Of a stretch of 64,000 nucleotides of DNA, positions 1 through 64,000 are shown one piece after another (within the stretch, counting starts at the first letter, position 1; each line of letters begins with the position of its first letter). Origin of the DNA: Myxococcaceae bacterium JPH2 (GTDB lineage Bacteria; Myxococcota; Myxococcia; Myxococcales; Myxococcaceae); contig JAEMGR010000003.1 in the NCBI GenBank assembly GCA_016458225.1, positions 248,001 through 312,000 on the forward strand, read 5' to 3'. The position numbers were made by a program, and so were the translations under genes. The notes beneath the pieces are model-generated. The model had not been told where the DNA came from and ran no database searches. It saw nothing but the letters and a program-made list of their open reading frames with translations.

Positions 1-941
1 GTGATGTCCACGGACAGGCCCGACACGCTCGTCACGTTCCCGTTGAGGCCGCGCACCGGAGAGAAGCGCACCTCGAACCAGACGTCGAAGAGCTTCAGCT
101 CCGCGGTGAAGGACTCGCCCGCCAGCGCGCGCAGCGAGGCCTCGCGCACGTCCTCGCGCCCTTGGAAGATATCGAAGATGGAACACCCCAGCAGCGAGTG
201 GGGATCCATCCCCACCGAGCGGACCCCCTCGCCCTCGAACAGCGTCATCACGCCGCGCGTGTCCATGGCCCACAGCACGATGGGCAGATGGGTGAGCACG
301 CGCGTGAGCTGCTCGCGCGCTTCGTCCCGCTCTCGCTGGGCGCGCCGCGTCTCCAGCAGCTCATCCGCCGCGACCTTCGCCTCCTCGATGCGCCGCGCCA
401 GGTCTCCCCGCGCGAGGCCGGGCTCCGGCAGTTCATTGTCCAGCGTGCGCGCCACGGCGTGCGCCAGGCTCGTGTCGATGGCTCGCGACAGCACGCGGAA
501 CGCCGCCACGTCCACCACCCGATGCTCCTCCTCCAGGACATCCAGGACCACGTCGCGCAGGAGGCCGTACTCGCGCACCAACACCGCCGCGTCGGCGCCG
601 GCCCGCGAGCGCGAGCGGCCCTGCTCGCGGGTGAACGCCTCCACGGCCTCGAAGGCGTCTGGGTCTCTCAGCGCCGCGAGCAGGGCGTCCATCAACCGAG
701 GCAGGCCCACGTGCTGAGGCGGAGGACTCGCGCCGAGCAGCACGCGCACGCGCGCCTCCCAACGGCGGAGGATGTCCGCGCGTCGCGCCTCGACCCGGTC
801 GGCGAGTCCGTCGGAGGTCACCGCCTGCGGATTCACGGCGAGCCCTTTCTCCACGAGCACGACGCGGTCACCGGCGCCCCGCGACGCGCGCAACCGCTTC
901 TTGCCGCAGGAGTCTTCGTCACGCGACCTCGTCTCCCCCAT
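1..941 (-). CDS. PAS-domain sensor protein, C-terminus cut by window edge
   Basis: The frame stays open from an ATG at 941 to the left edge, giving 313 residues; the C-terminus is missing. Residues about 48-165 (an LRRWEARV segment, then two helical blocks) resemble the RsbRD-type N-terminal domain of stressosome-like and myxobacterial kinases. Residues 178-216 are charged and heptad-like, a probable signalling coiled coil. Residues 217-313 form a PAS fold (LPIVLWAMDTRG at its start, then LLGCSIFDIF). The missing part is probably a histidine kinase or another output domain, but I cannot see it. No membrane segment or signal peptide is visible, so it should be cytosolic. It diverges from the gene at 1187, with about 245 bases of shared upstream DNA. 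Confidence 0.8.
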   Translation of the reverse strand, partial: MGETRSRDEDSCGKKRLRASRGAGDRVVLVEKGLAVNPQAVTSDGLADRVEARRADILRRWEARVRVLLGASPPPQHVGLPRLMDALLAALRDPDAFEAVEAFTREQGRSRSRAGADAAVLVREYGLLRDVVLDVLEEEHRVVDVAAFRVLSRAIDTSLAHAVARTLDNELPEPGLARGDLARRIEEAKVAADELLETRRAQRERDEAREQLTRVLTHLPIVLWAMDTRGVMTLFEGEGVRSVGMDPHSLLGCSIFDIFQGREDVREASLRALAGESFTAELKLFDVWFEVRFSPVRGLNGNVTSVSGLSVDI

Positions 942-1186
942 GGCCTGCCCGAAGTGGATGGAAGATGGTCACGACCGCGCGGGCTTGGATACAGCCGCTG
1001 GGGCATGTGCGCACCCCATCCTCCTGACAGGCTCGGACACGAAAGGCTGCCATCCCCCCGTGACACTTGCCAACCAGCGCCTCCCGTGTGGGTAGGCCGT
1101 GAAAGAGGCGACGTGTAGGTACACTGGGCTCCTACCCGGAGTCTGGGTCAGACTGCGGGGTCACACAGTGGCGGGAGATGCACACC

Positions 1187-1600
1187 ATGGGACTCGCTGA
1201 ACGCAGGGCCGCGAAGAAGTTCGAGGACACGCTCTATCCCCCTCTCAAGCAGCAGGTCGAGACCGCGGCGCACTTCGCCGTCCCTGTCGACGTGAACTGG
1301 CAGAGCCTCGCGACGGACGAGCAGGCCCATCTGTACGATGAGTGCTGGCCCAAGGTGTACTTCACCCCACTCATCGAAGCCCTCGAGGGCATCACCACCG
1401 ACGACATGGGACGTGACGCCCTCAAGGCGGGCCTCCACCGCATCGTCATCCGCAACACGGGCGGCATCTACTCAGCGAGTGGAGCCTTCGTGACCTTCGA
1501 GGGCGGCGTGCTGACGCTGGACCACGAGCCGTGCACCAACGTGGATGACACTCGAGATCGCCGTGATGCCATCCAGAAGACGCTGGAGAAGGCGCTCTAG
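1187..1600 (+). CDS. hypothetical protein
   Basis: A 137-residue soluble protein that I do not recognise. It begins MGLAERRAAK and ends in a basic helix (DAIQKTLEKAL). The composition is balanced, with no signal peptide, membrane segment or catalytic motif. The start at 1187 is preferred over the ATG at 1178 because GGGAG (1173-1177) lies nine bases upstream of 1187 but abuts 1178. The stop is two bases before the next ATG, so the two genes are almost certainly co-transcribed and translationally coupled. A 97-codon frame runs antisense but reads as a shadow: this strand has the amino-acid balance of a real protein, including Asp, Glu, Lys and aromatic residues. Confidence 0.75.
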   Translation: MGLAERRAAKKFEDTLYPPLKQQVETAAHFAVPVDVNWQSLATDEQAHLYDECWPKVYFTPLIEALEGITTDDMGRDALKAGLHRIVIRNTGGIYSASGAFVTFEGGVLTLDHEPCTNVDDTRDRRDAIQKTLEKAL

Positions 1601-1602
1601 CC

Positions 1603-2298
1603 ATGGCCTCGGGCACGGACGTGCTGGCGCCCCTGGGCACGTGGGGCACCTGGAGCGTGGGCGAGGTCCTCGAGGCCCTGTCCGCGCTGGCCGAGCGGCG
1701 CCGGGCGGGCCTGCCAGTGCGCCTGCCGTATGTGACGCTGCACCTGCGCAGCGGAAGGGACGCCGAGGGCTTCGTCCGCGACCTGGTGGAGACCCGGCAG
1801 GGCCACACCGTGGTGCTGCACACGCCGGGACCGGATGGGCGCATGCCCCGGGCGGACGCGACGTTCATCCCGGCCGCGACGGTCGAGGCCCTCACCGTGC
1901 ACGAGGTCTCCGTGCTCGACGCGGTGGACACCGAGACGCCGGCACCCACGCCGCTCGCGGTGAAGCGGAGCCTCGCCGCGCTGGCGGAGCGGCTGGGTCG
2001 CGCGCTCGGCTCACCCCTCCGGGTGGAGCTGGAACCGAGCCCTGACCCCGAGCGGCCCAGCGATGCGCACGCGCTCGCGTCTCTGGCGGAGCGCGCGACG
2101 GAGGTACTCGACGCGATGGCGATGAGCGCCGACTCGCGCGATGCCCTGCGCGAGAAGGTCCACCAGGTCCGCCTGCGCGTCGGCCAAGGCTCCGCCGTGG
2201 CGCTCACGGATGGAACCCTGGTGCTCACCACGGGCCCTCGTCCGCGAGACTGGTTCACCCGCGCCGAGCTGTCCCAAGCCGTGGCGGCCACGCTGTAG
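1603..2298 (+). CDS. hypothetical protein, coupled to upstream gene
   Basis: A 231-residue protein of unknown function. The N-terminal half (to about residue 105) looks like a small alpha/beta domain (LPYVTLHLRSG, HTVVLHTPGPDG, DATFIPAATVEALTV). The C-terminal half is alpha-helical (LAVKRSLAALAERLG, ALASLAERATEVLD) and ends with a beta-rich stretch. No export signal or catalytic signature is visible. It starts two bases after the stop of the preceding gene, so the two probably act together. It converges on the thermonuclease gene with only 13 bases between stops and no obvious terminator hairpin. Confidence 0.75.
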   Translation: MASGTDVLAPLGTWGTWSVGEVLEALSALAERRRAGLPVRLPYVTLHLRSGRDAEGFVRDLVETRQGHTVVLHTPGPDGRMPRADATFIPAATVEALTVHEVSVLDAVDTETPAPTPLAVKRSLAALAERLGRALGSPLRVELEPSPDPERPSDAHALASLAERATEVLDAMAMSADSRDALREKVHQVRLRVGQGSAVALTDGTLVLTTGPRPRDWFTRAELSQAVAATL

Positions 2299-2311
2299 CG
2301 CCGCAGTTCGC

Positions 2312-2779
2312 TCATTTTCGACACGCCTGGGGACACGCCGACCACAGGCCGAGGCCCGCTCGCCGGGCCTCGGTCTCCAGCGCTTCGAACTCCGCGCGAC
2401 GGGCCTTCCCAGCCGGAGGCACGAAGAGGGCACACCCATAGCCGCGCTCCACCAGCAGCGCGTTGACGTCGCGTCCATCCACGCTGACGTACGCGAGCCG
2501 TCGTCCATAGCGGTCCTCGCAGGCCTCGCCGTCGGACAAGCGCACCACGCGCCCCGCCACGAGGCTCCGGTTGAACGCCTTCGCCTCCGCGCCGAAGCAC
2601 TCGTGCGCGCCTCGGGTCGTCTCCGGCGTGTCGACGAGCAGGTAGCGAACCCGCTCGCCACCTTCGAGCACGAGGGTGTCTCCATCGATGACCTCGGCGA
2701 CCACGCCCGACTCGGGCCCGCAGGGAGCGCCACCACAGGCCGCGAGCCCCAGCCCCAGCACGAGCATCACGGCGCGCAT
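2312..2779 (-). CDS. thermonuclease-family (SNase-like) lipoprotein
   Basis: A 155-residue secreted nuclease. Residues 1-15 are a lipoprotein signal (VLGLGLAAC), so the mature protein is anchored at Cys15. The catalytic core matches staphylococcal nuclease: IDGDT (Asp32/Asp34), Arg45 and Glu53 in VRYLLVDTPE spaced like Arg35/Glu43 of the type enzyme, and Arg90 in EDRYGRR. Family members cut DNA and RNA in a calcium-dependent reaction. Several Cys in the mature part suggest disulfides outside the cytoplasm. The ATG at 2779 lies inside the last codons of the lamin-tail gene (13-base overlap), so it is the third cistron of that operon. The frame is open to 2980, but the lipobox fixes this start. 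Confidence 0.88.
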   Translation of the reverse strand: MRAVMLVLGLGLAACGGAPCGPESGVVAEVIDGDTLVLEGGERVRYLLVDTPETTRGAHECFGAEAKAFNRSLVAGRVVRLSDGEACEDRYGRRLAYVSVDGRDVNALLVERGYGCALFVPPAGKARRAEFEALETEARRAGLGLWSACPQACRK

Positions 2780-4596
2780 GCGACGTTCTCCCGCCCCGGC
2801 GTGCCCCGGTCTCCCGCGCCATAGCGCGCGCTCACTGGCGCGAGGCAGAAGCTGCTCGGTGCATCGTTCCCCACCGCGTCCCGCACACCGGGCCGAAGCT
2901 GCGAGGCCACACCCGGGGTCGCCACGCTGGAGTACGTCACCGTGTCGAGCATTCGCCCATCGAGCGACAGCCGCAGCCAATGCGCTCCCGCGCCGTTCAC
3001 GAGGTTGAACCCGAAGGTCCCCAGCACCGCGGGCAGCCCACCGTTGAGCGCGGACTCGTCACTGCGCGCGATGACGCCCAGGGCTCCCGCCCTCAAAGTC
3101 AGACACAGCGGTGAAGACAGCAGGCTCGACCCACTCTCGCTTGAGAGCACCAGTCCGTTGAGGTCCACTTCGCGCAGGGCCAGGACCTCCACCCATTCCC
3201 CCACGGTGTCCGCGACCGCGCTGGGGTCCGCCATGAACTCCGTCAACACGAGCGACCCTGGTTCGGGACTCCGAAGCGCGCGGGCCTTCCCCGTCGTCCG
3301 GTCGATGCACGTCGGCCCCGTGACGCCTGCATCACTCCCCGCATCCAGGAGACCAGCATCCACGCCCGCGTCGCTGGAGCCTTGCGCCGAACACTCGCGA
3401 TTGGCGCGTCCGGGAGTCCCGAGGTCACCGCGCGCACCGTAGGGCTCCGTCGCCCGACACCATGCATCCGGAGCGTCGTTGTCTCGCGCGTTCGCGTGTG
3501 ACGCGGACACCTGGATTGAGACTCCGTCCTCCGCGCCGCCCAAGCTGACGCCATCGATGAGCGTGTCTCCGGAGCGAAGCCACACGCTCCCGCCCGCGTT
3601 GCGCAGGTCCACTCCGAACGTGGCCACAGGCACAGGCAATCCACCGTTGAGCGTGGCCTCCCGCTGGCGGGCCAGCACCGCGTACTCCCCCGCCGCGAGC
3701 GACAGACACCGCGACGACTCGAACGTCGTCGCCGCCGAGTCCGTTCCCAAGCTCAAGCCGTTGAGGTCCACGGGCTCGGTGGCGAGGACCTCCACCCATT
3801 CACCCAAGGTGTCGTCCCCGCGCGGGTTCGCCATCACCTCGGTCAACACCAACGAACCGGATCGAGGACGCAGCAATGCACGCGGCCCCACTGCACCCGG
3901 TGGCACGCACGTCTCTCGCGTCCCGGCATCCACGCCCCCATCGCGGATCACGCCTCCATCCGAAGTGCCTCCATCCGGAGCCGCCGAGACACAGGGCGCG
4001 TTCGGCTCGCCAGGGCTCCCACGAAAGCCACGCGTGGCCTCACCCGTCGCGTCACACCAGCGCGAGGCGTCGTCATTCGCTTCGGCGTCGGGCACGAGCC
4101 GCCCGTCATAGGTTCGAGCCACCCCGGCCTTCCCGGGGGCGGAGAGCGACACCTCGTCCAACACACGCTCACCGCACCGCAACCCGAGCACCCCACTGGT
4201 GTTCCCCAAGGCCCCCAGCGCATCTCCGTACGCGTGGTCCACATGCTCCGGCAGCGGCCCTTCGCGCACATCGCCGAGCACGAGGTAGCCATTGGCTGGA
4301 ATCACCACGGACTCGGTGAAGGCATGGTCTCGCTCTTGCGAGCCATCCGCTCGCGCCGCGTAGAGCATCACCCCGCGCAAGTCCACGGCGGCACGCGACG
4401 TCGCATGGACCTCCACGTACTCATGGCCAGTGTCCGTTCCCTCGGGATCATTGAGGAACTCGGTGATGACCGCGTCTCCGGGGAGCAAGCCCGCGCAGAC
4501 CTCGCTCACCGCACCGTCCTTCGCGCCCCCACACCCCAGTCCCCACGCCATCACCAACACCCCACCCACGCTCCACATCGGACGCATCACGCTCAC
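2767..4596 (-). CDS. lipoprotein with three lamin-tail (LTD) domains
   Basis: A 609-residue lipoprotein with lipobox Cys22 (MAWGLGC). It carries three copies of an Ig-like lamin-tail domain, at about residues 41-160, 246-400 and 450-609. Each opens with a VLTE(V/F)MA(N/D)P-type strand followed by GEWVEVL and VDLNG, the usual LTD signature. Low-complexity Asp/Gly linkers (for example DGGTSDGGVIRDGG near 208) join them. Bacterial LTDs are extracellular modules that often accompany secreted nucleases or phosphoesterases. That fits its place between the HhH/barrel gene (33 bases upstream) and the overlapping nuclease gene. The protein has no enzymatic motif and probably acts as a surface scaffold or ligand binder. 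Confidence 0.85.
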   Translation of the reverse strand: MSVMRPMWSVGGVLVMAWGLGCGGAKDGAVSEVCAGLLPGDAVITEFLNDPEGTDTGHEYVEVHATSRAAVDLRGVMLYAARADGSQERDHAFTESVVIPANGYLVLGDVREGPLPEHVDHAYGDALGALGNTSGVLGLRCGERVLDEVSLSAPGKAGVARTYDGRLVPDAEANDDASRWCDATGEATRGFRGSPGEPNAPCVSAAPDGGTSDGGVIRDGGVDAGTRETCVPPGAVGPRALLRPRSGSLVLTEVMANPRGDDTLGEWVEVLATEPVDLNGLSLGTDSAATTFESSRCLSLAAGEYAVLARQREATLNGGLPVPVATFGVDLRNAGGSVWLRSGDTLIDGVSLGGAEDGVSIQVSASHANARDNDAPDAWCRATEPYGARGDLGTPGRANRECSAQGSSDAGVDAGLLDAGSDAGVTGPTCIDRTTGKARALRSPEPGSLVLTEFMADPSAVADTVGEWVEVLALREVDLNGLVLSSESGSSLLSSPLCLTLRAGALGVIARSDESALNGGLPAVLGTFGFNLVNGAGAHWLRLSLDGRMLDTVTYSSVATPGVASQLRPGVRDAVGNDAPSSFCLAPVSARYGAGDRGTPGRENVACAP

Positions 4597-4629
4597 GCAC
4601 CTCTCCCAACAGCCGCGCCTCCCAGCGCG

Positions 4630-6660
4630 TCAGAAACGGCACTCCCACTCCAGCTGGAACACGTGCCGAGACGCCGTGGTCGGCACGCGCGAGGCCCCCG
4701 ATTCGAGTTCCCACGCGTAGCGCGCTCGCACCGAGACCGCGCGAGGGGCGTCCCACGCCACCTCGGCGCTGGCCCGTGTGGCGCGCCGGGGCCGCGTCCA
4801 GCTCAGTCGTCCGCGCAGACGCAGGGACTCATGGGGCCGCAGCCGGACATCCATCACCGCACGTGCTTCATCGCGAGCCGACCTCGTGTCTGAACCACTC
4901 GCGTGGGCGATGCCGTACTGCGCGGCCAGCGACACCGCTTCACCGAGCTTCGACTCCACGCGACCCGTGATGCGCAGCCCCGCGTCCGCACAAGGCGCTT
5001 CGCCCGCACGCTCGACACAGTCTCCCGATTCCCCCACGCCCGAGTCCTGGTACTCGCCCCAGAGTGACGGCTGGAGCCACGGCACCTCGGTCCAGTCCAC
5101 GCGTGCCGATGCACGCAGGCGCACCGTGCCCGCGGTCCCTGGCAGCGAGCCATCCTCGGGGAGCGCCCACGCATCCACCTGACCTCGCGCGCGCCAGCTC
5201 CTTCCGAGGCGCTGCACATAGCGGGCTCGCGCTCCCAACTCATTGCGCGCCCGCGAGCCCTCCAACGAGTCCGGTCCAGCAGGCGCTCCCGTGTAGGGAT
5301 TGGCGAAGCCCCGTGCGTAGTAACGCAGCAGCAGCTCCAGCTCGCGCGCTTCCGCGGAGAGCACGGTGCGCTGGACCATGCCTACTCCACCTCCACCCTC
5401 GGGAGCGGAGTCGAAGCTGCGCGCCACTTCCAGGAAGAGGTCCACCGGCCCCGTGCCCACGGCCGCATCCACGCCCGCCGCGCCGAAGCCACCTCCCATC
5501 GGGTAGCCCGCGCTGGGACGGAAGTCGAGCGACGCCCCTTCGACGTTCCACACCGGCCGCGCGGCCCATGCCGTCGCGCCCACGCGCACGCGCGAGGACC
5601 ATCGCAGCGTCGCGTTACCACCGCCTGCCCACTCTCGAAACATGCTCGGCAACAGGCGCGCGCTCAGCTTCCCTTGTGGCGTCCGCTCCATCCCGCCCCA
5701 GACAGGCACCGCGCGACAGGCCGAGCCCGCACACGGCCCCGCTTCGCGCAACGCGGAGGAGGACAGCGATCGGGACTGATAGGAGCCGAATGCGGTCAGC
5801 ACCAGCTCCGCGTGCTCACCCGCGGGGCCTCGCACGGTGGCCGCGACGCCACGGAAGCCTTCGCTCCAACGAAAGTCCGGGGTGACTTCCTCCTCTCGAG
5901 ACTCCGCGTCGCACGCGCCCTCTCCCAGGAAGCACCACCGCTCCGGAGTTCCCGCGCCACGGACCTCGTCATCCGGCACGAAGCCCTCGGGCGTGGGCAG
6001 TCCCGTCGTGTCCAGCGTGAGCCGCTGACCGAAGCCCACTCGATACGCGCCCACCAGCATCCGTGCACGCGCGAAGGTCCCCTGCACGTAGAGCTTGGGG
6101 ATCACGACCGCGAGATGCGGCGGGCCCACGATGAGCACCTTCCGGCGCGGCTCCCACGTGGGCGCCTCGAACCGACGACGCGCGAGCGTGGCCAGCAATC
6201 CCACGCTCCATCCATCCGGGCTTCGCGCTCGCGCTTGAAGCGCCAGAGGCGGAATCAATGGATCCGCCATCGCGAAGGCGGTCAGGAGTCGCACGTCTCC
6301 AGAGAAGTGCTCGGGCCGCTCTCTCGCCCAATACGGCCGCAGGGTTCGCCGCTCGTCTTCAGAGAGCGCGGCGATGAGTCCTCCGGGCGCGGACGACTCC
6401 GCTCGCAGGAGCGCATCCACTCGCGCGTACGTCAGCCCAGGCAACGCGTACAGCAAGCCGCGCGTCGCGGACCGGGGCTCCACTCCCGTGCGCCGCAGCA
6501 GGCGCAGCGCTTCCCACGTGCCCTCCGACGTGGCGCTGTCCTCATCCATGGACTCCGGCTCTCGCGCTTCGTCCGACTCGGGCTCCAGCACGTAAGGCGC
6601 CGCGTGCCCTCGGGACGCGGTGAGCAGCAGCAACAATCCCAGGCAGAGAGCCAGACGCAC
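4630..6660 (-). CDS. exported HhH-motif protein with predicted outer-membrane barrel
   Basis: A 676-residue protein starting at GTG 6660 (AGAGGG seven bases upstream). Residues 1-20 form a signal peptide (LCLGLLLLLTAS). Residues about 48-88 hold a helix-hairpin-helix-like motif (LLYALPGLTYARVDALL), typical of ComEA-style DNA binders. From about residue 120 to the C-terminus the chain alternates aromatic and small residues and ends in Phe (LEWECRF), as in outer-membrane beta-barrels. The open frame continues upstream to 6993, but that part overlaps the opposite-strand esterase gene and lacks a signal peptide. It is the first gene of the operon with the LTD lipoprotein and nuclease. I am confident it is exported, moderately sure of the barrel, and less sure that the HhH binds DNA. 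Confidence 0.7.
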   Translation of the reverse strand: MRLALCLGLLLLLTASRGHAAPYVLEPESDEAREPESMDEDSATSEGTWEALRLLRRTGVEPRSATRGLLYALPGLTYARVDALLRAESSAPGGLIAALSEDERRTLRPYWARERPEHFSGDVRLLTAFAMADPLIPPLALQARARSPDGWSVGLLATLARRRFEAPTWEPRRKVLIVGPPHLAVVIPKLYVQGTFARARMLVGAYRVGFGQRLTLDTTGLPTPEGFVPDDEVRGAGTPERWCFLGEGACDAESREEEVTPDFRWSEGFRGVAATVRGPAGEHAELVLTAFGSYQSRSLSSSALREAGPCAGSACRAVPVWGGMERTPQGKLSARLLPSMFREWAGGGNATLRWSSRVRVGATAWAARPVWNVEGASLDFRPSAGYPMGGGFGAAGVDAAVGTGPVDLFLEVARSFDSAPEGGGGVGMVQRTVLSAEARELELLLRYYARGFANPYTGAPAGPDSLEGSRARNELGARARYVQRLGRSWRARGQVDAWALPEDGSLPGTAGTVRLRASARVDWTEVPWLQPSLWGEYQDSGVGESGDCVERAGEAPCADAGLRITGRVESKLGEAVSLAAQYGIAHASGSDTRSARDEARAVMDVRLRPHESLRLRGRLSWTRPRRATRASAEVAWDAPRAVSVRARYAWELESGASRVPTTASRHVFQLEWECRF

Positions 6661-6840
6661 GCTCCGGCCCTCTGCAGGACCGAGACCACCCTTCCCTACA
6701 AGAAGGGACGCGGTGCGGGCATCCCATCCGCGAAGCGAGCGTCCATGCGCGAGACGCGGACCGGGCCGACCGCGCCATCCATGTATGCTGGCGGGCACGC
6801 CACACGCAGCGACCGGGGTGCCCCCGGCCCGTGGCTCGCC

Positions 6841-7614
6841 ATGGGATACGTCCACATCGTCCGAGACTTCCCCTCGACTCCAGAGGGCTTCCGCCGCACC
6901 GTCCGCATCTACACTCCGGACGGGTACGACGCGGCGGCGGACCACCGCTTCCCGGTGCTCTACATGCACGATGGGCAGAACGTCTTCGCCCATCCCGAGT
7001 CCGCCCTCTTCGACACGTGGTGCGCCAACCTCGTGCTCGAGTCGATGGTGAACGAGGGCCGCTCGGAGCCGTGGCTCATCGTCGCGGTGGACTCGGGCAC
7101 GGGCCGGCTTCAGGAGTACTCGCCCTGGGACGAACCCCGCAGCGGCGTGAAGGCGCGCGGTGAGGCCTATGCGCGCTTCCTCGTGGAGGAGCTGAAGCCA
7201 TACATCGACAGCACCTACCGCACGCGGCCCTCCCCCGAGTGGACCGCCACCATGGGCTCATCCCTCGGCGGACTCTTCTCGCTGTACCTGGGCCTGCGCT
7301 CACCTGAGGTCTTCGGCCGCATCGGCGCGCTGTCCCCCACCGTCATGTGGAGCGGCAACCGGCTGTTCGACCAGTGGACTCAGCACAGCCGCCACTGGAC
7401 GCGCATCTATCTGGACGCGGGCAGCCACGAGTTCATCCAGCCCGCGGGCGTGCCGCTCAACTACGGCGAGGCGACGCGCGAGTTCTACTTCCACCTCAAG
7501 CGCCTGGGCTACGCGGACCACGAGCTGTTCCTCGTGCTGGAGCCCGGCGGTGGCCATCACGAGCGGGACTGGCAGCGGCGCCTGCCCTTTGCGTTGCGGT
7601 GGCTGCTGGGTTGA
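6841..7614 (+). CDS. alpha/beta-hydrolase, putative esterase (PF00756-like)
   Basis: A 257-residue esterase-D/enterochelin-esterase-type hydrolase. It shows an N-terminal strand region (RTVRIYTPDGYD), the oxyanion segment FPVLYMHDGQNVF, the nucleophile elbow GSSLGG near residue 141, and a C-terminal catalytic His in GGGHHERDW. The length fits single-domain members. No signal peptide, so probably cytoplasmic; the substrate cannot be told from sequence. The start at 6841 (MGYVHIV) is where family similarity begins; an in-frame ATG at 6783 is possible, and neither has a good ribosome-binding site. It diverges from the HhH/LTD/nuclease operon across about 180 bases, and the TIGR02265 gene follows after ten bases, probably in the same transcript. 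Confidence 0.85.
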   Translation: MGYVHIVRDFPSTPEGFRRTVRIYTPDGYDAAADHRFPVLYMHDGQNVFAHPESALFDTWCANLVLESMVNEGRSEPWLIVAVDSGTGRLQEYSPWDEPRSGVKARGEAYARFLVEELKPYIDSTYRTRPSPEWTATMGSSLGGLFSLYLGLRSPEVFGRIGALSPTVMWSGNRLFDQWTQHSRHWTRIYLDAGSHEFIQPAGVPLNYGEATREFYFHLKRLGYADHELFLVLEPGGGHHERDWQRRLPFALRWLLG

Positions 7615-7624
7615 GGCGCCTCGC

Positions 7625-8197
7625 GTGAGCCCTCGCCGTCCGCTGCCCTACGAGCAGCGCCTCGTCTACGTCCAGGTCGTCGAAGGGCTCCTCACGCATG
7701 GGCTCCAGGGTCGCGTATCCCTGCGACTCAAGGAGCGGCTGCGCCGCGCGGGCATCGACTTGGATCGCCCGCTGATGCCGGCCTACTCCGTCCCGCTGTG
7801 GATGTATTGCCTGTCCATCATCGTCGAGGAGACCCATCCCGACGTGCCGCTCGAGGAAGGCTACCGCCAGCTCGCCATCGCGCACGTGGAGGGCTACGGG
7901 CGCACGCTCATCGGGCGCGCGGTGTATGGGGTGATGCGCTTGCTGGGGCCGCATCGGTTCGTGCAGCGCATCCCGCAGCTCCTGCGCGGCACGGACAACT
8001 ACACGGAGGCCGAGCTCACCGAACGCGAGCCCACGCGCCACGAGCTGAGACTCAACTCGAACCTCCCCGCGCCGGGCTACACGGAGGCGCTCCTGGAGGC
8101 CATGCTGCGACTGGGTGGCGCCGCCGCTCCGCATGTCACGAAGCTGCACGGCGACGCGGACAGCACCGTCTTCGAGCTGCGCTGGCAGGAGCGCTGA
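7625..8197 (+). CDS. TIGR02265 (DUF2378) family protein
   Basis: A 190-residue member of the TIGR02265/DUF2378 family, a large paralogous family restricted to myxobacteria and of unknown function. Hallmarks are the N-terminal helix with RLVYVQVVEGLL, the central WMYCLSIIVEETHPDVPLEE block, the GYGRTLIGRA segment and the C-terminal FELRW strand. The start is GTG 7625, after a weak TTGAGG; the open frame extends upstream only by overlapping the esterase end. It is soluble with no export signal. It lies ten bases after the esterase and converges on the ATP-grasp gene (three bases apart). Its presence is one of the stronger taxonomic clues in the window. Confidence 0.87.
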   Translation: MSPRRPLPYEQRLVYVQVVEGLLTHGLQGRVSLRLKERLRRAGIDLDRPLMPAYSVPLWMYCLSIIVEETHPDVPLEEGYRQLAIAHVEGYGRTLIGRAVYGVMRLLGPHRFVQRIPQLLRGTDNYTEAELTEREPTRHELRLNSNLPAPGYTEALLEAMLRLGGAAAPHVTKLHGDADSTVFELRWQER

Positions 8198-8200
8198 GCG

Positions 8201-9364
8201 TCAGGGCGTGGCCTGGATGAAGCGCGCCGCCGCGTGCATCGCCTCCAGGTCCGCGTGCCGCGTCAGGTACATCTCGTTGCCCAGGAGGCTGTGGTAGACG
8301 GCCGGCAGCTCGCGGTGCAGCAACAAGTCGCGCCCCAGGTGTTCCACGATTTGCGCGTGCGAGTGCAGGTACTTCCGCTCGGCGCGCCGCGCGCTGTGAC
8401 ACACGTGGAAGCGCGGCGTGTAGCGAAAGTCTCCCACGGGGTCACCCGTCACCACGCGGGCCCAGAGCCGGTACACGTCGATGTCGCACGTGTAGTTCAT
8501 CATGTCCGTCATGAAGCCACCGGGTGGCCGCAGGTTGGCCTCCAGCGCCACGAAGCGCCCGTCCGGCAGACGGAAGAACTCCAGGTGGAACCAGCGCTCG
8601 CGCAGCCCGAACGCCGCCACGACCTGCCGGCCCAGCACATCCAGGGCCGGAGGAATCTCCTGGAGGCTCCAGAACGAGATGTCGCGCTGCTCCAGCACCG
8701 TCTCCATGCCCCCATCGCTGTACTGATGGCTGAGCGCGAAGACGATGGCGCCATGACGGTCCACGATGCCGTCGTACGTGACGATGGTGCCGCGCACGAA
8801 GCGCTGCGCCACGTATGACGTGGGCAGCGGCTGCGCGAGCGCGGTGTCGACCTCGGCGTCGCGGGTGACCTTGAACGTGTGCGCGGCGCCCACGCCCACG
8901 TCCGGCTTGAGCACCAGCGGATAGCCCACGCGCGCGGCGAAGGCCTTCACCTGCTCGGCGTCGCGCACGCGCTCCAGGTCCGGGTGCGCCACGCCCGCCT
9001 CGCGGAACACGTCCGCCATGCCCGACTTGGAGCGCAGCCGCGCCATCGCGTCCGGCAGGAGCCCCGGGACATGGAAGTCCTCGCGCAGCCGCGCCTCGGC
9101 CTCCAGCCACGACTCGTTGAGGGACTCGATGCGGTGGATGCGTCCGTGACGCCACGTGAGGTAGCCCGTGGCGCGCAAGAGCGCGTCGTCGTCATGGAGG
9201 GTGGGGACGAAGAAGTACTCGCGCATCGCCTCGCGCAGCTCGGGGCGCAGCGAGTCGTAGGGCGCATCGCCAATGCCAAGCACGGTGACGCCACGCTCGC
9301 GCAAGGCGGTGACGAAGTGGAAGTAGTGGGGCGGGAACTGGGGGGAGATGAAGACGAAGTTCAT
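8201..9364 (-). CDS. ATP-grasp domain ligase
   Basis: A 387-residue ATP-grasp enzyme. The N-terminus (MNFVFISPQFPPHY) is a Rossmann-like pre-ATP-grasp domain. The ATP-binding part includes VGYPLVLKPDVGVGAAHT (near residue 145) and the metal-binding end LEFFRLPDGRFVALEANLRPPGG (about residue 265), where Glu and Asn coordinate magnesium. These enzymes form amide or thioester bonds through acyl phosphates, as in carboxylase, peptide-ligase and natural-product tailoring reactions; the substrate is unknown. The start at 9364 is chosen from the pre-ATP-grasp strand; the frame extends to 9598, but that part has no family features. It is transcribed alone and converges on the TIGR02265 gene. Confidence 0.87.
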   Translation of the reverse strand: MNFVFISPQFPPHYFHFVTALRERGVTVLGIGDAPYDSLRPELREAMREYFFVPTLHDDDALLRATGYLTWRHGRIHRIESLNESWLEAEARLREDFHVPGLLPDAMARLRSKSGMADVFREAGVAHPDLERVRDAEQVKAFAARVGYPLVLKPDVGVGAAHTFKVTRDAEVDTALAQPLPTSYVAQRFVRGTIVTYDGIVDRHGAIVFALSHQYSDGGMETVLEQRDISFWSLQEIPPALDVLGRQVVAAFGLRERWFHLEFFRLPDGRFVALEANLRPPGGFMTDMMNYTCDIDVYRLWARVVTGDPVGDFRYTPRFHVCHSARRAERKYLHSHAQIVEHLGRDLLLHRELPAVYHSLLGNEMYLTRHADLEAMHAAARFIQATP

Positions 9365-9497
9365 GGCTCCTGTCGGGCGCGACCCCGCATCGCCACCATA
9401 GCGCGCTCTCCGCGCCGCCTGAACGGCCGAGGCCCCCTGGCGCCCGACTCCACGAATCCGGACAATCCACCGCATCAACCCCCGACGTGGAGGCGGC

Positions 9498-9758
9498 ATG
9501 CAGCTCAAGCATTGGGTCGTAGCGACCTGTCTTGCATTGGGAGTGACGGCCTGTGGCATCGAGGCGCCCGACAGCACCTCCGACGCCACGCCCGCCACGG
9601 AGTCATTGGACCAGAGCCACAGCGCGCTCGTCCTGACCTGTGACTACGACGGGTGCCCCGCGGGGACCTGCGTCACCCGCTTCATCGTCGACAAGCGTTG
9701 CCCTGGCGGCTACCGCTACGTCTGCGAGGCGCCTGCCCCGGGCACGACCTGCAGCTGA
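9498..9758 (+). CDS. small Cys-rich lipoprotein
   Basis: An 86-residue secreted lipoprotein. Residues 1-19 are a signal peptide ending in the lipobox GVTAC (lipidated Cys19). The mature part has an acidic, Ser/Thr-rich spacer and then a compact C-terminal region with six cysteines (CDYDGC, GTC, KRC, YVC, TTC), presumably a disulfide-stabilised knot. Small Cys-rich lipoproteins of this layout are common in myxobacteria and are of unknown function. GGAGG at 9489-9493 gives a good ribosome-binding site four bases upstream. It lies alone between the divergent ATP-grasp gene and the convergent LysR-type gene. Confidence 0.8.
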   Translation: MQLKHWVVATCLALGVTACGIEAPDSTSDATPATESLDQSHSALVLTCDYDGCPAGTCVTRFIVDKRCPGGYRYVCEAPAPGTTCS

Positions 9759-9765
9759 CGCCGCG

Positions 9766-10038
9766 TCAATCGCGCCGCGGAGCGAGGTCCTTCACCGTGC
9801 TCACCGCCACGTCCACCTCCGCGAGGATGCGGCGCGCGTGCGTGAGGAACACCTCGCCCGCGGGCAAGAGGCGCATGCCTCGGGGAACGCGCTCGAACAG
9901 GCGCGTGCCCAGCTCATCCTCCAGCGCGAGGATGTGACGGCTGAGGGGTGGCTGGGTGAGGTGGAGCCGGCGCGCGGCGCGACCCACGTGCCCCTCCTCG
10001 GCCACCGCAACGAAGGACTCCAGGTGCGTGATGCTCAC
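9766..10038 (-). CDS. stand-alone LysR-type HTH protein (no effector domain)
   Basis: A 90-residue protein consisting only of the winged HTH and linker helix of a LysR-type regulator: ITHLESFVAVAEEGHVGRAA, then LHLTQPPLSRHI (recognition helix) and LFERVPRGM (wing), ending after the linker helix. Full LysR regulators are about 300 residues with a C-terminal periplasmic-binding-type effector domain, which is missing here. The stop is followed within seven bases by the convergent lipoprotein gene, so there is no room for the rest. It starts at GTG 10038 and diverges from map over about 100 bases, so it may act there. It could be a truncated relic or a functional mini-regulator. Confidence 0.72.
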   Translation of the reverse strand: MSITHLESFVAVAEEGHVGRAARRLHLTQPPLSRHILALEDELGTRLFERVPRGMRLLPAGEVFLTHARRILAEVDVAVSTVKDLAPRRD

Positions 10039-10140
10039 GGGCGCAAGGCTAGCCCGAGCCGCGCCCACCTCGCACGCCCCGCCCGCGTCATGCCGAGACA
10101 GCATTGGACCGGTCAACACAGCGGGTGCCACCTTGCCCGC

Positions 10141-10908
10141 ATGAACATCCCCCTCTTCAAGGGACAGGAACTGGAGCGCATCCGCCGAGCAGGCGACGCC
10201 GCCGCGCGGACGCTGGCCCACGTGGCGGAGCGCCTCACCCCGGGCATCACCACGGCGGACATCGACACGTGGGTGCGCGAGGACACGGCACGCCGCCAGG
10301 GCACGCCCAGCCAGCTGGGCTACAAGGGCTTCCCCGCCTCGGTGTGCACCAGCCGCAACCAGGTGGTGTGCCACGGCGTCCCGCGCACGGACGAGCGGCT
10401 TGGGCTCGGGGACATCATCAACGTGGACGTCACGACGTGCCTGGACGGCTACCACGGAGACTGCTCCGCCACGTTCTGCGTGGGCGAGGTGTCCGAGGAC
10501 GCGCGTCACATCGTGGACGTGGCGCGACGGTGCCGGGACGCGGGCATCGCGGTGCTGCGCCACGGCGTCCGCATGGGGGACGTGGGCGCCGCCATCGATG
10601 ACCTGGCGCGCGCGGAGGGGTGCAGCGTGGTGCAAGAGTTCGGGGGACACGGCATCGGCCGGAGCATGCACGGCCCGCCGCAGGTGTCCCACGTGGGGCG
10701 CCGAGGCACGGGCATCACGCTGCGCTCGGGCATGGTGCTCACCATCGAGCCCATGGTGAACCTGGGGCGCCCGGACATCCGCATCCTCCCCGACGGCTGG
10801 ACGGTGGTGACGGCGGACGGGAGCCTCTCCGCCCAGTTCGAGCACACCGTGCTCATCACCCGCGACGGTTACGAAATCCTCACGGGCCCGGTGCCTCCCG
10901 TGGCGTGA
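10141..10908 (+). CDS. map: methionine aminopeptidase, type I
   Basis: A 255-residue cytosolic enzyme that removes the initiator Met from new proteins. All five metal ligands of the pita-bread fold are visible: Asp96 and Asp107 (NVDVTT and HGDCSA), His170 (GGHGIG), Glu203 (TIEP) and Glu234 (FEHT), plus the substrate-contacting His79 (VVCHGV). The length matches type Ia enzymes without the N-terminal SH3-binding extension. ATG 10141 begins MNIPLFKG, close to the usual start. It is divergent from the mini-LysR gene and 66 bases upstream of the aldehyde dehydrogenase. Genomes in this group often carry more than one map, so this may be a paralogue and not the essential copy. Confidence 0.93.
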   Translation: MNIPLFKGQELERIRRAGDAAARTLAHVAERLTPGITTADIDTWVREDTARRQGTPSQLGYKGFPASVCTSRNQVVCHGVPRTDERLGLGDIINVDVTTCLDGYHGDCSATFCVGEVSEDARHIVDVARRCRDAGIAVLRHGVRMGDVGAAIDDLARAEGCSVVQEFGGHGIGRSMHGPPQVSHVGRRGTGITLRSGMVLTIEPMVNLGRPDIRILPDGWTVVTADGSLSAQFEHTVLITRDGYEILTGPVPPVA

Positions 10909-10974
10909 GGCCGCAAGTTCTCCGGCGGGAAAAACACGCGGGTCGTACATTGGGCCTCGATGAAAGGACCCGCG

Positions 10975-12591
10975 ATGACGTCACTGGACGACCTGTTCCC
11001 TTCCGACGCGCAGATTCCCGAGGCCGTGCGACTGCCGGCCTACCTCGAGCAGCGGGAGTACCTGGTGGACGGCGAGCTGCGCCGCTGGGAGGGTGAACTC
11101 AACCCCGTGCAGAGCCCCGTCTACGTGCGCACGGACCAGGGCCCTCAAGCCCGCGTGATTGGCGCCACGCCGCTGCTCACCTCGCGCGAGTCGCTCGCGG
11201 CCCTGGACGCGGCGGTGAAGGCGTATGACCTGGGGCGCGGCGTGTGGCCCACGCTGCGAGTGGCCCAGCGCATCGAGCACGTGGAGCGCTTCCTCGCCGC
11301 CATGCGCCAGCAGCGCACCGCGGTCGTCAACCTGCTCATGTGGGAGATTGGCAAGACGCAGGGCGACTCGGAGAAGGAGTTCGACCGCACGGTGGACCTC
11401 ATCGTCGAGACCATCCGCGCGCTCAAGGAGCTGGACCGCACCTCGTCCCGCTTCGTCCAGGAGCAGGGCATCATGGCGCAGATTCGCCGCGCGCCCATGG
11501 GCGTGGCCCTGTGCATGGGCCCGTACAACTACCCGCTCAACGAGACCTTCAGCACGCTGTTCCCCGCGCTGCTCATGGGCAACACCGTGGTGTTCAAGCC
11601 CGCCAAGTTCGGCGTGCTGCTCATCCAGCCGCTGCTGACCGCGTTCCGCGACTGCTTCCCGCCCGGCGTCATCAACATCATCTACGGCAAGGGCCGCGAG
11701 ACGGTGGGCGCGCTGATGGAGAGCGGCAAGGTGGACGTGTTCGCGTTCATTGGCACCAACAAGGGCGCCAGCGAGCTCAAGCGCATGCACCCGCGCCCGC
11801 ATCGCCTCAAGGCCGTGCTCGGCCTGGACGCGAAGAACCCGGCCATCATCCTGGAGGACGCGGACCTCGACAACGCGGTGAAGGAGTGCGTCACCGGCAC
11901 GCTGTCGTTCAACGGCCAGCGCTGCACGGCGCTCAAGCTGCTGGTGGTCCACCGCAGCATCGTGGGGCCCTTCCTGGAGCGCTTCACCGCCGCCGTGGAG
12001 AAGCTCAAGCCCGGCATGCCGTGGGAGCCGGGCGTGTCCATCACCCCGCTGCCCGAGCCCGGCAAGGCCACCTACCTCCAGGGGCTCGTGGATGACGCGG
12101 TGGCCAAGGGCGCGCGCATCGTGAACGCGCGCGGCGGCCAGTCCGCCCGCTCGTTCTACGCGCCCACCATCGTGTATCCGGTGACGAGCGACATGCGGCT
12201 GGCCACCGAGGAGCAGTTCGGGCCCGTGGTGCCGGTGATGGTCTTCGACCACGAGGACGAGGTGGTGAAGCTGGTGGTCAACTCCAGCTTCGGCCAGCAG
12301 CTCAGCCTGTTCGGGCGAGACTCGGCGCGCATCGGCCGGCTCATCGACGCGTTCTCCAACCAGGTGGGCCGCATCAACATCAACTGCCAGTGCCAGCGCG
12401 GCCCGGACACGTTCCCCTTCAACGGCCGGAAGGACTCGGCCGAGGGCACGCTGTCCGTGGCGGACGCGCTGCGCGTCTTCTCCATCCGCACGCTCGTGGC
12501 GGCGAAGACGACGCCCGACAACACCGCGCTCGTGCAGTCCATCCTCACGCGGCACGAGTCCACGTTCCTCACCACCGACTTCCTCTTCTAG
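10975..12591 (+). CDS. NADP-dependent (GapN-like) aldehyde dehydrogenase
   Basis: A 538-residue ALDH-superfamily enzyme closest to non-phosphorylating glyceraldehyde-3-phosphate dehydrogenases. Visible features are the Asn of the oxyanion hole in GPYNYP (Asn184), the cofactor-binding strand VVFKPAK, the nucleophile Cys317 in FNGQRCTA, and a C-terminal RGPDTFPFNGRKDS block typical of the GapN group. The usual catalytic Glu motif LELGGK is replaced by LGLDAK (residues 282-287), so the Glu position is Gly and an Asp lies two residues later. The start at 10975 has AAAGGA six bases upstream; the ATG at 10960 overlaps that site. It is followed by a terminator hairpin and converges on ettA. Confidence 0.88.
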   Translation: MTSLDDLFPSDAQIPEAVRLPAYLEQREYLVDGELRRWEGELNPVQSPVYVRTDQGPQARVIGATPLLTSRESLAALDAAVKAYDLGRGVWPTLRVAQRIEHVERFLAAMRQQRTAVVNLLMWEIGKTQGDSEKEFDRTVDLIVETIRALKELDRTSSRFVQEQGIMAQIRRAPMGVALCMGPYNYPLNETFSTLFPALLMGNTVVFKPAKFGVLLIQPLLTAFRDCFPPGVINIIYGKGRETVGALMESGKVDVFAFIGTNKGASELKRMHPRPHRLKAVLGLDAKNPAIILEDADLDNAVKECVTGTLSFNGQRCTALKLLVVHRSIVGPFLERFTAAVEKLKPGMPWEPGVSITPLPEPGKATYLQGLVDDAVAKGARIVNARGGQSARSFYAPTIVYPVTSDMRLATEEQFGPVVPVMVFDHEDEVVKLVVNSSFGQQLSLFGRDSARIGRLIDAFSNQVGRININCQCQRGPDTFPFNGRKDSAEGTLSVADALRVFSIRTLVAAKTTPDNTALVQSILTRHESTFLTTDFLF

Positions 12592-12603
12592 TCGGAGTGG
12601 CGT

Positions 12604-12632
12604 GCCGGCTCCCTCGCGACAGGGGAGCCGGC
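12604..12632. terminator. hairpin between aldehyde dehydrogenase and ettA
   Basis: A perfect 10-bp inverted repeat (arms 12604-12613 and 12623-12632, GCCGGCTCCC paired with its complement) with a nine-base loop. It lies between the stops of two convergent genes. There is no clear T-run, which is usual in very GC-rich genomes. It could serve both strands. Confidence 0.7.
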
Positions 12633-12648
12633 GTCACCGCGGCTCGCG

Positions 12649-14328
<1,680 letters not shown>

Positions 14329-14511
14329 CGCGGCTCTGCCTGTCTCCGGAGGGTTGGGGGTCCTGCGGATACTAGGGAGGGCCAGCGGGCGCAAGGCGGG
14401 AACTCGCGACCCCGCCACGCCTCGGACAGTCCCCGGTGACCCGAGGGGCGCGGTGCGTTGGCGCACTCTGCCCTGACGCCTGGGCGCCGGGGTGTTAGAG
14501 GAAGCGGCGCC

Positions 14512-15456
14512 ATGTCCGAGCCTCCTTCTCCCGCCCTGGAGCTCCAGGGTCTCTCCAAGCGGTACGGAACCTTCACCGCGCTCCAGTCGGTCGACCTCTC
14601 CATCCGCCCCGGAGAAATCTTCGCGCTCCTGGGTCCGAACGGCGCCGGCAAGACGACGCTCATCGGCAGCGTGTGTGGCCTGGTGCGCAAGACCGCGGGC
14701 ACCATCCGCGTCTTCGGCCGGGACCTGGACGCGGACCCGGTGGGGCCGCGCTACGAGCTGGGGCTCGTGCCGCAGGAGATCAACTTCGACCCGTTCTTCA
14801 CCGTGGCCGAGTCCCTGCGCATCCAGCAGGGCTACTACGGCCGCCCGCGCGACGACGCCCGCGTGGACGAGGTGCTCACCGCGCTCAACCTCCAGGGCAA
14901 GAAGGACTCGCTCACGCGCGCCCTGTCCGGAGGCATGAAGCGCCGGCTGCTCATCGCCAAGGCGCTGGTGCACAAGCCGCGGCTCGTCTTCCTGGACGAG
15001 CCCACCGCGGGCGTGGACGTGGAGCTGCGCCGCGACCTCTGGACGTACGTGCGCAAGCTCGCGTCCGAGGGCACCACCATCGTCCTCACCACGCACTACC
15101 TGGAAGAGGCCGAGGAGCTGGCGGACCGCGTGGGCATCATCAACGAGGGCCGCCTGCTGATGGTGGAGGACAAGGCCGCGCTCCTGCGCCGCTTCGGCGA
15201 GAAGCGCCTGGTGGTGACGTTCGCCACGCCGCTGCCCGCGCTGCCCGAGGTGGGCCAGCGCTTCTCCGCGCGACTGTCCGAGGATGGCCGCACGCTCACC
15301 TACGTGGAGCGCGATGGCTGCGCGCCCGCGGGAGACCTGCTCCGCGCGCTGTACGCGGACGGGCTGCCCATCGCGGACGTGGAGACGCGCCGCTCCCGCC
15401 TGGAGGACGTGCTCATCGAAGTGCTGCGGGGCCGCCCCTCCGCCTCCGCCGCCTGA
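14512..15456 (+). CDS. ABC-2 exporter ATP-binding protein
   Basis: A 314-residue ATPase subunit: Walker [10 protein letters not shown] (about residues 44-52), Q-loop LVPQE, signature LSGGMKRR, Walker [14 protein letters not shown] and switch TTHYLEE. A C-terminal accessory domain of about 90 residues follows, as in multidrug/polysaccharide/Nod-type exporters. AGAGGAAG lies about eight bases before ATG 14512. The permease follows after 32 bases, so the two form a dimeric exporter at the inner membrane. The substrate is unknown; related pairs export drugs, lipids or glycans. Confidence 0.93.
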
Positions 15457-15488
15457 ACACCCTCTTCGCGCGAAAGTCCTCCGCCGCC

Positions 15489-16250
15489 ATGAACGTCCTT
15501 GGGATGCAGACGCTGTTCGTGAAGGAGGTCCGGCGCTTCATGCGCGTGCCGGGCCAGACCGTCCTCTCACCCCTCATCAGCACCACGCTCTATTTCATCG
15601 TCTTCGGCTACTCCATCTCCGGCCGCGTCCACGAGGTGGAGGGCCAGCCCTACCTGCACTTCATCGTGCCGGGGCTCGTCTTCCTCGGCATCGCCAACAA
15701 CGCCTTCCTCAACAGCAGCTCCTCGCTGTTCATCACCAAGATTCAGGGCACGGTGGTGGACCTGCTCGTCGCGCCGCTGGGGCCCGGCGAGCTGATGGCC
15801 GGCTTCATCGGCGGCGCCATGGTGCGCGGGCTCGTGGTGGGCGGACTCACGTGGGCGGTCGCCGCGCTCTTCTCCGGCTTCAGCCTGGAGCACGCGCTGG
15901 TGACGGCCTACTTCCTGTTCATCTCCAGCTACGTCTTCAGCGTGCTGGGCATGCTCGCGGCCATCTGGGCGGAGAAGTTCGAGCAGATCAACTTCTTCCC
16001 GACCTTCGTCATGCTGCCGCTCACGTTCCTCGGCGGCGTCTTCTACTCGGTGCGCGAGCTGCCCGCGCCGTGGAACACCATCAGCCTCTTCAACCCCATG
16101 GTCTACATGGTGGAGGGGCTGCGCTACGGCATGCTCGGCTCCAGCATCTTCTCGCCCGCGGTGGGCGGCGCCATCCTCGCCGTCGTGGCCGCGGTGGCCA
16201 CGGTGGTCGTCTACGTCGTGCTGCGCTCCGGCTACCGCATGAAGGCGTAA
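15489..16250 (+). CDS. ABC-2 type exporter permease
   Basis: A 253-residue inner-membrane protein with about six hydrophobic segments ([86 protein letters not shown], and [21 protein letters not shown] at the end). This is the ABC-2 permease fold; the [13 protein letters not shown] loop is typical of the NodJ/DrrB-like group. It is the membrane partner of the ATPase immediately upstream. ATG 15489 gives the expected N-terminus, though no strong ribosome-binding site is seen, which suggests coupling to the upstream gene. A hairpin follows the stop. Confidence 0.92.
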
Positions 16251-16258
16251 CGCGCGCC

Positions 16259-16287
16259 CGCCCCCGCTCCGCCACGGCGCGGGGGCG
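16259..16287 (+). terminator. hairpin after ABC exporter permease
   Basis: A 9-bp perfect inverted repeat (arms 16259-16267 and 16279-16287, CGCCCCCGC paired with its complement) with an 11-base loop, nine bases after the permease stop. It probably ends the exporter transcript before the kinase gene. Confidence 0.6.
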
Positions 16288-16368
16288 CACAGCAGGTCAC
16301 ATTCGAGCCGCCCTCACCACCTCTGTATTTCCCGTCCGGTGAGAAAGAGGGATATCCTCCGGGGGCTC

Positions 16369-18045
16369 ATGGCGGTGCCTTTCGGGAAGTACGAACTGCT
16401 GCGAAAAATCGCCTCCGGCGGGATGGGCCAGGTGTTCCTGGCGCGCGAGCATGGAACGGGCTTCGAACGCCTGGTCGTGCTCAAGCTCATCCTCCCGCAC
16501 CTGGCCGAGGACGAAGAGTTCCTCGACATGTTCCTGGAGGAAGCGCGACTGGTGGCGCGCCTGTCCCACCCCAACCTCATCACCATTCTCGACCTCACGG
16601 AGATTGAAGGCCGGCACTGCCTGGCCATGGAGTACGTGCAGGGCGAGGACGTGCGCCGGCTGGACAAGTTCGCGCGCGCGCAGAACCGGCCGCTCCCCGT
16701 GGGGCTGGTGCTGCGCGTCATCGCGGACGCGGCGGCGGGCCTGTCGTACGCGCACAACGCGCGTGACGCGCAAGGCCAGCCGCTGCGGCTGGTGCACCGC
16801 GACGTGTCACCGCAGAACGTGTTGGTCGGCTTCGACGGGGGCGTGAAGGTCATCGACTTCGGCGTGGCCAAGGCGGCCACCAGTGGCCAGCAGACGGCCA
16901 CCGGCGTGCTGAAGGGCAAGTACCCGTACATGTCGCCCGAGCAGGCCAGCGGCCTGTCCGTGGACGCGCGCAGCGACCAGTTCGCGCTCGGCGTGGTGAT
17001 GTGGGAGCTGCTCACCGGCAAGCGCCTCTTCAAGGGCGAGTCGGACCTGATGACGCTGCGGCTGGTGAAGGACTGCCAGGTGCCGCCTCCGTCGCAGCTC
17101 AACCCGGCGGTGCCCACGAGCCTGGACGCCATCGTCCTCAAGGCGCTCGCGCCCACCGCGGACGGACGCTACGCGGACTGCGCCGCGTTCCGCCTGGCGC
17201 TGGAGGACTACGCGCTCAACGAGCGGCTGCCCTCGAGCAGCGCGCACCTGGCCGCGTACCTGCGGGAGCTGTACACGGACCGCATCACGAAGGAGGCGGA
17301 CCCGGCGACGTTGGATCAGCTCGCCGAGGACGCGGACCTCGACTCGCGCTCCAACTCGTCGCGCAGCGGCGTGCCCAGCGCGATGCCGCGCCCCACGAAC
17401 TCGCGCGCCCTGCCCCGGCCCCCGGGCGTGCCCTCCGCCACCCGCTCGCGGCAGTCGACCCCGCCGCAGGCGCCGCAGCCCGTGGCGCCCGCGCCCGTGA
17501 AGGAAGCCACGCGAGGGACCGCGCGGCTGCCTCGGCCGGACTTCGAGTCGCGCAAGCCCCGGTGGCTGCCGGTCGCGGCGGGAGGCGCGGCGCTGGTGCT
17601 GGCGGGCGCGGCGGTGCTGCTGCTCCGCGAGCCCGCTGGTGCGGCGAGCGTGACGCCTCCGCCCCTGCCGCAGACGCAGGCCCAGGCGCCCGCGACGCCC
17701 GGGGAGCAGGTCCCCACGAAGCCGGAGGCGGTGGAGCCGACGCCTCGGCCCGAGACGCCGGAGTCCATCTCGCTGCTCGTGACGAGCGAGCCTCCTGGCG
17801 CCGCGGTGCAGGTGGCGGGCGAGGCGCACGGGACGACGCCCGTGCAGCTCCCCATGGTGCCCGGCGCGCCCGCGGTGCCAGTGACGGTGGCGCTCAACGG
17901 CTACGAGCCGGTGACGCGGCTGGTGTCCGCCGCGGACGCGCCCCAGGTCCGGGTGGAGCTGCCGCGCCGCGCGGTGAAGACGCCCGGCGGCACGAAGCGC
18001 TCGCCGGGCATGGGCCCTTCGCTCGGCATCAAGACGGGGCGCTGA
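16369..18045 (+). CDS. Hanks-type Ser/Thr protein kinase with PEGA-like C-terminus
   Basis: A 558-residue transmembrane kinase. The kinase domain (residues about 8-282) has the Gly loop IASGGMGQV, ATP-binding Lys39 (VVLKL), catalytic HRDVSPQN (Asp145), DFG at 163-165 and MSPEQ before the P+1 loop; it looks active. A Pro/Ser/Arg-rich juxtamembrane linker follows, then one membrane helix (399-419) and a Pro-rich spacer. A beta-rich PEGA-like domain (about 466-533; VTSEPPGAAVQV, GTTPVQLP) should lie outside the inner membrane. HRDVSPQN is characteristic of myxobacterial kinases. The start at 16369 is preferred to GTG 16339 because kinase homology begins just after it. It converges on the M20 peptidase gene. 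Confidence 0.92.
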   Translation: MAVPFGKYELLRKIASGGMGQVFLAREHGTGFERLVVLKLILPHLAEDEEFLDMFLEEARLVARLSHPNLITILDLTEIEGRHCLAMEYVQGEDVRRLDKFARAQNRPLPVGLVLRVIADAAAGLSYAHNARDAQGQPLRLVHRDVSPQNVLVGFDGGVKVIDFGVAKAATSGQQTATGVLKGKYPYMSPEQASGLSVDARSDQFALGVVMWELLTGKRLFKGESDLMTLRLVKDCQVPPPSQLNPAVPTSLDAIVLKALAPTADGRYADCAAFRLALEDYALNERLPSSSAHLAAYLRELYTDRITKEADPATLDQLAEDADLDSRSNSSRSGVPSAMPRPTNSRALPRPPGVPSATRSRQSTPPQAPQPVAPAPVKEATRGTARLPRPDFESRKPRWLPVAAGGAALVLAGAAVLLLREPAGAASVTPPPLPQTQAQAPATPGEQVPTKPEAVEPTPRPETPESISLLVTSEPPGAAVQVAGEAHGTTPVQLPMVPGAPAVPVTVALNGYEPVTRLVSAADAPQVRVELPRRAVKTPGGTKRSPGMGPSLGIKTGR

Positions 18046-18066
18046 GGCCCCGCCTCGGTTGCCGGG

Positions 18067-19497
18067 CTACCGCTTGAAGTGATCCGCCAGCACGCTCGCG
18101 ACGCTGGCGGTGAGCTTCTTGCCGGTGGGGATGTGCAGGAACTCGTTGGGGCCGTGCGCGTTGCTGGACGGCCCGAGCACGCCGGTGATGAGGAACTGCG
18201 CTTCCGGGAAGCGCTCGCCCAGCATCCCCATGAACGGGATGGAGCCGCCCTCGCCCATGGCCATGGCCGGCTTGCCGAAGCAGTGGGTGGACGCCGACTG
18301 CACCGCGCGCGACAGCCAGGGCGCCAGCGGCGGCGCCTCCCAGCCCGCGCCGGCCTTCTCGCCCTCGAACGTCACCTTCGCGCCGTAGGGCGGGTCCTTC
18401 TCCAGCGCGTTCTTCAGCGCCTGCGTGGCCACCTTGGAGTCCACGCGCGGCGGGATGCGCATGGACAGCTTCACCGCGGTGTAGGGCCGGAGCACGTTGC
18501 CGGCGTTCTCCAGCGACGGCATGCCCTCGATGCCCGTGAGCGACAGCGCGGGACGCCACGTGCGGTTGAGCACCAGCTCCGCGCCGTCCTCCGTCACCGG
18601 GCGCGCGCCCTTCACCCAGGGGAACTTCCCGTACACCTCGCTGCCCAGGGACTGGGCGGCGGCGTGGGCCTGGTCGCGGCGCTCCTGCGGAATCTCCGTG
18701 TGCAGCGCGTCCAGGAGGATGCGGCCCGTCTTCTCGTCCTCCACGCGCGACAGCACCTGCCGCATGATGCGGAACGAAGACGCCGCCACGCCGCTGGCAT
18801 CACCCGAGTGCACGCCCTCGGTGAGGATGTCCACGCGCAGGTTGCCGCCCACCAGGCCGCGGAGGCTGGTGGTCATCCAGAGCTGCTCGTAGTTGGCGCA
18901 GCCCGAGTCCAGGCACACCACCAGCGAGGGCTTGCCGATGCGCGGCGCCAGCGCCTCGATGTACGCGGGCAAATCGTAGCTGCCGCTCTCCTCGCACGCC
19001 TCGATGACCACCACGCAGCGCGCGTGCGGCACGCCCTGCTCCTTCAGCAGGCGGATGGCCGCCAGCGAGGCGAAGGCGGAGTAGCCGTCATCCGCGCCGC
19101 CTCGGCCAAAGAGCTTGTCGCCCTCGCGCACGGGGGTCCACGGCGACAGGCCCTCGCGCCAGCCCACCATCTCCGGCTGCTTGTCCAGGTGACCGTACAG
19201 CAGCACGGTGTCATCCGAGCGCGTGCCGGGAATCTCCATGAAGATGACGGGCGTGCGGTCCTTGCCGTCCGGCGTCTTGAGGCGAACCACTTCCACCGTC
19301 AGCCCCGGCAGGTGCGCCGCCTGCGCGCGGCACCACTCCGAGATGAGCTGCACCGCCGCCTCCATGTGACCGGAGCGGACCCAATCCGGATCGAACGAGG
19401 GCGACTTGTTGGGGATGCGGATGTAGCGCTCCAGCGCGGGAATGATTTCCTGCTCCCAGATGCGCTCGGACGTAGCGAGGGCGGTGTTCACGTTCAT
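18067..19497 (-). CDS. M20-family dipeptidase/metallopeptidase
   Basis: A 476-residue zinc peptidase of the M20 (carnosinase/CPG2-like) family. Metal ligands and catalytic residues are in place: His103 (LYGHLDK), Asp137 (GRGGADDG), Glu169/Glu170 (EACEESGS), an Asp in VCLDSGC, and the C-terminal His in SNAHGPNE. The dimerisation lid lies between about residues 205 and 330. Members split dipeptides or release C-terminal residues in the cytosol; no signal peptide is seen. The start at 19497 (MNVNTALA) fits the family; the frame is open to 19572 without homology. It is a single gene between the kinase and the discoidin-domain gene. Confidence 0.9.
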   Translation of the reverse strand: MNVNTALATSERIWEQEIIPALERYIRIPNKSPSFDPDWVRSGHMEAAVQLISEWCRAQAAHLPGLTVEVVRLKTPDGKDRTPVIFMEIPGTRSDDTVLLYGHLDKQPEMVGWREGLSPWTPVREGDKLFGRGGADDGYSAFASLAAIRLLKEQGVPHARCVVVIEACEESGSYDLPAYIEALAPRIGKPSLVVCLDSGCANYEQLWMTTSLRGLVGGNLRVDILTEGVHSGDASGVAASSFRIMRQVLSRVEDEKTGRILLDALHTEIPQERRDQAHAAAQSLGSEVYGKFPWVKGARPVTEDGAELVLNRTWRPALSLTGIEGMPSLENAGNVLRPYTAVKLSMRIPPRVDSKVATQALKNALEKDPPYGAKVTFEGEKAGAGWEAPPLAPWLSRAVQSASTHCFGKPAMAMGEGGSIPFMGMLGERFPEAQFLITGVLGPSSNAHGPNEFLHIPTGKKLTASVASVLADHFKR

Positions 19498-19621
19498 GGC
19501 GGCGGCATGCTGTACACGGGCCCGCGTCCGTGTCGATTGGAACGCGCCATCGGACTCCAGAAAGTGAAGCATTCCGTTCCATCTCGGTCGCCCGGAGCGC
19601 GAGCGACCCGGCTGCTTCCCC

Positions 19622-20935
19622 CTAAGGCTGGATTTCGCGGACGCTCAGCCACTTGAAGTCCACGTCCAGCGCGTTGTCCCAACGGAACGTTGCAATGGGA
19701 CCGCCCCAGGTGATGGGCATGGCGGCCATGGTGCCGCCGCAGTGCTGCGCGTCACCGCCCCAGCTGCCGTCGTCCACCATCTCGTAGATCTTCTTCCAGG
19801 TGACGCCGTCCGCGTTCTCGTTGACGTACATCTCCAGCCGCACGCCGAGCTGCGTGCTGGACAGCGTCACGTTGCGCATGACGGCCTTGAGGCCCACCCA
19901 CCGCCCCAGGAGCGAGGTGGTGGCCAAGACGAAGGGCGTCTGCTCGTACGAGACGTGCCACGTCTCCTTCTGCCAGCGGGCGCGGCCGTCGTAGTGCAGG
20001 CCCGCCTTGTAGCTGCTGCCCTCGCAGCCCAGGTGCAGGTCGTTGTGCTTGCCGCCGCGCGCGTACCAATCGAAGTTGTCCGCCGGGTCCAGGGTGGAGT
20101 TGAGCTTCACGAAGCCCGTCATCTCGACGTTCTTCCAGTCGTTGGGGGACTGCATGTAGCCCCGGCTCGCCAGCACGTCGCGGTCGTAGGTGGCGATGAG
20201 CTGCGCGTTGTAGCCCGTGGACGTGAACACCCCCATGCGCACCTGCTGCTTGCTCATCTTCCACGAGCCATCCGGGTTGCGGGTGATGGTGCCCTGCGGA
20301 TCGAACCGGCCGTCCCCCGTCGCGTTCTCCGCCAGGAACCACCGCTCGCCGCCGACCTTGCTCGGATAGAGCATGGTGACGCCAAACGGGTCCTTGCCCA
20401 GATCGGACTCGGGGTCTGGCGCGAGGGGCGCGACGGCCAGCTCGGAGATGCGCGCGGGCTCGGCGGGGGCATCGCCCAGCACGGTGATGCGCACGTAGCG
20501 CGCGTCGCGGGGCGCGAACGTGTAGCGCTCCAATGCGGCCGTCGTGCCGGACGACGCGCCGGAGAACACGCGCGTGTAGGTGATGCCGTTGGTGGAGAGG
20601 GCCAGGGTGAAGCGGCTCGCGTGCGCGTCGCCATGGAGCCACGCGATGTCCACCGCCGCCACGGTCCGCACATTTCCCAGGTCCGCGCGAAGCCACGGTC
20701 GCGGGCCCTGACAGGCCCAGTACGTATCGAAGTCTCCGTCAATGGCGGCGACGGGCCGGTGGCCATCATCCCCACTCGCCTTGGCGGCCACGAAGCCTCC
20801 GGCGGCCCGCGCCTGCGCGCCGAGCGCCAACATCAGGACGAGCCACCTCGCGAGGCGTGGCGGCCCGCGCCGGCGCGCGCAAGGCAGTGCCCTGGCGGGG
20901 TGGCCGCCTCGGTCGGGATGCGTGGGATTGCCCAT
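19622..20935 (-). CDS. secreted protein with discoidin (F5/8-type C) domain
   Basis: A 437-residue exported protein. GGAGG lies five bases before ATG 20935. A long basic n-region leads to a signal peptide (LARWLVLMLALGAQARA, ending near residue 45). Residues about 46-160 form a discoidin/F5-8C (CBM32-like) domain: DGHRPVAAIDGDFDTYWAC near the start, then LRADLGNVRTVAAVDI and RYVRITVLGD. The remaining 270 residues look like a beta-sandwich of the concanavalin-like glucanase or lyase type (FVKLNSTLDPADNFDWYARGG, LGVRLEMYVNENADG), with no active site that I can identify. It probably binds polysaccharide outside the cell. It starts 37 bases after the treZ stop and is likely in the same transcript. 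Confidence 0.8.
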   Translation of the reverse strand: MGNPTHPDRGGHPARALPCARRRGPPRLARWLVLMLALGAQARAAGGFVAAKASGDDGHRPVAAIDGDFDTYWACQGPRPWLRADLGNVRTVAAVDIAWLHGDAHASRFTLALSTNGITYTRVFSGASSGTTAALERYTFAPRDARYVRITVLGDAPAEPARISELAVAPLAPDPESDLGKDPFGVTMLYPSKVGGERWFLAENATGDGRFDPQGTITRNPDGSWKMSKQQVRMGVFTSTGYNAQLIATYDRDVLASRGYMQSPNDWKNVEMTGFVKLNSTLDPADNFDWYARGGKHNDLHLGCEGSSYKAGLHYDGRARWQKETWHVSYEQTPFVLATTSLLGRWVGLKAVMRNVTLSSTQLGVRLEMYVNENADGVTWKKIYEMVDDGSWGGDAQHCGGTMAAMPITWGGPIATFRWDNALDVDFKWLSVREIQP

Positions 20936-20972
20936 CCGTCCTCCTCGCCCCGACCTCCCCGTGTCGCACCGC

Positions 20973-22817
20973 TCAACGGCTCCACCGCACCACGGCGGCC
21001 GAGGGCCCCTGGAGCTGGAGCCTCCCCGCGTGCAGCGGCGACTCGGAGACAGCGCCGCCGAAGCGAGGGGCCTCGCTCCACAACAGCAGCTCCGCGGAGG
21101 GGAACGCCTGGTCCAGCGTGCCGCGCAGGTTGAGAACGACCGAGAGCCGGTGGTCCCCCACCCACCGCTCCAACAAGAGTGCGTCCGGGCCCAGGGCGCG
21201 CGCATCGTGGAAACCCCGGTGTCGGTCTCGGAGGCTGGGCTCGGTGGCGCGCAGCCGGAGCAACTCTTGATAGAGCGCGCGCACCTCGCGATGCCCCGGA
21301 CGCTCGGCCTCGCTCCAGTCCAGCCGTGAACGCAGGAAGGTCTCCACGGCCTGTGGGTCTGGCACCTCGGCGCCGGCGAAGCGCGCGAACGCGGCGAACT
21401 CCTTGCGGCGTCCCTCCGTGACCAGGCGTCCCAGCGCCTCGTGGTGGTCCGTGAAGTAGAGGAAGGGAGTGGTCGCGTTCCACTCCTGCCCCATGAAGAG
21501 CAGCGGCGTGTGCGGCGCCAGGAGCAGCAGCGTGCTCATGGCGCGAAACGCGGCGGCGGAGACGTCATGGCCCAGCCGCTCGCCTCTCGCGCGGTTGCCC
21601 ACCTGGTCGTGATTCTGGAGGCAGATGACGAAGCGCCACGGCTCCAGTCCCTCGGCGGAGGTGCCACGCGCGCGCCCTCGGCTGGGTGAGCGCTGGCCCT
21701 CGTAGAACCAGCCCTGGCGCAGGGTGCGCGCGATGTCCTCGGCGCTGCCGGTGTAGTCCTGGAAGTAGCCGTCGCTGTCGCCCGCGAAGGCGCGGCGCAG
21801 CTGGTGATGGAGGTCATCCGCCCAGACGCCATCCAGGCCGAAGCCGTCGTCAGAGGGAGGCCGCAGCAAGCGGCGCTCGTTGCGCTCGTCCTCGGCGATG
21901 ACGATGACGCGGCGGCCCGGCGCCACCTCGCGCGCTCGCGCCGTCAGCTCCGCGAGCAGGTGCGGCTCCCCGTCGTCGAAGAGCGCGTGCGTGGCATCCA
22001 GGCGCAGGCCGTCCGCGTGGTAGTCGCGGATCCACATCTCCACGTTGGAGAGCACCAGCGAGCGCGCCATCGCGGACCGCGCGCCGTCGTAGTTCACCGC
22101 GTCGCCCCAGGGGGTGTGGTGGCGGTCGGTGAAGTAGTCGTGGGCGAAGGCGCGCAGGTAGTTCCCGTCCGGCCCGAAGTGGTTGTAGACGACGTCCACG
22201 AGCACCGCGAGGCCATGCGCGTGGGCTGCGTCGACCAGCCTGCGCAGCCCTTCGGCCCCACCGTAGGTCGACGACGGGGCGAAGAGGTCCACGCCGTCGT
22301 AGCCCCAGTTGCGCGAGCCGGGGAAGCTGGCCACGGGCATCAGCTCGAGCGCGGTGACACCCAGCTCGCGCAGGTCGCGCAAGCGCGGGATGAGCGCCTC
22401 GAAGGTCCCTTCCGACGTGGCCGTGCCCACGTGCACTTCGTAGAGGACGAGCGACCGCGGCTCGGGCCCTTCCCAGTCCGCGTCCGACCAGGCGAAGGCA
22501 TCCGGGGCCACGACCTCGGAGGGCCCATGCACGCCCTGCGGCTGCGAGCGCGACCAGGGGTCGGGGAAGGGGCCCTCGCCGTCCACGCGCAGCTTGTAGC
22601 GGGTGCCGGCGCCCTGGCCGTCGAGCACCGCGCCGAAGCAGTCACCGGGCTCGGGAAGCAGGGGGAGCGCGGCGCGCTCGGTGCCGTCCGCGTCGAAGAG
22701 CACGACCTCCAGCCGAGCATGGCCTGGAGCCCAGACGCGCCAGCGCACCCGAGGGCCCGCCTCCACCCAGGCGCCCAACCTGGGCGCGCGCGACCGTGAC
22801 TCGTCGGACAGGACCAT
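20973..22817 (-). CDS. treZ: malto-oligosyltrehalose trehalohydrolase
   Basis: A 614-residue GH13 enzyme that releases trehalose from maltooligosyl-trehalose (the TreY/TreZ route). An N-terminal E-set/CBM48-like domain (about 14-110) precedes the barrel. Catalytic residues are the nucleophile Asp274 (LRLDATHA), acid/base Glu309 (VIAEDERN) and the transition-state Asp in LQNHDQVGN. WGYDGVDLFAP and VYNHFGPDGNYL are typical of TreZ. ATG 22817 is chosen; a GTG at 22850 is possible. No treY or treX is in the window, so the partner enzyme must lie elsewhere, and the second gene of this transcript encodes an exported carbohydrate-binding protein. Confidence 0.93.
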   Translation of the reverse strand: MVLSDESRSRAPRLGAWVEAGPRVRWRVWAPGHARLEVVLFDADGTERAALPLLPEPGDCFGAVLDGQGAGTRYKLRVDGEGPFPDPWSRSQPQGVHGPSEVVAPDAFAWSDADWEGPEPRSLVLYEVHVGTATSEGTFEALIPRLRDLRELGVTALELMPVASFPGSRNWGYDGVDLFAPSSTYGGAEGLRRLVDAAHAHGLAVLVDVVYNHFGPDGNYLRAFAHDYFTDRHHTPWGDAVNYDGARSAMARSLVLSNVEMWIRDYHADGLRLDATHALFDDGEPHLLAELTARAREVAPGRRVIVIAEDERNERRLLRPPSDDGFGLDGVWADDLHHQLRRAFAGDSDGYFQDYTGSAEDIARTLRQGWFYEGQRSPSRGRARGTSAEGLEPWRFVICLQNHDQVGNRARGERLGHDVSAAAFRAMSTLLLLAPHTPLLFMGQEWNATTPFLYFTDHHEALGRLVTEGRRKEFAAFARFAGAEVPDPQAVETFLRSRLDWSEAERPGHREVRALYQELLRLRATEPSLRDRHRGFHDARALGPDALLLERWVGDHRLSVVLNLRGTLDQAFPSAELLLWSEAPRFGGAVSESPLHAGRLQLQGPSAAVVRWSR

Positions 22818-23101
22818 GCTCGAACCAGTTAGCGCAGGAGCCTCGCCCACGGGAGGAATCCCGGCGGCGCGCCCCCGCGTGGCCCATCCCGGTGTTCACC
22901 GCTGGACCCCCGGGGTGCCCGCGAGTGGGCATCGACCCGAGCCCACGAACGCCCCTTGCCCGGCGCGCCCGATGCCTGTGCCAGGGAGCAACGCAGGGCC
23001 CGCCACGCGATGGCCCGCTTGTCGCGCCCGCACGCGCCCGAGACAATGCGCCCGTGCGAGGCCGCGCATCGCGGGCCCGCCCACTCCCGGAGCCTCCTCG
23101 G

Positions 23102-24241
23102 ATGAGCCACCACCCCGCTGGTGCCCCCCGTCAGCCACTCGACGACGATGCCGACGTGCCCTCGCGCCTCCGCTCGCTGGCGGTGCTGTCACCCCGGGAC
23201 ATCGATGCCCGCTTGTCCGAGCATGGCTACCGCGGCCAGCCCGAGGCCCGCCGCGCCGCCTCGGTGCTCGCCTACCGCCACATGCAGCGCCTCCGCCGCC
23301 TCCACCTCGATGGCATCCCGCCCGAGCCTGGCACGCGCGAGAACTGCCTCTTCCTGGGCCCCACCGGCTCGGGGAAGACCTTCCTCGTGGAGCTGCTGTT
23401 CCGCGAGATTCTCGGCGTCCCCACCGTGCTCGCGGACAGCACGCAGTTCTCCGAAACGGGCTACGTGGGCGATGACGTGAACACCCTCCTGTCGCGCCTC
23501 CACGAGGCCGCCGGGCAGGACTCTGAATGGGCCGCGTGCGGCGTCATCTGCATGGACGAGTTCGACAAGCTCGCCACCCACCGCTCCGACAGCCGCTTCG
23601 CCGGACAGCAGACCACCAAGGACGTGACGGGGCTCGGCGTGCAGCGCAGCCTCTTGCACCTGCTCTCCTCCGCGCGGGCGGACTTCCCGCCGGACTTCGG
23701 CTTCACCAGCCGCACCCGCGCGCAGACGCTGGAGATGTCCTGCATCACCTTCATCGCGTGCGGTGCCTTCAGCGGGCTGAAGACCACCGTCGAGGGCCTC
23801 GCCCACGAGGAGCGCCTGGGCTTCGGCCGCACGCCCGGACGCGACACCGCGTCCATCGCCTCGCGCGTGTCGGATGAACAGCTGGAGAACACCACCGCGT
23901 TCGCGCGCTTCGGCTTCATCCCCGAACTCATCGGCCGCTTCAACCGCATGGTCTCCTTCGCGCCGCTCGACGCGAGCACCCTGATGGACATCCTCCAGCA
24001 CAACGTGCTGCGCGCGTACGAGCGCGAGTTCGAGCTGGAGGGCCTGCGTCTCCAGGTCCCGCAGGACGTGCGCGAGCACGTGGTGGCCCGCGCCCTCAAG
24101 CGCGAGACCGGTGCGCGCGGACTGCGCGCCACGCTGTCGCCGCTGCTGGAGCGCGCCGCCTACGAGCACTTCGGACAGCCTCGCGCGAGCACCGTGCGCC
24201 TGGTGCTGGAAGGCACCGAGGTGCGCGCCCTCTCCGCCTAG
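23102..24241 (+). CDS. ClpX-like AAA+ ATPase lacking the zinc-binding domain
   Basis: A 379-residue AAA+ ATPase resembling the ClpX unfoldase: Walker A GPTGSGKT (86-93), pore loop GYVGDD (120-125), Walker B VICMDEFDKLA (Asp152/Glu153), sensor and Arg-finger region IPELIGRFNR, and sensor-2 GARGLRATL near the end. True ClpX has an N-terminal Cys4 zinc domain for adaptor and substrate binding; here the first 35 residues contain no Cys pair. Residues around 165-190, where ClpX has its ClpP-docking IGF loop, read differently, so ClpP interaction is doubtful. It probably remodels a specialised substrate. It is divergent from treZ across 284 bases. Confidence 0.87.
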   Translation: MSHHPAGAPRQPLDDDADVPSRLRSLAVLSPRDIDARLSEHGYRGQPEARRAASVLAYRHMQRLRRLHLDGIPPEPGTRENCLFLGPTGSGKTFLVELLFREILGVPTVLADSTQFSETGYVGDDVNTLLSRLHEAAGQDSEWAACGVICMDEFDKLATHRSDSRFAGQQTTKDVTGLGVQRSLLHLLSSARADFPPDFGFTSRTRAQTLEMSCITFIACGAFSGLKTTVEGLAHEERLGFGRTPGRDTASIASRVSDEQLENTTAFARFGFIPELIGRFNRMVSFAPLDASTLMDILQHNVLRAYEREFELEGLRLQVPQDVREHVVARALKRETGARGLRATLSPLLERAAYEHFGQPRASTVRLVLEGTEVRALSA

Positions 24242-24377
24242 CCCCACGCGTCCCGGCAGCCGACGCGGCAAGGGCGCGTCCGCAGTCCTCCCGACGCGAC
24301 GGGTGAGCAAGCCCGTCGCTCACCGCGGGCCCACGCGCCTTACGGTTGGCCATGAAACGGGAAGCGGAGGCACCTGC

Positions 24378-24752
24378 ATGCACCACACTCGTGAAATCCC
24401 CCGCTCGGGCTGGGCGGACTATCTCTCCCTGCTGAGCAGCCTCGAGCGCGACCACTGGGTGCGCATCGAAACGGACAGCGAGGACACGGGCGAGCAACCC
24501 CTGGCCCAGCGGCTGCCGCTCATCGAAATCGCGCTGGAGGAGAAGGGCAGCGACCAGGGCGCCATCGAGGTCATGGTCGGCCGCCCAGGCGACGAAATCA
24601 CCCACCGCATCTTCTCGCCGAACCACATCTACGCGGAGGAGAGCGACAGCGGCGAGCTGGAGTGCCTCGACATCGAGGACGCGGACCACGTCAAGACGCT
24701 CATCTACTTCGATGAGCCGCGGGCGAGCGAGGAGCTGCCCTCCACCACCTGA
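24378..24752 (+). CDS. DUF5335 family protein
   Basis: A 124-residue acidic soluble protein that matches the DUF5335 pattern: an N-terminal REIPRSGWADYL, a central LPLIEIALEE strand, ITHRIFSPNHIYAEES, and a C-terminal HVKTLIYFDEP. The family function is unknown. GGAGG at 24366-24370 is seven bases before ATG 24378, a strong ribosome-binding site. The gene stands alone, between the ClpX-like gene (136 bases upstream) and cardiolipin synthase (87 bases downstream), both on the same strand. Confidence 0.8.
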   Translation: MHHTREIPRSGWADYLSLLSSLERDHWVRIETDSEDTGEQPLAQRLPLIEIALEEKGSDQGAIEVMVGRPGDEITHRIFSPNHIYAEESDSGELECLDIEDADHVKTLIYFDEPRASEELPSTT

Positions 24753-24839
24753 CCCACCTGTCCCCACGAGCGACGCCCGAGGGGCGGGCATCCTCCATTC
24801 CCGGAGGGTGCCTGCCTTTCTTCGCCGTCCTCGCGCACG

Positions 24840-26300
24840 ATGGGGTCCATGGACGTCGTCACCTGGGCAGTCTCGCTGTGGCCCCACGTGGTGGCCCTCC
24901 TGACCGTGCTGGTCAGCGTGCTGGCCACGGCGCACGCGGTGCTGCACAAGCGAGATGTCCGCGCCACGGTGGGCTGGGTGGGCGTGGTGTGGCTGGTGCC
25001 CGTGGTGGGCGCCGTGCTGTATCTGCTGCTCGGCATCAATCGCATCCGCCGCCGCGCGCGCTCCCTCACCCTCAGGCAGGAGCACGGCCGCTACCCTTCC
25101 GCGCCCGCCGCCCCGCCCCTCACCGCCGAGCGCGTGGGCCTCCAGCAACCCGCCGCCGCGCACCTCGCCCCGCTCGTGCGATTGGGCGACGCGGTGATGC
25201 ACCGGCCGCTGCTCCCGGGCAACCAGCTCACCGTGCTCGAGTCCCGCACGGACGCCTACCCCGCCATGCTGGAGGCCATCGCGCAGGCCCGGCACACGCT
25301 GTCCCTGGCCACGTACATCTTCGACAACGACCCCGCGGGCCATCTGTTCGTGCGCGCGCTCTCCGCCGCCGTGGGGCGCGGCGTGGAGGTGCGCGTGCTC
25401 GTGGATGCCGTGGGCTCGCGCTACACGTGGCCTCCCATCATGGGACGCCTGCGCCGCGCGAAGGTGCCGGCCGCGCGCTTCCTGCCCTCGTGGGCGCCCT
25501 ACCGGCTGCCCTTCATGAACCTGCGCAACCACCGCAAGCTGATGGTGGTGGACGGCCGCGTGGGCTTCACCGGCGGCATGAACATCCGCAAGGACTTCCT
25601 CCCGGGCGAGCACGCCGCCAGGGACCTGCACTTCCGACTGGAGGGCCCCGTGGTGGGGCAGCTCCAGGAAATCTTCGCCGAGGACTGGGCCTTCACCACC
25701 CACGAGCACCTCCAGGGCGAGGCCTGGTTCCCGGTGCTGGAGCCTCGGGGCGCCGTGCTGGCGCGCGGCATTCCCGACGGCCCCGACGAGGACTTCGAGA
25801 CCCTGCGCATGGTGCTCCTCGGCGCGCTCGCGACGGCGCGGACGTCCGTGCGCATCCTCACGCCGTACTTCCTCCCGGACGCCGCGCTCATCACCGCCCT
25901 CAACGTGGCCACGCTCCGCGGCGTGCAGGTGGACATCCTGCTGCCCGAGCGAGGCAACCTCCCCGTGGTGCAGTGGGCCAGCACCGCGCAGCTCTGGGAG
26001 GTCCTGCGCCCCGGCTGCCGTGTCTTCCTCACCGCGCCCCCGTTCGACCACTCGAAGCTCATGGTCGTCGATGGCGTCTGGTCCCTGGTGGGCTCCGCCA
26101 ACTGGGACCCGCGCTCGCTGCGCCTCAACTTCGAGTTCGATGTGGAGTGCTACGACCCGGCGCTGGCCGCGACGCTGGGGGCCCTCATCGACGCGCGCCA
26201 GCAACGCGCGCGGCAGCTCCCCCTGGAGGAGGTGGACGGCCGCGCGCTGCCGGTGCGCCTGCGCGATGGGCTGGCGCGCTTGCTCTCGCCCTATCTGTGA
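24840..26300 (+). CDS. cls: cardiolipin synthase (phospholipase D family)
   Basis: A 486-residue inner-membrane enzyme that condenses two phosphatidylglycerols into cardiolipin and glycerol. Two N-terminal membrane helices (VVALLTVLVSVLATAHAVL and VGWVGVVWLVPVVGAVLYLLL) precede two PLD domains. Each has an HKD motif: NHRKLMVVDGRVGFTGG and DHSKLMVVDGVWSLVGSAN. Length and order match bacterial ClsA-type proteins. Two ATGs nine bases apart (24840, 24849) could both start it. A 486-codon frame on the same strand in another phase is a GC shadow. It converges on the MBL-fold gene, with only seven bases between stops. Confidence 0.9.
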   Translation: MGSMDVVTWAVSLWPHVVALLTVLVSVLATAHAVLHKRDVRATVGWVGVVWLVPVVGAVLYLLLGINRIRRRARSLTLRQEHGRYPSAPAAPPLTAERVGLQQPAAAHLAPLVRLGDAVMHRPLLPGNQLTVLESRTDAYPAMLEAIAQARHTLSLATYIFDNDPAGHLFVRALSAAVGRGVEVRVLVDAVGSRYTWPPIMGRLRRAKVPAARFLPSWAPYRLPFMNLRNHRKLMVVDGRVGFTGGMNIRKDFLPGEHAARDLHFRLEGPVVGQLQEIFAEDWAFTTHEHLQGEAWFPVLEPRGAVLARGIPDGPDEDFETLRMVLLGALATARTSVRILTPYFLPDAALITALNVATLRGVQVDILLPERGNLPVVQWASTAQLWEVLRPGCRVFLTAPPFDHSKLMVVDGVWSLVGSANWDPRSLRLNFEFDVECYDPALAATLGALIDARQQRARQLPLEEVDGRALPVRLRDGLARLLSPYL

Positions 26301-26307
26301 GGCCGCG

Positions 26308-27702
26308 TCACAGGAGCACGCGGCGCGCTCGCCAGTAGGTCTCCTTGGCCGTCCGGAAGAACGCCGAGTCCGCGGGCACCAGCGAACGCAGCAGCTCCGC
26401 GGACTGCGTCTGGAGCGGACGGATGCAGTGCGTCTCCACCTGCGAGCGCAGGAAGCCCAACGGGTCCCTCCGGCGATACTCGCCAAAGTATTCGCGCAGC
26501 TCGTTGCGCGTGCGCGCCTGACCGTTGTCCGCGTACTTGGCCACGTAGGGACTGAAGTCCGGATAGAGGCCCCGCTGCCCGAACTCTCCGTGCAGCGTCG
26601 TCTTCATGAAGTTGCCGATGAGCAGGTCATCGAACACCCGATAGCGCACCGCCGTCGCGAGCGACTGGCGCGGCGCCTCGAAGGTGATGCCGCGGCGGAA
26701 GTGGCGGCGATGGAACTCGATGACATGGTCCTGGCCGCCCACGCGGAAGCGCACGAAGTCCAGCGCGTCCTTCAGGTGATGGATGGCGCGGAAGTACTCC
26801 TGGAGCGCCTGGGCCTCCTCCTTCTCCAGCAGCTCGCCCCAGTCGTCGCCGAACTCCTTGGGGTCCACCGGGTGGAGGGCCCGCTCGCGAGGATGGAGCT
26901 GCTCCACCGCGTTGCGAGTGAAGTCGCGGCGGATGAACGCGGGCAACAGCGTGCACGTCTGGGACTCAAAGCCCCGCGCGTAGTCGTCCAGCGTGGTGGT
27001 GTACGCGGAGGCCCAGACGCTGTCGGCGCGCTGGTACTTGTGCATGGAGCTGAAGGGCACGAAGTAGCGCACCCCGTATTGCTCCGCCTGCCGCGCGATG
27101 GTGCGCCCCACGGGCGTCTTGCGCGCGGCGTAGGGCGGGATGCGCTGCCCGTCCTCGGTGAAGAAGTTGATCATGTCCGCGTCGCCGTAGCCGGACAGCG
27201 CCAGGAGATAGGACTCGTCGTACTCGCGGACGACCTTGCGCACGAAGCGGCCCCAGCCTCGGTCTCCCGCGTCGTTGAGGTTGACGAGCAATCGCCCGCC
27301 CACGTCCACGAGCAGCACCGAGTCCTGGTTCACATCGGGGATGCACAGCACGCGGATGCGCGGCGACAGCTGCGTCCACACCCGGTCCGGCAGGACGTGC
27401 ACGGAGAAGCCCATGCCGCGCAGGTCATCGCGGATGCGCCCGCCAAAGTGATTGGCCACGAGCAGCGTCCGGTCCCGCAGCTTCTCCAGCGTCTCCATGC
27501 TGAGGTGATCCGGGTGCCCGTGAGACAGCCAGACGAAGGGGCACTGCTGGATGGCGGCGCGTTGCTCGGGAGGAACCTCGTGCGACAGGGTCCAGCTTCC
27601 GAAGTACGCGCTGCCATCCACCCATGGATCCGTGACCAGCACAGGTCCATGGTCGTGACAGATGAGCGTGGCGTTGCCGATCGTCTCGAAGCCCAGTTCC
27701 AT
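26308..27702 (-). CDS. MBL-fold metallo-hydrolase
   Basis: A 464-residue protein with an N-terminal metallo-beta-lactamase fold. The metal motif is SHGHPDHL (His61, His63, Asp65, His66), followed by ANHFGG and LLVNLNDAG. The C-terminal half (about 250-464) is a helical extension with many aromatic and Arg residues and no motif I know. The overall layout resembles UlaG- or CMP-sialate-hydroxylase-like MBL proteins that act on sugars or lipids. Soluble, no export signal. GGAGGGG lies upstream of ATG 27702; the frame extends to 27867 without homology. The 445-base upstream region is long for this window and may hold control elements. Confidence 0.85.
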   Translation of the reverse strand: MELGFETIGNATLICHDHGPVLVTDPWVDGSAYFGSWTLSHEVPPEQRAAIQQCPFVWLSHGHPDHLSMETLEKLRDRTLLVANHFGGRIRDDLRGMGFSVHVLPDRVWTQLSPRIRVLCIPDVNQDSVLLVDVGGRLLVNLNDAGDRGWGRFVRKVVREYDESYLLALSGYGDADMINFFTEDGQRIPPYAARKTPVGRTIARQAEQYGVRYFVPFSSMHKYQRADSVWASAYTTTLDDYARGFESQTCTLLPAFIRRDFTRNAVEQLHPRERALHPVDPKEFGDDWGELLEKEEAQALQEYFRAIHHLKDALDFVRFRVGGQDHVIEFHRRHFRRGITFEAPRQSLATAVRYRVFDDLLIGNFMKTTLHGEFGQRGLYPDFSPYVAKYADNGQARTRNELREYFGEYRRRDPLGFLRSQVETHCIRPLQTQSAELLRSLVPADSAFFRTAKETYWRARRVLL

Positions 27703-28147
27703 CGTGCGCCCCTCCTGCCCGGGTTTGGAGCCGAAAACGTGAAGCCGAGGGTGCCCCCACCCCACTGCCCCGGCGGACCGGGGCCATGACTCCGCGTCTG
27801 GTCGTCCGCCCTGCCCTCCGTCGAGCGGGCCGAGACGTTCCACGCTTGCCGCCTTCCCTCGGGACACGCGGAGCAGTGCCGGTGGAGCAAGTGGGTGCGC
27901 CCCGTCTCATTCGGGCAAGGCAACCCGTCCATCGCGGGCCGCCCTGCCCCCGGCCGCCCGCCCCCTGTCGAGCGGGCACGAGCCTCGACACTGAACGATG
28001 CGTCACTGAGGTTCATGCCAGGGATTGCGACGCGCGGAGCACGCTCACGTCATGACAGGGTCAGCGTGAGGTGACTCGGTGACAGAGGAGCGGAGGCGGA
28101 TCCGTCAGCGCCAGGCACGGTGCGAGCGGGCATAGAGTGCGCGCACC
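27703..28147. other. 445-base intergenic region
   Basis: The space between the divergent MBL-fold gene and the immunity-like gene. Short open frames here have shadow-like Arg/Pro/Ala composition and no ribosome-binding sites. Two imperfect copies of a GTCGAGCGGGC-containing segment occur near 27827 and 27966. I see no RNA gene, terminator or coding sequence; it presumably holds both promoters. Confidence 0.5.
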
Positions 28148-28750
28148 ATGAAAGAGCGCTTCCTCTACGCCGATCTCTGGACCAGCTCACCCTTGTCCCA
28201 TCTGCACGAAAAGGTTGCGGAGGCCGCCGCGTGGTGTGAAGCCAACGCGGTGCTCGGCGACAATGAGCGGTGCCTGCGCAAGCTTGAGAACCCGCTGGAT
28301 ACCGAACGGTTCGGCATCTTGAGCCAGACACCGGACTGGCTCGTCAGAGACATCGACGACCAGCGCACGAAGGCCCTCTTGACCCACCGCATCCCAGTTT
28401 CCCCTATCGAATGGGACAAGCTCCCAGGCCGGCTCCTCGTCTACTGGCCCGAGGACAACACCAGCGACGGGGGCGCAGCCAGCGTCACAACGGACTTCTT
28501 CGATATCCACAACACCCCGCCCTGGGACACGTGGGTGAGCTACTTCATCGACTCGAAGTTCTGCGATCCGCTTGAGACCGAGGCGATGCGGGGCTACGTC
28601 CTGGCGTACATCCCCGCGGCATTCGTGGACCTCGTCGAGGAGGGCATTGGGGTCAACCCCGAGTACTGCATCATGTGGCTGGAGGACTCGAAGACGACCC
28701 TGTCCCGAATCCTCGCTGAGGCGGGCTATCGCTGGCGTGGTGCTCCCGGC

Positions 28751-28774
<24 letters not shown>
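28148..28774 (+). CDS. hypothetical protein, immunity-like
   Basis: A 208-residue acidic, Trp-rich soluble protein that I cannot assign to a family. It has no signal peptide or catalytic motif; features are many Trp and Asp/Glu residues (LLVYWPEDNTSDGG, TPPWDTWVSYF, YCIMWLEDS) and a helical N-terminus. Size, acidity and Trp content are like many polymorphic-toxin immunity proteins, but that is a guess. Codon use looks less GC-biased than its neighbours, in line with recent acquisition. No clear ribosome-binding site precedes ATG 28148. Its last 24 bases overlap the 3' end of the convergent Top3-RecQ gene. Confidence 0.65.
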
Positions 28775-33760
<4,986 letters not shown>

Positions 33761-34094
33761 TGCGTCCCACCTCACGGCATCTCCCCTCCCGCCCTGCCCG
33801 TCCAACCCCGGACGGACCCGCGCCACACGCGGCCCACCTGCACCCCTATCGCCTCAGGCTGACATGAGGGAGGCCCCTGTGTCCCTACTCAAGAGGGCTG
33901 CCCGGGCAGCGAACAGCCAGCCGACTCGCCCCGTCGCCTCTCGGAGGCCAGCAAGAACACCTTCAAGGCCGCCCCGGAAAGGTGACCGAGCCGCCCACGT
34001 CGCCGAGCAGGAGGGACCATTGCATGCACGCCGTCACTGAGCGTGCCGGGCAAGTGCAGTCGAGGTGCGACGCTCCTCTGTTAGGAATCGTCGA
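33761..34094. other. 334-base divergent intergenic region
   Basis: The region between the Top3-RecQ start and the DUF6310 toxin-like gene. It contains a perfect 14-base palindrome (33897-33910, GCTGCCC and its complement) that could be an operator, and a TAGGA ribosome-binding site at its right end. I see no further gene. Confidence 0.5.
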
Positions 34095-35020
34095 ATGGTC
34101 GCGCGACTCCGTGCTGGCGCCGCGATCCTCCTCTTCCTCACGGCATGCGCGACGCCGCCGCCGCGCCCAGAACGCCCGACATCGCAGACCTCAAGGAGTG
34201 CGAACCTCCAGCGAGCAGCGCCGCTGCCCTGGCTGGACGGTGGGCGGTGCGTCGTGCGCGAAGCTTCCCAACCCTGGCCGGTGTTGGTGGAGCGGTGTTA
34301 CCAGTCCCTCGACCACGAGCGGATCGAGTTCCACGACACCACGGGACGATGCGCGATCGCTTCCGCGGGCGCCGCCGCCGTGGGCGTTGGCCTTTGCGTG
34401 TTGACGGCTCCCGAGATTGTCGTGGGCGCAGGCATCGTTCTTGGGGGGGGGTGGTGGTCGCCATCGCCATCAAGGAAGAGCTGGATGCGTATGAACTGCA
34501 CCACGCCTATCTCGAGGAAGCAGGAACCCCGCGAGGAACGAAGGTCTCTCCTCGTGAGGCCGTAGCGCAGCGGAAGCCCAAGCGGGAGCCTGAGCCCGCG
34601 GGGCAGGACTGGCAGCCTCCCGTGCCTCCTATCCCTACGGACCGGACGAGCCGCGCCAGTTGCGAGCCAATCCCAGTGCCACACCGCGGGGGCGATGCCG
34701 CGCATGACAGGTGTGCCGATAGGGTTCCGCCCAACCGGTATCCCGGGATGGACGTGCTCGTTGACGGCAAGCACTTCGACGCGCTGCAAGTGGGCGCGCG
34801 CGTGCTGTGGGAAATCAAGACCGACCAGCTCGATACGTACTCGCTCTTTCTTCAGAATCAGGTGGCCATCGACGGCGTGGAGGAACTGCGGGAGGAGCGC
34901 GACATCGCTTCGGCTTGTGGATATGGCTTCGTGGTCGGGGTAAGCAGCGCCGCGCACAAAGCCGCGCTGCGGCAACGAGAGCCCAGGCTCACCATCGTCG
35001 TCACGGGATGCGAACGATGA
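34095..35020 (+). pseudogene. DUF6310-type lipoprotein, candidate toxin, frameshifted
   Basis: Two adjoining frames form one protein of about 308 residues. The first part (34095-34451) has a lipoprotein signal (ILLFLTACATPPP), DGGRCVVREA, and a hydrophobic hairpin region (AAAVGVGLCVLTAPEIVVGAGIV). The second part continues in the next frame from the G9 run at 34443-34451 (VVVAIAIKEELDAYEL) to a stop at 35020, with a C-terminal domain containing GMDVLVDGKHFDA and LWEIKTDQ. The latter resembles the E-x-K core of restriction-endonuclease-fold nucleases. The layout matches myxobacterial DUF6310 proteins. Without a frame correction, translation ends at 34565. The next gene overlaps by ATGA, so the pair is coupled. 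TAGGA precedes ATG 34095 by eight bases. Confidence 0.78.
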
Positions 35021-35772
35021 CCGCGCAACGTCGCCTTCTCCTCGCGGTCTACGCCCCCGCGCTCACGAGCGACGACGGCCGTCCGCTTGCTGCCGTCGAA
35101 GGACTGGAGGAGGCACTCCCTGGCGTGCGTCTGGAGTGGCAGGTCTCCAAGGACGGACGGCTCGTTGCCCTACCGGAACGCGGTGCGTGGCTTGCTGAAG
35201 CAGCGACACGCGGGAAGTTCCCATTGCTCTGCAACGGTGACGAGCGCTCCCCGGTGACAATCGCCGGATTGAAGATGCCCGCCAGCCAGGCCCCCGGAGG
35301 ACAGGCGCTGCTCGATGTCCATGCCGACCTGCCATTGGACGCGGCCGTCATCACGGCCGCAACGAATGTGTTGGTGAACGTGGCGGAAGGCACGCGTGCG
35401 CTCTGGGGCCGCGCGACACCGGACCGTGCCGCGCTGGATATCGCGGAGCAGATAGCACCCACGCTGGCTGGGCCACCGTCGCCGCCCCGAGGATTGCCCG
35501 CACTCAAGCGCTTCGAGCAGCTCCTCGCACCCGAGCTCCCCTACTACCTCGGCTGGCTGAACTACTGGTCAGCAGCGACCGCACGGGTGCTCGGGTTCCC
35601 GGATCCCGCTCGCGACGCCGAGCTGCTGTCACGGTCACAGCGCACGGCATCGGGCGGCTGGGTCGTGCAGCTCACCGACGCGCCGCTCGACCTGGAGAAC
35701 CCCGCCCACTTGGATGCGCTCCAGCGCGCCTACCAGCGGTTTCCGGAGATCGGTGGACGGGCAGCGCGTTGA
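35017..35772 (+). CDS. DUF5953 family protein, candidate immunity protein
   Basis: A 251-residue soluble protein matching the myxobacterial DUF5953 family: N-terminal LLLAVYAPALTSDDGRPL, the central NVAEGTRALWG segment, and the C-terminal LGWLNYWSAATARVLGFPD and GGWVVQLTDAPLDLENPAHLDAL blocks. The function is not established. It starts within the stop of the DUF6310 gene (ATGA at 35017-35020), so its translation depends on ribosomes finishing that gene. A secreted nuclease-like lipoprotein followed by a coupled cytosolic partner is the arrangement of toxin and immunity genes; the immunity role is inference. Confidence 0.82.
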   Translation: MTAQRRLLLAVYAPALTSDDGRPLAAVEGLEEALPGVRLEWQVSKDGRLVALPERGAWLAEAATRGKFPLLCNGDERSPVTIAGLKMPASQAPGGQALLDVHADLPLDAAVITAATNVLVNVAEGTRALWGRATPDRAALDIAEQIAPTLAGPPSPPRGLPALKRFEQLLAPELPYYLGWLNYWSAATARVLGFPDPARDAELLSRSQRTASGGWVVQLTDAPLDLENPAHLDALQRAYQRFPEIGGRAAR

Positions 35773-35824
35773 CCTCGCTGGGAGTTTCCTCAAGATGACT
35801 GCGCGAGACGGCGCGCCCCATCGC

Positions 35825-37489
35825 TCAGTCGTCCTCGTCGTCTCGCTTGGGCGAGGGCGGCATCTCCGTGGAGAAGAGGGTGATTGACCCCTCTTCGATC
35901 TTCTTCTTCGAGCCGAAGGCGAGGGTCTCCAGCTTCGACGGGAACACCTTCTTGGGAAGATGCATGCCCGACGCGGCCCAGTAGTGCCCGAACGCGTCCG
36001 TGGGCAGGATGAGCTTGTCGCCCAGCACCCGCGACGCGTCCTGGAGGACCTCGTAGCAGGTGCGGCACGGCGTCTTCACGCCGCCGACGAACGCAGGCGA
36101 GAACAGGCTCATCTTCCCCGCGCCATTGAGTTGCATCAGGATGGGGTAGAAGAGCTGCTCGGCGTGGATCTTCTTCTTCTTGAAGTAGGTCTGCCCCTCG
36201 CCCTTCGTGAGCGCCTTGGGGAGCACCACGTAGACCTTGCCCGTCTCGATGGTCGAGTCGACGCTCCAGTGTCGGTAGCCGTCCTCGTCCTCGTCCTTCG
36301 AGATGGTGAGCCCCTCGATGTTCGCCTGGGTCCACCGCATGGCGAGCCGCAGCTGGTTGAAGTCGTTCTCCCACTTGAACCGGAAGTAGTCCGGGTACGT
36401 GTTCTTGACGATCTCCTCGCGATACACGCCGAGCTTCGCCTTGTGCTCGTTGCCGAAGTTGCGCAGCGCGGTGTCGTAGCTGCCTGACGTCGTGTCCGGC
36501 AGCTTGAGCTTGCCCAGGAACGCCGCCACCGTCCCTTCTGTCTGGAGCGCCTCCAGCAAGGACTTGGAGAACGTGTAGTTGTTCGTCGACAGGAAGAGCG
36601 ACCCGTTGACCCACATGGCCTGGACTTCCACCGGGTTGTTCGAGTCCCCGCCCCCGTTGAACTCCACCACGTACACGAGCGAGCAGAGGCGCCGCAGGAA
36701 CGAGTTGGGCCCCAGCTCGCGGTAGTCCCACGTCACCGACCGGTCGATGAGCTTGGCCCCGTTCACGATGACCGGCGAGGACTTGCTCATCTTCGGGTAC
36801 TTCACGCCGTCGATGGTCTCGGTGTGCCCCATCTCCTTCTGGTACTGCGAGAACGGGACCGACGTGCCCACGTGCGTCGTCGTCTTCATCGGGTTGCGCT
36901 GGTCGGAGAGTTCACCGAAGCGCTTGTTGAACGCCTTCCGGAACTGCTTCTTCGCCTGGTAGTGCGACTCGCTGCGCGCCAGCTTCGCGCTCGAGGAGGT
37001 CGGCTCCAGCTTGAACAGGCGCACCTGGTCGTCCTCGTCCTGGAACGGCTCCAACGTGCGCTTGCCCTTCTTGACCGTCTGCAACAGCTCGTCGTCGGCG
37101 GTCTCCTCCAGGTCCTCGGTCTGATAGAGCCCCAGGTCCGTGACCTCGTCGGGCGGGAGCAGCCCCGGGTTCTTGCGCTTCTTCAGCCGCGCGGGCTTGT
37201 CCTTCACGTGCGGTTTGACGAAGTAGACGTCCTCCACCTTGGCGCACTTGGGGCATGGTGGCCGGATGCCCTTCTGCGTGGGGTAGTCCAGCGCGGAGCA
37301 CATCCCCGACGTGTAGTCGCACTTCCGGCAGTGGAAGACGTAGTAGTTGACCGCGATGCGCTCGACCTTGTTGCTCGGCCCGAACTTCTTCGAGCACCGG
37401 GAGCACTGCGGTGTCTCGTCAGGCAGCTCGCTCTCGGGGATGAGGTCGCTGACCTTCTTGCAGCTCTGACACTCGAAGTAGAAGAACAT
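35825..37489 (-). CDS. zinc-ribbon protein with C-terminal deaminase-type site
   Basis: A 554-residue protein that I cannot assign to a named family. The N-terminus has two CxxC...CxxC zinc ribbons (Cys7/10/29/32 and Cys54/57/79/82). The middle (150-430) is mixed alpha/beta and Lys-rich. The C-terminal region holds IHAEQ (His442, Glu444) and, 31 residues on, TPCRTC (Cys475, Cys478): the zinc and catalytic residues of the cytidine-deaminase superfamily, in the right order and spacing. A very acidic tail ends the chain. Lys, Asn and Tyr are frequent for this genome, perhaps a sign of transfer. GGGAG precedes ATG 37489 by eight bases. Possible roles include a nucleic-acid or nucleotide deaminase, or a toxin-like enzyme; cytosolic by sequence. 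Confidence 0.75.
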   Translation of the reverse strand: MFFYFECQSCKKVSDLIPESELPDETPQCSRCSKKFGPSNKVERIAVNYYVFHCRKCDYTSGMCSALDYPTQKGIRPPCPKCAKVEDVYFVKPHVKDKPARLKKRKNPGLLPPDEVTDLGLYQTEDLEETADDELLQTVKKGKRTLEPFQDEDDQVRLFKLEPTSSSAKLARSESHYQAKKQFRKAFNKRFGELSDQRNPMKTTTHVGTSVPFSQYQKEMGHTETIDGVKYPKMSKSSPVIVNGAKLIDRSVTWDYRELGPNSFLRRLCSLVYVVEFNGGGDSNNPVEVQAMWVNGSLFLSTNNYTFSKSLLEALQTEGTVAAFLGKLKLPDTTSGSYDTALRNFGNEHKAKLGVYREEIVKNTYPDYFRFKWENDFNQLRLAMRWTQANIEGLTISKDEDEDGYRHWSVDSTIETGKVYVVLPKALTKGEGQTYFKKKKIHAEQLFYPILMQLNGAGKMSLFSPAFVGGVKTPCRTCYEVLQDASRVLGDKLILPTDAFGHYWAASGMHLPKKVFPSKLETLAFGSKKKIEEGSITLFSTEMPPSPKRDDEDD

Positions 37490-37664
37490 CCGGTCGCTCC
37501 CTGGCTCGCGCGCCCATGCTTGAGGCGCGTCCGCCAGGCGTCAAGTGTCGAACAGGCCGAGCCTGCCCCGCCCGCCCCCGCTCGAAGGTCTGCGGCGCGC
37601 GGGCACCATCGTGTCCAGTTCTTCACGGAGCAGCCTCGCCACCGCTCCGCGAAGAGGACACACC

Positions 37665-40019
37665 ATGGCACTCAAGGAATACCCTCGGGGCAGCACGTTC
37701 CCCGGCGTCATCGGCCGCACGTGGGAGCAGTCATCGCCCGCCTGGCCCGCGCCCATCCGCGCGCGACAGGGCGCGCCCAACGTGCTGTTCATCGTGTTGG
37801 ATGACACGGGCTTCGGGCACCTGGGGTGCTACGGCTCGCCCATCCGCACGCCGAACCTGGACCGGCTCGCGCGCGGCGGATTGCTCTACAACAACATGCA
37901 CACCACGGCGCTCTGCTCGCCCACGCGCTCGTGCATCCTCACCGGTCGCAACCATCACTCCAATGGCATGGCGACCATCACCGAGGTGTCGCTCGGCTAT
38001 CCCGGCTACAACGGCACCATCCCGTTCGAGAACGGCTTCCTCTCCGAGATGCTGCTGGAGCACGGGTACAACACGTATGCGCTGGGCAAGTGGCACCTCA
38101 CGCCCGCGGAGCAGACCAGCGCGGCCGGGCCCTACAGCCGCTGGCCCCTGGGGCGCGGCTTCGAGCGCTTCTATGGGTTCCTGGGCGGTGACACGCACCA
38201 GTACTACCCGGACCTCGTCCACGACAATCACCCCGTCCCGCCGCCGCGCACGCCCGAGCAGGGCTACCACCTCACCGAGGACCTGGTGGACCGCGCCATC
38301 GGCTTCATCGCGGACACCAAGCAGGTCGCGCCCGACAAGCCCTTCTTCCTCTACTTCGCCACCGGCGCCATGCACGCGCCCCACCACGTGCGCAAGGAGT
38401 GGTCGGACAAGTACCGCGGCCAGTTCGATGACGGCTGGGACGCCTACCGCCAGAAGGTCTTCCAGCGCCAGCTCGAGCTGGGCGTCATGCCGCCCGGGAC
38501 GCAGCTGTCCCGGCATGACCCCGACGTGCAGGACTGGGACACGCTCCCGCCCGAGGAGAAGCGCCTCTATGCGCGGATGATGGAGGTGTTCGCCGGCTAC
38601 CTGGAGCACACGGACCATCACATCGGCCGACTGCTCGACGCGCTGGAGGAGAGCGGCGAGCTGGAGAACACGCTCGTCATGGTCATCTCCGACAACGGCG
38701 CCAGCCCCGAGGGTGGTCCGCACGGCTCGGTGAACGAGCTGAAGTTCTTCAACAACACGCCCGAGTCCTTGCAGCAGAACCTCGAGGCGATGGATGAGCT
38801 GGGCGGCCCGCGCTACTTCAACCACTACGCGTGGGGCTGGGCCTGGGCCGGTGACACGCCCTTCCGCCGCTGGAAGCGCGAGACGTATCGCGGCGGCACC
38901 ACCGACCCGTTCATCGTCCACTGGCCGCGAGGCATCCCCGCGCGCGGTGAGCTGCGCACGCAGTACTGCCACGCCATCGACATGGTGCCCACGGTGCTGG
39001 ACTGCCTGGGAATCACCCCGCCCGAGCAGATTCGCGGCGTCACGCAGGCTCCGCTGGAGGGCGTCAGCTTCAAGCACACCTTCGCGGACGCGAAGGCGCC
39101 CAGCCGCCACGTGACGCAGTACTTCGAGATGTTCAGCAACCGCGCGCTGTACCACGACGGCTGGCGCGCGGTGTGCCCCTTCCCGGGCCCCTCGTTCAAG
39201 GAAGCGGGCGAGGAGTTCGGCGCGTCGAAGCTCGATGAGGACCGGCTGCGCCGGCTCGACGCCGAGGGCTGGGAGCTGTACCACGTGGCCGAGGACTGCT
39301 CCGAGACCCGCAACGTGGCCGAGCAGAACCGCGGCAAGCTCATCGAGATGATTGCCCTCTGGTACGTGGAGGCGGGCAAGTACCAGGTGCTGCCCCTGGC
39401 CTCTCCGGACCGCGCGGTGTTCTCCGCCGAGCGGCCCCAAATCTCCCCGGACCGACAGCGCTACGTGTACCGGCCCAACACCTCACCCGTGCCGGAGAAC
39501 GTCGCCGTGCACGTGCTCAACCGCCCGCACACCATCACCGCCGACGTGGAGGTGACGGACGGCGCCGAGGGCGTGCTGCTGTGCCACGGCGGCATCACCG
39601 GCGGCTACAGCTTCTTCATCAAGGACCACAAGCTGCACTACCTCTACAACTTCGTGGGCGAGCGGGAGTTCCACCTCGAATCCGCGGTGGAGGTGCCTCG
39701 CGGACACGCGGAGCTGCGCTTCGAGTTCGAGCCCACCGGCCAACCGGACCTCGCGCAGGGGCGCGGCACTCCGGGGCTCGGGCGCCTGTACATCAACGGC
39801 GACCTGGTGGCCCAGAGCGACATCGACGCGACCATGCCGCTGGTCATCAGCCTGGGCGAGGGCCTCACCTGCGGCCGCGATGACTACTCGCCCACCAGCT
39901 CGCTGTACGAGGCGCCCTTCCACTTCACCGGCGACCTCCATCAAGTCGTGGTGGACGTGTCCGGCGAACACCTCCACGACGAGAAGGCCGAGCAGAACGC
40001 GCTGCTGGCGCGGCAGTAG
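37665..40019 (+). CDS. type I sulfatase (arylsulfatase)
   Basis: A 784-residue sulfatase. The metal-binding N-terminus is VLFIVLDDTGFG (Asp46/Asp47) and the modification motif is CSPTR (Cys84), where Cys becomes formylglycine. GKWHL and ISDNGASPEGG provide further active-site residues. The C-terminal 200 residues are a beta-rich extension (about 600-784; GGITGGYSFFIKDHKLHYLY). The length fits large arylsulfatases that hydrolyse aromatic or carbohydrate sulfate esters. No signal peptide is seen, unlike most periplasmic members. AGAGGA is seven bases before ATG 37665. It is divergent from the deaminase-like gene and ends at a strong hairpin. Confidence 0.92.
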   Translation: MALKEYPRGSTFPGVIGRTWEQSSPAWPAPIRARQGAPNVLFIVLDDTGFGHLGCYGSPIRTPNLDRLARGGLLYNNMHTTALCSPTRSCILTGRNHHSNGMATITEVSLGYPGYNGTIPFENGFLSEMLLEHGYNTYALGKWHLTPAEQTSAAGPYSRWPLGRGFERFYGFLGGDTHQYYPDLVHDNHPVPPPRTPEQGYHLTEDLVDRAIGFIADTKQVAPDKPFFLYFATGAMHAPHHVRKEWSDKYRGQFDDGWDAYRQKVFQRQLELGVMPPGTQLSRHDPDVQDWDTLPPEEKRLYARMMEVFAGYLEHTDHHIGRLLDALEESGELENTLVMVISDNGASPEGGPHGSVNELKFFNNTPESLQQNLEAMDELGGPRYFNHYAWGWAWAGDTPFRRWKRETYRGGTTDPFIVHWPRGIPARGELRTQYCHAIDMVPTVLDCLGITPPEQIRGVTQAPLEGVSFKHTFADAKAPSRHVTQYFEMFSNRALYHDGWRAVCPFPGPSFKEAGEEFGASKLDEDRLRRLDAEGWELYHVAEDCSETRNVAEQNRGKLIEMIALWYVEAGKYQVLPLASPDRAVFSAERPQISPDRQRYVYRPNTSPVPENVAVHVLNRPHTITADVEVTDGAEGVLLCHGGITGGYSFFIKDHKLHYLYNFVGEREFHLESAVEVPRGHAELRFEFEPTGQPDLAQGRGTPGLGRLYINGDLVAQSDIDATMPLVISLGEGLTCGRDDYSPTSSLYEAPFHFTGDLHQVVVDVSGEHLHDEKAEQNALLARQ

Positions 40020-40037
40020 CACATCACCCCGAGTCAC

Positions 40038-40071
40038 CCCGAGGATGCGCCGACGCAAGCGCATCCTCGGG
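40038..40071. terminator. bidirectional hairpin between sulfatase and epimerase genes
   Basis: A perfect 13-bp inverted repeat (arms 40038-40050 and 40059-40071, CCCGAGGATGCGC and its complement) with an eight-base loop. It sits midway between the two convergent stops, so it probably terminates both. Confidence 0.8.
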
Positions 40072-40078
40072 AGCGGCG

Positions 40079-41257
40079 TCACTGCGCCTTGGCGGAGCCC
40101 TGCTGCTGGCGCCACGCGGCCAGCACCTCGCGCTCGCGCGCGTCCGCGATCCCCGCCTCCAGCTTGGCCTGACGCGCGGGCGGCAGCGTCTTGAACCACG
40201 CCAGCGTGTCGCGCACGGTGTCCGCGGTGGGCCGGAAGGTGAGGCCCTGCGCCAGCGCCCGGGTGATGCCCACGCGGCCCATGCCCTTCTCCTCGCTCGT
40301 GCGCGAAATCCACACGGGCATGTCCGACCACGCGTTCACCTTCTGCTTCGTCAGGAACGCGCTGTCCGCCCAGGTGAAGCGCGCATCGCTGCCCGTGGCC
40401 TGCTTGCACGTGTCCAGCAGCGCGCGCATGGGCACCGGCTCCTGTGGGCCCGTGGCGTTGAACGTCCCCGTCAGCTTGCGCTCCACGCCGTGGATGAGCC
40501 ACGCGGCCAGGTCGCGCACGTCGATGAACTGCACCGGGTCCTCGCCATCGCCCGGCGCGAGCACCTCGCCCCCGCGCGCCACGCGCACCGGCCAGTACGT
40601 GAAGCGGTCGGAGGGGTCATCCGGCCCGACGATGAGCCCCGGGCGGACGCTCAGCGACCGGCCCGGCATGGCCGTCTCCGCGGCCTGCTCGCACAGCGCC
40701 TTGAGCGCGCCGTAGCTCTCCTCCGTCACCTTCTCCATCGTGGGATCGGCGATGGTGGCCACGGGCGAGCGCTCGTCGATGCCGTACTCGCGCAGGTCCT
40801 TGTAGACGGAGATGGAGGACACGAAGACGTAGTGCCCCACGTGCGGCGCGAGCAGCTCCGCCGAGGCCTTCACCAACCGGGGGAAGTAGCCGGACGTGTC
40901 GATGACGGCGTCCCAGGTGCGGCCCTCCAGGGCCTTGAGTCCCTCGCCCTTGCTGGGGTCGCGGTCGCCGCGCAGCTTCTCCAGGTCCGGGAACAGCTCG
41001 GGCCGCGTCTTGCCGCGGTTGAACAGCGTCACGACGTGGCCGCGAGCGCGCGCCGCGTCCACCAGCGCCGGGCCCAGGAACTCCGTCCCGCCGAGGATGA
41101 GGATGCGTTGGGACTTCGCGGGGCCCGAGGCCTCCGCGCCTTGCTCGCGCGAGGCCGGGGCCTCCGCGCCGCCCGTCTTCGTCGTCGCACAGCCCAGGGC
41201 CTGGGCCGCGCCGAGCACCATCGCGCCCTGAATCACACCTCTGCGAGTCCACCTCAT
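40079..41257 (-). CDS. NAD-dependent epimerase/dehydratase with Tat-lipoprotein signal
   Basis: A 392-residue protein of the extended short-chain dehydrogenase family: nucleotide-binding GGTEFLG (about residues 56-62), VFVSSISVY, and a C-terminal substrate-binding half with FNATGPQEPVPM. The catalytic Tyr is probably in ESYGALK. The N-terminus is unusual: twin-arginine RRGVIQG, a hydrophobic stretch and lipobox ALGC (about Cys23), as in Tat-exported lipoproteins, then a low-complexity spacer. Folding with cofactor before export would explain Tat use. GGAGG lies upstream of ATG 41257. It is followed by the bidirectional hairpin and lies downstream of the Npt-like transporter on the same strand. 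Confidence 0.87.
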   Translation of the reverse strand: MRWTRRGVIQGAMVLGAAQALGCATTKTGGAEAPASREQGAEASGPAKSQRILILGGTEFLGPALVDAARARGHVVTLFNRGKTRPELFPDLEKLRGDRDPSKGEGLKALEGRTWDAVIDTSGYFPRLVKASAELLAPHVGHYVFVSSISVYKDLREYGIDERSPVATIADPTMEKVTEESYGALKALCEQAAETAMPGRSLSVRPGLIVGPDDPSDRFTYWPVRVARGGEVLAPGDGEDPVQFIDVRDLAAWLIHGVERKLTGTFNATGPQEPVPMRALLDTCKQATGSDARFTWADSAFLTKQKVNAWSDMPVWISRTSEEKGMGRVGITRALAQGLTFRPTADTVRDTLAWFKTLPPARQAKLEAGIADAREREVLAAWRQQQGSAKAQ

Positions 41258-41302
41258 GTCGGGGTTCCTCCGGGGTCCAGCAAGGGACGCTGCATGCCCG
41301 CC

Positions 41303-42595
41303 TCAACGGGCCGGCGCATTCTCCACCGGAGCGACCATTGCGGGCGATGCGGATTCGACACGCGCGCGCTGACGTCGGGCCAGGAACATCGACACCCCCA
41401 GCCACAGCCCCGCCACCGGCACCGCCACCAACGACAGGCCCACGTTCCCCAGCCCCAGCGAGGTGAGGCCGCCCTGGAGCCACGAGCTGACTGTGTCGCT
41501 GCCCCGGTACACCACCGTGTCGATGAAGCTCTTGGACTTGTAGCGAGCCTCTCTGTCCACCGTGGTGAAAAGAATCTCGCGCGAAGGTCGCTCCAGCGCG
41601 TAGTGGCTCGCGCCGCGCAGCGACTTCACCGCGATGAGCATCCACAGCACGGGCACCGCCGCGAGCGCCAGGAACCCGAGCGCGGTGAGCACCGGCGCCA
41701 CCGCCATGGCCACCGCCAAGCCCAGCTTCGAGATGATGCGCCCCGTGACGAGCGCCTGGAGCCCCAGCGTCAGCACCTGCACCCAGAAGTCGATGTCCGC
41801 GAACGCCGCCGTGCGCGCCGCCGCGTCGCTCGCGTGCGCCGCCACCAGCTGCACCTCCTGGTAGTACAGGAACGTGGAGGTGGCCGCGTACAGCAACACC
41901 TGGAGGCCCATGGCCAACAGGAAGGGCGAGGTGAACATCAGCCGCAGCCCCGCGAACATGCCGCCGCCCACCGGGCCCTCGGACGTGGGCGCCTGGTGCT
42001 GCACGTCATGCGCCCATCGGCTGAGCCGGCGCACGCACAGCGCGCTGACCTCCAGCATCACCGCCGAGACGAGGATGAGGTTGAGCGGCCCCACGGGCTC
42101 GGCCAGGCGGCCCACCAGGAACGGGCCGGCGATCATCCCGGCCGTGCCGCCCGCCGCGATGAAGCCGAAGAGACGCTTGCCCTGCTCGCTGGCAAAGACG
42201 TCCGACATGAAGCTCCAGAAGATGGAGACGACGAACAGGTTGTAGACGCTCAGCCAGACGTAGAAGACCCGGGCCACGTGCTCGCGCGCCACGCCCAGGC
42301 GCAGCAGCACGAAGAAGCCCACCAGGTTGACGAGGAAGAAGCGGTAGACGCGCGGGATGACGATGCGCCTAGGCCACCGCGACACCAGCGCGGAGAAGGC
42401 CGGCACCGCCACCAGCATCACGAGGAACGTGGCGGTGAAGAGCCACGACAGGTGCTTCACGTCACCCGCCGTCCCCATCTCGTTTCGGATGGGCCGCAGG
42501 ATGGCGTAACCGCACATCAACGTGAAGAAGTAGAGGAAGGACCAGAGGACCGCTCCGACCTCCTCGTCCCGAACATCCACGAATCGCTTGAGCAT
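41303..42595 (-). CDS. Npt1/Npt2-type nucleotide transporter-like protein
   Basis: A 430-residue inner-membrane protein with about 11-12 hydrophobic segments (for example AVLWSFLYFFTLMCGYAIL, LSWLFTATFLVMLVAVPAF, FFLVNLVGFFVLLRLG and LGFLALAAVPVLWMLIAV). The N-terminal DVRDEEVGAVLWSF, YAILRPIRNEMG and the SREILFTTV(D) block near residue 345 are typical of the NTP/NDP exchange (ADP/ATP carrier-like) family found in free-living bacteria. Whether this member moves nucleotides is not known. ATG 42595 is chosen by the family start; the frame is open to 42673. It lies 45 bases before the epimerase start on the same strand. Confidence 0.82.
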   Translation of the reverse strand: MLKRFVDVRDEEVGAVLWSFLYFFTLMCGYAILRPIRNEMGTAGDVKHLSWLFTATFLVMLVAVPAFSALVSRWPRRIVIPRVYRFFLVNLVGFFVLLRLGVAREHVARVFYVWLSVYNLFVVSIFWSFMSDVFASEQGKRLFGFIAAGGTAGMIAGPFLVGRLAEPVGPLNLILVSAVMLEVSALCVRRLSRWAHDVQHQAPTSEGPVGGGMFAGLRLMFTSPFLLAMGLQVLLYAATSTFLYYQEVQLVAAHASDAAARTAAFADIDFWVQVLTLGLQALVTGRIISKLGLAVAMAVAPVLTALGFLALAAVPVLWMLIAVKSLRGASHYALERPSREILFTTVDREARYKSKSFIDTVVYRGSDTVSSWLQGGLTSLGLGNVGLSLVAVPVAGLWLGVSMFLARRQRARVESASPAMVAPVENAPAR

Positions 42596-42681
42596 GGGTG
42601 AAGGTCGCGCGTCTCGCCGTTCTCGGTGAGCCGGCTCAAACCCTATCCCAAGATAGCTATTCCCGGATTCCACTGAAGGAA

Positions 42682-42720
42682 GCGCGGCGTCGTCTCCGTG
42701 TCGGGAGTGGGACGCCGCGC
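42682..42720 (-). terminator. hairpin after aminotransferase
   Basis: Arms 42682-42691 and 42711-42720 (GCGCGGCGTC and its complement) pair perfectly, with a further inner CTCC/GGAG pairing (42694-42697 with 42704-42707). It lies 14 bases beyond the aminotransferase stop on the minus strand and would separate that gene from the transporter. Confidence 0.7.
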
Positions 42721-42733
42721 CCCTCGTGTCCCA

Positions 42734-44032
42734 TCAGCGCGCCGCGAGGACCTCGCGCACGGTGGCCTCCACGCGGGGGAGGGCCTCTTCGATTTCCGCC
42801 ACGGACGTGGCGCCCACCGAGAGGCGGAACCAGCCCGAGTCCTCGTTGAGGCCGAACGCCTGGAACGGCACCACCGCGAAGCTGGCCTTCTCCAGCAGCC
42901 GCTTGCGGATGTCGTCGTTCGTCTTCAGGTCGCCCTTGCCCACCAGGTCGAAGCGGACGGACAGGTAGATGGCGCCCTGCGGCGCGATGGCGCGCACCGG
43001 AAGGCCGGCGGCGCGCATGCGCTCGAAGCCCTGGTACAGCGCCTCCAGTCGCACGTCCACGCTGCGGCGCATGGCCTGGAGGTACGTCTCGCACGCGGCG
43101 GTGTCATCCAGGTAGCGCGCCGTCGCCACCTGCTCGGCCTTGGGCGCCCACGCGCCCACGTGGCCCAGCACGTCGCGCATGCGCGAGATGATGGACGGCG
43201 GACCCACGCCCCAGCCCACGCGCACGCCCGTCGCCGCGAAGGCCTTGCTGATGCCATCCACGAACACCGTGTACGGGGCAATCTCCGGCACCAGCTCCAC
43301 GGGCGTCACGTGCTTCGTCTTCCCGAAGGTGAGCACCCAGTAGATGTGGTCGTACATCAGGATGAGCGGCTTCTGCCCGCGCTGCTCACGCGACTTGTTC
43401 TCATCCACGATGCGCTGGGCAATCGCACGCAGCGCGCCCGGGTCCACCATGGTGCCCGTGGGGTTCAGCGGGCTGCACAGGCATAGGAGCCGCGCGGTCG
43501 CGAGGTGCGGAGCAAGTTGCTCCAGCGTGGGCATGAAGCCCTTCTCTGGGTCCGTGGGCACCACCACGCTGCGGGCCCCGAGCATGTGCGCGTAGTGGTT
43601 GTTGTTCCACGAGGGCACCGGGTAGATGACCTCGTCGCCCGCATCGAGCACCGCCCGATAGGTGCCATAGATGATGGGCCGCGCGCCGCCGGCCACCACG
43701 ATTCCCTCCAGCGGATACTTCAGGCCCAGCGAGCGCTCATAGAAGCGCTGCACCGCCTGACGCAGCTCCAGCACACCATCCGAGGGCGGGTAGTTCGTCT
43801 CGCCCGCCTGGAGCGCGGCGCCGATGCCCTGCCCCAGCCCCTGCGGGATGGGGAACTCCTTGGGGCTGAAGTCGCCCACCGTGAGGTTGCACACCTTGCG
43901 CCCCTTGGCGACCAGCTCGCGAATCTCCGCCGCGATGCGGAGGATTTCGCTGCCAACGAGCCCACGCACCATGGTGCCGACGGTCGAGTCGTCACGCGTG
44001 GGGCGCGGAAGGGAAGTGAGGTCCAGGGCCAT
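42734..44032 (-). CDS. PLP-dependent class I/II aminotransferase
   Basis: A 432-residue fold-type I aminotransferase, probably aspartate- or alanine-type. The PLP Schiff-base Lys263 sits in VDGISKAFAATGVRVGW. Other landmarks are TNYPPSDG, the cofactor-phosphate region VVAGGARPIIYGT, and the Asn of SPLNPTG near residue 191. A C-terminal Arg in WFRLSVGA binds the substrate carboxylate. Cytosolic. GGAGAG precedes ATG 44032. The gene is preceded by a 340-base divergent region and ends at a hairpin, so it is probably monocistronic. The exact amino-acid substrate cannot be read from sequence. Confidence 0.92.
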   Translation of the reverse strand: MALDLTSLPRPTRDDSTVGTMVRGLVGSEILRIAAEIRELVAKGRKVCNLTVGDFSPKEFPIPQGLGQGIGAALQAGETNYPPSDGVLELRQAVQRFYERSLGLKYPLEGIVVAGGARPIIYGTYRAVLDAGDEVIYPVPSWNNNHYAHMLGARSVVVPTDPEKGFMPTLEQLAPHLATARLLCLCSPLNPTGTMVDPGALRAIAQRIVDENKSREQRGQKPLILMYDHIYWVLTFGKTKHVTPVELVPEIAPYTVFVDGISKAFAATGVRVGWGVGPPSIISRMRDVLGHVGAWAPKAEQVATARYLDDTAACETYLQAMRRSVDVRLEALYQGFERMRAAGLPVRAIAPQGAIYLSVRFDLVGKGDLKTNDDIRKRLLEKASFAVVPFQAFGLNEDSGWFRLSVGATSVAEIEEALPRVEATVREVLAAR

Positions 44033-44375
44033 GAGAGGGTCTCTCCAGTTCCGGAGTCGGTAGAGGGGGCGCGATACGCGGCCCGGCGGACCCTACACGC
44101 GGCGCGCCCCGCCTGTCTCAGCCACCTGCATGCCCGAGGGCCTCCGAGCGCGGGCATGGGGACGACGCCCCGTTCCGCTCGGGCGCGGGGCGGCCGGGCG
44201 CGGGTATCGGACACGTCACGCACACGCCGCAACGATTTCCGGGCGAGCCCCGCGAGGCCGATATGCCCCGAAAGTCTCCCCGTTCCAGGACATGCGACAT
44301 CCACTCCATCCTGGAAGGGAATCTGCTTGAGCGGGCGCTCGAGGCGGGGGCCCTTCTGCATGCCGAGGCTCCGCC
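44033..44375. other. 343-base divergent intergenic region
   Basis: Lies between the aminotransferase and DUF1028 genes. The short frames in it are shadow-like. I see no RNA gene, repeat or hairpin of note; it presumably contains both promoters. Confidence 0.5.
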
Positions 44376-45386
44376 ATGAAGCACCTGACGCAGCGCCTGC
44401 TCCTCCTCTCTTCCTTCCTCATGCTCGGCGCGGGTACTGCGCAGGCCGCACCGCCCAAGTCCATCAACACGCGCATCTTTGGCACGCGCGCCATCGTGGC
44501 GTGCGACCCCGTGGGACATCAGTGCGGCATGGCCGTCATCTCGTTCCCCACGGGCATCACCTCCCTGGTTCCCTATGGGCGCTCGGACATCGCCGTCGCC
44601 ACCATGGCGCTGCCCTCGGTGGATGACGCCCAGGCCATCATCGCGCGCATCGACGGCGGCGCCACGCCCCAGGCCGCCATCGACTCGGTGATGGCCGAGG
44701 ACCCCTATGGTCCCATCCGCCAGCTCGCCGCGGTGAAGCTGCACCCCGACGGGAGCATCACGCTGGGCCAGACCTCCGGGAACCAGACCGCGGACGCCAC
44801 GTGCGCCGTGAAGGGCGCCACCTACGTCGTCCAGGCCAACAGCATGTCTACTGGCACCATCTGCCAGGCCATGGCGGATGGCTTCGAGCAGGCCACCGGC
44901 AGCTTCCCCCTGCGCCTGCTCCAGGCGCTCAAGGCCGGCGCGCGCGTGGGCGGTGACGTGAACGGCGAGCGCTCGGGCGTCGTGCGCGTGTGGAACACCA
45001 CCGCGGACAGCTCCTTCTACACGCACGTGCTGGCGGACGCCGTCGTCAACAGCAGCTACAACGCGCTGGACGAGCTGGACGTGCAGCTCCACCGATACCT
45101 GGGCGTGCTCGCCGCGCAGGACCCCGCCGACCGCATCCCGCTCGACAAGCCCACGGTGAAGCACCTCAAGAAGGTGCTCCACCGCACGGGGTACTACAAC
45201 GGCCCCATGGACGGCACGTGGACCGACGCGGCGGACACGGCCCTGGCCGGACTCGTCTGGAACAACTGCTTCTTCGAGAAGCCCACCACCGTGGTGAATG
45301 GGACGCGCATGGTGGACGGCCCGCTCGTGCGCTTCATCCGCGACGTGGACCCGCGCGCGCTCGCCCCGGCCGCGGCGGCGCCGTGA
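44376..45386 (+). CDS. secreted DUF1028 protein
   Basis: A 336-residue exported protein. The signal peptide is LLLLSSFLMLGAGTAQA (cleavage near residue 24). Residues about 30-235 are a DUF1028 domain (Ntn-hydrolase-like fold): the start strands TRIFGTRAIVACDP and the blocks GVVRVWNTTADSSF and LDVQLHRYLG are typical. Residues 245-336 resemble a peptidoglycan-binding-type helical module (VKHLKKVLHRTGYYNGPMDG, echoing the PG_binding_1 pattern). DUF1028 biochemistry is unknown. It would act in the periplasm or outside the cell. It is a single gene, ending near a hairpin that it shares with the convergent AraC-type gene. Confidence 0.85.
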   Translation: MKHLTQRLLLLSSFLMLGAGTAQAAPPKSINTRIFGTRAIVACDPVGHQCGMAVISFPTGITSLVPYGRSDIAVATMALPSVDDAQAIIARIDGGATPQAAIDSVMAEDPYGPIRQLAAVKLHPDGSITLGQTSGNQTADATCAVKGATYVVQANSMSTGTICQAMADGFEQATGSFPLRLLQALKAGARVGGDVNGERSGVVRVWNTTADSSFYTHVLADAVVNSSYNALDELDVQLHRYLGVLAAQDPADRIPLDKPTVKHLKKVLHRTGYYNGPMDGTWTDAADTALAGLVWNNCFFEKPTTVVNGTRMVDGPLVRFIRDVDPRALAPAAAAP

Positions 45387-45459
45387 CCCCTCACGGCTGA
45401 GCTGGGCCGATTCAGGACTCCCCCCTTCGGCCTCGCCTCCCCCCGCCACCATCGCCGAG

Positions 45460-45480
45460 CATGCTCCAACCCGGAGCATG
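45460..45480. terminator. hairpin between DUF1028 and AraC genes
   Basis: CATGCTCC (45460-45467) pairs with GGAGCATG (45473-45480) across a five-base loop, between two convergent stops. The stem is short but perfect. Confidence 0.5.
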
Positions 45481-45520
45481 TTCCCGTCGGCGCGAGTGAC
45501 AGAACGCACGCCCCAAGACG

Positions 45521-46423
45521 TCACGCCGCGGCAAGGCGGGCGAACTGTCTCGGCGCCTTCCCGACGTGCCGGCTGAACGCGGTGCTGAACGTACTCGCGG
45601 AGCCGTAGCCGACCGCTTCAGCGACCTCCGCGATCCCCGCGTCCTTGCGACGCAGCAGATTTCGCGCGAGTGCCATTCGCCACGCGAGCAGATACTCCAT
45701 CGGCCTCATGCCGACCGCCTTCGTGAAGCGCGCGAAGAACGCCGAGCGCGACAGGGCCGCCACCTTCGCGAGCTGCGGCACGGTCCACGGATGCGCGACG
45801 CGGGCGTGCATCTGACGCAGCGCTGGCGCCAAGCGAGGGTCCGCCAGCCCGCGCAACAGCCCCGGCGGCGCGTCGTGCTCCGGGGCCACGCGGAGCGCTT
45901 CGATCAACAGCACCTCGACCAGGCGGCGCAGCACGAGCTCGCGGCCAGGGCGCCGTTCCATCGCCTCATCACCGACCCACTGCACGAGCTGCGACAGCCG
46001 CTCGACTCCGCGCACGTGCACCACCGTGGGCAGGAGCGACGCGAGCAGCGACGCGTCGGCGGAATCGAACTCGAAATAGCCGCCCAACAGCCGCACATCG
46101 GGCCGGCCACCCCGTTCGCCGTAGCGCACCTCGCCCCCCGTCGCATTGCTCGCCCGCGCCGACACCTGCGAGGGCTTCACGGGCATGACCCCCGACTGCA
46201 CGAAGCCTGGGGTCGTGGGCAGCAACACGAAGTCCCCCTGCTCCAGGATGAGGGGCCCCGCGCCATCGACCGCGAGCCGGCAACGGCCCTCGAGGACGGC
46301 GCAGAAGCTCGGATGACCGAATGGCGGAGAACGCACACCCCACGCGCCCGCCCCGCTGATTCGCTTCGAGTGCACGGCACGCGGCTGCAGCAACGCGATG
46401 ATTTCCGAGATGGGATCGCTCAT
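45521..46423 (-). CDS. AraC-family regulator with cupin_6 domain
   Basis: A 300-residue transcription factor. The N-terminal half (to about 190) is a cupin ligand-binding domain (FGHPSFCAVLEGRCRLAVDG, LEQGDFVLLPTTPGF). The C-terminal 100 residues hold the two HTH motifs of AraC proteins (WTVPQLAKVAALSRSAFFARF and GIAEVAEAVGYGSASTFSTAF). Regulators of this cupin_6 type usually control an adjacent oxidoreductase or hydrolase gene, and this one is divergent from the hydrolase/monooxygenase/phosphoesterase operon across 108 bases. Control of that operon is the obvious inference. The start at 46423 is the only in-frame ATG near the family start. Confidence 0.92.
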   Translation of the reverse strand: MSDPISEIIALLQPRAVHSKRISGAGAWGVRSPPFGHPSFCAVLEGRCRLAVDGAGPLILEQGDFVLLPTTPGFVQSGVMPVKPSQVSARASNATGGEVRYGERGGRPDVRLLGGYFEFDSADASLLASLLPTVVHVRGVERLSQLVQWVGDEAMERRPGRELVLRRLVEVLLIEALRVAPEHDAPPGLLRGLADPRLAPALRQMHARVAHPWTVPQLAKVAALSRSAFFARFTKAVGMRPMEYLLAWRMALARNLLRRKDAGIAEVAEAVGYGSASTFSTAFSRHVGKAPRQFARLAAA

Positions 46424-46531
46424 TCAGGACTCCTGCAAATGAAACACGGACTCCGCATCGTAGAGAGTCCTGTTCTCGAAACCTATCCTTCCTTCAACGC
46501 TGCAATGACGCGGCGCTCGAAGGAGATACCC

Positions 46532-47560
46532 ATGTCCCGCATCAGCCTCGACCCCCGCATCGATCCCCGCCTCAAGGCGGCCTTCGGTGCCATGCCTGAC
46601 GCCCCCAACCCGGGTGACGTCAGCAGCCGCGAGGTCATGCTCGCCGAGCTCCAGAGCGAGGCGGCGAAGATGGCGTTCGCTGCGCAGTCCGCGATGTTCG
46701 ACATGATGGACAGCGAAGACGTCGCCCCCTCGAAGGGGCTGCGCATCCGCACCGAGCAGTTCGTCTCGGCGCCCGACGGCAACACCGTCAAGGTCCTCTT
46801 CATCCGCCCGGACTCGGACGAGCCCGTGCCGTGCATCTGCTACCTGCACGGCGGGGCCATGCAGTTCTGGTCGGCGTTCGACGGGCTCTACCGCGCGTGG
46901 GGCCGGCTCATCGCCGCGCAGGGCGTCGCCGTCGCGATGATCGACTTCCGCAACGCGCTCCTCCCTTCGTCCGCGGCCGAAGTGGCCCCGTTCCCCGCCG
47001 GCCTCAACGACTGCGTCTCGGGCGTGAAGTGGGTGCACGCCCACGCGGCCGAGCTGAACGTGGACGCATCGCGCGTCATCGTCGCTGGCGAGAGTGGTGG
47101 CGGCAACCTCACGCTCGCCACGGGGCTCAAGCTGCTCCGCGACGGCGACATCGGCCTCATCAAGGGGCTCTACGCGCTCTCGCCCTACCTCGCGGGCCGC
47201 TGGCCGTCGGCCGAGACCCCCTCCTCGACGGAGAACAACGGCATCCTCCTCGAGTTGCACAACAACCGTGGGGCCATGGCCTACGGCATCGAGGCGTTCG
47301 AGCAGCGCGACCCGCTCGCCTGGCCGGCCTTCGCGAGCGAGGCCGACGTGAAGGGGCTCCCTCCGACGACCCTCTACGTCAACGAGTGCGACCCGCTCCG
47401 CGACGAAGGCGTGCGCTTCTATCGCCTGCTCGCGCGGAGCGGCGTCACGGCGCGTTGCAAGGAGAGCATTGGAACGGTGCACGGCGCGGAGCTCTTCGCG
47501 GCGGTGTGCCCGGACGTGAGCCGCGACGTGGCGCGAGACCTCGCCGCGTTCGCCCGCTGA
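46532..47560 (+). CDS. alpha/beta-hydrolase (hormone-sensitive-lipase family)
   Basis: A 342-residue carboxylesterase-like enzyme. The HSL family oxyanion motif appears as YLHGGAM (residues 104-110) and the nucleophile as GESGGG (Ser188). The acid is Asp in NECDPLRDEG and the base is His in GTVHGAEL. There is no signal peptide, so cytosolic. AGGAG is six bases before ATG 46532; a longer frame opens upstream but lacks family features. It is the first gene of a three-gene operon (gaps of 27 and 18 bases) and is divergent from an AraC regulator that probably controls it. The substrate is unknown. Confidence 0.9.
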   Translation: MSRISLDPRIDPRLKAAFGAMPDAPNPGDVSSREVMLAELQSEAAKMAFAAQSAMFDMMDSEDVAPSKGLRIRTEQFVSAPDGNTVKVLFIRPDSDEPVPCICYLHGGAMQFWSAFDGLYRAWGRLIAAQGVAVAMIDFRNALLPSSAAEVAPFPAGLNDCVSGVKWVHAHAAELNVDASRVIVAGESGGGNLTLATGLKLLRDGDIGLIKGLYALSPYLAGRWPSAETPSSTENNGILLELHNNRGAMAYGIEAFEQRDPLAWPAFASEADVKGLPPTTLYVNECDPLRDEGVRFYRLLARSGVTARCKESIGTVHGAELFAAVCPDVSRDVARDLAAFAR

Positions 47561-47587
47561 GCCACCAACCCACACGGGAGAATGAAC

Positions 47588-47902
47588 ATGAAAGCCACGT
47601 ATGGATTCCGCGCGACGATGAACGCCCTTCCGGGCCAGGGCGACACGCTGACCGAGCTGCTGTTGAGCGCGGTGAGCGACGGCGGGCCCGCCTCGAACCC
47701 GAGCTGCGTCTTCTTCCTCGTGACGCGCTCGGCCTCCCATCGCGACGTCGTGCACGTCACCGAGGGCTGGGTCTCGAAGGAAGCGCACGCCGAGAACTTC
47801 AGCCGCGAGGTCTCGCGCGCCTTCACCGCGAAGGTCGGCGCGCTGGTGAGCGACGCGCAGTATGGCGACGACGTGCCGGCCGGCGGCAAGTTCCCGCGCT
47901 GA
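47588..47902 (+). CDS. ABM-fold (antibiotic biosynthesis monooxygenase-like) protein
   Basis: A 104-residue protein of the dimeric alpha/beta-barrel ABM family, which includes small quinol monooxygenases such as YgiN. It starts with a strand (TYGFRATMNALPGQGDTL), then a helix (ELLLSAVSDG), strands with CVFFLVTR and VVHVTEGW, and a helix with KEAHAENFSREV, the usual order. Such enzymes oxidise quinols or polyketides without a cofactor; here the substrate is not evident. The ATG at 47588 is used because GGGAG (47575-47579) is eight bases upstream; the ATG at 47582 is too close. Second gene of the AraC-linked operon. Confidence 0.78.
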   Translation: MKATYGFRATMNALPGQGDTLTELLLSAVSDGGPASNPSCVFFLVTRSASHRDVVHVTEGWVSKEAHAENFSREVSRAFTAKVGALVSDAQYGDDVPAGGKFPR

Positions 47903-47920
47903 ATCGAGGAGGAGCCACCC

Positions 47921-49153
47921 ATGGAACGCCTGCGCTCGCTCTTGGGAATCCTGGCCGCGGTCTCCGCCGTCGTCGGGCTCGAACACGTCTATCTCTGGGA
48001 ACGGCTCGTGCGCGCCACGGGCCTGTCGCCACCGATGCAGCTCGCGCTGACCACCGGCCTCTGCCTGTTGGGCGCGAGCGTGCCCATCGCCGTCATCACC
48101 AGCCGCGTCGTGCCACCGAGTGTATCGACGTGGTGGGTGACGCCCGCGTACACGTGGCTGGGCGTCTCGCTGCTCATGACGGGACTGTCCCTCGTGTTCG
48201 AGGGGGTTCGCGTCCTCGTGCCGGCACTGGACCGGGGAACCCTCGCGGGGGGCGTCGTGCTCGCGAGCATGGCACTCAGCCTGTGGGCGGCGCTCGAAGG
48301 TCGGCACGTGCGCGTTCGCCGCGTCGAGCTGACGTTGGACAGACTCCCCGCCGCGCTCGATGGGCTCACCCTGGTGCAGCTCTCCGACGTGCACCTCGGC
48401 CCGACCGTGGGTCGGCGTTTCATGGAGCGAGTGGTCACCCAGGTGAACCAGCTCGCGCCCGATGCGGTGGTGGTGACGGGAGACCTCGTCGATGCACCTG
48501 TCGAGCAACTGGAGCGCGCCGTGGAGCCGCTCTCACGCCTCCGCACGGTCTTCGGCACGTTCTTCGTGACGGGCAACCACGAGTATCACGCGGGCCCTGC
48601 GCGCTGGTGTGCCCACCTCGAGACGCTCGGCGTTCGCGTGCTTCGGAACGAGCGCGTGGCGCTCGAGCGTGGAGGCGCGGTGTTGCAACTCGCGGGCACC
48701 GACGACGCGGACCCCGCTGGGCGCGCCGAGGGCTTTGGAGAGGACCTTGACCGCGCGCTGTCGGGTCGCGAGGTGAGCCAACCGCTGGTGTTGCTCGCGC
48801 ACCAGCCCAAGACGGTGCACGAGGCATCGCGACGCGGTGTCGATCTTCAACTATCGGGTCACACGCACGGCGGTCAGCTCTGGCCACTCGGCTGGCTCCT
48901 CCGGTTCAACCAGCCGGTGCTCTCGGGCCTGCGTCGCTTTGGCGCCACCCAGATCTACGTCAGCAATGGCACGGGCCACTCCGGGCCACCGATGCGGCTG
49001 GGGAGTCCGGCGGAGATCACCCAGTTCGTGCTCCGCGCGTCGCGGGCTTCCGTCGACGACACCGCCAGCGCGCCCCACATCGGAGGTCAACCCGGAGCCT
49101 CCGTCGAGACACCGTCGGCACCGCGACCCGGAGTGGGCAGGCTCCGGTCTTGA
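47921..49153 (+). CDS. membrane-anchored metallophosphoesterase (YkuE-like)
   Basis: A 410-residue calcineurin-like phosphoesterase. Four N-terminal membrane helices (about residues 6-120) precede the catalytic domain with all metal-binding blocks: SDVHLGP, VVTGDLVD, VTGNHEYH, LAHQP and SGHTHGGQ. The same layout is found in the YkuE-type family, some of which act on lipid or UDP-sugar phosphates. The C-terminal 35 residues are low-complexity. GAGGAGG gives a strong ribosome-binding site before ATG 47921. Third gene of the operon; a strong hairpin follows the stop. The catalytic domain faces the cytosol or periplasm depending on topology. Confidence 0.9.
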   Translation: MERLRSLLGILAAVSAVVGLEHVYLWERLVRATGLSPPMQLALTTGLCLLGASVPIAVITSRVVPPSVSTWWVTPAYTWLGVSLLMTGLSLVFEGVRVLVPALDRGTLAGGVVLASMALSLWAALEGRHVRVRRVELTLDRLPAALDGLTLVQLSDVHLGPTVGRRFMERVVTQVNQLAPDAVVVTGDLVDAPVEQLERAVEPLSRLRTVFGTFFVTGNHEYHAGPARWCAHLETLGVRVLRNERVALERGGAVLQLAGTDDADPAGRAEGFGEDLDRALSGREVSQPLVLLAHQPKTVHEASRRGVDLQLSGHTHGGQLWPLGWLLRFNQPVLSGLRRFGATQIYVSNGTGHSGPPMRLGSPAEITQFVLRASRASVDDTASAPHIGGQPGASVETPSAPRPGVGRLRS

Positions 49154-49164
49154 GCTGGCCTCCA

Positions 49165-49193
49165 GGTGCCCTCCTATGCGAGAGGAGGGCACC
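49165..49193 (+). terminator. strong hairpin after metallophosphoesterase
   Basis: An 11-bp perfect inverted repeat (arms 49165-49175 and 49183-49193, GGTGCCCTCCT and its complement) with a seven-base loop, 12 bases after the stop. It ends the hydrolase/monooxygenase/phosphoesterase operon. Confidence 0.8.
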
Positions 49194-49227
49194 GGCCTCA
49201 CCCGGAGGGCCGTTGGGAGAACACGCG

Positions 49228-49923
49228 ATGCGGCGGTCTGGACGTGGGATGCGTTCGCTGTGGCTCGTGAGTGCGTTGCTCGCGACGGTTGGCTGCTCCA
49301 AGAAGGATGAGCCCGCGCCCGAGCGCACCGTGGTGCCCGCGCCAACGCCGCCCGTTGGCACCATCCCTCGCGAAGGCGAAGCCGAGGCCCGTCCACCCGT
49401 CCACGTCGCCTCGGGCAGCGTGCTCCCCCACGCGCCGACGACGCCTCCGGGCTCGGACGAGAACGCTCCCGCCGCCGACTCCTCCGCTCCCGCGTGGACC
49501 TCCAGTCCCACCGAGGTGAAGCGCCGCGAGCAGCCCCAGGCCACGCTCGTCTCGGTGCGCACGGGTCCCCACGAGGACTACGACCGCGTGGTGTTCGAGT
49601 TCGAGGGCTCGCAGCTGCCTGGCTATCAGGTGGCTTACGCGAAGGAGCCCGCGGTGCAGTGCGGCTCGGGCGATGCGGTGAAGGTGGAGGGACAGGGCCC
49701 GCTGGAGGTGCGCTTCATCCCCGCGCGCGCGCATACGTCCGAGGGCAAGGCCACCGTGAGCGAGCGGACGCTGAAGCCCGCGCTGCCCATGGTGCGCGAG
49801 CTGGTCCGCACCTGTGACTTCGAGGCCGAGGTGACGTGGCTGCTCGGCACCGCGCGGCCCACGACCTACCGCGTGCTGGAGCTGAAGGACCCGTCACGCA
49901 TCGTGGTGGACGTGAAGCACTGA
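49228..49923 (+). CDS. AMIN-like domain lipoprotein
   Basis: A 231-residue secreted lipoprotein. The signal peptide ends in ATVGC (lipidated Cys near residue 23). A Pro/Ala/Thr-rich disordered spacer runs to about residue 95. Residues 105-231 form a beta-sandwich of the AMIN-like kind: DYDRVVFEFEG and GYQVAYAKE strands, and the closing YRVLELKDPSRIVVDV. AMIN-type domains bind cell-wall or envelope components. The start at 49228 follows TTGGGAGA; the frame is open from 49150, but only this ATG gives a signal peptide. Its last 30 bases overlap the 3' end of the convergent STAS-like gene. Confidence 0.83.
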   Translation: MRRSGRGMRSLWLVSALLATVGCSKKDEPAPERTVVPAPTPPVGTIPREGEAEARPPVHVASGSVLPHAPTTPPGSDENAPAADSSAPAWTSSPTEVKRREQPQATLVSVRTGPHEDYDRVVFEFEGSQLPGYQVAYAKEPAVQCGSGDAVKVEGQGPLEVRFIPARAHTSEGKATVSERTLKPALPMVRELVRTCDFEAEVTWLLGTARPTTYRVLELKDPSRIVVDVKH

Positions 49924-50355
49924 GGCTGGGCGCACGGCGTTGTCTCGGGCCCGCTGGCGCGCGATGAGTTCGCGCGCCTCGGCTTGCGAGTCAGCGAACT
50001 CGAGCGGCACGCGCCACCGGCCCAGCAGATAGAGGGCGAGCATCAGCGCCTTGGCGCCCGCGCGCTCGACCGGGCCCGTGCCCACGTAGACGTGCCCCTT
50101 GAACCACGCCTCGCTCGCGTGGTGGACGAGGTGGTCGCGCGCCTCTCGCTCAAGCGTCGAGTTCGCCACGTCGGAGATGACGTAGAGCGGCTGTCGCGCG
50201 CTCAGCTCCTCGCAGATCTCCAACACCCGCTTCGAGTCCTCCAGCCGCGAGGGCCCGACGAAGCGAAAGACGAGCAGGTCCGGCGCCTCGAAGGTCGCGC
50301 GGTGCGTCCCGAATGCCCACTCACGAGGGGTCGTCACGGCGAGGCTCAGCTCCAT
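49894..50355 (-). CDS. SpoIIAA/STAS-like protein
   Basis: A 153-residue soluble protein with an alternating beta/alpha pattern like the STAS/SpoIIAA-like fold: LLVFRFVGPSRLEDSKRVLEI, then PLYVISDVANST and helices after it. The position of ISDVANST matches that of the usual DxS phosphorylation or anchor loop, but the fold assignment is tentative. The ATG at 50355 is used; a TTG at 50367 is possible. It overlaps the AMIN-like gene by 30 bases at the 3' ends. It is 113 bases from the 3' end of malQ on the same strand; a role in stress or anti-sigma signalling is possible but not shown. Confidence 0.68.
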   Translation of the reverse strand: MELSLAVTTPREWAFGTHRATFEAPDLLVFRFVGPSRLEDSKRVLEICEELSARQPLYVISDVANSTLEREARDHLVHHASEAWFKGHVYVGTGPVERAGAKALMLALYLLGRWRVPLEFADSQAEARELIARQRARDNAVRPASVLHVHHDA

Positions 50356-50479
50356 CTCGAAGGCCAACGGCGCTCGAACTGTTCTCTAGATAGAAGATAT
50401 CGGCGCCCCACGGAAGACGGGCTCCCTCGCGGGCAGGTGGGTCGCGCGAGACAGGAGCCCGCACGTCGCGGGTCGCGCC

Positions 50480-52414
50480 CTACTCCCCCGCGCGGGACAA
50501 CTGGTCCAGTCGGCGCAGGAGCGCGGCGTGACGGGTGCGTGACTCGGGGCCCCGTGCGCGCAGGGCCAGTGCCAGCACACGTGGCAGGTCCAGGGCCGCG
50601 CCCACGCGCAGGCGCTCGCGATAGCGCAGCTCCCAGTCCTCGGGCACGCGCAGGGACCAGTTCCGCGCGTCCACGGTTCCCGGCACGTTGTAGGTCTCCT
50701 GCATCCCGAGCAAGTCAGCGAAGAAGACCATCACGTTGCGCGCGCGGCAGGCGAAGAGGTCCGCGAACTTCGCCTGCGCCAGCTCCGCGGGGTCCTCCGC
50801 GAGGCGCCTCGCGAAGTCCTCACGTCCCTCGGGCTCGGGATGCAGGCGCTGGGACAGGTACTCGGCCTGCGCACGCGCGGTGCCACGCCACTGCCATGTC
50901 CCCACCCAGCGCCACAGGGATGGGGTGTCGTGATTCCCCACCATCACCCAGTCGTCCGGCGCCGCGTTCTCACTGCGGTACACATCCGAGGGGTTGTCGA
51001 GGTCCGCCTTCTGCGTCACGCGGAAGCGGCCCAGGCCGTGGCGCGCGAGTACGCGCCCCAGCTCATAGGGCATCGTGCTGAGCACCTCGCACAAGAGGTC
51101 CTCCTTCGCGCGGCCCTGGCGCTCTGCGGTCCGCACCACCGCGTCGAAGAGGATGCTGTAGCGCTCCAGCTGCTCGGGCGTGAGGGAGCGCACCCAACCA
51201 TCCGCGTGCCGGGATTGCGTGCGATCCAGTTGCTCCGGCCCGACGATGGCATAGCGAGCCAGCTCGGGATGGTCCGGCAGGTCCGGCGAGGAGAAGAGGC
51301 GCGCGCCCTGCTGCACCGCGCGCAGCGCATCGGGCTCACCCGCGCGGTACACCCACGGGCACACAAGCCCATGAGGATGGTCGATGCGCAGGCCATCGTA
51401 CTCGCCCAGCATCTTTCCCAGCCGCGCGTCCATGAAGCGCAGCACGGGCCCAGGTTGGCGCGCATCGGCTTCGAAGTAGTGCGCGGGATCCATCACGGGA
51501 TAGTTCCAGGGCTGTCCCTCCGGATTCGTGCGACTGGGCGGCGCGCCCATGAGGTCCGTGCGCAGGAACAGCCCCTGCCACGCCCACGCGTCCCGCGGCG
51601 AGAAGCCAATCTGGAGGTCACCGTAGAGCTTCAGCCCCCAAACTACCGCGCGCTCGCGAAGGTGCGCGTGCTGCGCGTGCACCAGGAACTGGAAGAAGGC
51701 GTAGCGGTCCAGGGCGGAAGCGTGCCGTGTCTCCAGCTCGCGCACGCGCGACTCGGCGGCGTCAGCCTCTTCGAGACGAGGACTGAACAGGCGCGCGTCG
51801 AGCGACGGTTCCCAGTGTCGCCAGTCCGGGTCGCCGCGCTCGGCGCCGAGCACATCGAAGAGCGAGTCCGGCGTGAGCCAGGAGGCGTTGTCCTGTTGGA
51901 ACGAAGCGAAGGCTCGCGACAGCTCGGTGGGCTGTTCTCGCTGGAAGGTGGCCCACGCTTCGTCGAGCGCGGCGAGCTGGGCACGAAACGCGAAGGCGTA
52001 GCGGACGTCCGGGCGCGAGGTGAAGGGACGCTCGGAGACGAGTCGGGCCAGCGTGTCCGGCGAGAGCAGTCTTCCCCAAGGGCCGTGCGCATCGGTGAGT
52101 GGCGCGAGCGCGACGTTGAGCACGTTGCGAGAGAACAGCGTGCCGTCGTACGGCGACGCGTTGTACTCGGTGGTCTGCCCTTGGGGGCCGAGCTGGACGC
52201 CCGTGAAACCCAGGTCGCGCGCGAAGGAGAACAGGCGCGCCGCGCCCTCCGAGTACGGCGAGCCACGGCCCAGGTCCTGCCCTGGGAGGCCCGGGAAGCT
52301 GGGGTCCTGGATGCTGAGCACCCAGCGCGTGACGCCCAGCGCCGCCAGGGCCTCGGTGACAACCTCGCGATGGTCTTTGGGCAACGGGGCCAGGGCTGCG
52401 TCTCCAGGGAGCAC
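50480..52414 (-). CDS. malQ: 4-alpha-glucanotransferase (GH77)
   Basis: A 644-residue amylomaltase that transfers alpha-1,4-glucan segments. GH77 signatures are the nucleophile Asp in YDGLRIDHPHGL, the acid/base Glu in LLCEVLST and the third carboxylate in VGNHDTPS. The N-terminal half contains SPYDGTLFSRN, typical of sugar-binding loops. The start is GTG 52414; a TAG lies just upstream, so no longer form is possible. The ribosome-binding site is poor. It may work with treZ on storage glucan, but the two genes are 28 kb apart. Cytosolic. Confidence 0.9.
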   Translation of the reverse strand: MLPGDAALAPLPKDHREVVTEALAALGVTRWVLSIQDPSFPGLPGQDLGRGSPYSEGAARLFSFARDLGFTGVQLGPQGQTTEYNASPYDGTLFSRNVLNVALAPLTDAHGPWGRLLSPDTLARLVSERPFTSRPDVRYAFAFRAQLAALDEAWATFQREQPTELSRAFASFQQDNASWLTPDSLFDVLGAERGDPDWRHWEPSLDARLFSPRLEEADAAESRVRELETRHASALDRYAFFQFLVHAQHAHLRERAVVWGLKLYGDLQIGFSPRDAWAWQGLFLRTDLMGAPPSRTNPEGQPWNYPVMDPAHYFEADARQPGPVLRFMDARLGKMLGEYDGLRIDHPHGLVCPWVYRAGEPDALRAVQQGARLFSSPDLPDHPELARYAIVGPEQLDRTQSRHADGWVRSLTPEQLERYSILFDAVVRTAERQGRAKEDLLCEVLSTMPYELGRVLARHGLGRFRVTQKADLDNPSDVYRSENAAPDDWVMVGNHDTPSLWRWVGTWQWRGTARAQAEYLSQRLHPEPEGREDFARRLAEDPAELAQAKFADLFACRARNVMVFFADLLGMQETYNVPGTVDARNWSLRVPEDWELRYRERLRVGAALDLPRVLALALRARGPESRTRHAALLRRLDQLSRAGE

Positions 52415-52496
52415 CGACCCTAGAACCCCGGCGCGCTCACGCCAACCGCTCAGGCGCGCGGACGTTCAGCAGCGACACTGCGCGACCGCGAGCACA

Positions 52497-52808
52497 TCAC
52501 GCCGCGAGGGGATGGACGCGCACGACGCGGCCGATGACGTCTCGACGAGGCACCCAGCCATTGATGCGGCCCACGTTGTTGCCGATGAGCAGTTGCTCCT
52601 CCGTGGCTTGCTTGACGAGGTGCAGGAGGACTCCGCCCTTCCACCGCACCAGCACGATGTCGTCGACCTGAACTTCTCGCGGATCCACCGGGCTCAGCGT
52701 CACGCGCTGATTGTCCTCGATGCGACCTCGCATGGACCCACCTCGGGGCCTCACCTCCACGCGCGTCCCGCGTGACAACGCCTGCACTGCCTCAGTCGCC
52801 CAGCCCAT
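52497..52808 (-). CDS. mini S24/S26-like protein with Ser-His pair
   Basis: A 103-residue soluble protein. The core looks like the S24/S26 (LexA/signal-peptidase) fold: GGSMRGRI (Ser25 in the GxSM motif), a beta strand with VDDIVLVRW, and VLLHLVK (His63) where LexA-type enzymes have the general-base Lys. ER- and archaeal-type signal peptidases also use His here. The C-terminal WVPRRDVIGRVVRV strand completes the fold. It has no membrane anchor, so it is unlikely to be a signal peptidase; a cytosolic autoprotease-like or regulatory role is possible. The frame extends upstream to 53003 without homology. It lies upstream of malQ on the same strand. Confidence 0.78.
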   Translation of the reverse strand: MGWATEAVQALSRGTRVEVRPRGGSMRGRIEDNQRVTLSPVDPREVQVDDIVLVRWKGGVLLHLVKQATEEQLLIGNNVGRINGWVPRRDVIGRVVRVHPLAA

Positions 52809-53026
52809 GTTTCGACTCCGTCGTCCGAAGGAAAGACGGGCCGACGCCTGGACTGGAAACGACTGACAGGCGCGTGCGTCGACAAGCCACGCGCATCGCG
52901 ACAAATTGTCCGTGACCACTGTCGTGCTTGGACGGGATTGCGCTCGCGGCGGAGATGCGCGCGTCAATTCAAGCGAACCCAAGAGGGAGAAGCGTTGCGG
53001 CACACGCCTTGAAATGGGCGCGAGTC

Positions 53027-53518
53027 ATGGCCACTCCGACGCAGTCCTTCGCCCGCATCGCCCGCAACATTGGACTCACCTTGGTGGGGCTGTTCGTGCT
53101 GCTCCTCATCACCGTCGCAGTCGTCCCCTCGTACGACGAACTCCCCGAGGACTCAGCGGTAATGGACCTGCGCGCCATTCGCTCAGCGCTGAAGCTCTAT
53201 TACAGGCAGCAGCGGCACTTCCCATCCACCCAGGAAGGCCTCTCAGCCCTGGTGGCGACCCAGAACCTGGAGAAGATTCCGACGGACCCGTGGCACCGCG
53301 AGTACCACTACGTGCTCGATGACGAGGGCCCGCGCGTCTGGACGAACGGGGCGGACGGAGTGCCCGGTGGTGACGGAGAAAACGCGGAGTTCACCATGGC
53401 GCGGTTCGACACCGAGCTGCTCTGCGAACCCCAGGTGAGCATCACTCCTGCCGCGAGTGGGGTGCGGGACGCGACTCCCACCCACCCCGTGGCTCCCGCC
53501 TCACATCCTCCGCATTGA
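53027..53518 (+). CDS. GspG-like pseudopilin, copy 1
   Basis: A 163-residue protein. Residues 16-38 are a membrane helix (NIGLTLVGLFVLLLITVAVV). The C-terminal part has the GspG core: MDLRAIRSALKLYY, HFPSTQEGLSALV, IPTDPWHREYHYVL and NGADGVPGGDGENAEF (calcium-site region). A prepilin-peptidase motif (G^FTLxE) before the helix is missing, so it may not be processed as a normal pilin. It is paralogous to the gene at 53571. No other type II secretion genes are in the window. The C-terminal 40 residues overlap, on the other strand, a relic of the RND gene end. Confidence 0.8.
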   Translation: MATPTQSFARIARNIGLTLVGLFVLLLITVAVVPSYDELPEDSAVMDLRAIRSALKLYYRQQRHFPSTQEGLSALVATQNLEKIPTDPWHREYHYVLDDEGPRVWTNGADGVPGGDGENAEFTMARFDTELLCEPQVSITPAASGVRDATPTHPVAPASHPPH

Positions 53519-53540
53519 ACACGCGGCGCAGCCGACTCAG
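53442..53540 (-). pseudogene. relic of RND transporter C-terminus
   Basis: The minus strand here encodes 32 residues and a TGA, starting LSRLRRVFNAE and ending RPAPHSRQE, that match the last 32 codons of the RND gene (54022-54117) at 27 positions. A stop codon two codons upstream of the segment shows it is not expressed. It marks the end of a duplicated block. Confidence 0.85.
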
Positions 53541-53570
53541 CGGTCACGCACATCCACTCGCGAAACTCGC

Positions 53571-54098
53571 ATGACCATCTCCAATCCCTCTCGCCCACCG
53601 TGCTCGCCCTGGCGCTCCCTCCTGTCCTTCCTCCGGAACATCCTGGCCGTGTTCGGCGGACTCGTTGTCCTGCTATTCATTCTCAGCACTACTGGAATCC
53701 TTCCGCACCTGGGCGAAACGCCCAAAAGCGAGCGAGCGATGAAGGACCTGTGTGCCATCCGCACGGCACTGAAGCTCTATTACGAGCAGCAGGGGCACTT
53801 CCCCTCTACCCAGGAAGGGATCCCAGCGCTGGTGGTAACACGGCATCTGGACAGGATTCCCACGGACCCATGGGGCCGTGAGTACGACTACTTACTCGAC
53901 GACAAGGGCCCACACGTCACGGCGACTGGCGCGGACGGAGCCCCGGGTGGTGAGGATGTCGACGCGGACATCGACATGGACCCACTCGAGGCCGAGCCCA
54001 TCAGTCGCACTCCGGCGAGCGTCACTCCTGCCGCGAGTGGGGCGCGGGACGCGGCTCCCCTCCCCCATGAGGCTCCCGCCTCGCACCCTCTGCATTGA
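53571..54098 (+). CDS. GspG-like pseudopilin, copy 2
   Basis: A 175-residue paralogue of the preceding gene: a membrane helix (NILAVFGGLVVLLFILSTTG, about 23-42), MKDLCAIRTALKLYYEQQ, HFPSTQEGIPALV, RIPTDPWGREYDYLL and TGADGAPGGEDVDADI. As in copy 1, the N-terminus lacks a prepilin cleavage motif. The DPWG and GADG motifs are closer to typical GspG than in copy 1, suggesting that this is the less diverged one. The last 77 bases overlap the 3' end of the RND gene on the other strand; the tail SVTPAASGARDAAP is encoded by this overlap. Confidence 0.82.
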   Translation: MTISNPSRPPCSPWRSLLSFLRNILAVFGGLVVLLFILSTTGILPHLGETPKSERAMKDLCAIRTALKLYYEQQGHFPSTQEGIPALVVTRHLDRIPTDPWGREYDYLLDDKGPHVTATGADGAPGGEDVDADIDMDPLEAEPISRTPASVTPAASGARDAAPLPHEAPASHPLH

Positions 54099-57000
54099 AC
54101 ACGCGGCGCAGCCGACTCAGCAGCCACGCGCGACCGTCGGAGAGAATCTCGTAGACGGTTGGAATCACCAGCAGCGTGAGCAGCGTGGAGGTGATGACGC
54201 CTCCAATCACCGCTCGGCCCAGCGGTGCTCGAAAGTCGCCGCCCTCGCCGTGCCCCAGCGCCACCGGCACCATGCCCGCGATGAGCGCGAACGTCGTCAT
54301 GATGATGGGCCGCAGGCGGATGCGCCCCGCCTCGATGAGCGCCTCGCGCAACGGCGTCCCGCGCGCATGAGACCACTTGGCGAAGTCGATGAGCAGGATG
54401 GCGTTCTTCGCCACGATGCCCATCAGCAGGATGACGCCAATCAAGCTCATGATGTTCAGCGTGTCGCCCGTCACCAACAAGGCCAGCACCACACCAATCA
54501 GCGACAGCGGCAGCGACACCAGGATGGCCAGCGGATCCACGAACGAGCCGAACTGGACGACGAGGATGAGGTACATCAGCAACACCGCCACCCCCAGCGC
54601 CAGGAACACCCGGCCAAACACCTCGCGCTGGTCCGCGGACTCCCCGCCGAGCGACATCACGTAGCCCTTGGGAATCGTCACGCCCTTGAGCCTCGCTTCG
54701 ATGTCTCGCGTCACCTCGGAGAGCGAGCGCCCCTGCACGTTCGCCTGGACGTTGATGACCTTCTCTCGGTTCAGGTGATTGATTTGCGCCGGGCCCAGCG
54801 TCTGTCGCACCGACGCCACCTGTCCCAACGGCACCACGATGGGCGCGCCGTTGAGACCCGCTCCAATCACCAGCGGGAGCTGTGCCAGATCCGAGGGCTG
54901 CGTGCGCGACTCGGGCGCCAGGCGCACCATCACGTCTCGCGTCTTGCCTGAAGGGTCCACCCAGTCCCCCGAGTCGAGCCCCGCGAAGGCCGGCTGTAGA
55001 GACTGCGCCACCTGCCCCACTGTCACGTTGAGCTGTCCCGCCAGTCCTCGGTTCAGCTCCACCTCCAGCTCGGGCTTCTGGCCGCGCGTGGACAGGCCCA
55101 CGTCCACCGCGCCAGGAACCTGGCGGACCGCCGCCATCACCTTCTCCGCCAGCGCGTTGAGGGGCTGTGTCTCCGGGCCGCGCAACTCCAACTGGATGGA
55201 CTTCAGCGCGCCTCCAAAGCCGCTGGTGAAGACAGAAGCCGTGGCCCCGCCCACTTCGAGCAACTCCCGTCGGAAGACGCGGCCCAATGCATCCTGGTTC
55301 TGCTTGCGCTCGGTCCTTGGCTTCAGCCGCACGTACACCAACGCTTGATCCACGCCCGGCGCGCGCAGCGGCAGCGGCGTCCCGATGGTCGAGTAAGTGT
55401 AGGCCACCTCGGAGTGCGCACGAATGCGGCGGGACACCTCATCTACCTTGCGCCGCGTGTACTCCAGGCTGGAGCCCGGCGGCGTCTCCACCAGCACCTC
55501 CAGCTCGCCTCGGTCACTCACCGGGACGAAGCCCGCGCCGCCAATCGTCGCCTGCAGCATCACCGCGCCCACGAGCGAACCCACCGCGAGCAGCACCATC
55601 ACCAACCGATGGTCCAGCGCCCACGCAATCACGCCCTTGTAGCGATCCGCCTGTCGGTCGAACCAGTGATTGAAGTGCGCCAGCCCTCGGGAGATGAATC
55701 CTCTGCGTGCGCCGGACTCCGTCTGGGGATCGGCCCAGTACGCGCTGAGCATCGGGTCCAACGAGAAGCTGACGAACAACGACACCAGCACCGAGCACGC
55801 GATGGTGAGCGCGAACGGCTTGAACCACTGCCCCGCCACTCCGGACATGAAGGCCACGGGGATGAACACCGCCACGATGGAGAACGTGGTGGCCGCCACC
55901 GCGAGCCCGATTTCATGCGTGCCCTCGCGCGAGGCGGTGAAGTGGTCCTTCCCCATCTCAATGTGGCGCACGATGTTCTCGCGCACCACGATGGCATCGT
56001 CGATGAGGATGCCGATGGCCAGCGTCAGCCCGAGCAGCGACATGGTGTTGAGCGTGAAGCCAAACACCCAGACGCTGATGAAGGACGCCAGCGCACTCAC
56101 GGGCAGGGCCAGCCCCGTGATGACCGTGGAGCGCCACGAGTTCAGGAACAGGAACACCACCAGCACCGTCAACAGCGCGCCCTCCACGAGCGCCTGCTGC
56201 ACGTTCACCACCGCGGCGCGCACGCGCTTGCCCGCGTCTCGCACCACCTCCAGCCTCGCTTGTTCGGGCAACCGCTGCTGAAGCACCCGCACGCGCTCGC
56301 GCACGGCGTCCGCCACCTCCGTGGTGCTGTAGCCCTTGGACTTCAGCACGTCGATGCCCACCGCCTTGCCCCCGTTGAACAAGGCTTCGGTGCGTGGCTC
56401 CTCAGTGCCGGCGAAGACATCCGCCACTTCCCCCAGTCGCACCATGCGCCCGCCGCGCTCGGCCACGGCCACGCGCGCGAAGTCCTCCGGTGTCTCCAGG
56501 CGGCCTCGCAAACGGATGGTGCGCTCCTCCAGCTCCGTGTTGAGCCGCCCCACTGGCGCGGCGAGGTTTTGCGCTTGCAGCGCCGCGACAATCTGCGCGA
56601 CGGACAGGCCTGCGGCTTGAAGCGCGGCGGGACGCACCTGCACCGTCATCTCTCGGTCCAGTCCCCCCACCACCGTCACCTGGGCCACGCCCGCCACGGA
56701 GCGCAGCTCGCTCACCACCAGCGGATCCGCCAGTCGTGACAGCGCGGGCACATCGAGCGAAGGCGACGTCAGCACCAGCGACAGGATGGGCTGCTGCGAG
56801 GGGTCGAACCGCGTGAGGATGGGCTCCTTCATCTCCTGTGGCAGGTCCGCCCGTTTGCTGGAGATGGCATCGCGGATGTCCTGCGAGGCCTGCTGCACGT
56901 CCTTCGAAAAGTCGAAGAAGACGGTGAAGGTGGCCAGGCCATCCGTCGCGCTGGAGGTCGTCTTCTTCGCGTCGACGCCGCTGATGCTGAAGATGGCGTC

Positions 57001-57204
57001 CTCGATGGGCTCGACGATCTCTCGTTCCACCGTGTCGGGCGAGGCTCCCAGGTAGACGATGGACACGGCAATGACCGGCTGCTGGATGTCGGGGAACTCG
57101 TCCGTCTCCAGGTTGAGGAGCGCGACGATTCCGAAGACGACCAACGCCACCATCACGGTGATGGTGACGATGGGACGCTTGATGGCGAAGTCCGAGATGA
57201 ACAC
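54022..57204 (-). CDS. RND efflux transporter permease (HAE1-type)
   Basis: A 1,060-residue inner-membrane RND pump of the AcrB/MdtBC-like HAE1 class. Two repeated halves each begin with a membrane helix (AIKRPIVTITVMVALVVFGI; DHRLVMVLLAVGSLVGAVML), a large periplasmic loop and five further helices. The TM4 proton-relay carboxylates are in AIGILIDDAIVV. Such pumps use proton influx to expel drugs, detergents or signals via an adaptor and an outer-membrane channel. The adaptor gene ends 31 bases upstream, so the two are one operon; no TolC-like gene is present in the window. Its C-terminus overlaps the pseudopilin gene. Confidence 0.93.
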   Translation of the reverse strand: MFISDFAIKRPIVTITVMVALVVFGIVALLNLETDEFPDIQQPVIAVSIVYLGASPDTVEREIVEPIEDAIFSISGVDAKKTTSSATDGLATFTVFFDFSKDVQQASQDIRDAISSKRADLPQEMKEPILTRFDPSQQPILSLVLTSPSLDVPALSRLADPLVVSELRSVAGVAQVTVVGGLDREMTVQVRPAALQAAGLSVAQIVAALQAQNLAAPVGRLNTELEERTIRLRGRLETPEDFARVAVAERGGRMVRLGEVADVFAGTEEPRTEALFNGGKAVGIDVLKSKGYSTTEVADAVRERVRVLQQRLPEQARLEVVRDAGKRVRAAVVNVQQALVEGALLTVLVVFLFLNSWRSTVITGLALPVSALASFISVWVFGFTLNTMSLLGLTLAIGILIDDAIVVRENIVRHIEMGKDHFTASREGTHEIGLAVAATTFSIVAVFIPVAFMSGVAGQWFKPFALTIACSVLVSLFVSFSLDPMLSAYWADPQTESGARRGFISRGLAHFNHWFDRQADRYKGVIAWALDHRLVMVLLAVGSLVGAVMLQATIGGAGFVPVSDRGELEVLVETPPGSSLEYTRRKVDEVSRRIRAHSEVAYTYSTIGTPLPLRAPGVDQALVYVRLKPRTERKQNQDALGRVFRRELLEVGGATASVFTSGFGGALKSIQLELRGPETQPLNALAEKVMAAVRQVPGAVDVGLSTRGQKPELEVELNRGLAGQLNVTVGQVAQSLQPAFAGLDSGDWVDPSGKTRDVMVRLAPESRTQPSDLAQLPLVIGAGLNGAPIVVPLGQVASVRQTLGPAQINHLNREKVINVQANVQGRSLSEVTRDIEARLKGVTIPKGYVMSLGGESADQREVFGRVFLALGVAVLLMYLILVVQFGSFVDPLAILVSLPLSLIGVVLALLVTGDTLNIMSLIGVILLMGIVAKNAILLIDFAKWSHARGTPLREALIEAGRIRLRPIIMTTFALIAGMVPVALGHGEGGDFRAPLGRAVIGGVITSTLLTLLVIPTVYEILSDGRAWLLSRLRRVFNAEGARREPHGGGEPRPAPHSRQE

Positions 57205-57235
57205 CGAGCGACTCCCGTGAAGATGAAGGCCCGAG

Positions 57236-58399
57236 CTACGGGGTGCGCTCCGGAGCCGAGCCTTGTCCCGCCCCGCCCACGCCTTGGCCTGAGTCGCGAG
57301 GTTCGGGGGACGGCGTCACCTTCACCGGGGTCCCCTCGGCCAGCTCGCGCGCGGAGCCGAGCAACACGAGGTCTCCGTCCTCGAGTCCGGAGCGCACCTC
57401 CACGGCTTGCGCCACCTCGTCACGCAAGCCCAGCGTCACGGGGGCTCGGGCAACCTTGCCGTCGTGGATGCGGAGCACGGAAGGCGGATCGCTGCGCGGG
57501 TCCACCGCATCCAGCGGCACGGCCAATCCCTGACGCGCGATGGACGCCACGCGCCCCTGGGCGAAGAGCCCCGAAAGCAGCGCCCGCGAGTCATTGGGGA
57601 CGTCCACGTAGATGCGCACCTGTCCCGTCGCGGGATCCACCGCGGGGTTGATGTGCTCCACCTGTCCGCGAAACGTCCGCGCACCGTAGCCGGTGACACG
57701 GAACTCCACGGGTGTGCCGGCCTTTACCTGCGCGAGCTGCACGGCGGGAACAGCGGCCTCCAGCCGAAGCGAGCGCGGATCCACCACCGTGAAGAGGGGC
57801 GAACCCACCTGGACGATGTCGCCTGTGTGCACCGCGCGCTCGCTGATCACGCCATCGAACGGCGCGACCACGCGCGTGCGCGTGAGCTGCTCGTCCGCCA
57901 GCTTCAGACGCGAGCGTGCATCCGCCAACTGTCCCTCTGCCTGCGTCCGAGCGAGCTGCGCGCGCTCGAAGTCGCGCTGGGTGATGACGCCCGCCTTCGC
58001 CAGCCTCGCGTTGCGCGCCTCATCCGATTGCGCCACGCGCAGCGCGTTGTCCGCCACGCGCAGCGAGGAACGGGCCGCGAGCACCTGGGCTCGCAGCGTC
58101 CCCTCGTCGATGCTCGCGAGGGGCTCGTCCTTGCGCACCGGCTGACCGGGCTCCGCCTTCACGTTCAGGACGCGGCCACCCACCTCCGCGCGCATGTTCG
58201 CGGCCCTCGGCGCTTGCAGCGTGCCAGAGAGGACTGGACCGCTGCGCAGCTCGGCCGGCTGCACTTTCACCACGTTCTCCGGCCCCAGGGTCACCGCGGC
58301 AGGAGTCGCCGGCTCCACTTCGCTGGAGCGGGCGTGGCAGCCCGTCGACAGCATCGCGAGCACCGACAGCCCACCGCTCCATGCCCACCGCCCACCCAT
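57236..58399 (-). CDS. RND efflux periplasmic adaptor (membrane-fusion) lipoprotein
   Basis: A 387-residue adaptor. The signal peptide has lipobox LSTGC (about Cys21). Domains in order: lipoyl half (AEVGGRVLNVKAEPGQPVRKDEPL), a helical hairpin (about 105-170), the second lipoyl half (TRVVAPFDGVISERAVHTGD), a beta-barrel (LRLEAAVPAVQLAQVKAG) and a membrane-proximal domain (QGLAVPLDAV). It joins the RND pump to an outer-membrane channel. ATG 58399 has GGAG upstream; the frame is open to 58600 without homology. It is the promoter-proximal gene of the pump operon. Confidence 0.93.
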   Translation of the reverse strand: MGGRWAWSGGLSVLAMLSTGCHARSSEVEPATPAAVTLGPENVVKVQPAELRSGPVLSGTLQAPRAANMRAEVGGRVLNVKAEPGQPVRKDEPLASIDEGTLRAQVLAARSSLRVADNALRVAQSDEARNARLAKAGVITQRDFERAQLARTQAEGQLADARSRLKLADEQLTRTRVVAPFDGVISERAVHTGDIVQVGSPLFTVVDPRSLRLEAAVPAVQLAQVKAGTPVEFRVTGYGARTFRGQVEHINPAVDPATGQVRIYVDVPNDSRALLSGLFAQGRVASIARQGLAVPLDAVDPRSDPPSVLRIHDGKVARAPVTLGLRDEVAQAVEVRSGLEDGDLVLLGSARELAEGTPVKVTPSPEPRDSGQGVGGAGQGSAPERTP

Positions 58400-58494
58400 G
58401 GCGTGTCTCCTCGCGCTCTCAGCCACCGCTGCTCCACCTGGAGGTGCCACCGGCGGGGTAATCACCGAGTCCTGGCGCGCCCACTGGAGGGCCC

Positions 58495-58526
58495 GCGCGC
58501 GCTTCGCCAGCGAACGAAGCGCGCGC
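58495..58526 (-). terminator. hairpin after ADYC lipoprotein gene
   Basis: A perfect 12-bp inverted repeat (arms 58495-58506 and 58515-58526, GCGCGCGCTTCG and its complement), eight-base loop, between the ADYC stop (58575) and the adaptor start (58399) on the minus strand. Confidence 0.72.
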
Positions 58527-58574
58527 CCAGGCCGTCCAAGGGCAGACATCGCGGTGCCGGCCCTCGGCCTTGCG

Positions 58575-59558
58575 TCACGGGGTGGCGGTAGGAATGGCAC
58601 CCAATGGCGACTCGCTCATGAGGAGCGTGCCCGTTTGGAAATGGGCCGACACGCCGCAGTCCGGGCGATTCGTCCGTCCCGGGCAGCTCACTTCTGTGTG
58701 CGCGCGCGTGACGGCGGTGAAGCAGCGCGAGCCAGTCACGTCCCACTCCGCTTCAGGGACCCACGGCTCGGTGTCCTGCTGCACGCCGATGGCGTCGTAC
58801 ACGTTCACCCACTGCCCATCTTGGGTGTGCGAGTCACCATCGCCGCAGAAGTCCGCGCGCACCATGCGCGTGCAGGCTTGATGGTGCGCCGCCAGGCTCC
58901 GACCGTCCGGCCTCAGCGTCCACGGCTTGTAACCAAAGTGAATGCACTTCGCGATGGCCGCGCCCTCGCACGCGAAGGTGAACGCCGAGGGGTCGTCCAG
59001 CTTCGCGCCGCCCGCGCCGGGGACACCTTGCCGGTAGTCCCAGCGTCCCGCCACGGCGATGGCGCGCAGCGGCTCGTCGTTCGGGCCCCGGCAGATGGAG
59101 CGCCACTGTCCATCCTTGTCGAGGAAGGACACCGCATAGGACCACACGTCGTGCTCGACGCCAGCGCCTGGGTCGGCATCGTCCACGCGCAACTCCACCG
59201 CGCCACCCTCCCCCAATCTGCCCTTGAAGCGCACGCCCACGAAGTCCGCACCCGACAGCACGTGCGTGCCGATGTTCCCCACGAAGCCGGAGCCCACCAG
59301 GCGCACCGAGTCGAGCGGGCGCAGCGTGGGTCCTTGCCGCGCGTTCGCGTAGTCCACGGCGATGAGCATGCCGCTCAAGTCCGTGCCGTTGAGGTTGCGC
59401 CCATTCAGGTTGCGGCCGTTGAGATTGCGGCCGTTCGGCGTCGCCAGCTCCGACCCTTGCGAGGACGTCGCCAGGGGCACCGGCGGCCCCCACTCGCTCC
59501 CGCACCCCCACAGCATTCCGGCAACGGCTACCGCTCCCAGCACCTTGCTCGCGCTCAC
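58575..59558 (-). CDS. ADYC-domain lipoprotein
   Basis: A 327-residue lipoprotein with lipobox MLWGC (near residue 17), starting at GTG 59558 with GGGAGG six bases upstream. An N-terminal repeat of NGRNL units (residues about 42-62) is pentapeptide-like. The rest matches the myxobacterial ADYC pattern: EHDVWSYAVSFLDKDGQW, AVAGRWDYRQG, FTFACEGAAIAKC, GYKPW and RADFCGDG (the ADYC motif, here with Phe). Several Cys probably form disulfides. The function is unknown; it is expected on the cell surface. It lies between the STPK/FGE gene (downstream end 59738) and the RND operon. Confidence 0.82.
   Translation of the reverse strand: MSASKVLGAVAVAGMLWGCGSEWGPPVPLATSSQGSELATPNGRNLNGRNLNGRNLNGTDLSGMLIAVDYANARQGPTLRPLDSVRLVGSGFVGNIGTHVLSGADFVGVRFKGRLGEGGAVELRVDDADPGAGVEHDVWSYAVSFLDKDGQWRSICRGPNDEPLRAIAVAGRWDYRQGVPGAGGAKLDDPSAFTFACEGAAIAKCIHFGYKPWTLRPDGRSLAAHHQACTRMVRADFCGDGDSHTQDGQWVNVYDAIGVQQDTEPWVPEAEWDVTGSRCFTAVTRAHTEVSCPGRTNRPDCGVSAHFQTGTLLMSESPLGAIPTATP
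59386..59430 (-). repeat. three 15-bp repeats in ADYC gene
   Basis: Three consecutive 15-base units (59386-59400, 59401-59415, 59416-59430) encode NLNGR-type pentapeptides; shorter partial units flank them. They are in frame, so unit number can vary without breaking the gene. Confidence 0.75.
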
Positions 59559-59737
59559 GGTACACCTCCCGACGCCACTCCTCCGTCTTGCGTCCTGCGA
59601 CCTCCAAGGTTTGCAGCCGAGGTCCGCGGAGCAAGGTGCGAGCAATCCCCAGTACGGTTGCGATGTCCGTCACACGTCAATCGTCTGGCACGCCCGGACA
59701 GCCCGGCGCGCCGAGAGACCTGCGCGGGGAGCGTGGA

Positions 59738-62700
59738 TCAGGGAGAGGACGGCGGCGGATCCGCGCAGACGCGCAGCCCCAACGCCACGTCGCGCAGCGA
59801 GGGCTCGGGCAGCTCGCGGTTGCTGGAGCGCGCGGAGGTCGATGCGAACGAGAAGCTGCCACCTCGCGCCACGGGACGCCCGGGCTCCAACCACGAGCGG
59901 GTCCATTCCCAGACGTTGCCCGCCATGTCATCCGCGCCGAACGGGCTGCGCGACGCCGCGTGACTGCCCACTTCGTCTGGACCGAAGCCCCCGGGCTCCT
60001 TGCCGTACGTCGTGTCGACGTTGGCCTCGTCGGGCTCCAGGCGATCTCCATGCGGGAACTCGCGCCCATCGACACCGCGCGCGGCGCGCTCCCACTCCAG
60101 CTCCGTGCACAGCCGCGCACCCGGCACGCGGCCCGTGGTCGCGAGCCACGACGCATACGCCTGCGCGTCCGCGAACGTGATGCCACTCACCGGGAAGCGC
60201 AGCCAGTCCTGCTCGGCGCGACGCTCGCGCTTCGCGTAACGCAGCGGCTCACCCATGCGCGCGGTGTATGGCGTATCCCCGGGCTGGAAGCGCAGACGCC
60301 AGGTGCCCTTCTCGGGCTCCAGCGTGAGCAGTCCGACGTAGCCTCCGCTGCCTACGTGCGGGCGGCGCCGCGCGCGCTCCGCTGCGGGCAGCGCCTCCAG
60401 GTACTCCAGCCACTCCGCGAAGGTGGTCTCGTTCCGCGCCACCAGGAAGCCTGGGACCTCCACGCGATGCTGAGGCACGGTGTTGAAGAACTCGCGCACG
60501 CTCGCCTCGGCGGCGCTGCCGAAGCGCACCTCGCCGGGCGGGACATAGGTGAACCCGTGAGGCAGCGCGCCCGCGCGCAACATGGGCACCATGAGTCGCC
60601 GCGACTCTCCGCGCTGCAACAACACGGGCTGCACCGCGTCCTCATGGCCGGGCGCACGAACGGTGAGCTGATAGCTCCCTGGCGGAACGGGGACCTCGCG
60701 CCACGGGCCCACGCCCACGGGCATCGGCGGACCGAGCACCTCGCGGCCCTGGGCATCGCGAGACACAGGCCTCAGCTCCACGGTGGCGTTCGGTGTCATC
60801 CCCTCCAGCGCGAGGCGCGCGGGCGCGGTCCATCGGCGCCATCGATCCCCGCTCGTGTCGTAGAGGCGCAGGCGCTGCAGCAGCGCGGGCAGTCCGCCGG
60901 GCTCCCCCTCGACCTCGGCCCACAGCGCGCGCTCCAAGAGAAAGTCCGCCAGCGCCGCGCGCACATCCGAGCGCGTGGGCGCCAACGCCAACGCACGCTC
61001 CAATCGGTCCGCCACCGCGTCGAAGCGACGATGCAGCCGCAACGCGCGCGCCGAGGCCCGTGTCCACGCCTGATCCGCCTCCGCCTTCTTTCCGGTGTCA
61101 TAGAGGTGAAATGCCTCGAGGCGCTCGACCTCCAGGGCCTCCTGTTCGTTGCGGACCTCTTCATCGGAGCGCGCGGCCTCGGTGAGCTCATGGCGCACGC
61201 GCGCATCCAGCCGCCAGCGCTCACGAAGCTGGAGCCCGCCATAGAGGAGCGCGAGGGAGAGCAGGAACCCCACCGCCAGCACCTGCCGCACCCGTCGGCT
61301 GCGCACCATGGTGCGACGCGACTCCTCCAGGAAGTCGCGCTCACGGCGCGTCAGCTCGCTGTTGTCCAACACCGCCGCTTCAGCGAGCTGGCGAGGTCCC
61401 CACAGCGACTCGCGCGCGAGCCCCAACCGCTCCCACTGCGCGGCGGCCGCCTCCAACCGAGCCTGCACCTCGCGCCGCTCACCCGCGTCCGCCAACCACC
61501 GGGCCAAGGTTCCCCAACCCGTGAGGAGCGCTTCGTGCGCCACCTCGTAGGCCGTGCCCTCCTCCGCCTCGCGCGCCACCAACAGCCGTGCTTGGACCAG
61601 GGCCTCCAGCGCGGCGCGGTAGCGCGGATCATTTCCCACCAACTCCCGGTCCGTCTTGCGCGCGCGCGTCCCATCCGCGGTCACCAGCCGCAACAGCACA
61701 CCCCGGGCCGCCGCGCGACGCTCGGGCAACAGGAGCGCCACGGCTTCGTCCGCGTGCCGCGCCAGCGCCCCCGCCACGCCGCCCATCGAGTCCAGCGCGG
61801 CCTGGGTCATGACGCCCGCTGCGCCGTCGCGCGCATCCCACAGCTCCGCGAGCGCGAACTGGAGCAGTGGCAGTCCGCCATCGGCCGCAGAGGAGGCCAC
61901 CAGCGCATCGACCAGCGCCTCCGACTCGAATCGAACCCCCTTCACGCGCGCCGGACCGACGATGGCCTCGCGCGTCTCCTCGGGCGACAAGGCGCGCAGG
62001 AGGTACAGCGCGCGCGGCACCTCCGAGCCCAAGCCCGGCACCGACGTCAGCCGCGTCAGAAAATCACTGCGCCCCGTGGCGAGCACGCGCAGCCCACTCG
62101 GTCCCTCCACCAACGCGCCCAGCGCCGAGCCCGCGAGGTGCGCCTCCTCGGGCGAGGCCAGGGTGATCAGCTCCTCCAGCTGATCCACATAGAGCACCAG
62201 CCCCTCGGCCGCGCCGAGCCGCACGCGCAGCCAACGCACCAGCGAGCTTGGGTCGATGTGCATCGCCTCGGCCAGCGCCTCATCCTGCAACTGGAGCAAC
62301 GGCGCCACGGCCGCGGCGAGCGCCGCCACGGGCCGCCGGCCGGGCACGAGTCGCGCGACATGCCACCGCCGTCCATCTTCCAGCGCGCCATCCGCCACGG
62401 CCGGGAGGATTCCCGCGAGACACAGCGAGGACTTGCCCACGCCCGAGTCGCCTGTGATGAGCAGGAACGTCTCGGCCTTCAGCCGCTCCAGCACCGCGCG
62501 CTGCTCTCGGCGCCGGCCGAAGAAGAGGGCCCGGTGCTCGGCCTCGAAGGCCTGGAGCCCGCGATAGGGATTGCCCTCGGGCACCTCGACGGTCGCGTCC
62601 TCGCGGGCCAGCAACTCGAGCGCATCGAGCAGTTGCGTGGCGGAGGCGAAGCGCTCGGCGGGGTTGCGGCGCAGACACCGGTCGACCGCGGCGGCGAACG

Positions 62701-63595
62701 ACGCGTCCACACTCGGAGCCGCTTCGGCCAGGGGGCGCACCTCGCGGGAGCGCACGACCTCGGACAGCTCGCGCCACGGCACGTCGCGAAAGGGCCCCAC
62801 GCCCGCGCACAGCTCGTACAGCACGATGCCCAGCGAGTACACGTCACTGCGCGCCGTCAGCTCGTCACCGGCCCACGCCTCCGGAGACATGTAATAGGGC
62901 GTGCCCACCAGCGCGCCGCGCGGGAGCGAGGGCAGGAACAATCCTCCCAGCGAGCGGGCCCCCAGCATCGCGCCCGGCTCGCTGGCCAGGTCCAGCGGCA
63001 GGCCCTGTGCGCCGAAGCCCGCGGGCCGCTTCGGCTCATCCGGCACCGCCGCGTGGTCCAGCAACTTGGCGAGCCCGAAGTCGAGCAGCTTCACCTCGCC
63101 GCCCTCGGTGAGCACCGCGTTGCCGGGCTTGATGTCGCGGTGGAGCACGCCTCGGTGATGCGCGGCTCCGAGCCCTCGCGCGAGGTCCCGTCCCATGGCC
63201 AGCGCGCGCTCCCAGGGAACGGGCCGAGGGAGCTGATCCAAGCTGACGCCCCGGATGAACTCGGACACGAGGTAGGGCTGATTCTCCAGCTGGCCCACGC
63301 GATACAGCGTCACCACGTTGGGGTGCTGGATGCGCGCCGCGGCCCGCGCCTCCACGAGAAAACGAGACAGCGCGTTGGTGCCCAGCGCGGGGATGAACTT
63401 CACCGCGACGGGGCGCTCGAGCAGCGTGTCTTGAGCCAGATACACCCGACCGGTCCGCCCCCGACCAATGGGCCGCACCAGACGGTACTCATCGAACTCC
63501 TTGGGAGGAGTCCACGTGTCGGACGAGGAGCTGGCGGCGGGTGGGCCCACACGGGGTGGCCTATACATCTGCCCCGAGAGGAGCAACCCGACCAT
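59738..63595 (-). CDS. Ser/Thr kinase - STAND NTPase - FGE-like fusion protein
   Basis: About 1,285 residues. Kinase domain (38-330): Lys66, HRDIKPGN (Asp154), DFG (172-174), YYMSPEAW. STAND-type P-loop NTPase (about 345-700): GDSGVGKSS (382-390) and Walker B VLYVDQLEEL. One membrane helix (770-790). Then a helical, TPR-like region (800-915), a PEGA-like strand block (936-1003) and a sulfatase-modifying-factor (FGE) fold (1012-1278; FADAQAYASWLA, RLCTELEWERAAR, MAGNVWEWT, ARGGSFSF). The two catalytic Cys of true FGEs are missing after GGSF. Kinase and NTPase are cytosolic, FGE-like fold external. Starts at 63622 (GTG) or 63568 (ATG) are also possible. A response-regulator gene lies 84 bases upstream. 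Confidence 0.9.
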   Translation of the reverse strand: MVGLLLSGQMYRPPRVGPPAASSSSDTWTPPKEFDEYRLVRPIGRGRTGRVYLAQDTLLERPVAVKFIPALGTNALSRFLVEARAAARIQHPNVVTLYRVGQLENQPYLVSEFIRGVSLDQLPRPVPWERALAMGRDLARGLGAAHHRGVLHRDIKPGNAVLTEGGEVKLLDFGLAKLLDHAAVPDEPKRPAGFGAQGLPLDLASEPGAMLGARSLGGLFLPSLPRGALVGTPYYMSPEAWAGDELTARSDVYSLGIVLYELCAGVGPFRDVPWRELSEVVRSREVRPLAEAAPSVDASFAAAVDRCLRRNPAERFASATQLLDALELLAREDATVEVPEGNPYRGLQAFEAEHRALFFGRRREQRAVLERLKAETFLLITGDSGVGKSSLCLAGILPAVADGALEDGRRWHVARLVPGRRPVAALAAAVAPLLQLQDEALAEAMHIDPSSLVRWLRVRLGAAEGLVLYVDQLEELITLASPEEAHLAGSALGALVEGPSGLRVLATGRSDFLTRLTSVPGLGSEVPRALYLLRALSPEETREAIVGPARVKGVRFESEALVDALVASSAADGGLPLLQFALAELWDARDGAAGVMTQAALDSMGGVAGALARHADEAVALLLPERRAAARGVLLRLVTADGTRARKTDRELVGNDPRYRAALEALVQARLLVAREAEEGTAYEVAHEALLTGWGTLARWLADAGERREVQARLEAAAAQWERLGLARESLWGPRQLAEAAVLDNSELTRRERDFLEESRRTMVRSRRVRQVLAVGFLLSLALLYGGLQLRERWRLDARVRHELTEAARSDEEVRNEQEALEVERLEAFHLYDTGKKAEADQAWTRASARALRLHRRFDAVADRLERALALAPTRSDVRAALADFLLERALWAEVEGEPGGLPALLQRLRLYDTSGDRWRRWTAPARLALEGMTPNATVELRPVSRDAQGREVLGPPMPVGVGPWREVPVPPGSYQLTVRAPGHEDAVQPVLLQRGESRRLMVPMLRAGALPHGFTYVPPGEVRFGSAAEASVREFFNTVPQHRVEVPGFLVARNETTFAEWLEYLEALPAAERARRRPHVGSGGYVGLLTLEPEKGTWRLRFQPGDTPYTARMGEPLRYAKRERRAEQDWLRFPVSGITFADAQAYASWLATTGRVPGARLCTELEWERAARGVDGREFPHGDRLEPDEANVDTTYGKEPGGFGPDEVGSHAASRSPFGADDMAGNVWEWTRSWLEPGRPVARGGSFSFASTSARSSNRELPEPSLRDVALGLRVCADPPPSSP

Positions 63596-63679
63596 GGGAG
63601 GAAGCGAGGCGCGCGAGGGCACATCCGCCGGCGTTGTCCGCTGGCCGGCAGTCGCGGTGTTCCGGGGCTCACTCCGGGC

Positions 63680-64000
63680 TCACTCGGGAGTGAAGCGCCC
63701 CTTGGCCTTGCTCGGCTTGAGCATGTCTCGAATCTTGTTCTCCAGGTCCTGCGGCAGGCAGGGCTTGGCCACGAACTCGTCCGCGCCCGCGCCCAGCGCG
63801 TTCTCCGCGTTGCCCGCCAGCACGTGGCCCGTGAGCGCCATCACCGGGATGTCTCGCGTGCGCGCGTCCTGCTTGATGCGCCGCGTGGCCTCCCAGCCAT
63901 CCATCACTGGCAGCGACAGGTCCATCAGGATGATGTCTGGCTCACCCTCTTGAGCCTTCTCCACCGCCTCCACCCCGTTGCGAGCGGTGTCGACCTCGAA
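63680..64000 (-). CDS. response regulator receiver domain, N-terminus cut by window edge
   Basis: The C-terminal 106 residues of a receiver domain: phospho-acceptor Asp in LMDLSLP, switch Thr in ALTGHV, Lys in VAKPC. The domain ends right after helix 5 (LENKIRDMLKPSKAKG), so there is no output domain: a single-domain, CheY/DivK-like regulator as far as seen. The reading frame is open to the right edge, so the first 15-20 residues are missing. It may form an operon with the kinase/STAND/FGE gene 84 bases downstream, linking phosphorelay and Ser/Thr signalling. Confidence 0.9.
   Translation of the reverse strand, partial: FEVDTARNGVEAVEKAQEGEPDIILMDLSLPVMDGWEATRRIKQDARTRDIPVMALTGHVLAGNAENALGAGADEFVAKPCLPQDLENKIRDMLKPSKAKGRFTPE

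Follow-up and report, generated by a model that had tools for sequence, protein, structure and literature searches.

A conserved myxobacterial gene cluster for an outer-membrane barrel, a lamin-tail lipoprotein and secreted nucleases, with a possible role in handling external nucleic acid

Myxobacteria carry a small, anciently conserved gene cluster whose predicted products are an outer-membrane barrel, a lipoprotein of the cell surface and an enzyme that cuts DNA. The copy analysed here lies in a stretch of 64,000 nucleotides from Myxococcaceae bacterium JPH2 (contig JAEMGR010000003.1, positions 248,001 to 312,000), called the window below. The individual parts are known; their assembly as a phylum-wide cluster is not described in the papers searched, and has apparently never been studied as a system. 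We consider it an even call that these proteins work together at the outer membrane to process external nucleic acid, and probably to scavenge it, the connection to DNA being drawn from domain content, gene linkage and co-loss.

The open reading frames on the minus strand between 2312 and 6660 specify, in order, the barrel protein, a lipoprotein with lamin-tail domains (LTDs) and an SNase (Table 1), the three-gene, same-strand arrangement that a first-pass annotation had read from the letters of the window alone. The LTD and SNase genes overlap by 13 bases, and the gap between the barrel and LTD genes is 33 bases from GTG 4596 or 42 from ATG 4587, so the spacings of +33 and -13 given by that annotation hold provided that the LTD gene starts at the GTG. 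The three export signals that it listed are likewise present: a plain signal peptide on the barrel protein and a lipobox on each of the other two. That of the SNase is good (GLAA-C15); that of the LTD protein is non-canonical (WGLG-C19), where the relative L032 has a canonical LVG-C. A Pfam search of the three reading frames returned three LTDs and one SNase domain, and no match for the barrel protein. Relative to the nearest relative, by record name Citreicoccus inhibens, in which the barrel is 87% identical, dN/dS is 0.20, 0.17 and 0.13 for the three genes of the operon, indicating purifying selection. The divergent neighbours at 6841-8197 of the window, a putative esterase gene (PF00756) and a DUF2378 gene, lie outside the conserved cluster.

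Table 1. Features of the cluster in the window (positions are those of the window)
Feature	Position	Strand	Remarks
Predicted outer-membrane barrel protein with N-terminal ComEA-like helical domain	4630..6660	-	676 aa, GTG start
Sec signal peptide of barrel protein, predicted, ~20 residues (...TASRGHA/AP, cut at the slash)	6601..6660	-	from sequence; kept in relatives
Equivalent of ComEA-like HhH domain, N-terminal, helical	6331..6525	-	hairpin 1 is LPGLT; hairpin 2 shortened and degenerate
Beta-barrel of barrel protein	4633..6303	-	~24 long strands in model
Lipoprotein with three lamin-tail domains	2767..4587	-	606 aa (ATG 4587) or 609 aa (GTG 4596)
LTD 1 of lipoprotein	4150..4482	-	domain table
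LTD 2 of lipoprotein	3547..3882	-	Pfam and domain table
LTD 3 of lipoprotein	2938..3282	-	domain table
SNase lipoprotein	2312..2779	-	155 aa; D34, R45, D50, T51, E53, R93 present

The cluster extends well beyond the strain in which it was noticed. The barrel is present in 32 of 60 relatives, and a search of 195 Myxococcota genomes gave strong barrel matches in 82 of the 96 genomes of the window's family (Myxococcaceae) and in 22 genomes elsewhere; Myxococcus xanthus is among the carriers (L073). Neighbourhoods were read for 50 barrel loci. Among loci not cut off by a contig end, the barrel has an LTD gene beside it in every case (44/44) and the SNase lipoprotein gene in 36 of 41. The linkage is conserved across the phylum. 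Gene order varies: barrel-LTD-SNase in the window's clade, barrel-SNase/OB-LTD-SNase in most other genomes of its family, LTD-SNase/OB-LTD-SNase-barrel in family f11 and LTD-SNase-barrel in families f26-f31. The survival of linkage through such reordering between families argues for a shared function. Clusters in f11 and f16 (L146-L148, L152) have an extra small single-LTD gene, giving five genes in all. When all neighbouring open reading frames were clustered, four families proved widely common around the loci (barrel, LTD, SNase and SNase-OB), the remaining common clusters being provisionally read as antisense shadows or as local synteny among near relatives. An all-phyla genome scan with a narrow pattern, GF[GA][EQ]RLTLD, gave 44 loci, of which 43 are titled Myxococcota or Deltaproteobacteria. 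The other, a record titled Comamonas sp. KCTC 72670 (L066, BNCN01000008.1), is probably mislabelled; its barrel gene is Myxococcus-like (54% identical). More distant families may exist, Bacteroidota being one candidate phylum. A mobile-element or plasmid origin was rejected, as there was no plasmid match at the DNA or protein level and the barrel tree tracks the genome families.

Presence and loss of the components are also correlated. SNase was found in 78 of the 82 barrel-positive Myxococcaceae genomes and in none of the 14 barrel-negative ones (Fisher p ~1e-13, a value that ignores shared ancestry). This co-loss, together with the phylum-wide conservation, disposes of the idea that the genes are chance neighbours. 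One of the four barrel-positive genomes lacking SNase is fragmented and its contig breaks off at the barrel, and the rest come from one genus; these three (G020, at L030/L058, G033 and G158) are reduced genomes of 2.1-2.7 Mb that have kept the barrel and have no SNase anywhere. G020, the sole one of them whose locus was read, keeps barrel and LTD together (L058). Among barrel carriers across the phylum, SNase is absent from G020, G033, G158, G164, G188 and G191 and gives a marginal match in G014, and four of these genomes (G020, G164, G188, G191), with the marginal G014, define the core as barrel plus LTD. The nucleases would then be a near-constant addition to this pair, and the cutting of DNA would not be essential to the core.

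The AlphaFold model of the barrel protein, whose input included 28 family members, has a mean pLDDT of 81 and a pTM of 0.83, and shows residues 46-110 as helical and, after them, about 24 long strands that end near F676. The signal peptide, the even number of long strands (24), the terminal aromatic residue (F676) and barrel matches in the PDB together mark an outer-membrane beta-barrel. Since its Foldseek matches, all to large outer-membrane barrels (FimD usher, MtrB, BtuB, AlgE), are diverse and have low TM-scores, the barrel class is clear and the type of barrel is not. The protein has no Pfam family, and Pfam detected neither a TonB plug domain nor a TonB match in the window copy, the N-terminal region being instead a small helical domain. 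The N-terminal end of an outer-membrane barrel is by rule periplasmic. Residues facing the lumen, with sides assigned by hydrophobic alternation, average ~32 basic against ~20 acidic per protein; such a net basic lumen would be consistent with a polyanionic ligand, though it is no proof of one. Three pairs of cysteines in loops (C243/C250, C310/C315 and C548/C557 in the numbering of the window copy) are invariant or nearly so in alignment A1, which suggests disulfide-stabilised loops.

The first-pass annotation had described the 676-residue product as an HhH/barrel protein. AlphaFold and Foldseek both support the barrel, and the N-terminal domain is helical and ComEA-like; the HhH part of the claim stands for the family and is compromised in the window copy. 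Together with the gene linkage far beyond the strain, this structure means that two of the checks proposed by the annotation came out in its favour. Pfam places HHH_3 at the N-terminus of 23 of 28 barrel-family members, with matches up to E=8e-14 in remote barrel families, and the barrel-family profile matches ComEA (8dss, E=1.7e-8) and EEPD1 (9yi2). To judge from these profiles, the N-terminal domain of the family is genuinely ComEA-like. The window protein itself has no HHH_3 match, and in the window copy and its close relatives, which fall on the Citreicoccus, Corallococcus and Myxococcus side of the tree, no HhH is detected by Pfam and the second hairpin is shortened. Hairpins of the DNA-contacting GxG type are missing from nearly all members of the family: they read LPGLT and GAIT or GxLT where ComEA has GIG, and the second hairpin glycine is absent. 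This replacement makes classical DNA contact by the hairpins doubtful, above all in the window copy. The degeneration falls inside the clade that is without a fourth gene.

That gene lay outside the view of the first-pass annotation and strengthens the reading of the cluster as one concerned with DNA. It is found in most relatives outside the window's clade and encodes a lipoprotein of ~375 residues that joins an SNase domain to a C-terminal OB-fold and is better conserved than the barrel (mean column identity 58% versus 44% in the family alignments). The OB-fold matches SSB and the OB domains of aspartyl- and lysyl-tRNA synthetases; because the SNase half of the model was poorly predicted, the OB-fold match alone was used. 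Absence of the gene in the window's clade maps to one branch of the tree (support 100/99), in keeping with a single loss. The possibility that the second SNase had moved elsewhere in the window's genome was rejected, as a genome search gave a single SNase. In three remote-family genomes (G192, G193, G194), an SNase with the span of the OB-fold nuclease is encoded on contigs separate from that of the barrel cluster.

The SNase protein of the window copy scores 74.9 bits against a cut-off of 21 for PF00565 and aligns to the S. aureus nuclease (1syg) at E ~1e-15, and all of the residues D21, R35, D40, T41, E43 and R87 of that enzyme have equivalents by alignment and motif check; domain, lipobox and a full predicted catalytic set thus agree with the secreted SNase proposed at first reading. 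The triple lamin-tail lipoprotein of that reading was also recovered, Pfam finding PF00932 in three stretches (72 bits, cut-off 34.3). A search of the PDB gave no sequence match for it. Six further LTD matches over the cut-off occur in the window's genome (G000), in reading frames of 641-1959 aa on contigs C1, C5, C9, C14, C28 and C36 (L104-L109).

Secreted DNases repeatedly carry LTD, HhH and OB domains as accessory parts (PMC6085458; PMC4486849; PMC8289736). Halophile DNases bear HhH pairs or LTDs as extra, presumably DNA-binding, parts (PMC4486849), and ExeM of Shewanella combines an LTD with OB-like and nuclease parts, loss of the LTD weakening the enzyme in vitro (PMC6085458). Nuclease, OB-fold, LTD and ComEA-like HhH are thus the set of the secreted DNases, here joined to a barrel, from which we infer a device that cuts and probably imports nucleic acid from prey, matrix or debris. 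This gives partial support to the apparatus for capturing, processing or taking in external DNA that the first-pass annotation proposed. The lipoproteins would be anchored in the outer membrane next to the barrel, where the LTD protein may bind the barrel, the polymer or both, and the SNase or SNases, aided by the OB-fold where present, would cut DNA or RNA from prey or matrix. Fragments could then pass through the barrel into the periplasm, there to be met by the ComEA-like N-terminal domain, unless this domain serves to gate the pore. The use is more likely to be nutrition or clearance of extracellular DNA (eDNA) than heritable transformation. A bolder form of the proposal, which we think unlikely, is a DNA-import machine of the outer membrane found so far only in Myxococcota, a 24-strand pore with a ComEA-like periplasmic domain and no type IV pilus, fed by the nuclease, OB-fold and LTD lipoproteins and allowing predators to eat, or gain genes from, the DNA of their prey.

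Uptake for natural transformation, with the barrel as a DNA pore, the ComEA-like domain drawing DNA in and the SNase trimming it before ComEC, would explain the fusion of such a domain to a large barrel and suits the presence of large barrels of the FimD/MtrB class among the best fold matches. It also has a possible precedent in a screen of Riemerella anatipestifer, in which transformation required a predicted barrel together with a predicted surface protein and an HhH protein (PMC8459023). ComEC itself is encoded in 79 of the 82 barrel-positive Myxococcaceae genomes, but it is just as common without the cluster (13/14), being nearly universal either way, so a strict link between the two is not seen. 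A non-specific nuclease would moreover be a poor partner for DNA of gene length, and the hairpins are atypical and, in the window's clade, decayed. We therefore favour scavenging over transformation, which we regard as quite unlikely.

The remaining alternatives dispense with import or with DNA as the principal ligand. In a device for the matrix or for clearance, the LTD lipoprotein would anchor to eDNA and the SNase would trim it for biofilm remodelling or as a defence against incoming DNA. eDNA is bound to EPS in M. xanthus biofilms, the species reportedly secretes DNA hydrolases (PMC9073016), and ExeM, an LTD nuclease, is tied to biofilm formation (PMC6085458); such a device would, however, leave unexplained why a 24-strand barrel with a domain at the N-terminal end is conserved, and we rate it, too, as quite unlikely. 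A transporter or anchor for some other ligand, made of the barrel and a lid-like LTD lipoprotein, with nucleases added since the ligand often accompanies nucleic acid, draws on the barrel and LTD being the only invariant pair, as the SNase-less genomes attest, and on the role of bacterial LTDs not being established (PMC6085458). The strong co-loss of SNase and barrel speaks against such a transporter, as does the presence in most lineages of an SNase partner with an OB-fold; like transformation, it is quite improbable.

If the cluster does serve the scavenging of external nucleic acid, it bears on two open questions: by what route other than the type IV pilus DNA can pass the outer membrane, and what becomes of prey DNA in myxobacteria. 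Combining a dedicated large barrel and its ComEA-like domain with one or two nucleases, it is a compact and testable candidate for both, and standard genetics are available in one of its carriers, M. xanthus.

The first-pass annotation knew of no described system with this exact trio, and the literature searched likewise yielded no description of the barrel/LTD/SNase combination. Partial likenesses do exist. The barrel family's N-terminal domain aligns with ComEA, from which it differs in being fused to a barrel, in its altered hairpin glycines and in its degeneracy in the window copy. ExeM of Shewanella and the LTD- or HhH-tailed DNases of Deinococcus and halophiles are exported nucleases that share these accessory domains (LTD, OB-fold or duplicate HhH). 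The ExeM-type enzymes, however, have everything fused in one protein of the DNase I/EEP type and lack a barrel, whereas the myxobacterial cluster places its domains on separate lipoproteins, employs SNase enzymes and includes an outer-membrane barrel. The Riemerella proteins RA0C_RS04915, RA0C_RS04920 and RA0C_RS02645, compared by description, again comprise a predicted barrel, a surface-type protein and a separate HhH protein; the description gives the barrel a carboxypeptidase regulatory-like domain, does not state an HhH-barrel fusion and mentions neither LTD nor SNase. BtuB-BtuG and SusCD similarly pair a large barrel with a partner lipoprotein, and BtuB is among the fold matches, but the match is generic (TM ~0.3-0.4) and no TonB plug domain is seen in the myxobacterial barrel. 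The DNA-degradation loci of Ca. Izemoplasma, which are tied to the use of eDNA, also bring together LTD, nucleic-acid-binding and nuclease domains, although in one large protein accompanied by transporters and in another phylum.

Follow-up and report, generated by a model that had tools for sequence, protein, structure and literature searches.

The window analyzed here, a 64,000-nucleotide stretch of a contig of Myxococcaceae bacterium JPH2, a predatory bacterium from soil, includes a tandem pair of plus-strand genes with minus-strand genes on both sides. Copy 1 (53027-53518) encodes a GspG-like (T2SSG-domain) protein of 163 amino acids with what looks like a single predicted membrane span, and copy 2 (53571-54098) encodes a protein of the same type of 175 amino acids; both match the Pfam T2SSG domain (8.3e-15 and 2.5e-14, respectively). 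The copies share a core direct repeat, with the unit 53155-53454 in copy 1 being 74% identical to its partner 53735-54034 in copy 2 at a spacing of 580. To the left of the pair are a gene for a small S24-like protein of 103 amino acids (52497-52808), whose Peptidase_S24 match is sub-threshold (17.1 bits versus the gathering score of 23.3), and a gene for a malQ-like 4-alpha-glucanotransferase (50480-52414; Pfam Glyco_hydro_77, 3.5e-52) that, by synteny, is an anchor beyond the variable interval. To the right are genes for an RND efflux transporter permease of 1060 amino acids (54022-57204; Pfam ACR_tran, 3.3e-265) and for the periplasmic adaptor subunit of the RND pump (57236-58600; NCBIfam RND_mfp, 1.9e-67). 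A search of 52780-54200 by consensus, which may not cover myxobacterial promoters, revealed no promoter- or terminator-like sites.

Copy 2 and the RND gene are convergent and overlap by 77 bp (54022-54098, both strands) in phase 123:132, in which the wobble position of RND is the second codon position of copy 2. Copy 2 therefore ends in 26 codons, counting its stop, that read the RND tail in antisense. The overlap is present in both Citreicoccus genomes, that is, in the window genome and in the sister species Citreicoccus inhibens; copy 2 has 175 amino acids and the RND stop is at the identical place in both species. Since both frames are kept in the sister species, the overlap is not an annotation or sequencing error.

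Both proteins score below the cut-off of the NCBIfam GspG model (54.9 bits for copy 1 and 53.3 bits for copy 2 against 88.85), and a search with a five-row profile matched GspG structures, the best being 4lw9 (5e-17). The model of copy 2 predicted from the five-row alignment (mean pLDDT 68.8, pTM 0.49) matches the same structures (4lw9, E value 1.1e-05); from residue 141 on, the model has low confidence, with block-mean pLDDT of 43-49. Prepilin leaders are of the type G-F/M-T-L-I-E. No such leader was found by eye at either N-terminus, whereas the genome's own GspG (L003, contig C13) has the leader GMTLIEI. The preliminary description had called the two genes pilin genes, a label that stands for the T2SSG domain but not for the leader. 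Each copy is probably a GspG relative that is anchored in the membrane by a single span, has an outer domain resembling a pseudopilin, and would not be processed as a pilin. The genome's own GspG (L003/L091, contig C13) in turn adjoins a second T2SSG-domain gene that lacks the leader, and the same pair occurs in the loci of many relatives.

The antisense match between copy 1 and the end of the RND gene

The interval 53442-53570, which begins within copy 1 and reaches the start codon of copy 2, carries on the minus strand a remnant of the 3' end of the RND gene (approximately residues 1018-1060 and the stop codon). Aligned base by base with 54022-54150, it is identical at 105 of 129 positions without gaps, and the best other of 126,944 placements of 129 bases on both strands of the window reaches only 59. 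A chance match or convergence was ruled out by this difference. The same match is found by tblastn (RND residues 1018-1060, 67% identity, E 7e-11). It had been claimed that copy 1 carries, antisense, 32 codons and a stop matching the RND C-terminus with 27 identical residues, and a count on translations in the RND frame gives the same number, with the stop agreeing as well. An in-frame stop interrupts the upstream part of the remnant in the RND frame. In C. inhibens, the arrangement is the same and the remnant is more decayed than in the window genome: its RND stop is lost, and it matches the RND end without a mismatch over at most 10 bases, versus 30 bases in the window genome.

The repeat is contiguous, and the match leaves copy 1 across its stop codon and continues in coding sequence of RND. 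The spacer between the two copies (53519-53570) is mostly RND antisense sequence, with 31 of its first 36 bases and 8 of the following 16 identical to the RND end; therefore, the stretch before the start codon of copy 2 stems from the opposite strand of the neighboring gene. The far end of the remnant appears to be placed less securely than its initial 113 bases: 97 of the latter are identical to the RND end in the window genome, versus 8 of the final 16 bases, which adjoin the start codon of copy 2 (11 of 16 in C. inhibens). Since the alignment ends near RND codon 1018, the right border of the duplicated unit lies within the RND gene, and judging from the alignment the start codon of copy 2 is at or near the joint of the duplication. 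The left border of the unit is one that we only infer, because the two copies have little likeness in their N-terminal parts (51% identical in the window genome and 47% in C. inhibens).

The locus in relatives and its proposed history

The family search covered 96 genomes, the window's own included, and used both proteins as queries. For 55 close RND orthologues the 3' side was inspected; the sequence available there was at least 1.5 kb for the 30 loci that the search had yielded and, for most of the other 25, which were fetched by place, roughly 2.4 kb or longer. This count omits G048, where RND is in two pieces, and genomes without a close RND orthologue. A pilin-like gene downstream of RND was found at four of the 55 loci, as the pair in the two Citreicoccus genomes and as a single gene in Hyalangium versicolor and G042, and was absent at the other 51. 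These single genes lie next to the orthologous RND gene, in the position of the pair. In H. versicolor, the order is RND, pilin-like gene, S24-like gene, and malQ, with 162 bp between the stops of the first two genes; in G042, a gap of 5 bp, with no overlap, separates RND from the pilin-like gene, which is followed by malQ. Where the locus is titled Corallococcus (nine loci, L096-L104), less than 100 bp lies between the RND match and the start of the malQ match, and at two Pyxidicoccus loci (L116, L117) the S24-like gene lies between RND and malQ and the pilin-like gene is absent. In neither genome of the genus were the pilin-like genes of the pair seen at unrelated loci or without RND nearby. 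Given this patchy neighborhood, the pilin-like gene and the RND pump need not be linked in function. The distribution of the RND-adjacent gene in the family may reflect either one origin with losses or separate arrivals.

At the C. inhibens locus (L095), the S24-like gene is present twice, at 6433-6744 and 9225-9536, the two being nearly identical. Between them lie an ORF with matches to transposase DDE domains (6824-7378) and an ORF of 311 amino acids without a Pfam match. In C. inhibens, the locus therefore carries an additional duplication of recent date (6433-9536).

The shared tail belongs to RND. The tail motif RP-x-P-(Q/H), for which we know of no function, is present in 48 of the 54 listed RND rows (L037-L089 and L095; manual count), and in 45 of the 51 rows that have no pilin-like neighbor, the six lacking rows all being from genus g3. 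Most RND tails thus keep the motif without a pilin-like gene next to them, which means that the tail is RND's own. The opposite course of events, in which RND, after losing its stop codon, was extended into a pilin-like gene that was already there and the shared tail would be pilin-like sequence, agrees with the 77 bp that RND and copy 2 have in common. It is contradicted by the conservation of the RND tails just described, by the continuation of the match past the stop of copy 1, and by the single genes of H. versicolor and G042, both of which stop short of RND. We consider this course of events highly improbable and, given the RND tails conserved without a pilin-like neighbor, rejected it.

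A tree built from 57 RND tails unites both Citreicoccus tails with the two remnants in a clade (100/100), within which the remnants pair (98/93). By this grouping, the block was duplicated once the line had parted from the sampled Corallococcus, while the two Citreicoccus species were still one lineage. In a protein tree from which 20 near-duplicate rows and L005, an exceptionally long row, were left out, and in which the GspG label means that TLIEI is present, copies 1 and 2 group together (97/92), and the six RND-adjacent proteins make up one side of a weakly supported branch (68/75); the stem of copy 2 is about twice as long as that of copy 1 (0.55 versus 0.27). The 56-row protein tree that includes L005 is distorted by this row, and the RND-adjacent group is split there. 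A separate arrival of the two genes, with tails that converged or match by chance, would fit the poor likeness of their N-terminal parts and the several T2SSG-like matches found in each family genome. The match of 105 in 129 bases, compared with at most 59 elsewhere in the window, contradicts it, and both the grouping of the two copies and the same arrangement in two species speak against it. We consider a separate arrival highly improbable as well.

The reading that we prefer, with a probability of about 0.9, is a tandem duplication that included the overlap of copy 2 with RND. The reconstructed history would be as follows: (i) the ancestor had one GspG-like gene facing the end of the RND efflux gene, (ii) in the Citreicoccus line, the GspG-like frame would have run past its old end into the opposite-strand RND gene, presumably by the published route of stop-codon mutation, and (iii) a block of approximately 545-560 bp, probably beginning near the GspG-like start codon and extending, according to the alignment, to about RND codon 1018, would then have been duplicated head to tail. 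One unit would thereby keep the full RND gene, and the other would hold an antisense stump of 43 codons, to which the spacer in front of copy 2 largely belongs. After the duplication, the tail of copy 2 would have tracked selection on RND and the tail of copy 1 would have drifted, with purifying selection keeping the T2SSG cores of both copies. The preliminary description had likewise held that the duplicated block included the convergent overlap, and this is borne out by the base-level alignment, by the same structure in C. inhibens, by the single-copy loci of H. versicolor and G042, and by the positions of the remnants in the tree of RND tails.

Codon-position patterns and likeness of the tails

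The comparisons below are limited to the two Citreicoccus genomes as the sample of the genus, with rates that rest on 77 to 129 bp. Between the window genome and C. inhibens, the overlap of copy 2 has 7 differences, distributed 0, 7, 0 over the codon positions of the pilin-like frame; all are at RND wobble positions (chance 0.0005). The tail of copy 1 has 15 differences, distributed 7, 5, 3, and the two patterns differ (p 0.005). In the RND body, the differences between species by RND codon position are 28, 7, and 152, from which RND is the constrained partner in the overlap. These distributions support the proposal that the RND frame governs the tail of copy 2. The NG86 estimates of dN/dS are 0.271/0.206 for the tail of copy 1 and 0.147/0 for that of copy 2, and neither dN/dS nor codon positions, with few sites available, detect selection on the tail of copy 1. 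For the cores of the two copies, dN/dS is 0.133/0.444 and 0.114/0.355, and the ratio of approximately 0.3 in both suggests that the genes are translated.

The tails had also been described as more alike than the cores, with constraint by the overlap or gene conversion offered as the cause. In the window genome, copies 1 and 2 are identical at 210 of 287 core positions (73.2%), at 66 of 77 positions of the overlap (85.7%), and at 31 of the 36 bases that follow (86.1%), and the tail is more alike than the core (97/113 versus 210/287; Fisher p 0.008). The description therefore holds for the window genome but not for C. inhibens, where the identities are 71.1%, 72.7%, and 77.8%, respectively, and the tail does not exceed the core (84/113 versus 204/287, p 0.54). 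Constraint by the overlap is evident from the 0, 7, 0 pattern of copy 2, but because the extra likeness is missing in C. inhibens, constraint alone cannot explain it.

The same duplication followed by gene conversion, with the tail of copy 2 overwriting that of copy 1 in the window lineage only, would explain why the tail exceeds the core here but not in C. inhibens. Consistent with it, copy 1 of the window genome is nearer in the overlap to copy 2 (66/77) than to its own orthologue, copy 1 of C. inhibens (62/77), which drift alone does not predict. It also has fewer private changes there (2 versus 10 in copy 1 of C. inhibens; p 0.039, uncorrected, with several tests made); once the next 36 bases are added, the numbers become 4 versus 12 (p 0.077). 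The longest run of identity between the copies, at 54022-54037, was reached in 152 of 5000 column shuffles, and a softer score at 54014-54119 in 46 of 5000, whereas the run test limited to core and tail was reached in 344 of 5000. Applied to the orthologous pair of copies 1, the test gives equally extreme values within the N-terminal region (46 and 22 of 5000), which shows that uneven rates also affect it. Moreover, the overlap retains six copy-specific sites and has 2 sites of the conversion type against 1 of the control type. Gene conversion, hinted at in the window genome only, is thus a possible but weakly supported event of the window lineage, and we regard it as rather unlikely.

A use of the duplicated antisense tail may also be imagined, in which a transcript of copies 1 and 2 would contain the complement of the RND mRNA's 3' end and would tune expression of the pump, copy 2 acting in cis and copy 1 in trans. 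In the window genome, the complement would include a perfect stretch of 30 bases from copy 1. The longest perfect stretch of 10 bases in C. inhibens argues against such regulation; we hold it to be very improbable.

Comparison with known systems

The processes involved are known and ordinary, and the case is clean and unusually legible. A tandem duplication with a partial copy of a neighboring gene typically yields a head-to-tail block with a joint inside the neighbor, whose truncated copy then decays. The locus described here has all these features; unlike such duplications, it has a neighbor piece that is antisense and partly encodes the tail of the duplicated gene itself. The copies resemble the GspG/T2SSG major pseudopilins in their T2SSG domain and in their GspG-like predicted fold, and differ from them in lacking the prepilin leader, in scoring below the NCBIfam GspG cut-off, and in having an extra tail encoded by RND antisense.

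The locus amounts to a small natural experiment, in which one DNA stretch is seen both overlapped by a constrained frame and freed from that frame. It illustrates three points: one gene of an overlapping pair can set the final residues of its partner's protein, the same tail drifts when it is no longer overlapped, and antisense sequence of a neighbor can supply the stretch that precedes a gene. Without knowledge of the overlap, the values for the tail of copy 2 (dN 0.147, dS 0) might be mistaken for a sign of positive selection. Searches of open-licence papers, by title and abstract opening, turned up neither this locus nor a duplicated convergent overlap in bacteria.

Long convergent overlaps themselves have been described. 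The route to them by stop-codon mutation is treated in PMC2174442, which gives phase 123:132 as the commonest convergent phase, with 49% of convergent overlaps of at least 5 bp. According to PMC2478687, 338 genomes contain 54 possibly true convergent overlaps of at least 60 bp, and by this count a 77-bp overlap that two species have retained is unusual, though not without precedent. The present overlap resembles the described ones in being convergent and 77 bp long, in its phase 123:132, and in the antisense extension of one gene into the other. The difference from them is that here the overlap was then, on our reading, duplicated, so that one stretch of DNA is available for comparison both with its partner and without it.
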